Source: an uncultured Alphaproteobacteria bacterium (lineage in GTDB: Bacteria; Pseudomonadota; Alphaproteobacteria; RUG11792). Taken from it: a DNA stretch of 47,813 nt. The stretch lies in contig CALXQI010000013.1 of the NCBI GenBank assembly GCA_944390585.1, forward strand, positions 1 to 47,813, written 5' to 3'. Shown one piece after another: positions 1 through 47,813 of the stretch. The translations under genes and the position numbers were made by a program. The notes under the pieces were generated by a model. It had not been told where the DNA came from, made no database searches, and was given only the letters and a program-made list of their open reading frames with translations. Each line of letters starts with the position of its first letter. Position 1 is the stretch's first letter.

Positions 1-62
1 TCAGCAGCACTACTAATACCACAGCACAACACAGCAACTAACAATGAAACTACTTTCTTCAT
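1..62 (-). CDS. Secreted family protein, 5' fragment (runs off the left end)
   Basis: An ATG at 62-60 opens a reading frame that leaves the window after about 20 codons. The visible part is a classical signal peptide: a KK start, a Leu/Val-rich core, a CCG motif and an SSAA cleavage region. It is identical to the fragment at 47752-47813 and resembles the signal peptides at 995, 33944 and 34742 (LLL core, CC, SA or AS near the end), so it belongs to the same secreted family. Nothing of the mature protein is visible and the function is unknown. Confidence 0.7.
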   Translation of the reverse strand, partial: MKKVVSLLVAVLCCGISSAA

Positions 63-92
63 TTTTTTACTCAAAGAATAATACGCAAATAA

Positions 93-121
93 ATTGTATC
101 ACTACAAATTAATAATGTCAA
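93..121 (-). promoter_or_regulatory. Promoter of the left terminal family gene
   Basis: On the minus strand TTGACA (121-116), a 17-base spacer and TACAAT (98-93) form a near-consensus sigma-70 promoter about 30 bases before the ATG at 62. The same module with small changes precedes the family genes at 995, 33944 and 34742. Confidence 0.75.
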
Positions 122-278
122 TATTATCTTCAATATTTAAAAAAATACAAAATAACAGAAGTCAAAGCTAGTACTGTCTCATTTATTATATTGTTACTAT
201 AATTCAATGACATCAACGCTATCTCAATGTTCGAGTTTTTTCACCCATCACTCACCTCCCACCCCCATTCCTTCCATC

Positions 279-995
279 TCACCATCTTGCTCCAAGTTCC
301 AATTTTGCCACCTTCGTTACCTTGAGCATACTACCACCATATGTAATCCCACACAACTTTTCCATATTTCCCTCGTGTGTCTTCTTTTCTCCGCTTTTGG
401 TTCTCCACTCACTATTACTTATCACAGCACAATAACCAGCAGCCTCACAATATCGCCAAAACACGCAATGCATTCTTCGTATTTCACCCATACTCATTTT
501 CACAATACCTATTTCGCCCACTGTAAACAGCCACTTGGTATCACCATAACCTTCAACACGCACCATTGCAGTTTTTAAACTTGTATACATTTCATACGCT
601 AAATTCCATATCTTGTCTAACTCCTTCAACCTATTTTCTCGTGTACCCGCCATTCTTTCACTCCGCACAACTCTCGCATCAAACTTTTCACTATCTTCCT
701 CTATCTCTTTTCTCATTCTATCAATCCCATCCCACTTTTCCGTTTGCCACGATCTATCCAACACAAAACTACGTATCCTTGCTGTCATCTCACACAGCGA
801 TCTTATATATTTTTTCTTCAGCACCTCCATCGAATTTTGCTCATCAATACTGCCCTGCGCACTCTCCATCCTTGTATCGTTCTATGCACCTATTTGTATA
901 ATATCACCTTGCACAATCTCCATACTTTTTTCATTCATGGCACTACAAACTCCACAGCACAAAACGGATGTTAATAACAAAACTATCTTCATCAT
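279..995 (-). pseudogene. Secreted family member interrupted by an in-frame TAG
   Basis: Two ATGs at 995 and 992 start a signal peptide (hydrophobic core, LCCG, cleavage near CSA) continuing for about 37 codons to a TAG at 884-882. The same frame then stays open for 196 codons from the ATG at 869 down to 279. Changing the one stop would give a single secreted protein of about 238 residues. The C-terminal half resembles the proteins at 33944 and 34742 around a Gly-Tyr helix-rich segment (RVEGYG here, RIHGYV there). The open downstream frame and intact promoter suggest a recent nonsense mutation, suppression or re-initiation; re-initiated product would lack the signal peptide. The gene is purine-rich on its coding strand. 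Function unknown. Confidence 0.65.
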
Positions 996-1024
996 CTTTA
1001 TACACTAAAATAACATGCGACAGA

Positions 1025-1053
1025 ATACTATCGATATAAATTAATCAAGTCAA
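1025..1053 (-). promoter_or_regulatory. Promoter of the interrupted family gene
   Basis: Minus strand TTGACT (1053-1048), a 17-base spacer containing ATTAATTT, and TAGTAT (1030-1025). The spacer shares the TTAATTT block with the terminal-repeat promoter and the promoter at 34678, so the regulatory region as well as the signal peptide is conserved in this family. Confidence 0.7.
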
Positions 1054-1288
1054 TATTATTTTTTAAATTCTATTGAAAAAATTACAACCAAGTAAAAATT
1101 TATAATATGTTATTATACAAAGCATACAATAATGTATTCAGCGTATTAAAACACAAAATAAAAATTTTTACAAGTAAAAAAATATATTTATATTCAACAA
1201 AATACGTTTTGCACAAAAAACACAATATATGTTGGTGTTTTTAAAATTAAGGTAGTAGAATGTCAATGGGTAACAGTAGTTTTGTGCA

Positions 1289-2464
1289 GTGTTTAGTTTT
1301 GACGTTATAAAAACAAGCGCAAACTCACGTGCAAGAATAGGGCGTATAACAACTCCACATGGATGTATTGATACACCAGCTTTTATCTTTTGTGCTACAA
1401 AGGCAAACATAAAAGGAGTAACAATAGACCAAGTTGCAAATGCTGGTACACAAGTAATTCTTTCCAATACTTATCACATGATGTTACAGCCAGGTGCTGA
1501 AGTTGTTGCAACAAATGGCGGATTACACAAGTTTATTGGCTGGAATAAGCCAATGTTAACAGATTCTGGCGGCTTCCAAGTTTTTAGTCTTGGATATGGT
1601 GGGGTGGTATCTGAGATTAAGGGACAAAGCAACAAACCACGTCGTAACAGTGTTATTGAAATCACAGATGACGGCGTTGTATTTAGATCATACATTACAG
1701 GTAATCTTGTTCAATTAACTCCAGAGATTTCTATGCAAGTCCAACAAGCATTAGGGGCTGATCTTGTGGTAGCATTTGATGAATGTACAGCCTTCCATGT
1801 AAGCAAAGTATACACTGCAAATGCTATGGAAAAGAGCAAACAGTGGGGATTGAGATCTTTACGGTATATCCAGACGTATGGAGGAGATAGACAGGCAGTA
1901 ATGGGTGTTGTGCAAGGTGGTGTATATAACGATTTAAGGCAAAGCAGCGCAGCATTTGTCAATGAAAATGACTTTTTTGGTTTTGCTATTGGTGGATCAC
2001 TTGGACAAACACAACAACAAATGTACGAAGTTGTCGATTTTACAACAGAATTACTTGATCACAAGCGTTGTAAACATTTATTAGGTATTGGATTATTAGA
2101 AGATATTTTCCACGGTGTGTTGTATGGCATAGACACATTTGATTGCGTGGTACCAACACGTGTTGCAAGGCACAATGCTGCGATTTTGCCAAAAAGTGAG
2201 GTACCAGACAATAAAAGATATCTTAATCTCGCAGATAAAAGATACGCAAAAGATACTTCTCCACTTTGTAGTTCATGTGAATGTTATACTTGTAAAAACT
2301 TTACTAAAAGCTACTTGCACCATTTAATCAAAGCGCATGAAACGCTAAGTGGAACATTGCTAACTATTCATAACATATATACCATGAATCGCGTAATGAG
2401 TGACATAAGAAACGCAATATTAAATGATACACTGGAATCAACAAAAAAATATTGGTGTGGATAA
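1289..2464 (+). CDS. tgt: Queuine tRNA-ribosyltransferase
   Basis: Exchanges the guanine at wobble position 34 of GUN-anticodon tRNAs for the queuosine precursor preQ1 in the cytoplasm. The 391 residues match the family length. D92 lies in the DSGGFQVFS motif (substrate-binding Asp), and D285 in FDCVVPTR is the expected nucleophile. C330, C332, C335 and H361 give the CxCxxC...H zinc site. The GTG at 1289 is used because an in-frame stop lies at 1277. tatC follows after 16 bases, so the two are probably co-transcribed. Between 996 and 1288 only the upstream family promoter and AT-rich sequence are seen. Queuosine synthesis genes are not in this window, so the base may be salvaged from the host or made by genes elsewhere. 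Confidence 0.96.
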   Translation: MFSFDVIKTSANSRARIGRITTPHGCIDTPAFIFCATKANIKGVTIDQVANAGTQVILSNTYHMMLQPGAEVVATNGGLHKFIGWNKPMLTDSGGFQVFSLGYGGVVSEIKGQSNKPRRNSVIEITDDGVVFRSYITGNLVQLTPEISMQVQQALGADLVVAFDECTAFHVSKVYTANAMEKSKQWGLRSLRYIQTYGGDRQAVMGVVQGGVYNDLRQSSAAFVNENDFFGFAIGGSLGQTQQQMYEVVDFTTELLDHKRCKHLLGIGLLEDIFHGVLYGIDTFDCVVPTRVARHNAAILPKSEVPDNKRYLNLADKRYAKDTSPLCSSCECYTCKNFTKSYLHHLIKAHETLSGTLLTIHNIYTMNRVMSDIRNAILNDTLESTKKYWCG

Positions 2465-2480
2465 TCAGCATAATGAAGTC

Positions 2481-3179
2481 ATGCCAATTATTGGTCATGT
2501 ATTGGCTCTACGTTCTGCTTTGCTAAATACGTTTATATGTTTTTGTATTATTTTTATATGCTGCTTCTTTTTTGCAGAAAATATCATTTTATTCTTATTA
2601 CGACCTATAAAATACATTTTTTCTCACCAAAACTTTGTATACACATCAATTGCAGAGCCAATTTCTACAGAATTTAAAATTGTATCGTATGTGTCATTGT
2701 TTTTGACATATCCTATACTTTTCTTTAATTTATGGAATTTTGCCAAGCCCGGCTTAATATTACATGAAAAAAAAATATTCAAGTTTATTATTTGTAGTAG
2801 TTTTATATTGTTTGCTATGGGGGCTATATTTGCTTGGTATATAGCAATACCAAAAATTATCTTGATGTTAAAAAGCTTTGGTGTCGCTAAACATGCAGTA
2901 TTTTTGCCAAGTATTGCATTAAATATTCAGTTTATTATTTCTGTAATTCTAGCTTTTGGTATTAGTTTTCAAATCCCCATTATCATGATATTTCTTGATA
3001 AAACAGGTATAATAAAAATTTCTAAACAAAAGAAGTTATGGCGTGAATACTTTTTGCTTATAACAATAATATCAGCAATTATAACTCCACCAGATATTAC
3101 AAGCATGTTGTTTATGATGTTACCAATGCTTGTATTATACTTTGGTACTATTTTGCTTTATAAAATCATTTGTAAATAA
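2481..3179 (+). CDS. tatC: Sec-independent protein translocase TatC
   Basis: Core membrane subunit of the twin-arginine translocon, which binds the RR signal and moves folded proteins across the inner membrane. The 232-residue product has six hydrophobic segments. The start MPIIGHVLALRSAL corresponds to the family's MPLxxHLxELR opening, which is why the ATG at 2481 is preferred; an ATG at 2424 in the same frame would add 19 residues and overlap tgt by 41 bases. The conserved FxxPGL-like motif reads FAKPGLILHEKK. tatA and tatB are not in the window. Confidence 0.93.
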   Translation: MPIIGHVLALRSALLNTFICFCIIFICCFFFAENIILFLLRPIKYIFSHQNFVYTSIAEPISTEFKIVSYVSLFLTYPILFFNLWNFAKPGLILHEKKIFKFIICSSFILFAMGAIFAWYIAIPKIILMLKSFGVAKHAVFLPSIALNIQFIISVILAFGISFQIPIIMIFLDKTGIIKISKQKKLWREYFLLITIISAIITPPDITSMLFMMLPMLVLYFGTILLYKIICK

Positions 3180-3247
3180 TATTATGCATTTATTGCAGTA
3201 TCAAAATATGATAATATTAGTGTGTATAGGTATACGTTTTAATATCA

Positions 3248-3625
3248 TTGTATTCAATTAATAATATACAAAAGCAAACAAACTATGCCAAAGGTGTCGC
3301 ATTTGAAAAGCTTGCTGCCAATATTTTAAAGCAACACGGATTTGATATTATTGGCAATCGTGTTAGAAACAAATATGGAGAAATTGATCTTATTGCCCAA
3401 AAAGGAATCGATATAATTGCAGTAGAAGTAAAACAACGTAAAACGTTATCAACATCACTTGAGTGTATTAGTAAACGACAACAAATACGTATTGCTAATG
3501 CATTTGCCATGTTTATATCAGAGCGTGTAAATAATAAATTTGAAAACTATAGGATAGATGTTGTATGTTTTGATAAAAATGGAATGTATGAATATATTGA
3601 AAATGCGTTTTCTATTAATACTTAG
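3248..3625 (+). CDS. yraN: YraN/UPF0102 endonuclease-fold protein
   Basis: A 125-residue member of the UPF0102 family, which has a restriction-endonuclease-like fold and no firmly assigned substrate. The family signature is clear: GEIDLIA, then VEVKQR, supplying the acidic-acidic-Lys constellation of the PD-(D/E)XK fold. The start is TTG at 3248; no in-frame ATG precedes the conserved YAKGVAFEKLAA helix. The 3' end overlaps the next gene by 23 bases. Having a BON-domain lipoprotein immediately downstream recalls E. coli, where yraN lies near yraP/dolP. Confidence 0.88.
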   Translation: MYSINNIQKQTNYAKGVAFEKLAANILKQHGFDIIGNRVRNKYGEIDLIAQKGIDIIAVEVKQRKTLSTSLECISKRQQIRIANAFAMFISERVNNKFENYRIDVVCFDKNGMYEYIENAFSINT

Positions 3626-4163
3626 CTGTTGCTATGCACTATCTGGATGTGCTCCACTCGTCATATCTGGAATAGGTGGTACTGCAATCTACAGGGCAAC
3701 AAAGAGAAAAAATCTTAGCACAAGCATTAGTGATACATCTTTAGCTTTTACTGTCAGAAAAAAAATTGCAGATGGAGGTGTTGCATATGACAACGTTTCC
3801 GTATCTGTTGATAGAGGGTATGTTATGCTTGCTGGAAGTGTAGAACGCGAAGAGTTAAAAAAACTTGTTGAAGAAGAAGTGTGGAAAATAAATGGAGTTG
3901 TTGGAGTTAAAAATGCAATTGTCATAGGTAATGCAACAACATTTGCACAATCAACTGGAGATGCAGCAATTACAACAAAAATAAAAAGCATGTTACTCAT
4001 GCGTAAAGGCGTTAGATCGTCAAATTTTAGTATAAAAACAATCAATGGCATTGTTCATGTAAGTGGTATAGCAGAATCTATACAAGAAAAGGATGCAGTA
4101 TTATCAGTGATAAAAACAACCAGTGGTGTTAGAAAAGTAGTATCGTATATTACTGTTGGATAA
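3603..4163 (+). CDS. dolP: BON-domain outer-membrane lipoprotein, DolP-like
   Basis: A 186-residue lipoprotein. The ATG at 3603 gives a proper lipoprotein signal: a short basic start, a hydrophobic core and the lipobox LSGC with Cys at residue 16. Two BON domains follow (about 40-105 and 115-183), each with the family pattern of a helix, then a V-x-V-x-x-G-x-V strand (YVMLAGSV, GIVHVSGIA). Dual-BON lipoproteins of this size are DolP/OsmY relatives; DolP binds anionic phospholipid and supports outer-membrane integrity and BAM function. Upstream in-frame starts at 3558 lie inside yraN and would destroy the signal peptide. The symbol is assigned by architecture and its position next to yraN. Confidence 0.82.
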   Translation: MRFLLILSCCYALSGCAPLVISGIGGTAIYRATKRKNLSTSISDTSLAFTVRKKIADGGVAYDNVSVSVDRGYVMLAGSVEREELKKLVEEEVWKINGVVGVKNAIVIGNATTFAQSTGDAAITTKIKSMLLMRKGVRSSNFSIKTINGIVHVSGIAESIQEKDAVLSVIKTTSGVRKVVSYITVG

Positions 4164-4254
4164 TATTGCATGTACAAAAACTACTCACACATGTTTGAAC
4201 TTGTAGTGTGTCTGTGTTAACATGTGTAAGTGTTGTTGCATAACATAAAGATAA

Positions 4255-4584
4255 ATGGCTTTAAAAATCAGATTAGCTAGAGGTGGAGCCAAGAAGCGTC
4301 CATTTTATAGAATGGTAGTAGCAGAAAACACTGCACCACGTGATGGCAAGTTTGTTGAAAGGATAGGATCTTATAATCCATTACTTGAAAAAGAGCATTC
4401 AGAACGCCTTGTTGTAAATATTGATAGAGCAAAATACTGGTTAAGCGTTGGTGCACAATGTTCTGTTAGGGTCGCCAAGTTGTTGGGAGAAGTAGGAGTT
4501 TTGGACGAGTATAAACCACACGCCACACCAAAAAAGTCAACGCCAAAGAAAAAAGCCCAAGAACGATTGAATGCAGCAGTCTGA
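4255..4584 (+). CDS. rpsP: 30S ribosomal protein S16
   Basis: A 109-residue S16 with the invariant start [22 protein letters not shown] and the motif [14 protein letters not shown]. It binds 16S rRNA in the 5' domain and is needed for 30S assembly. The C-terminal tail after residue 85 is Lys/Pro/Thr-rich, a common variable extension. It overlaps rimM by 14 bases, so translation of the two is probably coupled, as in most bacteria. A weak inverted repeat of CACAC/GTGTG type lies in the 91-base leader but no defined regulatory RNA is recognisable. Confidence 0.98.
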
Positions 4585-5068
4585 CAAGTTTGTTTGCATT
4601 GGGATAGTTGGAAAACCACACGGTGTACGCGGCTGTATATCAATAGTTCCTTTTGTTGAATCGTCTGTATTTTTTGATGTGAATTCTGTACTGTATATTG
4701 ACTCTATATCACGTGTAATAGATTCATGTTTTGCTAAAAATAAACATTATATTGTAAAACTTAGCAACATAAATAATCGAGAAACAGCAAAAGGTTTATG
4801 TTGTAAAAAAGTATTTGCTCTTCGTTCATCCTTCGATGATTTATATGATGATTGTTTTTATGCATGTGATTTAAATGGACTAGCAGTATATTCAGATTGT
4901 GGAGAACAATTAGGTATTATTAATAATGTTGAAGATTACGGTGCTGGTGCATTCTTATCAATATTATTAAATAATCAAAAAATAGCAACTATACAGTTTA
5001 ACAAGCAATCAATACTTTCTGTTAATAAGCATAATATCGTTATTGATAAAAGTTTTTTAATATTATAG
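4571..5068 (+). CDS. rimM: Ribosome maturation factor RimM
   Basis: A 165-residue RimM that binds S19 and assists maturation of the 30S head. The opening [18 protein letters not shown] is diagnostic for the N-terminal RimM beta-barrel, and the PRC-barrel half starts near residue 95 ([13 protein letters not shown], later [14 protein letters not shown]). It follows rpsP with a 14-base overlap. The partners trmD and rplS, which normally complete the rpsP-rimM-trmD-rplS operon, are absent; dusB comes next after 39 bases. Confidence 0.95.
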
Positions 5069-5107
5069 TATTTTTCATGATATAAACTAATTGTACGTAG
5101 ATAGTCT

Positions 5108-6040
5108 TTGCTTAATTTACCTTGCAATATACTGCTTGCTCCAATGGCTGGTGTAACAGATTTGCCATTTAGGCGTATTGTGCGTGAACTTGGAGATTTT
5201 TTTGTCTTTAGCGAAATGGTAGCAAGTAATGCTGTCATTAGAAATGTTGCCAGAACCAAGAAAATGATGGATCTAAATGGAGATTCCATGACATCAGTAC
5301 AAATAGTTGGCGCAAATCCAACAGTCATGGCAGACGCGGCAAAACTCAGCCAAGACCTTGGTGCTAAATTTATAGATATAAATATGGGCTGTCCTGTGAA
5401 AAAAGTCGTAAAATCGTATGCAGGCTCTGCCCTTATGAAAGATATAAATTCGGCAGCAAAGATCATTGAAAAGGTTGTTAATGGCGTATCCATTCCTGTA
5501 AGCCTAAAAACACGCCTTGGCTGGAGCAATGAGCAACAAAATGTCGTTGAATTAGCAAAAATAGCAGAAGAACTTGGTATTAAAATGATAACTGTTCACG
5601 GTAGGACAAGAGCACAATTATTTACAGGTAAAGCCGACTGGAAAGCAGTTATACATGTAAAAAATGCAGTTAAAATTCCAGTTATTGCAAATGGTGATAT
5701 TAGAACAGAAAGTGATGTAAAAGCAAGTTTATTGGCAAGCAATGCTGATGGCGTTATGATTGGACGTGCAGCAATGCACGCACCGTGGATACTTGCACAA
5801 ATGAAAAATGGTGTAGAATTTGCAAATATACAAAAAGTTAACATTATTAAAAGACACTTATCATACGTTAAAGAATTCTATAATACAGATAAAGCAGTAG
5901 TTATATGCAAAAAAGTCCTAATGCAATATTGTATAAATATAAAAAACGCAGCAAATTTACGAAAACAAATCGTAACTATTGATGATTTTAACAAAGTGAA
6001 TGAAGCAACAAAACAATTAGAGGAGTTGTATTGCCTGTAG
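5108..6040 (+). CDS. dusB: tRNA-dihydrouridine synthase, DusB/NifR3 type
   Basis: A 310-residue FMN enzyme that reduces uridine in the tRNA D-loop. The TIM barrel opens with LLAPMAGVTDLPFRRIVREL; the catalytic Cys is C95 in INMGCPVKKV. SLKTRLGW and TVHGRTRAQLFTGKADW supply flavin and substrate contacts, and VIANGDI and GVMIGRAAMHAPWI complete the phosphate-binding end. The start is TTG at 5108, directly before the conserved first strand. In many alphaproteobacteria dusB neighbours the ntr genes; here it follows rimM. Confidence 0.95.
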   Translation: MLNLPCNILLAPMAGVTDLPFRRIVRELGDFFVFSEMVASNAVIRNVARTKKMMDLNGDSMTSVQIVGANPTVMADAAKLSQDLGAKFIDINMGCPVKKVVKSYAGSALMKDINSAAKIIEKVVNGVSIPVSLKTRLGWSNEQQNVVELAKIAEELGIKMITVHGRTRAQLFTGKADWKAVIHVKNAVKIPVIANGDIRTESDVKASLLASNADGVMIGRAAMHAPWILAQMKNGVEFANIQKVNIIKRHLSYVKEFYNTDKAVVICKKVLMQYCINIKNAANLRKQIVTIDDFNKVNEATKQLEELYCL

Positions 6041-6087
6041 TGAAATGTATAATAAGATGATCTGGATTATGTAATTATTAAAAATTT

Positions 6088-7323
6088 ATGCAATTATTAC
6101 AAATTACAATACTAGCTTGTCCACTTGTACTTGTATTATTATTGCTTGCATTCATGCCACTATTGGCAAAAAATTTCTGGCAAAAATATGAAAAGCATAT
6201 TTTATTTTTGATTGCATTTACTAGCGCTATATCTTGTTTTTTAATTTTAGATTGCGCAACACATATAATGTATGATGCTATTATTTTAGATTACTTGCCA
6301 TTTATTATTACATTATTTACACTATTTAGCTTGAGTTCGTACATAAAAATAAAACTCTGTGCTACGGCAACAACGATGAATAATGTGTTATTTTTGCTAT
6401 TTGGTAGTATTTTGTCGTCAGTAATAGGTACAACAGGAGCATCAATGTTGCTTTTACCTCCATTTTTAAAAATGAATACAGAAAGAAAATACAAACAACA
6501 TTTACTTGTATTTTTTATTTTTCTTGTTTCAAATATAGGAGGATTATTAACTCCACTTGGAGATCCGCCTCTTTTAATTGGTTATATTAAAGGTGTTGAC
6601 TTTTTTTGGTTTTTTAAAAATCTATCTCCTATTTGGCTATTTTTTACAATATCATGCCTAACAATATTGTGTATTATAGATCAACACTTTATTAAGCATG
6701 AAATACTAAATAAATACAAACCTAACATTACGATAAATGGCTTGTTTAATATTGTATTATTATTTATAGCAATTATTGTGCTTTTCTTGCCTTGCAATAC
6801 ATTAAATATTGTGAAATATGGATTTTTATTATCGTTAGTTGCTATTGCTTTAATTTACAATAAAAAACAAAAAATTAATTATGCCCCATTTATAGATGTT
6901 GCTGTAACATTCTTTGTCATCTTTATAGTTCTTGCGCCTGTTATTTTCTTACTTAACAAATATTCTGAACAAATACTCAACATTATACATTTAACAAGCG
7001 AGCAAAACAGGCCACACTTATTTTTCTGGTTATGTAGTTTAGCATCTTCTTTTTTAGATAACGCTCCATCGTTCTTGCTGTTCTTTAACGTTGCTGGAGG
7101 CAATGCATCCAACCTAATGGCTGCGAAAAACGTACTAACAGCCATTGCGTCTGGCGCTGTTATTATGGGTGCTATGACATATATCGGTAATGCACCAAAT
7201 ATGATGGTTAGATCATATGCGCAACACAACGACATCAAAATGCCATCGTTTCTTAAATATATGTTATATTCTTTTACTATTATCCTGCCACTTAGCATTA
7301 TTGCAAATAAAATATTTTGGTAA
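6088..7323 (+). CDS. Sodium/proton antiporter-like carrier of the ion transporter superfamily
   Basis: A 411-residue polytopic inner-membrane protein with about eleven hydrophobic segments. The segment SNIGGLLTPLGDPPLLIGYIKGVDFFW is the hallmark of the NhaD/CitMHS-like group, and a second re-entrant region near the C-terminus reads SSFLDNAPSFLLFFNVAGGNA and YIGNAPNMMVRSYA. Such proteins are usually annotated as sodium:proton antiporters or putative citrate carriers; the exact ion is not decided by sequence. It begins 47 bases after dusB and is followed by 276 AT-rich bases in which no gene, tRNA or clear hairpin was found. Confidence 0.85.
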   Translation: MQLLQITILACPLVLVLLLLAFMPLLAKNFWQKYEKHILFLIAFTSAISCFLILDCATHIMYDAIILDYLPFIITLFTLFSLSSYIKIKLCATATTMNNVLFLLFGSILSSVIGTTGASMLLLPPFLKMNTERKYKQHLLVFFIFLVSNIGGLLTPLGDPPLLIGYIKGVDFFWFFKNLSPIWLFFTISCLTILCIIDQHFIKHEILNKYKPNITINGLFNIVLLFIAIIVLFLPCNTLNIVKYGFLLSLVAIALIYNKKQKINYAPFIDVAVTFFVIFIVLAPVIFLLNKYSEQILNIIHLTSEQNRPHLFFWLCSLASSFLDNAPSFLLFFNVAGGNASNLMAAKNVLTAIASGAVIMGAMTYIGNAPNMMVRSYAQHNDIKMPSFLKYMLYSFTIILPLSIIANKIFW

Positions 7324-7599
7324 AATTTATAACTATCTTTATATCCAAAATATATTGCAATATTAAATCAATATCTTTTAAATTATCACTGTAACAATAT
7401 AAAAATGTGGCAATATAATTGTTTATTTAGTATTGCAAATGTATATAATAATATATTATAAATATTAATTGCTAAAAAATTGTTATCATTTATTAAATAT
7501 CCAGTATTATATTATTTTGTTTTAGCAGTAATTATTGAAAATTAATGTGTTTATGTTACAATTAAGCGACCTAGGTGTATTATTTAAATCACGAGGTCT

Positions 7600-8802
7600 G
7601 TGAGTAGTTTATTATCAGAAATTCCAAAGACTGTTAAAGCTATAGGATGTGCATCATTCTTTACTAATATGTCTACAGTAATGGCATATAGTATTTTTAG
7701 TGTATATCTGTACAATATTTTAGGTGTTGATTTACAAAAGATAGGACTTTTAGACGGTGTAATAGATGCTTTTGCATTTGTTATTAAGGTATTTTCCGGA
7801 GTAATAAGTGACTTTTTTATTAATCGAAAACTATTAATCTTCATTGGGGCAGCATGCATGGCTATTGCAAAACCGATAGAGGCTCTTGCAACCACATACA
7901 CGCATTGGTTTTACGCCAAAATTTTAGACCGCTTTGGTAACGGCATACAATCCACGCCACGTGACGCTATAGTTGGAGATTGGGCACAAAAACATTTAAA
8001 AGGAACAAGCTTTGGTATGCGGCAAACTCTTGGTGCGGCTGGATCAGTAATCGGAGCATTATCATCTTTTTTATTACTGCTCTATTCTGGTGATAATTTC
8101 CGTTTTGTTTTCTGGATGGCAAGTATTCCAGCATGTGCATCTGTATTATTAATTGCATTCTGTGTAAAAGATAAAAAACACAAAAAACCAATTAATACAG
8201 AAGTAATTGGCAAAAAAGTTGTCAGACGTATTGCATTAAAGGATATAAAAAATCTAGGTGTTAAATATTGGCTGACTATGTTGATTGCCGGAACGTATAT
8301 GCTGGCAAAAGTGACAGAATCGATTGTTGTTTTGCATATTATATCCAGATTCCATTTACCATTTCATTACGGCCCTGCATGCATTATGTGCTATCAGATC
8401 GCTAACAGCTTAATCTCTTGGCCAGCTGGAATATTATCAGACAAATTAAAATCACGTGATACAGTTATTGTGTGTGGTTTAATAATTTTTATATTATCAG
8501 ATTTGTTATTTATATTTGGAACAAACTTGTTTGTTATTGCTATAGGACTGATGTGTCTTGGTGGATATGTTGGTATATCACAAAGTATATTTCACGCAAG
8601 AATTGTTGATATAGTACCAGTTGATTTAAAAGGTACAGCTATAGGAATTTTTAATCTTGTTTGCGCATGTTCTTTGTTTTTAAGTGGAAGCATTGCAGGA
8701 TACATTTCTAATAAATACAATACAACAACTACATTTGTTGTTAGTGCCATTTTGTCTTCACTATCATTTGCTGTTCTATATTTTACAAAAGGTAAAAAAT
8801 AA
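7600..8802 (+). CDS. Major facilitator superfamily transporter
   Basis: A 400-residue carrier with twelve predicted membrane helices. Motif A between helices 2 and 3 is modified (VISDFFINRKLLI), and the loop DRFGNGIQSTPRDAIVGDWA matches the RxGKGxRxxPRDALI pattern of one MFS branch. The GTG at 7600 is preceded by a GAGG ribosome binding site. The gene is convergent with mltG, only two bases apart. Substrate unknown; related carriers in intracellular bacteria import host metabolites or export small molecules, but nothing here selects one. Confidence 0.85.
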   Translation: MSSLLSEIPKTVKAIGCASFFTNMSTVMAYSIFSVYLYNILGVDLQKIGLLDGVIDAFAFVIKVFSGVISDFFINRKLLIFIGAACMAIAKPIEALATTYTHWFYAKILDRFGNGIQSTPRDAIVGDWAQKHLKGTSFGMRQTLGAAGSVIGALSSFLLLLYSGDNFRFVFWMASIPACASVLLIAFCVKDKKHKKPINTEVIGKKVVRRIALKDIKNLGVKYWLTMLIAGTYMLAKVTESIVVLHIISRFHLPFHYGPACIMCYQIANSLISWPAGILSDKLKSRDTVIVCGLIIFILSDLLFIFGTNLFVIAIGLMCLGGYVGISQSIFHARIVDIVPVDLKGTAIGIFNLVCACSLFLSGSIAGYISNKYNTTTTFVVSAILSSLSFAVLYFTKGKK

Positions 8803-8804
8803 GC

Positions 8805-9704
8805 TCATTTTCTATTTTTAAAATACAAATGTTGACTGTATGTTTCAGAAAAATTGTGGTGTTTTTTATCCTTATCAACAATAAAGTATAAATTGTTGGT
8901 TTTTGCTGGATATAAAGCAGCCTCGATAGATTTAATAGAAGGACAACAAATAGGAGTTGGCGGCAAACCTTTAACCTTGTACGTATTGTATGGCGATTCT
9001 ATTAGCAAATCAGATCTCAATAACGCTCGCTCTATTTTTCCGTACCCATTTGAAAGAGCATATATAACCGTAGGATCAACTTGTAATTTCATATTATGAT
9101 TTAACCTATTATATATAACAGAAGCTATAATTGGCCTCTCAGCATCAATATTTGTTTCTTTTTCTATTATTGATGCAATAATCATAATCTTTTTAATAAA
9201 CGCTTCGTTTTGTCCTTTAAACAATTCTTGTTTTACAATATTCATTTTTACTTTCATACGATCAATTAGATCAGAGCGTTTTGTATCGCGTTTATAGTAA
9301 TAAGTAGCTGGATAAAGTGTGCCCTCCTCTGGAATTTCACCAATATCACCTATTAAAAATTTATCATCTTTTACTTTTTCAACAATCATTTTAACAGTAT
9401 ATCCTTCTGGAATGACTATCTTTCTAACAATAAAATCACCTTTCATCATGCGACATAATAAATCAAACGCTGTATCATTGTGATATACAATATATTCTCC
9501 TAGATTCAAATATTTACTAATAATCTTAAAATGAGTTGCAACAAATATACATGTACGGAATGCGATATTATGTTCTTTTTTTATACTATTGTAAATATCA
9601 CTCCTTGAATGCACATTTATTGTATAATCTGGAATATTACTCTTTTGAAACGGAGCAATACATATTACACATAACACAACAAATATTGAAAACAACTTAA
9701 TCAT
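8805..9704 (-). CDS. mltG: Endolytic murein transglycosylase MltG
   Basis: A 299-residue YceG-family enzyme that cuts nascent glycan strands at the inner membrane and so limits their length. An N-terminal membrane anchor (residues 2-18) is followed by a LysM-like region and the catalytic domain. The catalytic Glu is E181 in IIASIIEKETN; the motifs VIYNRLN, LQVDPTVIYAL and SPYNTYKVKGLPPTPICCPS are family hallmarks. It is the last gene of the leftward unit starting at 13750, 17 bases after the helicase gene. With murA, glmS and ftsW it indicates an active peptidoglycan pathway. Confidence 0.95.
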   Translation of the reverse strand: MIKLFSIFVVLCVICIAPFQKSNIPDYTINVHSRSDIYNSIKKEHNIAFRTCIFVATHFKIISKYLNLGEYIVYHNDTAFDLLCRMMKGDFIVRKIVIPEGYTVKMIVEKVKDDKFLIGDIGEIPEEGTLYPATYYYKRDTKRSDLIDRMKVKMNIVKQELFKGQNEAFIKKIMIIASIIEKETNIDAERPIIASVIYNRLNHNMKLQVDPTVIYALSNGYGKIERALLRSDLLIESPYNTYKVKGLPPTPICCPSIKSIEAALYPAKTNNLYFIVDKDKKHHNFSETYSQHLYFKNRK

Positions 9705-9721
9705 ATGACTATCTGGTAGCT

Positions 9722-11968
9722 TTATTTACTACTATTAGCAATTTCTAGTGCATTTTTTATCATCATAAATGCACCATTTTCTGTGCTAGGTCCTATAATA
9801 TACAACTCATCTTTAGCTCTAGTCATAGCAACATATAACATCCGTAACAACTCATTTTTCTCGTTCCGTATAGTATTATCCAACATTGCAGAAACTTCTG
9901 CAAATCGTTCAATAACTTTTGGCTTAATACAAAATGTTATCTCATCAATTGATTCTTCCCACAAAAAAGTGATGTACTTTTCGTTTATATCTAGACAGAA
10001 ATCAAATAAAAAAACAATACGCGCTTCTAACCCTTTAGCTCCATGTATTGTACTAATCTTAATACTATTGCTATCTTGATAAGCAATATTTGTGTATATT
10101 TCATGTTCTGTAAACCATTGTAAAAATTCATCCAATTTCATATTTCTTTCATCGCATTTTAATACGATTTGCATAAATTCATCTATTAATTGAGATTGCG
10201 GTACAACAAGAATCTTATCTATTACATACTCAAAAAAATCAAATATACGCTGCTCTATGTCTAGATTTAGCAATTTTTCAATTTCAACAATATTTGATAA
10301 CGATTGCGTTCTGTTATAGCATAAATCGAAAATTTCTTTTTCTGACATTGGAGATTCAAAAATATTTTTACTTTTTAATAAACAAGCTAATGCATAATCA
10401 TTACTACTATCCAATGCAAATTCTGCGACAGATATAATATCCGCAATAAGCATTGTTTTGTTTAAAACAATGCGATTGTCTCCAGTAACAGGGATATTAT
10501 TTGCAATTAATTCATTATACATAATATCAACTTCATTGCTTCTTGCTCGTGTCAAAATCATAATATCTGCAGGTACAACATCACCACTTTGCAAACGCTG
10601 CTTAATAAATTCAACAACATTTTGCTTGTCAATTAATTGAACTATACCTTTACCTGTTCTATGTGAAATATGCTGTTGGTAATTTTGCAATCTTGAATGC
10701 AATACTATATCAGTAATATTTAAAATTTCTGGCAAACATCTATAACTTTTATTCATATACTTAATGATTACTTTTTTGCCACACTGTTTTAGCAAATTTT
10801 CACAAAAATCTTTAAACTCCAAAAAAAGCGCTGGGTCAGCATCTTGAAAAGCATAAATAGATTGTTTTGTATCTCCAACGACAAAAATCGTACTATCAGA
10901 ATTATTAAATAGCACTTCTTCAGCAATATACCTAATAATACGCCATTGATCTGCATTCATATCTTGTGCTTCATCAATTAAAATATGAGAAATTGGATAT
11001 GATATTTGGGCAAGTATAGCTTCATTATTTTTTAATAAGTGCTCAGTGTAATATATTGCATCTGTATAATCAATCATGTTATGTTGTTGTTTTAATATTT
11101 GATAATGATTAAAGATTTGCTTAGCCAATGTAAGAAATTTGCAAGTTTTATTTAATATCTTCTGTTTATTTTGAACATTTCTATTATGGACAAATATACC
11201 TGTTAAAACATTGATTTCATCTTCTGTCAATCCATGTATTTTGATATTTTTTTTAACAGTGCCTGTTTTTGTAAAAAACATATCACTCGATATATGTGAA
11301 TATTGCTCTGCAATCTTTTTTTCTGGTTCCATGTGTAATTTTTGCGATAGATATACCTCATAATGATCTGAATATAAGTTAAAAAAACGTCTAATCTTTT
11401 GTGTTTTAAAGATGTTATTTAACAAAAAATCAAAAGAATATAACGATACATCCCTCGTTAATATTTTCAATGAATGCTCTGACTGCACATCATGTTCCGC
11501 ATAAAAAGCATCCTTTGCTAGTAATAAGAATTCATTCTGATCAATATTATCCATCATAATAAAATCAGGTTTAATTCCAGACTCAATTGGGTATAGCATC
11601 AATAATTTCTGACAAAATGCGTGTACAGTTGTTATATTTGCAGTAGACACACTCCACTCATCACGCATACTACGAAATCTGTCTATAACAGATTTTTGAT
11701 AATGCACGTGTAATACATCACAGCTGTATTGCTTGGCAAAAACTTCATCATTTAATAACTTGTCTAATAATTTTGCAATACGCTCTTTAATTTCTAAAAT
11801 AGCAGCAGATGTAAATGTAATGCATAAAATACTTGAAGCCGCTGAACCGCAAAACATCAAGGAAACAACTCTGTCAACTAATACTTTAGTCTTTCCAGTA
11901 CCAGCAGAAGCAAAAATAAACACACTATTTGTTAAATATTGTCTTATATCTTTTTCTTTTTCATCCAT
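9722..11968 (-). CDS. addA: AddA-like UvrD-family helicase lacking the nuclease domain
   Basis: A 748-residue superfamily 1A helicase. Walker A is ASAGTGKT (residues 20-27), motif II is IDEAQDMNADQWR, motif III VVGDTKQSIYAFQDADP, motif V STIHGAKGLEARIVF, and motif VI LYVAMTRAKDEL. The N-terminus resembles the alphaproteobacterial AddA subunit of the AddAB recombination nuclease. AddA proteins usually exceed 1100 residues and end in a PD-(D/E)XK iron-sulfur nuclease; this one stops about 25 residues after motif VI with no frameshift remnant visible downstream. It overlaps pdhB by one base (TAATG). addB is not present nearby. It could act as a stand-alone translocase or with an AddB encoded elsewhere. 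Confidence 0.82.
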   Translation of the reverse strand: MDEKEKDIRQYLTNSVFIFASAGTGKTKVLVDRVVSLMFCGSAASSILCITFTSAAILEIKERIAKLLDKLLNDEVFAKQYSCDVLHVHYQKSVIDRFRSMRDEWSVSTANITTVHAFCQKLLMLYPIESGIKPDFIMMDNIDQNEFLLLAKDAFYAEHDVQSEHSLKILTRDVSLYSFDFLLNNIFKTQKIRRFFNLYSDHYEVYLSQKLHMEPEKKIAEQYSHISSDMFFTKTGTVKKNIKIHGLTEDEINVLTGIFVHNRNVQNKQKILNKTCKFLTLAKQIFNHYQILKQQHNMIDYTDAIYYTEHLLKNNEAILAQISYPISHILIDEAQDMNADQWRIIRYIAEEVLFNNSDSTIFVVGDTKQSIYAFQDADPALFLEFKDFCENLLKQCGKKVIIKYMNKSYRCLPEILNITDIVLHSRLQNYQQHISHRTGKGIVQLIDKQNVVEFIKQRLQSGDVVPADIMILTRARSNEVDIMYNELIANNIPVTGDNRIVLNKTMLIADIISVAEFALDSSNDYALACLLKSKNIFESPMSEKEIFDLCYNRTQSLSNIVEIEKLLNLDIEQRIFDFFEYVIDKILVVPQSQLIDEFMQIVLKCDERNMKLDEFLQWFTEHEIYTNIAYQDSNSIKISTIHGAKGLEARIVFLFDFCLDINEKYITFLWEESIDEITFCIKPKVIERFAEVSAMLDNTIRNEKNELLRMLYVAMTRAKDELYIIGPSTENGAFMMIKNALEIANSSK

Positions 11969-12945
11969 TATTTATTTAACATATCTCTTACAGCAGTAAC
12001 AATCTTTAAATGAGTAGGCGACGCTAAACTTTCCAAATTAGTAGCATACGGCATAGGCACATCTTCTGCACCCACGCAAACAGGCGGAGCATCTAAATAA
12101 TCAAAGGCATTTGCACACACTGTTGTGCAAATTTCAGCACCAATACCACATGTTAACCATCCTTCTTCAACACTAACAATCCTGTTTGTCCTTTTTACAG
12201 ACTCCACAATTGTGTCTGTGTCAATTGGGCGCAACGTCAAGAGATTTATTACCTCCGCCTCTATCCCATACTGTTGTGACAACACATCAGCAGCCTGTAA
12301 CGCATATTCCATAGAGATAGAAAAAGCTACAATTGTCACATCGCACCCATTTCTGGCAATACTAGCACGGCCTATATTAATGTCAATATCCTCATCCAGT
12401 ACAAATTGCTTACTATACAAAGCCTCATGTTCCAAAAATACTACAGGGTTATTGTCTGCAATTGATTGCTTTAGCAGCACCTTTGCCTCTGTAGATGTAT
12501 ACGGTGCAATTACTTTTAATCCAGGGATGTGTGCATACCAGCTAGCAAAGCACTGAGAATGTTGTGCAGCAACGCTACCTGGTGCACCATTAGGCCCCCT
12601 AAAAACAATAGGGCAATTTATATTACCATTAGACATGTATCTGGTCTTGGCTGCAGAATTTATTATATGATCAATCGCCTGCATGGCAAAATTAAACGTC
12701 ATGAATTCAATAATCGGCCTTAGTCCAGCAAACGCAGCACCAACTCCAACACCAGCAAAACCGTACTCCGTAATCGGCGTATCTATAACACGCTGTGCAC
12801 CAAACTCGCCTAACAATCCCTGCGACACTTTATAAGCACCATTATACTCCGCTACTTCCTCTCCCATTAAAAATACAGAATCATCCTCTCTCATCGATTC
12901 TGCCATTGCATCTCTTAGTGCTTCTCTTACTGATAGCATTAACAA
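11968..12945 (-). CDS. pdhB: Pyruvate dehydrogenase E1 component, beta subunit
   Basis: The 325-residue thiamine-diphosphate-binding half of the alpha2-beta2 E1 enzyme, which decarboxylates pyruvate in the pyruvate dehydrogenase complex. Diagnostic segments are the [12 protein letters not shown] start, [39 protein letters not shown] and FRGPNGAPG...[18 protein letters not shown]. The C-terminal transketolase domain ends in a typical LxSPTH-like region. No lipoyl domain is attached, unlike some alphaproteobacterial PdhB proteins. It is orphaned: pdhA and pdhC are not adjacent; an outer-membrane protein precedes it by 13 bases and a helicase gene follows. Confidence 0.95.
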
Positions 12946-12958
12946 ACCGACAATATAA

Positions 12959-13750
12959 CTAACACTTAAATAATAACGCTAATTCAACAAAATAGCGATC
13001 TCGTGAAACGATCTTTGCTCTCTGTTCCACATTCACGCGTCCACCATCTCTGTCAACAGAAACCTTATGGTCAACACTCCTCTTTATACCACCTAATCCC
13101 ATACCACAGCAAATGCCAGCCTGCAAAATCGAACAAATCTGATATGTCAAGAAAACACCAAGCCTGTGACTTAATCCGCTTATGTGCGCCTTAACATCCT
13201 CCTTTGGATCACACTTGCCATCATCTAAAAATCTACAATTGATACGAGATTTGTTATAGCACAAAGCATACATCATATTAATGCCAAATTTTCCAATCGA
13301 TGTCCCAACAAAAATAGGCAAGCGCACGCCCCACCCGTTTTTATATTTAAGATCCTCTTGATATTTTCCTTCTTTATACTTTGCTTGCATTGTCTTATTG
13401 CCAAACACAACAATCGCAGTAATACCAGCACCAAGTTTTATAGCTCCAAAACCATCAAAAAAACCAATTACTGTACATCCCAACCCAAACTTATTATTTG
13501 TGCAAGTAGTCGCCGTTGTTGCACTATTACTGCCGCTGCTTGTTACATCAGCAGTAGTAGTTTTTATTTTGCCACCACTAAACTCTCCAAGTCCACCGAC
13601 AAAAAACTGGCAATTCCCAACAACACTCTCGCTGCTTCCATTCTCACCTTCAATGCCAACATCATCTACAATAACAGACTGCGTATCCGCTAAACAAACG
13701 GCGCAAAACGATAGATGCAATAAGGATAATTTAGAAAAAGATCTAAACAT
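12959..13750 (-). CDS. Predicted outer-membrane beta-barrel protein
   Basis: A 263-residue protein without a recognised family. The ATG at 13750 gives a signal peptide of about 22 residues ending in CLA before DTQ; an in-frame ATG at 13795 would bury it. The mature part begins with a Ser/Thr/Gly-rich region containing Cys pairs ([16 protein letters not shown]). It continues with alternating hydrophobic-polar stretches rich in Gly and aromatic residues ([38 protein letters not shown]), as expected for a small porin-like or surface-antigen barrel. It ends FKC rather than in a terminal Phe. It heads the operon with pdhB, addA and mltG. Function unknown. Confidence 0.6.
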
Positions 13751-14030
13751 AACATTACTATAAAACGCTAACTGGTAAATTTTTTCACATTTCACGTAAG
13801 ATGTCTAGTATATCAGGTTGCTTATTAATAAAATGAAATGCGCTGTGTTGGTATTATGCAACATAGTACGCAATGCAAATACTATACAATAAGTATATCA
13901 ACATTTACTTAAAAGACAAAACAAAAATTTTACAATATTATACATTTTTTTACATATAAAAAATTATCTTGTCAAATAATATTAAATATTGGCAATATAA
14001 AATTAGATGTTGTTGTGAACAGACACGTAT

Positions 14031-16769
14031 ATGATACGTAAACTTTTGTTACCAATAATATTATTTACCTCTTCCTGCAATTGCTGCACACTATCAAAAT
14101 TTTTGTGCTGCTGTTGTAGATCTAACAACGAAGATTTTACACAGGATGCAATACTTATTGGAGAAGGCAAAAATCAGAGAGATATTACCAAACTTTGGGA
14201 AGATATTGTCATAGATGATGCAACAATGACTATTCTGCGGGATATGCATAAACACTCTATAAATTTGTTTAAACATATTGATGGAGATCTTGTTGCTGAT
14301 CTATTTGATTATTTAATGACACTACAATGGCCAAAGAGAATTAAATTAGTTGAAATTTTCTGTGAAATGGCAACAGCAGTACATATGCATGTCATATCAT
14401 TAAATCCATTTGAAAGTTACGTACAACATGCTAACACACTAAAATTGTTTACGTACTTAAGTAAAAACATAAAAACAGATGAAGAACGAGCAAAAATATT
14501 ACAATTATACACGCTTATCATTAGTGACGTAACTCATAATGGAATATATCCAAGGAAAAAATTTCCAATGGATTTATCTAAATATCTCGATTTATATAAA
14601 GATTATTTTGAAGAAATAGCACGTTTAGCTAATGCAGATGATAATATAGAAGCTAGTAATATGCAAAATAGTGATATTTGTGGTATAGAAGATAACACTG
14701 ACCCAAAAATTACTGGCACAGATAATGAATCTCCAGATACAGACAATGCAGATCCAAGCTCAGACAGTGAATCTCTAAGCTTATCTAATGAAAGTGGAGA
14801 ATATAGTATGCAATTAATACAAATTGAATCATTATCAGACAATAATGTACAAGTATCAGAAAATAATGAACAAGAAAAGAAAGTGGAAGGTGTGGGAGAA
14901 CACTTAGGAGTCTGGGGTACAGCATATCTAATGATGACAAAGGCTCAAGATCAAAGCGCAAAAGAAGAAATGCAAAACTTACAAGAAAAAAGTATACAGA
15001 TACCACAACTTGACTACGATAGGGAAAAATTTTTCAGAAAGCATGAACAACTACCTATACAAAATGAAGCACTTAATGAAAAGTTAAAAAATATTATAAG
15101 AATGCTACTATCGCAATGCTGTTTAGACAACAATGTAATGGGGAAATATTTAAATATATTGTCCGATATTTTATTACAAATCAACAATATACATAAAAAA
15201 CGATTGTTAGATGTATTGAAGCAAATACCAATTAATATAATAGATGAGCAACTAAGCGACAGCCAGGATCTTACCCCACAACCAAGAAATACAATAACAA
15301 CAGCGCAAATGCGTAGAAAATCCATGCAAAGCATTGCAGGAACACCAGAAAACAGTAGTTTTATACTTAACATTATTAATCAATTATTACATGTTCATTA
15401 TAGCGAACACCAAAAAGATTTTTTTAACAAAATAAATGACATTATTGCAAAAACAGATGATACAACACGAAGTAAATTACTTTATATTTTGCAAAAAATA
15501 CTATTTGAAATACATAAAGAACAAAAAGTAGATTTAACGCAAATTACGTTAGTACCAGACAATACAATAATAGAAACATGCATAGTGGATAATATTGATA
15601 TACAAGAAATGGCAAAAAACATGTTCCATAACGTACCAGAACATCACAAAGCTTTAATCTTGCAATACTTAAATCAGTGTGCGGATGAAGGAGATGAAGA
15701 AGTGCAAAGACACATGATACAAATATTGGCAGAAACTATATACAGTACAACACCTAATGAAATAGATATTTTTGCTGATTTAAAATACGAAGATAAATGT
15801 AGTGTTGCGTACTTAATACATCGTCTGAATAGTAAAATGGGGCCAGAAGTACAGCAAAACATTATAAACGTTATGCAGCACCTTATTCCTCCATACAGAA
15901 TGGCTATTACACACGCACTACTAGATGTATTGTATAATGGACAAACTGAGGCAATAAACTATTTATCAATATTTATCTATATTTTTTCTAAAATTGTAGA
16001 TATGGCATCTATTCCATTATTAAATAGTCTCGTACAAATATGTATTGACCAATTAAATATCTTGTTAAATCGGTGTGTGCAAGATGATGATACTACAGCT
16101 CAAAAATATGAACGCGGCGCATTTATACAAGCAACAAGCGATGGCATGAGTATGTACGGCGTAGATAAAGTGAATTTTTCACAAGATACTGTCACGCTTG
16201 AAGTTGCGTCATATTATAAACTAAAATGGTATGAAATCTTAATCAGACGTTTCAGCTGGCTACGATTCCCTTTCAAGATCGTAAAGGTATTAGGATCTTT
16301 AGCAGAAACAGCAGCAAACCTAGCACCAGTTATATTTGTTATTGTTGCTATCAGCAATAATAAGAGTATAGAAGCATTAAATGATTGGTTAAATATTAAT
16401 TTACCATTAGATGATGGAAATACTACAGAAAGTGATAATGTTACAAATACTACTAATACTACTAATACTACAGATATTAGCAATATACAAAGAATACAAC
16501 AATCAGGCAATTCTGAATACGTGGTTCCGTGTGATGTTGCACCATCAATGCTGCGTGGAAACAATAATGTATTTTTTATGGATGGCTCACTAAATAACAA
16601 TAATAAATGTGCAATATATAACTGTAATAATACAGCTATGTATAAAACTGGTTGGATATATGACCTTTGCACAAAACTAAAAAATATATTTTCAAATAAT
16701 ACTGATATAAGTATTGTTAATCCAATTTTTGATAATACAAATTCAGTTAACAGATCTTTATTGTCATGA
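14031..16769 (+). CDS. Large exported helical protein of unknown function
   Basis: A 912-residue protein not recognised. Residues 1-16 form a signal sequence or N-anchor ending in a Cys-rich patch (SSCNCC, later LCCCCR); SSC could be a weak lipobox. Residues 40-200 and 320-740 are mostly amphipathic helix. Residues 205-290 are acidic and Ser/Asp/Asn-rich, probably disordered. A hydrophobic helix lies near 760-780 (ANLAPVIFVIVAIS). The remaining 130 residues are Asn/Thr-rich with three in-frame NTT units. This suggests an envelope-spanning or surface protein anchored at both ends. Base usage is A-rich on the coding strand, unlike the G/T-rich genes nearer the putative origin. It stands alone between outward-facing and convergent neighbours. 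Confidence 0.6.
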   Translation: MIRKLLLPIILFTSSCNCCTLSKFLCCCCRSNNEDFTQDAILIGEGKNQRDITKLWEDIVIDDATMTILRDMHKHSINLFKHIDGDLVADLFDYLMTLQWPKRIKLVEIFCEMATAVHMHVISLNPFESYVQHANTLKLFTYLSKNIKTDEERAKILQLYTLIISDVTHNGIYPRKKFPMDLSKYLDLYKDYFEEIARLANADDNIEASNMQNSDICGIEDNTDPKITGTDNESPDTDNADPSSDSESLSLSNESGEYSMQLIQIESLSDNNVQVSENNEQEKKVEGVGEHLGVWGTAYLMMTKAQDQSAKEEMQNLQEKSIQIPQLDYDREKFFRKHEQLPIQNEALNEKLKNIIRMLLSQCCLDNNVMGKYLNILSDILLQINNIHKKRLLDVLKQIPINIIDEQLSDSQDLTPQPRNTITTAQMRRKSMQSIAGTPENSSFILNIINQLLHVHYSEHQKDFFNKINDIIAKTDDTTRSKLLYILQKILFEIHKEQKVDLTQITLVPDNTIIETCIVDNIDIQEMAKNMFHNVPEHHKALILQYLNQCADEGDEEVQRHMIQILAETIYSTTPNEIDIFADLKYEDKCSVAYLIHRLNSKMGPEVQQNIINVMQHLIPPYRMAITHALLDVLYNGQTEAINYLSIFIYIFSKIVDMASIPLLNSLVQICIDQLNILLNRCVQDDDTTAQKYERGAFIQATSDGMSMYGVDKVNFSQDTVTLEVASYYKLKWYEILIRRFSWLRFPFKIVKVLGSLAETAANLAPVIFVIVAISNNKSIEALNDWLNINLPLDDGNTTESDNVTNTTNTTNTTDISNIQRIQQSGNSEYVVPCDVAPSMLRGNNNVFFMDGSLNNNNKCAIYNCNNTAMYKTGWIYDLCTKLKNIFSNNTDISIVNPIFDNTNSVNRSLLS
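16446..16472 (+). repeat. Three tandem 9-base units encoding Asn-Thr-Thr
   Basis: AATACTACT is repeated three times, the last copy ending in A, giving NTTNTTNTT in the C-terminal domain of the 912-residue protein. Being a multiple of three, slippage here would change length without breaking the frame. Confidence 0.85.
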
Positions 16770-16784
16770 CATACTTATATGTCA
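16767..16784 (+). terminator. Possible terminator hairpin
   Basis: TGACATA, loop CTTA, TATGTCA: a perfect 7-bp stem starting at the stop codon of the 912-residue gene, in the 39 bases separating it from the convergent ftsW. No T-run follows, so it may be a weak or bidirectional terminator. Confidence 0.4.
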
Positions 16785-16808
16785 AGCGTTCAATGCCAAT
16801 ATATAGAT

Positions 16809-17933
16809 TTAACGACTTGATCTGTACCTTATATTCTTATTTTTCCCATTTTTTCTTGTTATACTCAACAAAATTCCAATATTAATAGATGTAGCTAGTA
16901 AAGAACTACCACCGTAACTAATAAAAGGCAAAGTCATACCCTTTGTTGGAATAAGATTTAAAGAGGTTGAAATATTGATTACAACTTGAACTGCTATCTG
17001 AACAGCAATACCGTATATCACACACATTTCAAATATATCTGTAGTACGCATCGCTTTTATCAATGCACGCACTATCAAACAAGCAAACAGTAAAACAATA
17101 ATAAAACACATAAAAAAGCCAAATTCTTCACCTATTACAGAAAATACAAAATCAGAATGCGCATCAGGAACGTAATTTTTTACTACACCCTCTCCTGGGC
17201 CTTTGCCAAAAAAGCCACCACTTTTTAATGCAGCAAGCGATTTTTGTATTTGGTAACTGTCAGCAGCGCTATATAAGAATGAATTTATCCTTTCTGCAAA
17301 GTGTGGGAAAATAAAATAAAATAAAAACAATGCTGCAATAATAACAAAACCAAATGCACACAAAATACTTACAGATAAACCGCTAACAAACAATTGTGCA
17401 CACCACGTTGTAATCAAAACAATAGTAATACCAATATCTGGTTGTAACAATAAAAATGGAACCAAAGCAAATATTAAACATGTAGAAATAAATATTCCAG
17501 GAAATGATTTATCAATATACTGCTCAGAAATAAGCCAAGCAGTAATAATAATCATAACTGGCTTTAAAAATTCAGACGGTTGTACAGAAAACCCAAATAT
17601 CCTTATCCATCTATGCGCTCCTTTGATTTCTTGTCCAAACAATAAAACAACTATTAATAATGAAAAACAAACAATATAACCAATAGCAGCAAATCTACAT
17701 ATGTCACTTTCTCGCAAAATAGTAATAAATAACATCATAAAGATTGCAACTGGAAGCGTCATAATATGCTGCTCCACAAAATAAAATGGACGCAATCCAA
17801 GCTTTACAGCAACCACAGGCGTAGATGTAATATTAAACCATATTCCTATACCTATAATTACAATAACAACTGATAATGTAAATATATCAATAGATAACGC
17901 CCATCTTCTTACTAATTTTGCATATTTATTCAT
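16809..17933 (-). CDS. ftsW: Peptidoglycan glycosyltransferase FtsW (SEDS family)
   Basis: A 374-residue polytopic protein with about ten membrane helices that polymerises lipid II at the division septum. SEDS signatures are present: [22 protein letters not shown], then [17 protein letters not shown] in the large periplasmic loop, and [17 protein letters not shown] near the C-terminus. The [13 protein letters not shown] form and the SYGGSS segment fit FtsW better than RodA. It overlaps aspS by 4 bases (ATGA). The mur genes that usually flank ftsW are absent here. Confidence 0.9.
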
Positions 17934-19714
17934 TCTTTATACTTACAAACCTTTAAATGTAATTCCTTTAACTGTTCATCAGAAACAACAGACGGCGCGC
18001 CCATCAACAAATCTTCTGCACGCTGATTAAGCGGAAATGCTGTAACTTCCCTAATGTTTTCCACATCTGCTAAAAGCATAACCATCCTATCTATCCCTGG
18101 AGCACAACCACCGTGAGGCGGCGCCCCATACTTAAATGCATTTATCATTGCTCCAAAATGACAATCAACAAAATCGCTTGTGTATCCTGCAATCTCAAAC
18201 GCTTTATACATAATTGCAGGAACGTGGTTTCTAATAGCCCCACTAGACAATTCTACACCGTTACAAACTATGTCATACTGATACGCCTTAATTTCCAATG
18301 GGTCCTTATTTTGTAGAGCATCAAGCCCACCTTGAGGCATAGAAAATGGGTTGTGAGAAAACACAATACTTTTTCCATCATCTCCAAGTTCATACATTGG
18401 AAAATCAGTAATCCAACAAAATTTGTATGTATTTTTTTCTATTATCCCAGTTTCTTCACCCAGTTTTTGCCTTACTACTCCAGCAATACGTGATGTTTCA
18501 CTCACGCTATCAGCACAAACAAAAAACAAAGCATCTCCATCATGCATTTTATTTACTACAACAAGCTCATTAAGTAATGCCTCATCCAAGAACTTGGCAA
18601 TTGGTCCCTTAAATCCACTATCATTCTTTGTTATGTACCCAAGCCCTGGCATTCCCATATCTTTTGCCCAATCATTCAATTTATCAAAAAAACTGCGAGA
18701 ATTTGATGCAGCGCCTGCAACATTAATGCTTCTAACAGTCTTGCCAGCAAAAGCAGCAAATGTTGATCTAGCAAAGATATCTGATACATCTTCTATTACC
18801 AACGGATTACGCAAATCCGGCTTATCTGATCCGTAATGCAACATTGCATCCTCGTATGTAATTCTTTGGAATGGAAGAGAAGAAACAGAGAAACCATGCT
18901 TTGCAAACTTCACAAACGTGTTGTACAAAACTGGTTCTACTACAGAAAACACATCTTCTTGTGCAACAAAACTCATTTCAATATCAAACTGATAAAACTC
19001 ACCAGGAGAACGGTCTGCCCTAGAGTCTTCATCTCTAAAACACGGAGCAATCTGAAAATACCTATCAAACCCCGCCACCATCAAAAGCTGCTTAAACTGC
19101 TGAGGCGCCTGTGGCAACGCATAAAACCTACCAGGATGCACCCTGCTTGGAACCAAATAGTCCCTTGCTCCTTCTGGAGAAGATGAAGTTAAAATGGGTG
19201 TTTGAATTTCTAAAAACCCAAGATCATTCATTTGTTGGCGTAAGAAAGAAACAACATTAGAGCGAAGAACAATATTGTCGTGCATGCATTTTCTACGCAA
19301 ATCTAGATATCTGTACCTCAACCTTGTTTCTTCAGGAAACTCGTTATCAACATTAATTTGAACAGGTAAAACACCATCCAATACATCAGATAATAAATCT
19401 ACTTTCTTAATTAATACTTCTATTTCACCAGTTGCCATATTTTTATTCTCTGTAGAGGCAGGACGTGCAACAACATCACCAGTTATAGATACAACAGATT
19501 CATCCTTTAATGCAGAAACAGTATTAAACAAATCTCCGGAAGTTTCCTCTAGAACACATTGTATAATACCATAATGATCACGTAAATCAACAAAAAGTAA
19601 TCCTCCGTGATCTCTAATCTTCATTACAAAACCAGCTAAAGTTACTGTTTTGCCTATATCAGTTGATCTCAATTCATTACAAGTATGAGTTCTAAAAAAC
19701 GTTGCATTTTGCAT
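17930..19714 (-). CDS. aspS: Aspartyl-tRNA synthetase
   Basis: A 594-residue bacterial-type class II synthetase that charges tRNA-Asp, and probably tRNA-Asn where the GatCAB amidotransferase is used. The N-terminal OB fold recognises the anticodon ([22 protein letters not shown]). Class II motif 2 reads [24 protein letters not shown], and motif 3 is [18 protein letters not shown] insertion lies between roughly residues 290 and 420. In the 125-base leader shared with the miaB terminus, only AT-rich sequence and an AT-only inverted repeat at 19795-19812 are seen. Confidence 0.97.
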
Positions 19715-19839
19715 CTATAATCTCTGGCATAACAGTACAACTCTGAATTTTACTACATATTAACAAAATATACAAAAATCATGTATAAAAGCGATATTTT
19801 ATTTATAAAATAAATCATAATAAATTATATTTACTATAG

Positions 19840-21138
19840 TTATACAATACTGCCAAATAAACTATTTTGAAATCCACGCTCAATGCGCACATCTACAAAA
19901 TTACCTATTAAATTCTTATCAGATTTTACGATCACAGATTGCATGTATTGTGTCTTTCCAATGTATTGTGACTTTTGTTTGCCACATTTTTCAAATAAAA
20001 CCTTTTGCACAGTACCAACACAAGACTCATTAAACTTTAGCTGATGTTTGGACAATGCATTAATCAACCTTGCCAATCTATTATCTTTTACCTCATCAAG
20101 AACTTGGTCTGTCATACTATAGGCTGGTGTATTCTTGCGTCTACTATACTTAAAAGCAAAAAATGAACTATAGCGAATTTTTTCAACTATATCCAAAGTA
20201 TCCAAAAAGTCTTCCTCGCTCTCACCAGGGAATCCAACAATAAAATCAGATGAAAAATTAATATTTGTACAAATATCTCTAAATTCTTCTATCATCTCGA
20301 TATACTCTGATCTTGTGTGCCCTCTATTCATCCTTTTTAATATTCTGTCGCTTCCAGATTGTATTGGTATATGAATAAATGGTGGTAATAAAGGCTGCAA
20401 TTCTTTGTGTAAAAACATTAAATCGCGATTAAAGTCGTACGGATTTGACGTTAGGTATCTTAAGCGCTTTATACCTTTTATATTTGCAACAAGCTCTATT
20501 AACTGGCCAATATTTAGTTTTTTACCATCGTCTGTATCTCCATTATAAGAATTAACATTTTGCCCAACCAAAACAATCTCTACAGCGCCTTTATCAACTA
20601 ACTTTTGTATTTCTGTCAAAACTTCTCTCACCGGCCTGGAATACTCTCTTCCACGCGTATATGGAACAACGCAGTATGTACAAAAATTATTACAACCTTC
20701 TTGAATTGTGACGTATTCGCTTTTTTTAACAGAACTATGCATTGGCAAAAAGTTAAACTTCTTAGACTGCAAAAATTCCAGACATAACACTCTTTCTCCA
20801 TTACAAGCGCGATTAATAAATGAAATAATTTCATGATAAGTTTGCGGACCAAACACAATTTTTATACTATCGTCGTGATCAAATAGCGCATTACCTTCTG
20901 CCTGCGCAATGCAACCACCGATAGCTATAATTTTGTCTTTCCTATTATTGATTCTCCCTATATCAGATAAAAGTTTGCTCTTAGCCTTTTCTCTAACGTT
21001 GCATGTATAAAAAATAACAATATCTGCATCATCTTCAGAATTTACACATTCATGCCCATTACACAGCAGTAATGTTTGAATTTTTTCTGCATCGTATACA
21101 TTCATTTGACAGCCATATACACGTATAAAAAATTTCAT
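19840..21138 (-). CDS. miaB: tRNA-2-methylthio-N6-dimethylallyladenosine synthase
   Basis: A 432-residue radical-SAM methylthiotransferase that adds a 2-methylthio group to i6A37 of tRNAs. The N-terminal UPF0004 domain carries C10, C46 and C76 for the auxiliary iron-sulfur cluster; the radical-SAM cluster ligands are C149, C153 and C156 in EGCNNFCTYCVVPYTRG. The C-terminal TRAM domain ends near LFGSIV. It lies 55 bases after parA in the same direction, in the slot where alphaproteobacteria usually have parB. miaA is not in the window. Confidence 0.96.
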   Translation of the reverse strand: MKFFIRVYGCQMNVYDAEKIQTLLLCNGHECVNSEDDADIVIFYTCNVREKAKSKLLSDIGRINNRKDKIIAIGGCIAQAEGNALFDHDDSIKIVFGPQTYHEIISFINRACNGERVLCLEFLQSKKFNFLPMHSSVKKSEYVTIQEGCNNFCTYCVVPYTRGREYSRPVREVLTEIQKLVDKGAVEIVLVGQNVNSYNGDTDDGKKLNIGQLIELVANIKGIKRLRYLTSNPYDFNRDLMFLHKELQPLLPPFIHIPIQSGSDRILKRMNRGHTRSEYIEMIEEFRDICTNINFSSDFIVGFPGESEEDFLDTLDIVEKIRYSSFFAFKYSRRKNTPAYSMTDQVLDEVKDNRLARLINALSKHQLKFNESCVGTVQKVLFEKCGKQKSQYIGKTQYMQSVIVKSDKNLIGNFVDVRIERGFQNSLFGSIV

Positions 21139-21193
21139 ACCAATCAGACAGAAAATAAAAATGATTCTACACGCATACTAGATTAGTTGGTCG

Positions 21194-21970
21194 TTAATCA
21201 AAATATCCACATTTTTCTCTATGCAAAAATTCTCTTGCAAGCTCCATATAAGATTGCGCACCAACGCTTTTTACGTCATAAATCAAAACGGGCCGCCCAT
21301 AAGATGGTGCTTCAGAAATTTTTACATTCCTTGGTATTACACTATCAAATACCTTTTTTCCAAGATGATCACGCACATCACGCGCAACAGATTGACATAA
21401 AACATTGCGTTTATCAAACATTGTCAAAATCACGCCATACAACTGCAACGACGGATTAAACGATGCGCGTACTCTATTTACAGAACTAAGAAGATACCCA
21501 AGTCCTTCAAGAGCATAATACTCACATTGCAACGGTACTAATACTCCATTTGCAGCTACAAGGGAATTTAAGGTTAACATCCCCATTGATGGAGGAGAAT
21601 CAATCACAATGTAATCAAACATATCCTGATATGCACTCAGCTCTGATCTCAAAATGCTCTCTCGATCAGGCATTTGTACAAGCTCTATTTCAGCCCCCAC
21701 TAAATCAATACTTGCTGGAATGATTGACAGACCTGGAATCTTGGTTGCAATCAACGCCTCTGATAATGTTTTCCTTCTAATCAATACATCATATGTATTG
21801 TTAATATTTTTCTTATATATTCCAAGACCGGTTGTAGCATTGCTTTGAGGATCAAGATCTATTAATAGTACGCGATTGCGTGTTGCAGCAAACGCCGTAG
21901 CCAAGTTAACAGCTGTTGTTGTTTTACCAACACCACCCTTTTGATTAGCAATAGCAATAACTTTTCCCAT
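21194..21970 (-). CDS. parA: Chromosome-partitioning ATPase ParA/Soj
   Basis: A 258-residue ParA. The deviant Walker A motif KGGVGKTT (residues 11-18) with its signature Lys, [13 protein letters not shown], and [16 protein letters not shown] are all present. It forms a DNA-bound gradient that segregates ParB-parS complexes from the origin. Its start overlaps the rsmG stop (TAATG) and is preceded by a GAGGAGA ribosome binding site. The family's usual partner parB is not downstream, although parS-like palindromes lie at 22524 and 26067, so parB is expected elsewhere in the genome. Confidence 0.95.
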
Positions 21971-22509
21971 TATCTCCTCACAACATTATCCAAACAAATT
22001 ATCACACCATCATTATTTGTCATACTCGGATAAGTCTTACATGAAAAATCAAAATAATTGTACGCATTAGAAAGCTCTTCGCACCATTTTTTCCCTTTTA
22101 AAAAAACTCCACTACTCACACCAACACAACACATAACATCACATAACTCTGACAATGATCCAAAGGCGCGAGAAACAGCAACCATTCCACTGCCACATAA
22201 TTTATATACATCACCACATACATATGCATCCACACCGCATATATCAGAAACATGTCGCAAGAAAGAACGCTTTTTTTCATTTATTTCTGACAATAAAACA
22301 TGATACCCGCACATTCCCAGAACAAACCCTGGCAATCCCGCCCCACTACCAATGTCAAGCACAATGCGATCTCGCTGAACAAAAGAGCATAATTGTAAGC
22401 AATCGATAATATGCCTATTAATAACATTGCATATATCTCTCTCCTGAATCAGGCCAGCATATTCATTCCACTTCTTCAACTCATCTATGTACTTGTACAA
22501 CTTATCCAT
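21970..22509 (-). CDS. rsmG: 16S rRNA (guanine-N7)-methyltransferase RsmG
   Basis: A 179-residue GidB-family methyltransferase that modifies G527 of 16S rRNA. The SAM-binding motif is [17 protein letters not shown], the acidic loop is [14 protein letters not shown], and VSRAFGSL is the conserved catalytic-face segment. The ATG at 22509 is preferred over an in-frame TTG at 22521. rsmG next to parA is the conserved origin-proximal arrangement of many bacteria; a parS-like palindrome sits 15 bases before the start. Confidence 0.93.
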
Positions 22510-22523
22510 ACTACCTACCAAAA

Positions 22524-22539
22524 CGTTCCACGTGGAACA
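22524..22539. promoter_or_regulatory. parS-like centromere site
   Basis: CGTTCCACGTGGAACA contains the perfect 14-base palindrome GTTCCACGTGGAAC and matches the bacterial parS consensus TGTTNCACGTGNAACA at all fixed positions except the first. It lies in the 30-base gap between rsmG and the TamA-like gene, next to parA, where ParB binding sites are typically found. Confidence 0.8.
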
Positions 22540-24324
22540 TCAAAAAGCATGACCTACACTAACATAAAAAACAAAGCTAGAGTCTATAAATTTGTCATTC
22601 TTGTCTTTTCTCCTCTTGCACGGAAAAGCAATGTCAAAACAAATAGGAGACAGCACTGTGTATAAACGCAAACCAAAACCATAGCCTGTATATAAACGGC
22701 CCGATAGCATCTTGTTATCCTTGTTGACAATACCACCATCGACAAAAAAAACCAAGCCAACACTTTCAGATGATCGCCACCTAAACTCGCAGCTATATTC
22801 AAACAAACAACAACCACCAACAGGTTTATTATTGTCATCCAATTTTCCAATCATTTGATATCCATACCCGCGCACAGACCCAAAACCACCACCATAAAAT
22901 AATTTATCAACCGGTACATCCTTACACCCTCTACCAAAGATTTGCCCAATGCGTACAGAACACGCAATCACATCAACATCGTTTTTATGAGAAGCAATTG
23001 GAATAAAACAACTAACACCCAATTTTGCAATAGTAAATTGGCTTTTACACAAAAACTGCATCAAACTTGCACGATATTTTGTACCTCTTGTTGGATTGTT
23101 TTTTGAATCCGTAAGATCAATGTCTCCTTCAAAAATAACATGCGCTGATCTAAAACCGGTATATGTAGCATTCTCATCACCACTACGCAACAATTTGGAT
23201 CTTTCATAACCACATCCACCAGAAACAGAAAACAGCGCATTTACATATTGCGAAACAACACTTTGACAAAAAATATTGTGAGCCTTATACGCCTTTAATT
23301 TCTCATGCGAGATACGAAAAACATTTTTCACTTCCTGCTTTTTGCCAAAAACATCCGGAACGTTGTAACAAACTTCTTGCGTCTTACGCCTTGATGAATA
23401 AGTACCGCCTAAGATCAATACAGATCCGCGCCCATCAATATTACGGCAACAAAATTTAGCACCAACACCAATACCGGTATTACTGCCATATTGTGCGCCA
23501 ATTCCAATTGTGCGTCTTTTTATTTGCGTGACCACTATATCAATATCAACAAGATTTTCACTTACGTCTTTAATCGCTATATCAACACCAGAAAACATTC
23601 CGCTTTTCAACAATAACTCTCTTGTTTCATCAATCTTTGCGGAACTAACAACATCACCGTCGCGCCACAGTAAACGGTTTTCTACAAAACGCTGTATTCC
23701 TTTTGTATAATCGCCAACAACATTAATATTAGTCTTTCTAATACATAATTTATTGTCTGTATTTATATTACACAAAATACAAAAACTCTTATTTACTTTA
23801 TCAATAACAAGACCGCTTGCATTAACCACAGTCCTAATATATCCATCCGCTATAAAAAAATCTCTAATATTGTCCATAGCAACAGAAATGCTCTTAGCAT
23901 CAGTACTTTTGTTCTTTTTTAATCCTGAAATTTTTAACAAGTCATCGCTACACAACATTTTATCTGTACCGCACATATAAACAGGTTTTATTTCACTAAC
24001 AACGTAGCGAACACCAAGACATACATTAAAATGCATGACTCCATTTTTAAAACTATGCGTTACAGAACAATCAAAGTATCCATATGATTTACATATCTCC
24101 TTCATAGAAGCTATATCTTTCTGAGCAACAATATCAATTAAAACCTCATCCAAATTGTTACAAATATCTTTATCATCTGATATCAATACAGATTTCATAG
24201 CAACAAGCATTGTTCCATCATTGACTCCATTGATAATTGCTTTTGCACAACAAGTAGTACAAAACATTGTGAATATGATGTTAACAACATAAATCTTGTT
24301 CACAATACGAACAAAACTAAACAT
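22540..24324 (-). CDS. tamA: TamA-like outer-membrane assembly protein (BamA/Omp85 superfamily)
   Basis: A 594-residue Omp85 protein. After a signal peptide of about 28 residues (core VVNIIFTMFC, cleavage near AKA) come about three POTRA domains to residue 270, then a 16-strand-type barrel. The superfamily motif is FYGGGFGSVRGYGYQMIG (VRGY), and the chain ends in VSVGHAF with a terminal Phe. Length and POTRA number fit TamA rather than BamA, which is near 760 residues. TamA acts with TamB in envelope lipid or autotransporter assembly; tamB is not adjacent. The ATG at 24324 gives the cleaner signal peptide; an in-frame GTG at 24354 would add ten residues. The coding strand is G/T-rich. Confidence 0.82.
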   Translation of the reverse strand: MFSFVRIVNKIYVVNIIFTMFCTTCCAKAIINGVNDGTMLVAMKSVLISDDKDICNNLDEVLIDIVAQKDIASMKEICKSYGYFDCSVTHSFKNGVMHFNVCLGVRYVVSEIKPVYMCGTDKMLCSDDLLKISGLKKNKSTDAKSISVAMDNIRDFFIADGYIRTVVNASGLVIDKVNKSFCILCNINTDNKLCIRKTNINVVGDYTKGIQRFVENRLLWRDGDVVSSAKIDETRELLLKSGMFSGVDIAIKDVSENLVDIDIVVTQIKRRTIGIGAQYGSNTGIGVGAKFCCRNIDGRGSVLILGGTYSSRRKTQEVCYNVPDVFGKKQEVKNVFRISHEKLKAYKAHNIFCQSVVSQYVNALFSVSGGCGYERSKLLRSGDENATYTGFRSAHVIFEGDIDLTDSKNNPTRGTKYRASLMQFLCKSQFTIAKLGVSCFIPIASHKNDVDVIACSVRIGQIFGRGCKDVPVDKLFYGGGFGSVRGYGYQMIGKLDDNNKPVGGCCLFEYSCEFRWRSSESVGLVFFVDGGIVNKDNKMLSGRLYTGYGFGLRLYTVLSPICFDIAFPCKRRKDKNDKFIDSSFVFYVSVGHAF

Positions 24325-24354
24325 ATTGCAAAAAACTAATAACAAGTTTTTCAC

Positions 24355-24502
24355 AGACTGATTATTTTATCAACATGTTGTTAATAAATGCTTAAAATGT
24401 AAAAAACACAAAGCTGTGTTGTGTTTAAAATTGTGTTGATTATAAACAATGCACTGTTTTATGCGTATTATTATCACTACATATAATTAAAAAATTATTA
24501 AT
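24355..24502. other. Candidate replication origin (oriC) in a divergent intergenic region
   Basis: To the left, coding sequence on the + strand is C/A-rich with genes mostly on the minus strand; to the right the + strand is G/T-rich, so the compositional skew flips here. The 148 bases contain TTATCAACA (24367-24375), directly abutting inverted TGTTGTTAA (24376-24384), and TGTTGATTA (24434-24442), each one or two changes from the DnaA box TTATNCACA or its complement. They also contain a TTAA-N7-TTAA box and a hairpin at 24405-24420 (AACACA, loop AAGC, TGTGTT). parA and two parS-like sites are within 3 kb. It also serves as the shared leader of tamA and murA. The origin role is inference. Confidence 0.55.
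24381..24395. promoter_or_regulatory. CtrA-type binding box
   Basis: TTAA, seven bases (TAAATGC), TTAA: an exact match to the alphaproteobacterial CtrA consensus TTAA-N7-TTAA, which regulates both cell-cycle promoters and origins. It overlaps the inverted DnaA-like box. In such AT-rich DNA a chance match is possible. Confidence 0.45.
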
Positions 24503-25765
24503 ATGTTACTTTCAAAGAGTTTAAAAATTGTTGGTGGAAAAAAACTACAAGGATCTATAAAAATAAGTGGAGCTAAGAATTTGGCACTACCAGCATTAAG
24601 CGCTGGAATTATGACATCTGAAAATATTACATTAAATAATGTTCCAAAACTAACGGATATTTCCTCAATGATTGATTTATTGCAATATTTGGGTAGTAAT
24701 ATTGAACACATTGATAATGTAGTACAAATTAGTACAAAAAATGTTGTAACAACTTGTGCTCCTTATGATTTTGTTAGCAAAATGAGAGCTTCAATTTTGG
24801 TACTTGGCCCGCTTGTTGCAAGATTTAAAAAGGCTAGAGTATCGCTACCTGGTGGATGTGCAATAGGTGTTAGAGGAGTTGATATGCACGTCAAGGCGCT
24901 TATTGATATGGGCGCAGATATTACGATAAGCGGTGGTGATATCGATGTTGTAGCAAAATATGGATTACACGGTACTGATGTAGTTTTTCCGTTTCCTACG
25001 TTTACAGGGACGGAAAACATAGTAATGGCAGCGTGTTTGGCAAAAGGGCGTACCGTGATTGTGAATGCTGCTGTAGAGCCAGAAGTTGAGCATTTGTGCT
25101 TATTGTTAAGATCTATGGGGGCGCAAATTGATGGTATTGGAACGTCTGTCTTGACAATTGATGGCGTTAATGATCTTGGCGGTTGTACGTTTGATATTAT
25201 TCCCGACAGGATTGAGGCTGGTACTTATGCTGTTGCTGCCGTTGTTACCCATGGTGATATTGTGTTGGAAGGAGCACGCCATGACCATTTAAGGGCTTTT
25301 TTGGAGTGTTTAAAGTGTGCTGGGGCAGATGTTTGTGATGTTGATACAGGTATACGTGTTGCTATGTCTGGAGATATATTGCCTATTGATATTGAGACTG
25401 CTCCATATCCTGGTTTTCCAACTGATTTGCAGGGACAGTTTATGGCCGCTATGTGTTTATGCAATGGTTCTTGTGTTATTAGAGAGTCTGTGTTTGAAAA
25501 TCGATTTATGCATGTGCAAGAGTTGTGCAGAATGGGCGCCAATATAAATGTTTCTGACAGGTGCGCACATATTGTTGGAGTTGATAAGTTAGTTGGTGCA
25601 CGCGTTATGGCTAGTGATTTGCGCGCTTCTGCGGCTCTTGTGCTTGCTGGTTTGTCAGCTGATGGGGTTAGCATTGTTGATAGGTTATACCATTTATATA
25701 GAGGGTATGAGGCTTTTTATGATAAGCTCGCTGGTGTTGGTGCTGATGTTGAGTTGATTTCATAG
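24503..25765 (+). CDS. murA: UDP-N-acetylglucosamine 1-carboxyvinyltransferase
   Basis: A 420-residue MurA catalysing the first committed step of peptidoglycan synthesis, transfer of enolpyruvate from PEP to UDP-GlcNAc. The catalytic Cys is C119 in SLPGGCAIGVRGVDMH, so fosfomycin sensitivity is expected at this residue. K25 in ISGAKNLALP is the conserved N-terminal Lys, and DRIEAGTY and PGFPTDLQGQFMA are family motifs. It diverges from tamA across the putative origin and its TAG stop overlaps the GTG start of tssF by one base, so the two are probably co-translated. Confidence 0.97.
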   Translation: MLLSKSLKIVGGKKLQGSIKISGAKNLALPALSAGIMTSENITLNNVPKLTDISSMIDLLQYLGSNIEHIDNVVQISTKNVVTTCAPYDFVSKMRASILVLGPLVARFKKARVSLPGGCAIGVRGVDMHVKALIDMGADITISGGDIDVVAKYGLHGTDVVFPFPTFTGTENIVMAACLAKGRTVIVNAAVEPEVEHLCLLLRSMGAQIDGIGTSVLTIDGVNDLGGCTFDIIPDRIEAGTYAVAAVVTHGDIVLEGARHDHLRAFLECLKCAGADVCDVDTGIRVAMSGDILPIDIETAPYPGFPTDLQGQFMAAMCLCNGSCVIRESVFENRFMHVQELCRMGANINVSDRCAHIVGVDKLVGARVMASDLRASAALVLAGLSADGVSIVDRLYHLYRGYEAFYDKLAGVGADVELIS

Positions 25766-27246
25766 TGGATGCTGATGTTTTTGCCTCTGAGTTGAGGCGT
25801 TTACGAGAATCTATGCTTCAGTTTGCCAGTGATTTTCCAGAAATAGGTAGTGCGTTGGGGCTTTCTTCTGGCGCTTCTGTTGACCCACAAACAGAGCGGT
25901 TACTTAATGCAATTGCTTTTATGTCCGCCGATTTGCGATGCTTTATAAGCGATAAAAGCCTGGATGTGCACAAGTTTGTGTTAAAAGGAATGTGTGGTGA
26001 CTTGCTTCGTCAATCTCCTGCTTGTTCTGTATTGCAGTTATGTGATTTGGGAGATGGGCATTTTCATGTTCCACGTGGAGCAGTTTTTCGTTGTGGTGAT
26101 GCAGTGTGTAGAAGTTTGTATGATGCTGATGTTTCCGGTTGTAGTATTGATTCTGTACATGTTTCTGGTGGTTGTTTGCGGTTTGTTTTACGTGGAAATT
26201 TTGATAGTGATCGCGTTATGTTCCACCTGTTTTGTAACGATGTTAGAAAATGCCTGAATTTGTACGCATCCATACGTGATGCCAATTTTGCGTTATGTGG
26301 TGGTGTAAGGCGCAATTTGCGATGGATGGGCTATGAGAGAGGAGATTCTATTGTTCCATTAATGGGGTATACGTGTTTGCCTTTGTTTTTGTTTAGAGAT
26401 TTTTGCTGCTTTTGGCAAAAGTTTATGTTCTTTTGTATTGATGGTGTTGAGAGCAAAGATGGCGTGGTTGATATTGCAATCCCGTGTGATGATGTTTTGT
26501 CTTCTAGCGATGTTTTTGATGGATGCGTGGTGGCAAATTGTATTTCAGTTACAAATACTTATGCTGAATTATCTGATCCTATCCGCGTGGATTGGATGTT
26601 GGAGAAGTTTTCTTTTGGTTGTGACTCTATATTGTGTTGTGAAAAAATGACTGCACAGGATGTTAATGGCGGTAATGAGCGTGTTGTGCAAAATTTTTTT
26701 GATTGTCGCGATGGTGTTGGGCGTGATTTAGTTTTTATGGAGAGCGGTGTTAATGATGATTTTTTCATTTTAGGAGAACGAACAGATGATTGCATTTTGT
26801 ATGGTGATTTAGTCCGCATGTCATTACCATGCATGGATATTGCCATTGGTTCTTTTTTTGATGCTGATGTTTTAGAGTTGGGGGGCGGATGTGCAAAATC
26901 TTTGTATTTATTTGAAAAAGTTGACTTCTCTTGTGATATGTTGCTGTTGCTGCGTTTGTGTTGCTTGTTGCGATGTGGTGTTGATATAGGTGTGCTTTTG
27001 CACGCATTATCTGATGCTTTTGGCAATAAGCGCGTAACATCATGTATTGATTGTTTAACTGTTGCTGATGTTACTCGTAGATCTGCTCGTGTTGGATTGC
27101 CAGCGCGTTTTGTTGAAGTTGAGGAGATTTCTTTGGATGTTAGGCATGGTAGTGATGATTTTGTGCCGCTGTTTTGCTCTGTTTTGTCTCGTTTTTTACT
27201 ACTAAATGGAGATATTAATACTTTGGTTCGTGTAAATACTAGATAA
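25765..27246 (+). CDS. tssF: Type VI secretion baseplate subunit TssF
   Basis: A 493-residue TssF (VasA/ImpG family), a component of the T6SS baseplate wedge with TssG, TssE and TssK. The first 90 residues carry the family signature: LRRLRESMLQFASDFPEI, then GLSSGASVDPQTERLLNAIAF, then LRCFISD and LLRQSPACSVLQL, matching the usual FxxxFP...DPxxERLLxAxAFL pattern. The rest is divergent and very rich in Cys, Val, Asp and Gly, reflecting strong G/T bias of the coding strand. It is shorter than typical TssF (about 580-620). The start is GTG overlapping the murA stop. tssG, the normal next gene, is absent; tssA is convergent with zero spacing. Confidence 0.82.
   Translation: MDADVFASELRRLRESMLQFASDFPEIGSALGLSSGASVDPQTERLLNAIAFMSADLRCFISDKSLDVHKFVLKGMCGDLLRQSPACSVLQLCDLGDGHFHVPRGAVFRCGDAVCRSLYDADVSGCSIDSVHVSGGCLRFVLRGNFDSDRVMFHLFCNDVRKCLNLYASIRDANFALCGGVRRNLRWMGYERGDSIVPLMGYTCLPLFLFRDFCCFWQKFMFFCIDGVESKDGVVDIAIPCDDVLSSSDVFDGCVVANCISVTNTYAELSDPIRVDWMLEKFSFGCDSILCCEKMTAQDVNGGNERVVQNFFDCRDGVGRDLVFMESGVNDDFFILGERTDDCILYGDLVRMSLPCMDIAIGSFFDADVLELGGGCAKSLYLFEKVDFSCDMLLLLRLCCLLRCGVDIGVLLHALSDAFGNKRVTSCIDCLTVADVTRRSARVGLPARFVEVEEISLDVRHGSDDFVPLFCSVLSRFLLLNGDINTLVRVNTR
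26067..26082. promoter_or_regulatory. Second parS-like site inside tssF
   Basis: TGTTCCACGTGGAGCA differs at one position from the palindrome TGTTCCACGTGGAACA. It is intragenic, as parS sites often are, and lies 3.5 kb from the site beside rsmG and 1.6 kb from the putative origin. Confidence 0.5.
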
Positions 27247-28257
27247 TTATTGTGATAACAAGAATTTGAGCAATTTGTTGGACTCTGTATTTGATGTGTG
27301 CATGTCATCTATTATTTGGTACAGCGTTTTATCTTTCCAGGACACCAACAAATCAAGTATGTATGGTGTTGGGCTGTGTTTTTCTATCTTTTTTAATTGT
27401 GTGGCAAGTTTACCTAATTCTGAATACACAGCATCTCTGTCATTAATTTCCTCCTCTTCTTGTACTACTTGAAGTTCTCCGGATATTGTTTCTTCTTTTG
27501 TACGAAATGTATTTATTATATTAATAATTTTGGATATTGTGTTTGTACATTTAGAAAATGAAATTGTATTATTGTATGATTGATTTATAATATCTGAAGC
27601 AGCAGCGATAGCTTGATTTGTATACTGCAGAATACTAAGTACATCACTCATATTTGTTGAGGATTTTATTGCATTTTGTATTTTTTCTTGTTCTGGCCTT
27701 CCTTCGTTATTAAACACATCCATAATGCTTTTTTCTGATTCTGGGTCTTGCTTAATTTTGATTTTTATATCTCCTGCATATTCGTAATCATATAATGTAA
27801 AAGCATCTACTATTGGAGTTAATGACAGTTTTGTAGTTATATTGTCTATTAATTTATTCAATATATGTTGCTTTTGTTCGTCATCTGATGCTCCATCATC
27901 TGTATGAGGAAAGCAAGATAGAGCAAATGATTGTGCAAATTTATCTAATATTTGAAACGATTTTAATGCGCCATTAAATCCATCCATGTTAACAAGTGAC
28001 TCCATTAGCCATGATACTGCAAGCAAATCTTTGGACTTATTCTTTAATACATCTACTGTTAGTGATTCAACAAGCGGCCAGTTTGCTTTTTTTAAATCTC
28101 GCTCCCAGATACCCATTGATAATTGTGGATCTTCGGCGATGCGAGCTGACCTGATTTCGTCGTATTCATTGCTAAGAGATTCATCTTTACCAACGCCGTC
28201 TTGTGATCCTGGAATCGGTGTCATAAGATCATCTATCTCGTATGTTATACGTTCCAT
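27247..28257 (-). CDS. tssA: Type VI secretion protein TssA
   Basis: A 336-residue TssA (ImpA_N family), which primes baseplate and sheath assembly. The ImpA_N domain spans about residues 10-130. It contains LMTPIPGSQDGVGKD, then NEYDEIRSAR (family pattern LxxPIxGxxPxGxDLxYDPxYxxIxxAR), NWPLVESLTVDVLKNKSKDLLAVSWLMESLVNMDGF, and FPHTDDGASDD. A helical middle is followed by the C-terminal HSPTPYILDLLVSW segment conserved in one TssA class. The ATG at 28257 is chosen because it opens this domain. Its stop codon abuts the tssF stop. No other tss gene is present, so the system must be dispersed in the genome. Confidence 0.85.
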   Translation of the reverse strand: MERITYEIDDLMTPIPGSQDGVGKDESLSNEYDEIRSARIAEDPQLSMGIWERDLKKANWPLVESLTVDVLKNKSKDLLAVSWLMESLVNMDGFNGALKSFQILDKFAQSFALSCFPHTDDGASDDEQKQHILNKLIDNITTKLSLTPIVDAFTLYDYEYAGDIKIKIKQDPESEKSIMDVFNNEGRPEQEKIQNAIKSSTNMSDVLSILQYTNQAIAAASDIINQSYNNTISFSKCTNTISKIINIINTFRTKEETISGELQVVQEEEEINDRDAVYSELGKLATQLKKIEKHSPTPYILDLLVSWKDKTLYQIIDDMHTSNTESNKLLKFLLSQ

Positions 28258-28378
28258 TGTTTTATGGCAAAAAACAATATATATAGTACAACATTTGTAC
28301 AAAAATTACTTGTATGAAATGACGCGTAATTGTAATAGATGTAAGTATTGTAACAATATTTTGGCTTCTTGCCTTAGT

Positions 28379-30091
28379 TTATTCAACTGTAACGGATTTT
28401 GCTAGATTACGAGGTTTGTCTACATCAAGGTTCTTTAATTTTGCAGCATAATACGCAAGCATATGTACAGCTGTAATAGATGCAAATATTGATGGCATTT
28501 CTTCATCATCAATACATATATTATTTGATTTGTACCCTATTGTTACAATGTTTCCGCCTCTTGCCTTAATTTCTTCCATATTTGACATTGTTTTTTCGTA
28601 CAAATCGTCATTTATTGCAATTACAACAGAACAAACAGTGTTATCAACAATAGCTATTGGTCCGTGTTTGATTTCTCCAGATGGATATCCTTCCGTTGGT
28701 GTATACGTTATTTCCTTTATTTTTAATGCCCCCTCCATTGCTATTGGATAGCAAACACCTCTTCCTATAAATAACAATGTTTTGTGTTTTATCAAAGTCT
28801 GTGCTGTGGAGAATATATTTTTTGTATTATTTAATACTTTGTTTATTGATTTGCATACTTCCATAACTGGTATATCTATGCCAGCAGTTAATAAAAGCGT
28901 TACCAATTGGCTTACAAACGTTTTTGTTGAAGCAACGCCTATCTCCACACCGGCATTTGTGTAGATGCAGTGTTTTGCTTCTCTTGCAATAGAACTTTCT
29001 TGTACATTGACAATTGCAAGTGTATCCATGTTTTGTGATAAGACAAGACGCATAGCACCAAGAGTGTCTGAGGTTTCTCCAGATTGGCTGACAAAAACGT
29101 ATAAAGTGTCTTTGTTAAGTACTGGACATCTATAACGGAATTCTGAAGCAATTTCTGTAATAATTCTTATTTTTTTTTGTTTCTCAATAATGTATTTTGC
29201 TAAAATGCAAACATAATGTGAACTACCGCATGCAATCATATGTATTGTTGAGTATTTCTCAATATTAACACTACATTTAAACTTATTATACGCATTTGAA
29301 ACTGCGGCTGGTTCTTCGTTGATTTCTTTTATCATAAAGTCTTCGTACTCACCTTTATCGATGTTTTCTGTAGAGATCGTATTTGGTACGCTGTTTCTAT
29401 GGATTTGTTGTGTGCCATTTTCTAAGATTTGAAATGAGCCTTGTTCTGCCACAATAACGTCGTTTTCTTCCAAATACGTTATGTTGGGCGTCATTTGAGA
29501 TAAGGCAACAGCATCGCTTGCCATGTAAATGTGGTTTTGATCTGATCCAACCACAAGTGGAGATCCTTTTTTTGCACCAAGCATTGTTGTTGGGCAGTCA
29601 GAACATATGGCAGCAACAGCATAAGATCCTTCTAACATTGTTATTGTTTTAAGAAAGGCATTTTTAAATGTCATTCCAGTTTTCATATAATGGAATATTA
29701 GTTGTGAAATAATTTCTGAATCCGTATTACTTGTAAATGGCTCATTAACTATGTTTTTTAATTCATTATAGTTTTCTATAATACCGTTATGCACTATAGC
29801 AATATTTCCTGTAACTTGCGGGTGTGCGTTTTCTACTGTAACAATGCCATGCGTTGCCCATCTTGTATGCCCTACAATTGCCGAACATGTTCCATCAATA
29901 CTGCTGCATTTTGTGTATAGATTATTTATTTTGCCAACAGAGCATATCCTGTGTAGTGTATGTTCTTTGTCTATAAATGCAATACCAGAAGAGTCATATC
30001 CCCTGTATTCCATACGTTCTAATGCGGAGATTGTTTGTTTTACAGAATCCTCATATCTTGTTGTGTTTAATATTGCTACTATTCCGCACAT
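28379..30091 (-). CDS. glmS: Glutamine-fructose-6-phosphate aminotransferase (isomerising)
   Basis: A 570-residue GlmS, source of glucosamine-6-phosphate for UDP-GlcNAc and hence peptidoglycan and any LPS. The N-terminal class II glutaminase starts MCGIVAIL with C2 as nucleophile; ERMEYRGYDSSGIAF, GHTRWATHG and NAHPQ follow. Two SIS domains bind the sugar phosphate (IACGSSHYV, FVSQSGETSDTLGA), and the C-terminus reads LDVDKPRNLAKSVTVE. It is some 40 residues shorter than E. coli GlmS, the loss being in the linker region after the glutaminase domain. No glmS ribozyme is seen in the leader. Confidence 0.96.
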   Translation of the reverse strand: MCGIVAILNTTRYEDSVKQTISALERMEYRGYDSSGIAFIDKEHTLHRICSVGKINNLYTKCSSIDGTCSAIVGHTRWATHGIVTVENAHPQVTGNIAIVHNGIIENYNELKNIVNEPFTSNTDSEIISQLIFHYMKTGMTFKNAFLKTITMLEGSYAVAAICSDCPTTMLGAKKGSPLVVGSDQNHIYMASDAVALSQMTPNITYLEENDVIVAEQGSFQILENGTQQIHRNSVPNTISTENIDKGEYEDFMIKEINEEPAAVSNAYNKFKCSVNIEKYSTIHMIACGSSHYVCILAKYIIEKQKKIRIITEIASEFRYRCPVLNKDTLYVFVSQSGETSDTLGAMRLVLSQNMDTLAIVNVQESSIAREAKHCIYTNAGVEIGVASTKTFVSQLVTLLLTAGIDIPVMEVCKSINKVLNNTKNIFSTAQTLIKHKTLLFIGRGVCYPIAMEGALKIKEITYTPTEGYPSGEIKHGPIAIVDNTVCSVVIAINDDLYEKTMSNMEEIKARGGNIVTIGYKSNNICIDDEEMPSIFASITAVHMLAYYAAKLKNLDVDKPRNLAKSVTVE

Positions 30092-30211
30092 TGTTTGTGT
30101 ATCTTGGTCTTTGTTAAATTATTACACACGTTTTTTACTGTTTAACAATGACAAAATGTTACAACTAGCGTGCCTGAGTAAAACTGTGTAATAACGTTTT
30201 AAATATGATGA

Positions 30212-30257
30212 GAAAAGTAAATTTTTTAATTAATTTGTGATAATATAATTACTTTTC
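30212..30257. promoter_or_regulatory. Inverted repeat upstream of the two-component genes
   Basis: GAAAAGTAA (30212-30220) and TTACTTTTC (30249-30257) are exact inverted arms 28 bases apart in the divergent glmS/histidine-kinase leader. A TATAAT hexamer (30244-30249) overlaps the right arm, so a regulator bound here could block a promoter for the kinase operon. The downstream HTH-receiver protein is a candidate. Confidence 0.35.
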
Positions 30258-30412
30258 CCGTGTAAAACATAAAATTTTATTTGTTGCAAAGATAAAAATC
30301 AGCTATCATGAGAATTATGAGTAATAATTCAACCTATAGTGCGTATTTTCCACATAACTGCGCATTTGTGTTGCATATAATTACTGCCAGGAAGTTTTGT
30401 TTTGGAGGTAGA

Positions 30413-31303
30413 ATGCTAAAGATAGGTGATATAAATAAGATAGGAGCAAAGCCGCTTATTGGTGTGTGTGAAGCATTATGTGATATAGCGGATGTTTCTT
30501 GTGTTATTAAAGATAAAAAACTAGATAACGTATACGCAAGTAGGTTTTATTGTCAAAATATTGATAGTGCATTAAATGATTCTATTGTAGATGGTGTATC
30601 TTCTAGAATTTTAATTGGGGACTTTGTTGTATATGTTGCTTACTGTATAGATTTTTACCTTTGTGTTGTTATATATCAACGCTCAAAGCATCTTGAGCAA
30701 CAGCTGTACCACGATTTACAGGAGCCACTTAGGTGTATAGCAAACTGTCTTCAGATTATTAATTTTTTGAGTGACGTTTCTAGTGATGCGATGAAATATG
30801 TAGAGTATTCATTAGAAAGTGTTATGCGTTTAAAAAATTGGAGCAATTCTCTGCTTGGACACAAAGTTGGAAATTTTGCTGATAGATCTTCATTTTATAT
30901 ACAAGATGTATTGGAGGATATTAAGCGGATGATTTTTTATAAAATAGATGAAAGAGGATGTTGTTTTGATATTGATGATTTACCAAAGATTTGCGCTGTT
31001 AGATCGGATATTGTATGTATTTTTAAAAATTTGATAGAAAACTCTTTATTATATGCAAAAACAGAAGATAATCTTGTTGTTTTTATAAAAAAAGATTTTG
31101 CTAAAACAACACAAAGCGAGCTTGTTGTGACATATTATGACAATGGTAAGACATGCCAAGTTGCTGATAGAAAAAATAGCGATAATCTTGGATTAAAACT
31201 TTGTAGGGAGCTTGCTATTGCTAATGGCGCTACTTTTGAGCAAAAGCCAGGATTTGAATTTGAGATGGTGTTTTTTCGTGATGGAGTAAATTATGCAAAG
31301 TGA
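30413..31303 (+). CDS. Soluble sensor histidine kinase
   Basis: A 296-residue kinase. The N-terminal 95 residues are a small sensory domain without clear membrane helices. The dimerisation/phosphoacceptor helix carries YHDLQEPLR with H100, in the HDLQEPLR form common in bacteriophytochrome-type kinases. The ATPase domain has an N-box around FKNLIEN (N206-N210), a DNG motif at 243-245, and a degenerate glycine-rich lid NLGLKLCRELAIANG. The ATG at 30413 has a GGAGG site four bases ahead; an in-frame ATG at 30308 would add 35 residues. It overlaps the next gene by 11 bases, so the two form a cytosolic phosphorelay pair. The signal sensed is unknown. Confidence 0.82.
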   Translation: MLKIGDINKIGAKPLIGVCEALCDIADVSCVIKDKKLDNVYASRFYCQNIDSALNDSIVDGVSSRILIGDFVVYVAYCIDFYLCVVIYQRSKHLEQQLYHDLQEPLRCIANCLQIINFLSDVSSDAMKYVEYSLESVMRLKNWSNSLLGHKVGNFADRSSFYIQDVLEDIKRMIFYKIDERGCCFDIDDLPKICAVRSDIVCIFKNLIENSLLYAKTEDNLVVFIKKDFAKTTQSELVVTYYDNGKTCQVADRKNSDNLGLKLCRELAIANGATFEQKPGFEFEMVFFRDGVNYAK

Positions 31304-32018
31304 ACAAGGTTTTACAATTGATGATATAGATGTATGCATTAGTAAGAATCTCAGAGAAAAGAGAAAAAAGAGAGATTTGACGCTTGTAGAGGTTGCAAAA
31401 AGGGTTGGTGTTTCGCATCAGCAGGTTCAAAAGTATGAGCATGGAACCAGCAAAATCTCCGCATCAATGTTATATAAATTTTCTCTTGTATATGGGGTTG
31501 ATATTTGTCATTTTTTTGATGGCTTTGAGCAAAGCGTTATAGAAAAGCAAAATGGAGAATTCTTAACAGATATTAATAAAAATAGTACAATTAACATTTT
31601 GTTGGTAGAGGATAATCCTGGTGATGAAGTCATTACCAGGCGTGCATTATCAGATATGCATGGTGTAAATATTTTTTGCGTACACGATGTGGTACAGGCG
31701 TTGGATTTTTTACGTTATAAAACTATATCTGCAGATTTTAGAAGGCCTGATTTAATTTTGCTTGACGTTGGTTTGCCTGTAAAATCTGGTTTGGTGTTGT
31801 TAAAAGATATTAAACGAGACCGTGGTTTGATGGATATTCAGGTTGTAATGTTGACAAGCAATATTAGTATTTCTGTTTTAAACGAGTCATATAAAAACGG
31901 AGCTGCTGGGTATATATGCAAGTCATTTGATTTTAATGTTTTTAAAGCGAATTTGTGTGATTGTGTACAATATTGGCGTCATGCTGTTGTGATACCTAGA
32001 GGGTTGCATGGTGTATAG
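31293..32018 (+). CDS. XRE-type DNA-binding protein fused to a response-regulator receiver domain
   Basis: A 241-residue two-domain protein. Residues 15-75 form an XRE/Cro-like helix-turn-helix (LREKRKKRDLTLVEVAKRVGVSHQQVQKYEHG). Residues 100-225 form a complete CheY-like receiver: acidic pair E106/D107 in LLVEDNPGD, phospho-acceptor D158 in LLLDVGLP, T188 in VMLTSN and K210 in GYICKSF. The receiver resembles the Rcp1-type that pairs with HDLQEPLR kinases. Domain order is reversed relative to ordinary response regulators, with the DNA-binding part first. It overlaps the kinase gene, which is the obvious phosphodonor. Targets unknown; the inverted repeat at 30212 is a candidate site. Confidence 0.87.
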   Translation: MQSEQGFTIDDIDVCISKNLREKRKKRDLTLVEVAKRVGVSHQQVQKYEHGTSKISASMLYKFSLVYGVDICHFFDGFEQSVIEKQNGEFLTDINKNSTINILLVEDNPGDEVITRRALSDMHGVNIFCVHDVVQALDFLRYKTISADFRRPDLILLDVGLPVKSGLVLLKDIKRDRGLMDIQVVMLTSNISISVLNESYKNGAAGYICKSFDFNVFKANLCDCVQYWRHAVVIPRGLHGV

Positions 32019-32079
32019 TGTTTTCCGATACGATAATATAATATTCAGTATATAATGTTGGTCTTTTTGTGTGTTTTTA

Positions 32080-33357
32080 ATGCGTAAAATTGCAATTGTT
32101 GGCAGAACAAATGTTGGTAAATCCGCGTTATTTAACAGATTATCCAAGACGCGTGCAGCTATCGTTTTTGATAGAAATGGCGTAACACGGGACGTTAGAG
32201 AGGTGCGTATTGGTGATACCATATTTGCGGATACGCCAGGTATGTTTGATTATTCTGCTAATACTGATATTGCTAATGAAATTTGTCGTATTTTAGAAAT
32301 TGTCATAAGTGAAGCTGACATTTTTTTATTTGTTATTGATTGCAGTGTTGGGATTACAACAAATGATAAAAAAATAGCAGAAATGTTACGTAAAACTAAT
32401 AAACAATGCGTTGTTATTTGTAATAAGTGTGATAAATTAAATATTTGTGACGAAGCGTACGAGTTGGGCTTTGATGAATACTTTTATACTTCAGCTGAGC
32501 ACAATATTGGCATTGACGATGTAGTAAATTTTTTAGGTGTGCATAATAATGCTAGCAGGATTGATAATGAAGATTATATTAAAATTGCTGTTTTGGGGCG
32601 TCCAAATGCAGGAAAATCAACAATAATTAACAGTTTGTTAGGTAAGCAGAGGCGTGTAGTTTGTGATTCTCCAGGAGCAACACGTGAGACAAGCTATGAC
32701 ATTTGCAAAGTTGGTGGGCATAACATAGTTTTGGTTGATACACCAGGAGTAAGGAAGCGCGCTAGAGTTGTGGATGATTTAGAGCGTCTCAGTGTATCTT
32801 GTGCAGTGCGAGCTTGTAGAGAAGCTGATATTATACTATTTATTATTGATTCTTGCTCTGTTAATGGATTTATACTAGATCGCCAGGACTTGATTCTATT
32901 GAATATTTGCTCTGATGCATATAAAACTGTTGGAGTTGTCTTCAATAAAGCAGATCTTAGTGGGTGGAAGGTCGTTCCAAAAGATGTTGTTATGTCACTA
33001 GGTAATAGTTTTTCACAGATGTGTAATGTGCCCGTTTTTGCTGTGTGTGGCAAAAATCGCACGGATGTAAATCGTACTATTGTCAGTATAATTGATGTAT
33101 ATAAAAATTGTCATGTTGAAGTTAAAACTTCTGAGTTGAATAAACTAGTTCAAACAATAAATAATAGTGGTGTTTTACATAATGTAAAAATAAAGTATGC
33201 AACGCAAATAAGTATTAATCCGCAACGCTTTTTATTTTTTGTTTCTGGTATAAAAAATCTGTTATCATCACAAAAGCGATATATTAAGAAGGTTTTACAA
33301 GAGCGTTTTGAATTATCCCAAGTCCCTGTACAAATTATTTTCAGGCAAAGTAAGTAA
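32080..33357 (+). CDS. der: Ribosome biogenesis GTPase Der (EngA)
   Basis: A 425-residue protein with tandem GTPase domains, needed for 50S subunit assembly. The first domain has GRTNVGKS (8-15), DTPG (51-54) and NKCD (115-118). The second has GRPNAGKS (173-180), VDTPGVRK and FNKAD. The C-terminal KH-like domain includes INPQRFLFFVSG and ends in a VPVQIIFRQSK segment typical of Der. The ATG at 32080 starts the first beta strand directly; a GTG at 32071 would add three residues. The 3' end overlaps pgpA by about 50 bases. In many alphaproteobacteria bamB precedes der; here bamB lies 2.2 kb downstream on the other strand. Confidence 0.96.
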   Translation: MRKIAIVGRTNVGKSALFNRLSKTRAAIVFDRNGVTRDVREVRIGDTIFADTPGMFDYSANTDIANEICRILEIVISEADIFLFVIDCSVGITTNDKKIAEMLRKTNKQCVVICNKCDKLNICDEAYELGFDEYFYTSAEHNIGIDDVVNFLGVHNNASRIDNEDYIKIAVLGRPNAGKSTIINSLLGKQRRVVCDSPGATRETSYDICKVGGHNIVLVDTPGVRKRARVVDDLERLSVSCAVRACREADIILFIIDSCSVNGFILDRQDLILLNICSDAYKTVGVVFNKADLSGWKVVPKDVVMSLGNSFSQMCNVPVFAVCGKNRTDVNRTIVSIIDVYKNCHVEVKTSELNKLVQTINNSGVLHNVKIKYATQISINPQRFLFFVSGIKNLLSSQKRYIKKVLQERFELSQVPVQIIFRQSK

Positions 33358-33835
33358 TGCTGTCTCTATATTTGTGGTAACGTGTTGTGGTGTTGGACTT
33401 CTGTCAAAACGATGTCCAGGTACAATTGGTTCTGCATTTGCTTCATGTATATTATTTTATTCTTTTTCTATATTTCAACTTATTGTAATGTTTTTGCTAT
33501 TATTTTGTCTTGGTACTATATGTTCTTATCAACATGTTGTGATTAACAAAAAGTTGTCAGTATTAGATCCTGGATATATTGTGATAGATGAGGTGTGTGG
33601 TGTTTTACTTTGTGCTATTATCATTTATTGTTATGCACATGAATTAAGATGGTATAGCATCATAATAAATTTTGTTTTATTCAGAATATTTGATATAACA
33701 AAGTGTTTTGGGATATTAAATTTTGAAAAATATATTTCCAAAAAACACAACGCACTTGGAATCATGCTTGACGATATTCATGCTGCATTGTATGCATCTT
33801 TTGTTCATATTGTTGTATTTTATTTGTTTTTTTAA
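33308..33835 (+). CDS. pgpA: Phosphatidylglycerophosphatase A
   Basis: A 175-residue integral membrane enzyme that dephosphorylates phosphatidylglycerophosphate to phosphatidylglycerol. Family motifs are LLSKRCPGTIGSAFA, DPGYIVIDEVCGV (acidic metal site), LFRIFDITKCFGI and GIMLDDIHAALYA. Four membrane helices are predicted. The apparent TTG start at 33308 lies about 50 bases inside der; no nearer ATG precedes the conserved SKRCPGT segment, so translation is probably coupled to der. Confidence 0.9.
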   Translation: MNYPKSLYKLFSGKVSNAVSIFVVTCCGVGLLSKRCPGTIGSAFASCILFYSFSIFQLIVMFLLLFCLGTICSYQHVVINKKLSVLDPGYIVIDEVCGVLLCAIIIYCYAHELRWYSIIINFVLFRIFDITKCFGILNFEKYISKKHNALGIMLDDIHAALYASFVHIVVFYLFF

Positions 33836-33881
33836 TTATTTTAACATGAATTAGAAATAAATGTTATGTATAATAATTGTA

Positions 33882-33915
33882 TTGACATGTAAGTGTGATA
33901 GTGATATCAGGGGGG
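33882..33915 (+). promoter_or_regulatory. Family promoter followed by a G6 tract
   Basis: TTGACA (33882-33887), 17-base spacer, TATCAG (33905-33910), and a run of six G (33910-33915) overlapping the end of the -10 hexamer. The other family promoters lack this G-run. The short homopolymer at the -10/initiation region could itself alter transcription if its length varied. Confidence 0.5.
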
Positions 33916-33943
33916 TGAAGTTAGATATTTTTAAGGAATTACA

Positions 33944-34587
33944 ATGAAAAGTAATTTGTTATTGTTGCTTGCTGCTTGCTGCATTTTGGATGGTGTTGCG
34001 AGTGATGATAGGGGGGGGCTGATGTTAAACATGCTTTTAAAGGGGCATTAGAGGCTGTTGTGCAGGCGTTTTATTCTGTTTCCACGGCGGAAGGAGAAAG
34101 GATACAGTGTAGAGAAAGTAAAATTGAGCAGAATAGTAAAAAGGTTTTGAGTGAGGATTTTACCAAGTTGTACGATGCGTTAACCGATTTTTTACCTAAT
34201 GAAGATGGTGTGGAATTGTTGAATAATCCTAAAAAATATACAAGTAAGGAAGTGTGGGCTGTTAAGGTACGAATACATGGTTATGTTAAGGGAAGAGGAG
34301 GTTTTGACACAGTTGAAAATATTGGTATGTTGATGCATAGGTTTGCTGGGACGATGAGGACGTTATGCAAGGTGTATGGCGAAAAGAAGGATAAGGTTTG
34401 TGGTGAAGTTTTTGAAAAGGAGAGTGAATTGATAGAAAAGGTAAGGTGGTGGAGAAAATGTGGTGAGAGTTGGGCAGAAGTAGAGATGAATGAGAAAGGA
34501 GGAGACATTTTTGTCACGGGGTGTTGTATCGTCGTGTTTGGCATAGTTTTGGGAGAATATATGAGTGATTTTGTGTTGTTTGTGTGA
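33944..34587 (+). CDS. Secreted family protein with poly-G tract, out of frame as assembled
   Basis: The ATG at 33944, with an AAGGA site, encodes a signal peptide (LLLLLAACC core, cleavage near GVAS/DD). A run of eight G follows at 34011-34018. In this frame translation stops at 34049 after 35 codons. The long frame from 34060 to 34587 starts just after the tract, and its upstream extension joins the signal peptide only if the tract has nine (or six) G. The predicted in-frame product is about 214 residues. Its mature part is helical, with an FLPNEDGVELL segment, GYVKGRGGFDTVENIGMLM and a hydrophobic C-terminal segment (GCCIVVFGIVLG). It is clearly paralogous to the next gene. This fits a slipped-strand phase-variable gene caught OFF; a decayed pseudogene or homopolymer error is the alternative. 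Confidence 0.75.
34011..34018 (+). repeat. Poly-G tract, eight G
   Basis: Eight consecutive G, very unlikely by chance in DNA of this composition. The tract lies just after the signal peptide. Nine or six G would join signal peptide and mature frame. Confidence 0.9.
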
Positions 34588-34677
34588 TTACTAAGTTGGA
34601 TCATGTAAACACGATTGTATAGTGTTGTGTTTGTTTTGGTGAAATTTTAGAAATAAATATAATATATAAATATAATA

Positions 34678-34706
34678 TTGACATTGTTAATTTGTAATGA
34701 TAGTGT
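34678..34706 (+). promoter_or_regulatory. Promoter of the second poly-G family gene
   Basis: TTGACA (34678-34683), a 17-base spacer TTGTTAATTTGTAATGA, TAGTGT (34701-34706). The stretch from ATATTGACATT through TTAATTTGTA is nearly identical to the promoter in the terminal repeat, so the family shares an upstream cassette. Confidence 0.75.
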
Positions 34707-34741
34707 GAAATAGGGTTACGTATATTTTTAAAGGAATAATG

Positions 34742-35429
34742 ATGAAAAAGACTTTATTATTGTTAACTATTGTCTGTTGCGGGGGGGGGCATTGTAAGCG
34801 CAGCAAATGATGTAAAAGTAGATTGCATTGGTGAAATTAAGGATAGATTTAAGGAATTGTTAGAGTTTATTAAGCAGAAATTTCATGATCAGGCATTGTA
34901 TTATCGGAGAATGCTTAAGAGTGGATCTAGTAGTAACGAAAACACGTCAGGTATCGAGGAAAGAAAGGAAGTTTTTTTGCTGTCATGTGAAGAGTTAAAA
35001 GAAGAAATGGAAAGATTTTTACCTAGTGAGAAAGTTATTAGAGTGCTACAAAGGTTTGAAGAGCATGCGATAATGATGGATATACATAGAGGGATGGTTA
35101 GAAGAGGAGGGTTTGCTGCTATTGATAAGATTGCTGGGATGATGAAGAAACTAGGTGAAGACGCGATTGCGTTGAGCAAAACATATGGTACAAAAAATAT
35201 GAAAAAGTTGCTTGAAAGTGGTGTGGAGGAGGAGTTAAAGAGGTTGGGGGAGAGGTGGCTAACATGTGCTAAACTTTATGTAAAAGTGGAAAAAGCTAAC
35301 AAAAATGTGAGCAATTTTGTTTCTGGTGGGTGTTGGGGTGGTACATATATAAAGGATAGATTGGGTTTGATGCTTGCTTTCCCTGAACTTGTACGTGAGT
35401 TTAATATAGCGAAGGGTAGGAAGGGTTAA
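34742..35429 (+). CDS. Secreted family protein with poly-G tract, out of frame as assembled
   Basis: Tandem ATGs (34739, 34742) after AAAGGA start a signal peptide (KKTLLLLTIVCC) that runs into nine G at 34781-34789 and, in this frame, stops at 34808 after 22 codons. Removing one G (or adding two) continues it into GGGIVSAANDVKVD, with a good SAA cleavage site, and on to 35429: a secreted protein of about 228 residues. The mature part is helical and charged. Regions shared with the gene before it include FLPSEKVIRVL, RRGGFAAIDKIAGMM and a GER-W-K-Y-VKVE segment ending at VSGGCW. As with its neighbour, this is best explained as a phase-variable gene in the OFF state. Confidence 0.78.
34781..34789 (+). 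repeat. Poly-G tract, nine G
   Basis: Nine consecutive G inside the signal-peptide coding region. Eight or eleven G would restore the frame to the 35429 stop. This and the G8 tract are the only G or C runs of such length in the window. Confidence 0.92.
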
Positions 35430-35468
35430 TAAAAATGATGTGTGCATCGGTTGTGATGTTGAAGACAG

Positions 35469-35497
35469 AATCATTTCTTGTATGATTTACTTTTTTT
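35469..35497 (+). terminator. Possible rho-independent terminator
   Basis: AATCAT (35469-35474), 7-base loop, ATGATT (35482-35487), then TAC and seven T. It lies 40 bases after the second poly-G gene. The stem is short and AT-only, so it is a weak candidate. Confidence 0.4.
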
Positions 35498-35539
35498 GGA
35501 TAGGATATTGCTTGCTCTAACAGTAACATGCTTTATCTG

Positions 35540-36697
35540 CTACTTTATGCAAAAGATTGACAGTCCAGTAAATGCGTACAGAGCATCATCGTCACAAGAC
35601 GCATTTGTAAACTGCATATCGATATGATGTGTTTGTTTTATTTTCCCTGTATTTACGTCTATTGATAATAAATCACCATTTGTTGCAACTGCAAGTAATG
35701 CATTGTTAAATAAAGAAATTCCACATAACTTCATGTTTGTTGTAAACGTTGACCATTTACATTCTCCAGTATCTGCCTTGATACATGCAACAGTTTGATG
35801 ATCAGATCCAATTAAGAACAACCATTTATTTTTGATTAAACAGTCTGTTTGTGTTCCTATCCTTTGATGCCATATGGCAATCCCAGTTTCCTTATCCAGG
35901 CATGATATATTATCATTTTGAGATGAAATTATTAACGTACTGCCTTGATCAATAATTTGTACTATCGATTGCACAGTAAAATCACTTTCATGTGTATTAT
36001 TTGGATTTATATAGTTTTCCCAAATAATTTTTCCAGTAATTGTGTCTAATTTTACTATTGCGCCATCATGATATGAGCAGTACATAACATTACCATTCAC
36101 AATTGGCGCTGGTAGTCTATCCATCATGCATTCATTTTGGCTTCTTGTTTGAGACCAAATTGGCCCATTTGATAATTTATGCCCAAAGGCATATGTGTAT
36201 CCATCCATCGTTATAACAATAACGCCATTCTCTGTAATAGCAGGCACACAGGAAATTGGATGTTTTATATCATAAGAATCAACAATTTGTTGCTTATTAA
36301 TGTCAAAACAGGACAAAATACCAGTGCTTGAAAGTAATATTAACATTTTGCATGCCTTATCAAAGGCTATAAATTGAGCGTTTGTAGCCTCTGCCTGCCA
36401 ACATAACTTACCATCATTTTTGTTATAACAGCGTATATATCCTGAACTATTTACAAAGTATATTTTATCTTCAATATTTAATATATTACTGCATTCACTA
36501 TTATAACTTACCTTCCATGCAATATTTTGATTATTTGGATTGCTACTAATATCTACTACTGGTAATCCTTGATCGGCCTTTACTATTCCGGATAAATGGT
36601 CATAGTCCTCGCGCTTACCAGGAACAGGAATTTTTTTATTGCACCCAGACAATATAAGACAAGATATTACAGTAATTACTATTGCTCTAGTTTGCAC
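35540..36697 (-). CDS. bamB: Outer-membrane assembly lipoprotein BamB
   Basis: A 385-residue lipoprotein of the BAM complex, acting as a scaffold between BamA and substrates. The lipoprotein signal ends in LILSGC with Cys at residue 19. PQQ-type beta-propeller repeats follow, each with the pattern of a strand then DxxTGxxxW or similar (NKNDGKLCWQAEA, DTITGKIIWENY, DKETGIAIWHQRIG, KADTGECKWSTF, DVNTGKIKQTHH). Length matches the family. It stands alone in its direction between the poly-G genes and the divergent NrdD-like ORF. With tamA and the dolP-like gene it indicates a working outer membrane. Confidence 0.9.
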   Translation of the reverse strand: MQTRAIVITVISCLILSGCNKKIPVPGKREDYDHLSGIVKADQGLPVVDISSNPNNQNIAWKVSYNSECSNILNIEDKIYFVNSSGYIRCYNKNDGKLCWQAEATNAQFIAFDKACKMLILLSSTGILSCFDINKQQIVDSYDIKHPISCVPAITENGVIVITMDGYTYAFGHKLSNGPIWSQTRSQNECMMDRLPAPIVNGNVMYCSYHDGAIVKLDTITGKIIWENYINPNNTHESDFTVQSIVQIIDQGSTLIISSQNDNISCLDKETGIAIWHQRIGTQTDCLIKNKWLFLIGSDHQTVACIKADTGECKWSTFTTNMKLCGISLFNNALLAVATNGDLLSIDVNTGKIKQTHHIDMQFTNASCDDDALYAFTGLSIFCIK

Positions 36698-36810
36698 AAC
36701 ATATACACATAAAGCGCCAATAACAAAATATTACTTAAAAGAGGTACATTAAGCAAGATACATGATAGTGTGGTATCATACTAAGTGTATACATTGTTGA
36801 TTGTTTTGTT

Positions 36811-36999
36811 ATGGAAAAGTGTTGTCTTAACGATGGTGAGCGTACAAAATGTGAGATTTGGACTAGGGTGATGGGGTATTACAGACCAGTCAGCGAGTTT
36901 AATAAGGGTAAAAAGGGAGAGTTTATGGAGCGTGTGTGTTTTGAAGAGAGGGTGTGTACTTGTGGTGGTGATATGATTGTTGGTAAAAAAGAAAAGTGA
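36811..36999 (+). CDS. Free-standing NrdD-type glycyl-radical domain protein
   Basis: A 62-residue protein matching only the C-terminal end of anaerobic ribonucleotide reductase NrdD. The core RTKCEIWTRVMGYYRPVSEF followed by NKGKKGEFMER matches the family's TEVxSRVxGYxRPVxxWNxGKxxEFxxR, which holds the glycyl-radical Gly. Flanking Cys residues (CC near the start; C..C near the end) recall its zinc-binding motif. The large catalytic part is missing and no upstream remnant is visible. It may be a spare-part radical domain in the manner of GrcA/YfiD, or a zinc-ribbon protein with another role. It overlaps rpiB by 4 bases (GTGA), so the two are co-translated. Confidence 0.75.
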   Translation: MEKCCLNDGERTKCEIWTRVMGYYRPVSEFNKGKKGEFMERVCFEERVCTCGGDMIVGKKEK

Positions 37000-37433
37000 T
37001 TTTTGATAGTGTGTGTATAGGTAGCGATCACGGTGGTTTTGATTTAAAAACTGCTCTGCTGCAAAGTTTCCAAATGGTGGACTTGGGGACTGATAGTAAG
37101 GAGAGTGTAGACTATCCTGTGTACGCAAAACGCGTTGCTGAATATGTGGTTGCAGCGAATAATGCTTGTGGTGTGTTAGTATGTAAAAGCGGTATTGGCA
37201 TGTCCATTGCCGCCAACAAATTTGCTGGTATTAGAGCGTTTTTATGCACTGGCAATTTGGAAATGACAAAGTTGTCCAGACAACATAACGACTGTAATAT
37301 TATCTGCTTTGGCGCGGATTTTATTGATACAAAATTAGCTCTTGAATGTCTGAATATTTTTGTTAACAGCGTATTTGAAGGAGGCAGACATTTGAGGCGT
37401 GTTTTAGAAATGGAAAGATTTTTGATAAATTAA
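36996..37433 (+). CDS. rpiB: Ribose-5-phosphate isomerase B
   Basis: A 145-residue RpiB that interconverts ribose-5-phosphate and ribulose-5-phosphate in the pentose phosphate pathway. IGSDHGGFDLK opens the sugar-phosphate site, the catalytic Cys is C63 in GVLVCKSGIGMSIAANK, and LSRQHNDCNIICFGAD supplies the His and downstream loop. The start GTG at 36996 overlaps the stop of the NrdD-like gene. Pairing with a nucleotide-reduction-related domain could link ribose supply to nucleotide metabolism, but that is speculation. Confidence 0.94.
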   Translation: MIFDSVCIGSDHGGFDLKTALLQSFQMVDLGTDSKESVDYPVYAKRVAEYVVAANNACGVLVCKSGIGMSIAANKFAGIRAFLCTGNLEMTKLSRQHNDCNIICFGADFIDTKLALECLNIFVNSVFEGGRHLRRVLEMERFLIN

Positions 37434-37496
37434 TGAAAAATTTACTTTTTGTATGTAAGACTGTTAATACGATTTAGTATTGTTTATGCGTTTATT

Positions 37497-38561
37497 ATGA
37501 AAAAACTAAGTGCATTGTTAAGTGTTGTTGCTATATGTAATGTGTATGCAGCAGATACAGGGAGTGATGTAGCAGATGCAGTGAACGATGGGAGTGATGA
37601 AACATCTATTATATTGCCACAGATTCGGGACGTAATGGGAGAAGGTGAAAATGCTAGTGCTCAAGATGATGCAAAAGGAGGTGATGGTATATTTGATCAA
37701 AGTGTGGAAAATAAAGAGGGAGTTGAGGATAATAAAAATGAAGATGATGAGCCAAAAAAAACTGATTCTAGTTCAGACTCAGAAAAAGTCAAGGAGCTAG
37801 AGCAGAGAGTTGGTGGATTGCAAAAAACAGTTGAAGTATTAGAAGAAGAATTGAGATTAACAAAAGAGAAATTGGCTGATAAAAATAGTAATGATGAAGT
37901 ATTGCTGGATGATGTTCAAGGAGAAGGCAATAGTGATAACGATGATGAAAATGTGGAAACTGCAGAAGACGATACTGAAAAGACAGGCGACAAAGCGTTG
38001 CCAGATGACATTCAAAAAGGAAAAAGCAAGGAAAAAGCTGAGGAAGAAAATTCTAGTAAGTTTGAAGAAGAGGAAGATAAGGACGATGACGACAGTAAAG
38101 GTGTAAATATTAAGAAGGGCGCTGGAGATAATATAAATAAACGAAATAATAGACTAAATAATGGTACAAATACAAAAGGTAAAGGGAGTCAATTTGACAA
38201 CTTGACAAATCTAGGTGGCGTTGTAGATAAACCTATACAACCCAAAAGACCAGGAAGAGGAGGAGATAGGGAGGATGATAGCAATAGGAGCGATGATAAT
38301 CAACGAGCAGTGAGCAGCTTAAGATCTAAATTTAGCTTGCTTAGAGATATTGCGGATAGATTAGAGGGTGTGGAATTTGATGCGGACATTGAATACAACG
38401 GTTGGACAGAGCGGTATATAGATGGAATAAAAGTTTACTTGAGTCGGATAAGTAAAAAAAGCAACAAAATGATGCAAAACTTAAAAGACAAAGGACCTAA
38501 AATGAGCACTGTACCAACACATCATAGACGAAGCAAAGCCCCAGCCCCAAAGCGGAGATAA
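37497..38561 (+). CDS. Secreted acidic coiled-coil protein of unknown function
   Basis: A 354-residue exported protein, not recognised. The ATG at 37497 starts a signal peptide (KKLSALLSVVAIC, cleavage near VYA/AD); an upstream in-frame start at 37449 would hide it. Residues 20-210 are strongly acidic and low in complexity (runs such as EDNKNEDDEP, SKFEEEEDKDDDD), broken by a heptad coiled coil at about residues 95-130 (ELEQRVGGLQKTVEVLEEEL). The middle is Asn/Lys-rich, and the last 80 residues form a basic globular-looking segment ending in HHRRSKAPAPKRR. An acid-to-base charge gradient with a coiled coil fits a surface adhesin or a secreted effector, but no family supports either. Confidence 0.55.
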   Translation: MKKLSALLSVVAICNVYAADTGSDVADAVNDGSDETSIILPQIRDVMGEGENASAQDDAKGGDGIFDQSVENKEGVEDNKNEDDEPKKTDSSSDSEKVKELEQRVGGLQKTVEVLEEELRLTKEKLADKNSNDEVLLDDVQGEGNSDNDDENVETAEDDTEKTGDKALPDDIQKGKSKEKAEEENSSKFEEEEDKDDDDSKGVNIKKGAGDNINKRNNRLNNGTNTKGKGSQFDNLTNLGGVVDKPIQPKRPGRGGDREDDSNRSDDNQRAVSSLRSKFSLLRDIADRLEGVEFDADIEYNGWTERYIDGIKVYLSRISKKSNKMMQNLKDKGPKMSTVPTHHRRSKAPAPKRR

Positions 38562-38569
38562 TATTTCCT

Positions 38570-39676
38570 CTACAACGTTTGTTTAAATTTTTTTATACCA
38601 GCAATTGTTGCCACAACACCAAATATAATCATTGGTGTAATATGTTCTGTAAAGTAATTCCATGAACCGCCTTTTAACATAATATTTCTAACAAGAAAAG
38701 TATAATGAGTTAATGGATTAATATTTGCAAAGAATTTTAAAATATCTGGCATGTTTTCTACAGGAAACATACTGCCTGACAGCATCATCGCTAGGAATAA
38801 TACCATCATAATAAGCAGCATTGCTTGTTGTTGTGTTTTACACAATGTTGATAGAAATACAGCAAGCATACTTATAGAAAAACAGAAAATAGCAAATGCT
38901 ATGGAAAATTGAGCAATACTTCCTCTAAACGGGACGTGGAATATCAGCATGCCTATCAGCAAAATACATATCATGTTAAAACAAGCTATACCTATATACG
39001 GCAGTATTTTTCCTAACATGATGTGGTGTTTTTTTATTGGAGCTGAAATCAATGTTTCTATTGTGCCAACTTCTTTTTCTTTTGTTATGGCGATACATAC
39101 AAGACTTAAGACAGTACTCATAATAATCATAACCATAATTGCTGGAACAATAAAAATTTTTGTATCCATTTCTGGATTAAATAATATTCTATTACAAAAA
39201 TGTAAATTAACAGGGTTTTTTGCTGTTATATTTTTACACATTTCATTCAATATTACTTCTGTAACAATAGCATTTATGTAACCGCTCACAGATTGTGCTT
39301 TTATAACATTTGATGCATTGATTAATACCTGTAATTCACCATTATCTCTCAAAAAACTGTGAGTCAAACCATCACTAGGAGCAATAATAACAACATCAGC
39401 TATTCCGTTCTGCACGGCATAAAAAGAATCTCCAACTGAGGGTTTTGCTACTACAAACCACTTTGACGCAAGCGCACGATTAAGGATTTTATTCATCATG
39501 TAGTCTTTTGGTTCAGCATCGATTGCGATAGATATATTTTTTGGTTCATTAGTAATAGCGTAACTAAATAGGAAAGATTGCACTATTGGCATAAACAACA
39601 ATGCAAATACCATAACTGGATTGCGCAGCATTTGCGTTAATTCTTTTTTTAAAAATCCAAATAATACTTGGTTCAT
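38570..39676 (-). CDS. ABC-2 type permease (YbhR-like)
   Basis: A 368-residue permease. An N-terminal membrane helix (residues 20-40) is followed by a large periplasmic domain, then five C-terminal helices with the family segment TKEKEVGTIETLISAPIKKHHIMLGKILPYIG. It is the last gene of the efflux operon and pairs with the permease gene 10 bases upstream. A strong ribosome binding site (AGGAGG) precedes the ATG. Relatives export cationic drugs or other amphiphiles with a HlyD-type adaptor and TolC. Confidence 0.86.
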   Translation of the reverse strand: MNQVLFGFLKKELTQMLRNPVMVFALLFMPIVQSFLFSYAITNEPKNISIAIDAEPKDYMMNKILNRALASKWFVVAKPSVGDSFYAVQNGIADVVIIAPSDGLTHSFLRDNGELQVLINASNVIKAQSVSGYINAIVTEVILNEMCKNITAKNPVNLHFCNRILFNPEMDTKIFIVPAIMVMIIMSTVLSLVCIAITKEKEVGTIETLISAPIKKHHIMLGKILPYIGIACFNMICILLIGMLIFHVPFRGSIAQFSIAFAIFCFSISMLAVFLSTLCKTQQQAMLLIMMVLFLAMMLSGSMFPVENMPDILKFFANINPLTHYTFLVRNIMLKGGSWNYFTEHITPMIIFGVVATIAGIKKFKQTL

Positions 39677-39686
39677 AATATACCTC

Positions 39687-40799
39687 CTAGTCTATTTTTC
39701 TTCTGAATTTTGTAATTGCACCGTATACAATTATTATTGATTGTATTATAAGAATTGTAAAAGGTAACCAAAGATCAGTAAAATCCCCGCCTTGTAAAAA
39801 CTGATTTCTTGCTATTTCTATATACCACCTTGGTGGAAAAATAAGTGTCATATACTGTATAATACTTGGCATATATTCTATAGGGAATAAAAAACCAGAT
39901 AACAAAGCAGTAGGTAGCATTCCTATAATTAAAGCTTTTTGTACAGCAACATCTTGTTGTTTTGTTGTCACAGAAATATAGAGTCCTATCCCTAAATAAT
40001 TCATAATAAAAGTAATTGTACCAAGACTTAAAATCCAGTATTTCCCCACAAATGGTACATGGAATAAGAATCTGGCTGATAAAAATACAATAACAAATCC
40101 CATTGAAGCTAAGATTGCATATGGAAGTATTTTGCCAAGAATTAGTTCATCAGATCTCACTGGTGTGGACATAAGCAATTCCATAGAGCCTTGCTCCCAC
40201 TCCTTGCAAATTGTTAATGCAGTTAACAAAATTGCAACAATTGCAATAATAACAGCAGCTAATCCAGGAATTGCAAACCATTGTGAATTCAGCTCTGGGT
40301 TAAATAAAAAACGTTCTTTAATAGTAATCGGTAGTTTTAAATCTGTATGTTTTAATTGCTTATAAGCAATTGTACGAATTGTTGACAAGTAATTTGATAC
40401 TGCTCCAACGGATGAATTATCAGAACCGTCTACAAGAATTTGTACATTTGCCATAGCGCCTTTTTTTATGTTTTGTGCAAATGCTGGAGGGATGAAAATG
40501 GCGGCCTTTGCTTTTTCGTCTACAATTGTGTCAAAAGCATGTTTTGGAGAATCTGTGTAAAATATCTTAAAATAATCAGAACTACTAAAAGACTCGATTA
40601 ACTTTCTGGATTCTTCCGTTTTATCGTGATCAACAACAACAGTGGCAATTTTTTTCATGTTAAATTCAATTGAATTGCCAAGAATAACGATAATTAAAAA
40701 TGGCAATAATAAAGATAACAACATAGTAAATGGATCACGCAATATATGCATGCACTCTTTGCTAAATACGGCATTTAATCTTTTTATTTCAAAATTCAT
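39687..40799 (-). CDS. ABC-2 type permease (YbhS-like)
   Basis: A 371-residue permease, paralogous to the next gene: one N-terminal helix (LLSLLLPFLIIVIL), a periplasmic domain, then five helices with ICKEWEQGSMELLMSTPVRSDELILGKILPYA. The ATG at 40799 overlaps the preceding ATPase stop (ATGA), which decides the start; a longer in-frame ORF to 40868 lies inside that gene. The two permeases form the membrane heterodimer of the exporter. Confidence 0.87.
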   Translation of the reverse strand: MNFEIKRLNAVFSKECMHILRDPFTMLLSLLLPFLIIVILGNSIEFNMKKIATVVVDHDKTEESRKLIESFSSSDYFKIFYTDSPKHAFDTIVDEKAKAAIFIPPAFAQNIKKGAMANVQILVDGSDNSSVGAVSNYLSTIRTIAYKQLKHTDLKLPITIKERFLFNPELNSQWFAIPGLAAVIIAIVAILLTALTICKEWEQGSMELLMSTPVRSDELILGKILPYAILASMGFVIVFLSARFLFHVPFVGKYWILSLGTITFIMNYLGIGLYISVTTKQQDVAVQKALIIGMLPTALLSGFLFPIEYMPSIIQYMTLIFPPRWYIEIARNQFLQGGDFTDLWLPFTILIIQSIIIVYGAITKFRRKID

Positions 40800-41719
40800 C
40801 TTGATGCTCCTTCTACAAGTTTGACAAAAACGTCTTCTAAAGATGGATTTATGGGTTTTACATCGCAATATTGTGCAATTGTTGATATTACTGTGTTTTC
40901 TGGCAGATTTTTATTGACTATTACATGATAATGGCGTCCATATGGTTCAAATGAAGAGAAATTATCCCTAAGCTTCAAAACTTCCTTTTCGGAGATGTGA
41001 TCAAAAGGAGTAATACTGTACATTTGCTTATTATATGTCGTTTGTTTTAATTTTGTTGGAGAATCAAGAGCAATTAATTCACCAGAGCGCATTAGTGCTA
41101 TTCTGTTGCAATTTTCTGCCTCATCCATGTAATGTGTTGTAACAAAGATCGTTTTACCATCAGCTGCTAATCTTTTTATCAATTCCCAAAACTTTGCACG
41201 AGCGACTGGCGCAACACCAGCTGTTGGTTCATCCAAAAAGACGATTTTAGGATTGTGCAATATTGATGCTACAAGCGCTATTTCTTGTTTAATACCACTA
41301 GGTACATTTTTTACTACTGTTTTTTCATTTTGAGTAAATCCGATAAATTGCAGCAATTTTTCTTTTTGTTCATTAAAAATTTTGTCGGGGATTTGTCGTA
41401 AAGATGCTGTAAATTCCAAGTTTTCTTGTATTGTTAAATCATCATACAATGTAAATTTTTGTGACATATAACCAACTATTTGTTTTATATTTGGTATTGT
41501 TTCTGCAGAACTTTGTATATTATCTACTACAACATTACCTGATGTTGGAACAAGTAATCCACACAAGACGCGAATAGTTGTAGTTTTGCCTGCACCATTT
41601 GCCCCTAAAAATCCAAAAATTTCTCCACGATATACATTAAAGCTAACATCTTTTACTGCGCGAAAATTACCGAAGACAACATTTAAATGATCAACAGAAA
41701 CTATACATTCGTTTGTCAT
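40796..41719 (-). CDS. ABC transporter ATPase, equivalent of the YbhF C-terminal half
   Basis: A 307-residue ATPase. Walker A is GANGAGKTT (39-47), Walker B is IVFLDEPTAG and the H-loop His is present in FVTTHYMDEAE. The signature motif is degenerate: VPSGIKQ instead of LSGGQ, just as the second half of E. coli YbhF has a degenerate LPLGFKQ. About 80 extra residues follow the ATPase core and end in a NPSLEDVFVKLVEG segment typical of this subfamily. It overlaps both neighbours by 4 bases. Confidence 0.88.
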   Translation of the reverse strand: MTNECIVSVDHLNVVFGNFRAVKDVSFNVYRGEIFGFLGANGAGKTTTIRVLCGLLVPTSGNVVVDNIQSSAETIPNIKQIVGYMSQKFTLYDDLTIQENLEFTASLRQIPDKIFNEQKEKLLQFIGFTQNEKTVVKNVPSGIKQEIALVASILHNPKIVFLDEPTAGVAPVARAKFWELIKRLAADGKTIFVTTHYMDEAENCNRIALMRSGELIALDSPTKLKQTTYNKQMYSITPFDHISEKEVLKLRDNFSSFEPYGRHYHVIVNKNLPENTVISTIAQYCDVKPINPSLEDVFVKLVEGASR

Positions 41720-41976
41720 ATATCCTCTCTGTATCTTGTTAGCCCAGATTTTCCAATATGATATGCAACAGAGCATGGCTTGCGTTTATTTCTATAGATT
41801 ACGTGATTCATAAAGCGTTCTGGCATCAGTGGAGTTTTTTGAGCACTACATCTTACATGCGGTCTTTGCATTGCTCTATTAAGTGCAAAATAGTCATTTG
41901 CATCGATATATTTATAATCATCGCGTATTAGGCCAGAGTATACATCCATGTTATTTATATTGTATTTGTTCTTCAT
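41716..41976 (-). CDS. Small ORF between the two ATPase genes
   Basis: An 86-codon ORF of unrecognised sequence, overlapping the upstream ATPase stop and the downstream ATPase start by 4 bases each (ATGA on both sides), the pattern of coupled real genes. The product is basic and polar (YKYIDANDYFALNRAM, RNKRKPCSVAYHIGKSGLTRY) with no signal peptide or membrane helix. In E. coli the two ATPases are one protein (YbhF) joined by a linker; this ORF sits exactly at that linker and may be a separated linker or an accessory subunit. Confidence 0.6.
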   Translation of the reverse strand: MKNKYNINNMDVYSGLIRDDYKYIDANDYFALNRAMQRPHVRCSAQKTPLMPERFMNHVIYRNKRKPCSVAYHIGKSGLTRYREDI

Positions 41977-42719
41977 ATGGATACCTCATTACAATTCCAC
42001 CTTTTAATGAAAAATTCATCAAAATTATCAACATTTTCTGCAGATAGTAATTCTCTTGGCTCTCCTTCAGCAAGAACGTGTCCATCTTCCATCAAATGTA
42101 CATATTCGCAACGCTCTGCCTCATCCATATATGCTGTAGTCATAATAACAGTAATATTTTGTGATGCGGCATCATTTAATATCTCCCAAAACTCTCTTCT
42201 GCTAATAGGATCAACTCCATTTGTCGGCTCATCCAATAAGATTACATCAGGGCTACGCAATAGCGCACACATTAAGCCAAGCTTTTTATACATTCCACCA
42301 GATAGTTTACCTGCCTGCCTATCTTGAAATTTGTCAAGTCTTGTCATTTCTAAAAGTGATTTACTTTTTGTTGTATATTGTTCATTACTTAATCCATACA
42401 TTGTAGAAAAGAATTCTAGATGCTCTTTTATTGACAAATCTGCATATAAACTTTGTTGTTCAGGCATATAAGCTATAGTATTTTTGATATTATTAAATTC
42501 CAAAACAGTATTCCCTCGTAAAAATGTAATTGTCCCGCTGTCTTGATCAAGCAATTGAAGTATTAATCTAAGAAGAGTAGTTTTGCCAGCCCCTGCAGGC
42601 CCTATTACACCATGTAAAGCGCCAGCATCAAAATTAAGGCTTACATTATCCAGCGCAATAACATTATCGCCAAATTTTTTGCAAATATTGTCAACGTTGA
42701 TTTTGATACCATCACTCAC
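41973..42719 (-). CDS. ABC transporter ATPase, equivalent of the YbhF N-terminal half
   Basis: A 248-residue ATPase. Walker A is GPAGAGKTT (40-48), the signature LSGGMYKKLGL is canonical and Walker B is VILLDEPTNGVDP. The H-loop His is replaced by Ala (MTTAYMDEAE); YbhF's first half likewise lacks it. This ATPase thus has a good signature and poor H-loop, and its partner the reverse, so they probably act as an asymmetric heterodimer. It overlaps the ybhG-like gene by 8 bases. Confidence 0.88.
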   Translation of the reverse strand: MSDGIKINVDNICKKFGDNVIALDNVSLNFDAGALHGVIGPAGAGKTTLLRLILQLLDQDSGTITFLRGNTVLEFNNIKNTIAYMPEQQSLYADLSIKEHLEFFSTMYGLSNEQYTTKSKSLLEMTRLDKFQDRQAGKLSGGMYKKLGLMCALLRSPDVILLDEPTNGVDPISRREFWEILNDAASQNITVIMTTAYMDEAERCEYVHLMEDGHVLAEGEPRELLSAENVDNFDEFFIKRWNCNEVSI

Positions 42720-43455
42720 TTTCAGTCTCCTTTAAAGAACATTCAATTGTCATGCCATCTTTCAAGATGTGCTCTACATTTTCAAAGCGAACTTTAACTC
42801 CGCACACCAAGCGTGTTCTCTCTTCACGGGTTTGAACATTTTTTGGGGTAAATTCAGCTTGAGCATTAATTTTTACAATTTTACCAGCAAACTTTTTATC
42901 CGGCATTTCTTGCATCCATCCATCGACTTTTTGCCCAATCTTCAAACTTGCTATAACATCATATGGAACGTAAAAATATGCCCAGATATCATCTTGATCA
43001 GCTATTACAGCAATGCATCTTCCTGTTGTAACGTATTCTCCGCATTCTGCAAGCTTACTAACGACTGTACCATTAATTGGTGAGACAATCTTGCATCTTT
43101 GTATGCGCAAATTCGTTTCTTCTGCATTTTTTACTACTTCTTCAAACCTTTCTTGTGATACATTACCCGATCCAAACAGCTTTTTATATCGCTTATATTC
43201 ACTATCCCATCTTTTTGCATATATTCTGAGCATAGAATCGTCTATATGAGCGATTTCATCGCCATTTTTGATATCTTGTCCTTCTGTGATGGCAAATGTA
43301 ACAATGCGTCCTGGCTCTTCTGCAGAAATTGTTACCTTTTTTGTCTCTAATGTCCCAACGTACATAAAAGGCGACGAAGTTGTAATTTTGTGATATGCAA
43401 AATATCCACAAGTACACACAACACAAAGCGCAATACATAATTTTGTTATATTCAT
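42712..43455 (-). CDS. HlyD-family periplasmic adaptor (YbhG-like)
   Basis: A 247-residue membrane-fusion protein with an N-terminal anchor (LCIALCVVCTCGYFAY), biotinyl-lipoyl-like halves (GRIVTFAITEGQDIKNGDEIAHID and IVSPINGTVVSKLAECGEYV) around a short hairpin, and the diagnostic AEFTPKNVQTREERTRLV motif shared with YbhG. The coiled-coil hairpin is much shorter than in E. coli YbhG (about 330 residues). It begins with a strong AAGGAGGG site and overlaps the TetR stop by 4 bases. It would bridge the ABC-2 permeases to an outer-membrane channel not encoded here. Confidence 0.88.
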   Translation of the reverse strand: MNITKLCIALCVVCTCGYFAYHKITTSSPFMYVGTLETKKVTISAEEPGRIVTFAITEGQDIKNGDEIAHIDDSMLRIYAKRWDSEYKRYKKLFGSGNVSQERFEEVVKNAEETNLRIQRCKIVSPINGTVVSKLAECGEYVTTGRCIAVIADQDDIWAYFYVPYDVIASLKIGQKVDGWMQEMPDKKFAGKIVKINAQAEFTPKNVQTREERTRLVCGVKVRFENVEHILKDGMTIECSLKETESE

Positions 43456-44045
43456 AATCCCTCCTTATATTCTTGCTTACACAACAAACTGTTAACCATG
43501 ATATCAAGTTGCATTTTTTGTATTTGGCATTTTTGTTCACAAGAGTAGCGATAAAGAGCAATGGATGGTACAAAAATGCGTAACAACATGCTAAAAATCT
43601 CCAATGCAGGAAATTTACTTGTGATATAACCAGCGTCTTGGCATTTCTGAATAATAAACCATGCATCCTTATTGTCTTCAATAATCTGTAGTACTTGTTC
43701 AGCAATATTTTCATATTGCGACATAATGCCGACAGTTAATGTTTGAATAAGGGATAAATTTGTAGTCATTGTAGTATAAATAATATTGACATAGGACTTA
43801 AACATATTTTCTATTGTATCCTCTTTTATATTCTTTATTTTATTTCCAAATTCTGCAATTATATTTTGTATTATCTCAATAATAAATTGATCTTTTTTAG
43901 AAAAACAATAATTAAACATGCCATTATTGACACCAGCAAGCTTGCACACATTATTTATAGACAACGACTCAAGTCCATATTTGTTAATGATATCAACACC
44001 TGCAGCGATCATTTTTTTATCAAGTTGTCTAGACGGTCTTGTCAT
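43452..44045 (-). CDS. TetR-family repressor of the efflux operon
   Basis: A 197-residue TetR protein. The helix-turn-helix spans about residues 10-55 (KMIAAGVDIINKYGLESLSINNVCKLAGVNNGMFNYCFSKKDQF); the rest is a helical ligand domain with no conserved signature. The ATG at 44045 is chosen over the in-frame ATG at 44072 because the promoter's -10 box (44079-44074) and predicted transcription start near 44067 lie after the latter codon. Position and gene order match E. coli cecR (ybiH) before ybhGFSR. It probably represses its own operon through the palindrome at 44069-44096. Confidence 0.88.
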   Translation of the reverse strand: MTRPSRQLDKKMIAAGVDIINKYGLESLSINNVCKLAGVNNGMFNYCFSKKDQFIIEIIQNIIAEFGNKIKNIKEDTIENMFKSYVNIIYTTMTTNLSLIQTLTVGIMSQYENIAEQVLQIIEDNKDAWFIIQKCQDAGYITSKFPALEIFSMLLRIFVPSIALYRYSCEQKCQIQKMQLDIMVNSLLCKQEYKEGL

Positions 44046-44068
44046 ATCAATAAATGTTACAGCTCTAC

Positions 44069-44102
44069 GCATAATTATATAAGCACATAATTATGCAGTC
44101 AA
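44069..44102 (-). promoter_or_regulatory. Efflux operon promoter with TetR operator
   Basis: On the minus strand TTGACT (44102-44097), a 17-base spacer and TATAAT (44079-44074) form a near-perfect promoter. A perfect 10-base inverted repeat, GCATAATTAT and ATAATTATGC separated by eight bases (44069-44096), covers the spacer and the -10 box. This is the geometry expected for autorepression by the adjacent TetR protein. Confidence 0.8.
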
Positions 44103-44234
44103 GTAATTTTGTAAAAAAATTATTAACAATCTATGTGGATTAACTCAAGCATCAAGCCAGTTTTGAAAAATAAATATATAAAAAATTATATTATTAAGAA
44201 ATGCAGAAATTAGTTATTATTGATTATTAAAGCA

Positions 44235-44912
44235 TTAATTGGTGCCATTATTGAAATCTTCTATAGAGTTACTTAAATCATCCATATCTTTACTTAAATT
44301 ATTCAATACCATATCATTCTCATTACTATTTTCGCTATATCTCGGTAACGGTCTTGGCAATTCTGGCGTGGCTTGTTGCCGTAATTGCTGATACACTTCT
44401 TCGTTCTGTACATCACTATTTTGTTTGCTGTAGCTTGAATATTGAGGAATATAGTGTTGATAATTCTGTAATTTTGGCGTGGCTTGTTGCCGTAATTGTT
44501 GATACATTTCTTCGTTCCGTTCACCTACATTGGCATTTAAGTTATATTTATTAGATAATTGCACTCTCTCTATTTCTAATTGGTCTAGTTGTTCCATAAG
44601 ATCGTTGTATTTACGTTTCTCTCGTTCATACGTTTGCTGTGCGTTGGCAAGATTAAATTCAGCCCTTTTTATATTACCCCTTTTTACCTTTGCTTCAAGA
44701 AGTGCAGTTTTTGCGTCCATTACCTTCATTTCTAATTGGTCAAGATTTGGTAATTGTGATCCTATAAGTACTTTAAGTTTCTCTATATTTGCTATTTTGC
44801 TTGCTATAGTACCATTGTTTTGGCTTGGTGCTTGGTAGTATTGCGCAGCAAAAATGTTACCGCAGCACGATAAACAAAAAGTGGCCAAGACTGCGCATCT
44901 TATTACTGTCAT
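44235..44912 (-). CDS. Secreted coiled-coil protein with internal repeat
   Basis: A 225-residue exported protein, not recognised. The ATG at 44912 gives a signal peptide (VIRCAVLATFCLSCC, cleavage near IFA/AQ). Residues 35-115 are a long coiled coil (KIANIEKLKVLIGSQLPNLD, EQLDQLEIERVQLSNKYN). Two copies of NEExYQQLRQQATPxL follow, 37 residues apart, then a polar acidic tail. The shape resembles periplasmic coiled-coil or surface-exposed repeat proteins. It is preceded by an AT-rich spacer and convergent with nothing; the 138 bases before the TetR promoter hold no other feature. Confidence 0.55.
   Translation of the reverse strand: MTVIRCAVLATFCLSCCGNIFAAQYYQAPSQNNGTIASKIANIEKLKVLIGSQLPNLDQLEMKVMDAKTALLEAKVKRGNIKRAEFNLANAQQTYEREKRKYNDLMEQLDQLEIERVQLSNKYNLNANVGERNEEMYQQLRQQATPKLQNYQHYIPQYSSYSKQNSDVQNEEVYQQLRQQATPELPRPLPRYSENSNENDMVLNNLSKDMDDLSNSIEDFNNGTN
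44365..44516 (-). repeat. Two 41-base direct repeats in the coiled-coil gene
   Basis: Copies at 44365-44405 and 44476-44516 differ at only two positions (C/T changes) and are 111 bases apart, a multiple of three. They encode the repeated NEExYQQLRQQATP segment. Such near-identity points to a recent duplication, and recombination between copies would add or remove 37 residues in frame. Confidence 0.9.
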
Positions 44913-44988
44913 ATTAATTATCAAAGACTAGTTCACTATATTAAGTTTATTAGATATTTATTAATAAAGTATTAAATCATTTGTATAG

Positions 44989-46251
44989 TTATTTTGTATG
45001 ATCAATTTTTATGCTTTCAACAGATAATTTATCAACATCATCTGCAAACTTTTTTGAAATGAGTACTTTAAGTATTGAAGAAACTGTATTATCTCCTACA
45101 GAATATAAATTACGTGTTCTTTTTGATAACGCAATAAAAAATGGACTTATAGACAATGACATTGCGGTAACGCATATGATGAGTTTTTGCCCATATGTGC
45201 CTATGATGCCAGAGTTTGCTGCTACATTTGCCAAAACAAGAGAAAATTCTCCAAGTTGTGCCAGAATAATGCCTATTGAAGCAGCTTTTGATGTTTCTAT
45301 TTGGAAAAAATGGAGAATAATTGTATTTGTAATAAACTTCCACAATGTTATTGCTGCAAGAGCAGCCACAGTAACCAAAAAGTTATTTACAAGAAATGTC
45401 AAGTCAAACATTAGTCCAACAGAGATAAAAAATGACATCAGCAACACATTTTGTATTGGTTTAATACTATTTAATACTTGTGTTCTATCAACTGTATTGC
45501 CTATATATACTCCAGCTAAAAATGCACCGTATGCTTCTGAAAGTCCAAAAAGCACGACTAACGATGATGATAGTAAGCAAGCACTAAGTGTCATTACAGG
45601 GATCAAGTCAGGGTCATCCGCTATGAAAAAGTTTGTTGGTATTTTTACATTACGGGATTGACCTATATGTTTTATTATTAGCACAACTAATACAACTGCA
45701 ACAATAACTTTTAGTAAAACATCAATATCAAAGCTACTACTTGTTTGCCGCATAAATAGCATCATTGGGACAACAACAATGTCTTGTGCAACCAAAATTC
45801 CTATTGTTATATGCCCAACGTCTGTTTTTAACTCACCTATATATTCTAAAACTTTAACAACAGCAGCAGTAGAAGATAATGAAGCAATAAATGCTGCAAG
45901 TAATGATACAGTTAATGAAAAGTCAAAAAAGAATGAAAAAACCCATGCGAATACAACATTACAAAGAACTTGTATTATTGTAAAAAATGTTGGAATACGC
46001 CACATCTGCATGAATGATTTGATGTTTAGCTCCATACCTATGACAAATAGCATTAAGACAATGCCAAGCTCAGAATAGAACTGTATCTGGTCGTACGACG
46101 ATATGTAAGAATAACAACTTGGTCCAAATATGACTCCGGCTAAGATATAGCCCACCATTGTTGGCTGTTTTAGCTTAGCAAGCAAAAAACCAGAAGCTGC
46201 TGCAACTAAAACGATAATTGTAAGATGTGCAAAAATGTATTCACTGTTCAT
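44989..46251 (-). CDS. Monovalent cation/proton antiporter, CPA2 (Kef-type) family
   Basis: A 420-residue inner-membrane antiporter with about twelve helices. Diagnostic segments are LLAKLKQPTMVGYILAGVIFGP, ELGIVLMLFVIGMELN, SLSSTAAVVKVL and GILVAQDIVVVPMMLF with the ion-binding Asp. LSEAYGAFLAGVYIG and AAQLGEFSLVLA-like (ILAQLGEFSLVLANVA) sequences follow. The C-terminal nucleotide-binding TrkA-N domain of KefB/KefC is absent, so it is a core-only member. It probably exchanges Na+ or K+ for protons. Confidence 0.9.
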   Translation of the reverse strand: MNSEYIFAHLTIIVLVAAASGFLLAKLKQPTMVGYILAGVIFGPSCYSYISSYDQIQFYSELGIVLMLFVIGMELNIKSFMQMWRIPTFFTIIQVLCNVVFAWVFSFFFDFSLTVSLLAAFIASLSSTAAVVKVLEYIGELKTDVGHITIGILVAQDIVVVPMMLFMRQTSSSFDIDVLLKVIVAVVLVVLIIKHIGQSRNVKIPTNFFIADDPDLIPVMTLSACLLSSSLVVLFGLSEAYGAFLAGVYIGNTVDRTQVLNSIKPIQNVLLMSFFISVGLMFDLTFLVNNFLVTVAALAAITLWKFITNTIILHFFQIETSKAASIGIILAQLGEFSLVLANVAANSGIIGTYGQKLIICVTAMSLSISPFFIALSKRTRNLYSVGDNTVSSILKVLISKKFADDVDKLSVESIKIDHTK

Positions 46252-46342
46252 TCCAAGATATTAACACAAATCTCAGCGCACGTTAATACAATTAACAAAT
46301 AATTTTTATATAATTTACTTTATACGGAATGCAAGTGTAATA

Positions 46343-46645
46343 TTATTGTGTAAGATTTATAATGTCTCGTATTTGCATTTTTGAGATATTAGTTAACGTA
46401 TCCAATACTTGTTTGGCGACTTCGCAAATTCTTGCTTCTGTGGCATCGCTAAAAAAATACATACTACGCATCATACGTATTACGTCAATTAATTTTTGAT
46501 AATCCCCACCAATACATGACAACAAGCTATTTATACAGTTGTCAAATTGTGCACATTCTTCTTGTTTGTGTAATGGACAATTATTCCATCCTAAACACTG
46601 AAAACTAAATGTGCAAAATAATAAGCAAAATAAGAATTTCTTCAT
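46343..46645 (-). CDS. Small secreted cysteine-containing protein
   Basis: A 100-residue exported protein, not recognised. The ATG at 46645 starts a strong signal peptide (KKFLFCLLFCTFSFQCLG); longer in-frame ORFs reach 46759 but place it internally. The mature part of about 80 residues has five Cys (NCPLHKQEEC, FDNC, LLSC, later EARIC) and is otherwise helical, so disulfide bonds are likely. No membrane segment follows. Function unknown. Confidence 0.55.
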   Translation of the reverse strand: MKKFLFCLLFCTFSFQCLGWNNCPLHKQEECAQFDNCINSLLSCIGGDYQKLIDVIRMMRSMYFFSDATEARICEVAKQVLDTLTNISKMQIRDIINLTQ

Positions 46646-46826
46646 AGCTAACGCATACAACATGTGTAAATATTCTTGCATAAATATCATGTGTTGACTA
46701 CTAATTTTTGCTTTATTTTGTAAATATATTTTTATTTTGTTTAACGAGTTAAACTGCAATGCAATTTTATGCTGAATGATATAGCGTTTTGTGATAGGAT
46801 TACTCTGTAGGCCGTCTTTTATATGG

Positions 46827-46833
46827 AAGGAGG
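46827..46833 (+). promoter_or_regulatory. Ribosome binding site deciding the rpsU start
   Basis: AAGGAGG, a full Shine-Dalgarno sequence, lies seven bases before the GTG at 46841. It falls inside the longer ORF beginning with ATG at 46823, so that ATG is probably not the start. The 195 bases from 46646 to 46840 hold no other recognisable feature. Confidence 0.75.
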
Positions 46834-46840
46834 GAGTGGA

Positions 46841-47038
46841 GTGTTAGTAAATGTTGTTGACAATAATGTCGAGTATGCGTTGCGTATTTTAAAAAAGAAG
46901 ATGCAGAGAGACGGCATTTATCGTGATATCAAGATTCATAAGAGACATGAGAAAAAGTCGGTAAAATTGGCACGTAAAAGAGCAGAGGCTGCGCGTAGGC
47001 ACAGGAGGGCGTTGCGTAAACAAGAGCAAGGTGTGTGA
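46841..47038 (+). CDS. rpsU: 30S ribosomal protein S21
   Basis: A 65-residue S21 with the conserved VNVVDNNVEYALRILKKKMQRDGIYRDIKIHKRHEKKSVK core and an Arg/Ala-rich helical tail (KRAEAARRHRRALRK). It joins the 30S platform near the anti-Shine-Dalgarno end of 16S rRNA. The GTG start is set by the ribosome binding site at 46827; it removes an extra MEGGSG that S21 proteins lack. It overlaps rlmE by 4 bases, so ribosomal protein and rRNA methyltransferase are co-translated. Confidence 0.93.
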   Translation: MLVNVVDNNVEYALRILKKKMQRDGIYRDIKIHKRHEKKSVKLARKRAEAARRHRRALRKQEQGV

Positions 47039-47652
47039 GAAAAAGGGTTTTGAATAAGGGGTTGTCTGAGTCGTCCAAAAAGTGGGTACAGAGACAGCTC
47101 ACTGATGTTTACGTTGAAAAAGCAAAAGAGTATGGATATAGATCAAGGGCTGCGTTTAAGCTGATAGAAATTAATACTAGGTATGACGTTTTAAATGGCG
47201 TATGCATTGATTTGGGAGCTGCACCAGGTGGGTGGTCGCAAGTTGCTGCAAAGTTTTGTAAGCGTGTATACGCTGTGGATTTATTACAAATAGATATGTT
47301 AGATAATGTTGAGTTTATTTGTGGTGACTTTACTAATCAAAGCGTTGTTGACAAGTTATTAAATATTGCACGTGTTGATGTAGTTCTTAGTGATATGGCA
47401 CCAAATACATGTGGCATTAAAAGTACTGATCATTTGCGGATTATGGAGTTGGCTAGGCAGGCGTTTGATTTTGCGCAAATGGTTCTGACAGATGGGGGCA
47501 ACTTTGTGACAAAAATCTTTCAAGGTGTAGAAGAAACAGATTTTGTCAAAACATTGAAGCCGAGATTTAAGACTGTTAAATATTGCAAGCCATCTGCTAG
47601 TAGAAGAGAATCTGTTGAAATTTATATTGTTGCAAAAGGATTCCAAAAATAA
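47035..47652 (+). CDS. rlmE: 23S rRNA (uridine-2'-O)-methyltransferase RlmE (FtsJ/RrmJ)
   Basis: A 205-residue methyltransferase that modifies U2552 in the 23S A-loop. All four catalytic residues of the K-D-K-E tetrad are visible: K42 (RSRAAFKLIE), D120 (LSDMAPNTCG), K160 (NFVTKIFQG) and E195 (ESVEIYIVAKG). The SAM motif is DLGAAPGGWSQVAA. The start is GTG overlapping the rpsU stop (GTGA). It is followed by about 35 bases of AT-rich spacer and then the terminal repeat. Confidence 0.96.
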   Translation: MRKRVLNKGLSESSKKWVQRQLTDVYVEKAKEYGYRSRAAFKLIEINTRYDVLNGVCIDLGAAPGGWSQVAAKFCKRVYAVDLLQIDMLDNVEFICGDFTNQSVVDKLLNIARVDVVLSDMAPNTCGIKSTDHLRIMELARQAFDFAQMVLTDGGNFVTKIFQGVEETDFVKTLKPRFKTVKYCKPSASRRESVEIYIVAKGFQK

Positions 47653-47692
47653 ATAATGTGTAAAAAATAGTTTGATATATATAAAAATAATA

Positions 47693-47721
47693 TTGACATT
47701 ATTAATTTGTAGTGATACAAT
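47693..47721 (+). promoter_or_regulatory. Promoter of the right terminal family gene
   Basis: TTGACA (47693-47698), 17-base spacer, TACAAT (47716-47721): the mirror copy of the promoter at 121-93, about 30 bases before the ATG at 47752. Confidence 0.78.
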
Positions 47722-47751
47722 TTATTTGCGTATTATTCTTTGAGTAAAAAA

Positions 47752-47813
47752 ATGAAGAAAGTAGTTTCATTGTTAGTTGCTGTGTTGTGCTGTGGTATTA
47801 GTAGTGCTGCTGA
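47752..47813 (+). CDS. Secreted family protein, 5' fragment (runs off the right end)
   Basis: An ATG at 47752 starts a signal peptide (KKVVSLLVAVLCCG, then SSAA) that leaves the window after about 20 codons. It is base-for-base identical to the left-end fragment. Similarity to the signal peptides at 33944 and 34742 places it in the same family; here the CCG is followed by ISSAA with no poly-G tract. Confidence 0.7.
   Translation, partial: MKKVVSLLVAVLCCGISSAA

Follow-up and report, generated by a model that had tools for sequence, protein, structure and literature searches.

Comparison with described phase-variable systems

The Opa proteins of Neisseria are outer-membrane barrels, and their genes carry a pentamer repeat. 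In the opa genes these CTCTT repeats are situated in the region encoding the leader peptide (PMC3960869). The phase-variable genes of Campylobacter jejuni contain poly-G/C tracts of seven or more (PMC4965091). In Ehrlichia, a group of genes with poly(G-C) tracts was described, for which phase variation was proposed (PMC4885862; also PMC3167834). The Ehrlichia group is the closest known system by lineage, and the opa genes and the Campylobacter poly-G genes are the systems that appear to work alike. Among the papers searched, none combined Holosporales with phase variation.

The sequence analyzed here (the window, 47,813 nucleotides) is contig C13 of an uncultured α-proteobacterium, the genome of which comprises 876,557 bp in 16 contigs, named C2, C5 and so on. 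Two neighbouring genes of the window, A and B, each contain a G run. Like the opa genes, they belong to a dispersed multigene family in which each copy has its frame set independently by a repeat in the part encoding the signal peptide. Unlike in opa, the repeat is a mononucleotide G run and not CTCTT, and the mature part is not a β-barrel but was predicted to be all-helical and matched no known family. The likeness to the Ehrlichia group is one of description: in both cases a reduced host-bound α-proteobacterium carries G/C homopolymers in host-interaction genes, whereas here the tract is placed at one conserved signal-peptide codon and the lineage is different. Coding poly-G runs at many loci of a small genome are shared with C. 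jejuni, but in our case the gate lies at the signal peptide, in a set of small secreted paralogues having one common promoter cassette. The sequence-only reading had called the arrangement unusual for a reduced α-proteobacterium, which is only partly right, since the Ehrlichia tract group and its suggested phase variation were already noted (PMC4885862).

We consider it likely that poly-G SSR contingency loci (translational phase variation) control expression in the dispersed family of small secreted proteins to which genes A and B belong.

The two tract genes of the window

The G8 and G9 runs were both confirmed exactly, and the window contained no other G run of at least seven. G7 words occurred five times compared with a mean of 0.28 in shuffled sequences, and none of 100 shuffles reached five. 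As had been claimed, the signal-peptide frame of gene A (ATG at 33944) ends at a stop at 34049 and that of gene B (ATG at 34739 or 34742) at a stop at 34808, while long homologous frames stay open past these early stops (Table 1). The mature parts displayed 28% identity (E = 2e-8), so the two genes are indeed paralogues. The tracts had been placed at the junction of signal peptide and mature protein. More exactly, the run of gene A lies just past the likely cleavage site, and that of gene B falls within the signal-peptide c-region.

Both proteins are predicted from their N-termini to be secreted, the Sec signal peptide having been judged by eye, and they may be located at the surface. In the frames as sequenced, run length modulo 3 sets whether translation continues into the mature frame or ends at the nearby stop. 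Slipped-strand ON/OFF switching of both genes, as the frames suggest, would give four expression states from the one locus.

Table 1. Family features of the window (C13) and G runs of at least eight in the genome
Position	Strand	Feature	Basis or remark
C13:1-142	-	Promoter and signal-peptide cassette of family member MKKVVSLLVAVLCCGISSAAE, truncated by contig end	97% DNA identity to window 47671-47813
C13:930-1075	-	5' part of family member MMKIVLLLTSVLCCGVCSA.., without tract; in-frame stop about 35 codons in	
C13:33882-33910	+	Gene A family promoter: TTGACA, 17-nt spacer, TATCAG	Alignment with 12 other family 5' regions of the genome
C13:33944-34010	+	Start codon of gene A, followed by signal peptide MKSNLLLLLAACCILDGVAS-DD	Sequence and translation; signal peptide judged by eye
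C13:34011-34018	+	Gene A G8 tract, just after signal peptide	Just 3' of likely cleavage site
C13:34018-34587	+	Gene A mature frame, 189 codons open, out of register with signal peptide	No stop; coding-like codon usage in that frame only
C13:34678-34706	+	Gene B family promoter: TTGACA, 17-nt spacer, TAGTGT	Pattern search and alignment
C13:34739-34780	+	Start codons of gene B (ATGATG), followed by signal peptide MMKKTLLLLTIVCC	
C13:34781-34789	+	Gene B G9 tract, directly after M(M)KK[ST]LLLL..C signal peptide	Within signal-peptide coding region, at Gly codon position of tract-free sisters
C13:34782-35429	+	Mature frame of gene B (215 codons), not in register with signal peptide	Predicted all-helical
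C13:47671-47813	+	Same cassette as at 1-142, truncated at other contig end	97% identical to C2:24393-24529
C2:7600		G12, directly after M(M)KK[ST]LLLL..C signal peptide	
C10:55708		G9, directly after M(M)KK[ST]LLLL..C signal peptide	
C2:27178		G11, directly after M(M)KK[ST]LLLL..C signal peptide	In register into 165-codon frame
C2:26148		G9, about 30 codons into related gene	
C15:48090		G9, after like-styled signal peptide	3' of an in-frame TAG
C5:8590		G8, ribosome-binding position of secreted frame	
C7:52165		G8, within gene of another secreted family	

Frames were translated and folded as they stand, with the tract bases unaltered. AlphaFold, given a shallow alignment of six, modelled the mature part of gene B as all-helical (pLDDT 80). 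Foldseek returned nothing for it at E < 0.001, the top rows of VIA-align were STAT coiled coils with Z 9, which is under the level meaningful for helical bundles, and its matches to profiles of solved structures were weak and unconvincing. The switch-gene proteins had no match above the cut-off in Pfam or NCBIfam.

Both switch genes are located between pgpA and an inverted bamB. In the relatives, bamB directly precedes der in the same orientation, and those loci are without G runs of at least seven; the location in the window is therefore lineage-specific. The housekeeping genes of the window are intact. Just upstream of der (30308-32018), a gene for a histidine-kinase-like protein adjoins one in which, unusually, an HTH domain precedes a response-regulator receiver domain. 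At 25765-28302 the window contains genes similar to tssF (N-terminal profile part only) and tssA of type VI secretion, in a genome of 0.88 Mb.

A common 5' cassette in the family

Searching the genome with the protein of gene A or B identified further copies on C2, C10 and C12. Thirteen family 5' regions could be aligned, displaying a -35-like TTGAC or TTGAT, a spacer near 17 nt and a -10-like box, and most of them remained alignable through the leader and the signal peptide. A strict promoter pattern occurred four times in the genome, each time 5' of a tract gene, and was absent from the reversed control. The tract genes have in common this promoter, the leader and a signal peptide of the MKK-LLLL-CC type. 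In tract-free sisters, the codons following Cys-Cys encode Gly-Val/Ile-Ser-Ser-Ala, indicating that the G run occupies the place of a single Gly codon. The 5' DNA was 85-97% identical between some copies, and most mature proteins shared 25-38% identity. A search for related loci with the family alignment yielded no conserved stretch.

The two ends of the window are near-identical cassette copies in inverted orientation, with a further copy at C2:24393. Since both contig ends fall inside the family cassette, the assembly was likely broken there by the repeat.

G runs across the genome

Only nine G runs of at least eight, each on the coding strand, were detected in the whole genome. Figures for this genome come from sequence searches and from about 132 kb of its sequence. 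A third-order Markov model trained on the window predicts about two. Six runs of at least nine were found compared with about 0.4 expected, and two of at least 11 compared with about 0.02, so that the tracts in the 5' coding regions are longer than chance would give. Six of the nine, measuring 8, 9, 9, 9, 11 and 12 G, belong to recognisable family members and fall within the signal peptide or shortly behind it. The copies differ in register: the G11 copy at C2:27178 is in register and the other five are out.

In C5 (8590-8597), the G8 immediately precedes the start codon (ATG) of a secreted frame, where its length would alter spacing and not frame. Members of a second secreted family are clustered in C7 (L031:8444-11617), with N-termini like MNMLKMCVCVSVVCACAFGA and one member having a mid-gene G8.

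Slipped-strand mispairing in replication would lengthen or shorten the G runs at a high rate. MutS is present in the genome, so slippage would not be raised by MutS loss. The switching of the family genes would be reversible, and a clonal population may then consist of cells that differ in which family proteins they secrete; the tract-free copies would be constitutive. Such variation might serve host-cell specificity, evasion of recognition by the host or avoidance of phages.

Relatives in the GTDB family

A search of 58 other genomes detected no protein relatives of the gene A/B family, except for a marginal match in G008 (E = 0.008). Of 35 genomes in the GTDB family, 34 contained G runs of at least nine, some of these runs being contig-end artefacts or outside genes. 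Long poly-G at contig ends was seen in G013 (C8, C24 and C29) and G007 (C2, C10 and C27); it is probably a sequencer artefact and inflates tract counts. The number of runs of G10 or longer across the class was not decisive, as many larger genomes carry a few. The argument accordingly lies in the placement of the tracts and not in their number.

In other genera of the GTDB family, unrelated families of secreted proteins carry G runs within their signal peptides, again in mixed registers. In genome G002 about 11 paralogues are arranged as MFKKKCLF, Gn and LGLGSSIAIFASISSDVIA.. or near variants (LGLGSSIAIF.. is read after Gn). Five of these copies have n = 9 and are in register, six have n = 10, 11 or 17 and are out of register, and the mature frames of complete copies extend over 314-515 codons. 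Further poly-G signal-peptide cases were identified in G032, G029, G018, G004 and PG1894_113. G032 is apparently the goat-rumen MAG RGIG3458. Reciprocal best matches between sister species can differ in n and in register while the mature protein is kept over 321-492 codons with pN < pS; in one such pair, n = 9 (in register) and n = 10 (out of register), identity was 54% over 321 codons. Profile comparison by hhalign detected no relation between the mature families of our genome and G002 (probability 0.1%), so that one type of gate is fitted onto different proteins. The secreted family of this genus (g3) is very large, with 44 matching places in G002, 43 in G032, 34 in G019 and 22 in G029, in genomes of about 0.8-0.9 Mb (G002 about 0.9 Mb). 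By matching coordinates, two genomes of the GTDB family correspond to the public MAGs Cc175_bin12, labelled Holosporales, and PG1894_113; the former is presumably of termite origin.

Kept frames and alternative explanations

The out-of-register mature frames contained no stops in 165-241 codons, compared with 0.10 stops per codon in the other frames, and housekeeping-like codon usage was found in the mature frame only. Relaxed selection in these frames, which the sequence-only reading had named as a mark of fixed pseudogenes, was not observed so far as a strongly diverged family allows: diverged pairs displayed pN < pS, though near saturation and, at 25-36% identity of the mature sequences, with a divergence too great for firm dN/dS. 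Part of the family is nevertheless decaying. The sister at C2:23878 has five stops, that at C12:3702 has lost its 5' end and shows pN about equal to pS against its closest relative, that at C2:24480 is frameshifted without having a tract, and at C15:48090 the stop precedes the tract; the tract-free members at C10:54659 and C2:25404 are intact. The dead sisters at C2:23878 and C12:3702 do not resemble the out-of-register tract copies. Dead sisters, C2:24480 among them, together with five out of six signal-peptide tract copies being out of register, would agree with a lineage-specific secreted family in decay, in which the G runs are merely where frameshifts fell. We regard such fixed pseudogenes as unlikely, given the open and coding-like mature frames, the recurrence, far above chance, of 8-12 G runs at one codon position in an AT-rich genome, and a mixed-register pattern that is maintained across species of another genus.

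G runs are error-prone on every sequencing platform, and the contig-end poly-G of G013 and G007 resembles a sequencer artefact, so the true genes might all be in register and constitutive. A one-base error would shift the register but would not create long G runs at a single codon position across many paralogues, and the lengths vary widely among copies. The conserved single-copy genes of the window are full length, indicating that random indel error is low, and homopolymer error is thus a very improbable source of the pattern. Homopolymers can also cause transcriptional slippage. Polymerase or ribosome slippage on the G run could supply a little full-length protein from every copy in every cell, not heritably, and this would account for the conserved mature frames as well. 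Such recoding leaves unexplained the in-register copies with equally long runs and the spread of paralogue lengths over 6-17, and tract-free members occur alongside; we give it very little credence. Contingency loci are the best reading, since the G-run cassette recurs in paralogues (one in register, the rest out), the out-of-register frames are kept and related genera display mixed registers at the same codon. With the same arrangement in sister genes and in other genera, the locus looks like part of a genome-wide set of random on/off switches and not like two broken genes.

Implications

It is possible, and suggested here tentatively, that a whole family of reduced host-bound α-proteobacteria relies on a modular switch cassette, in which the promoter, leader and signal peptide, provided with a poly-G gate, are conserved and joined to unrelated, fast-diverging secreted proteins. 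The relatives include MAGs from insect-gut-type and rumen samples that are labelled Holosporales or Alphaproteobacteria. If so, each genome would deploy a combinatorial secretome, possibly in hosts without adaptive immunity such as gut protists, and switching would then be of use for host-cell specificity or against phages, not for escape from antibodies. Phase variation has mostly been studied in culturable vertebrate pathogens. A dense set of cassette-like G-run gates in reduced symbionts that are uncultured would show that secreted proteins become subject to bet-hedging even where genome reduction is strong.
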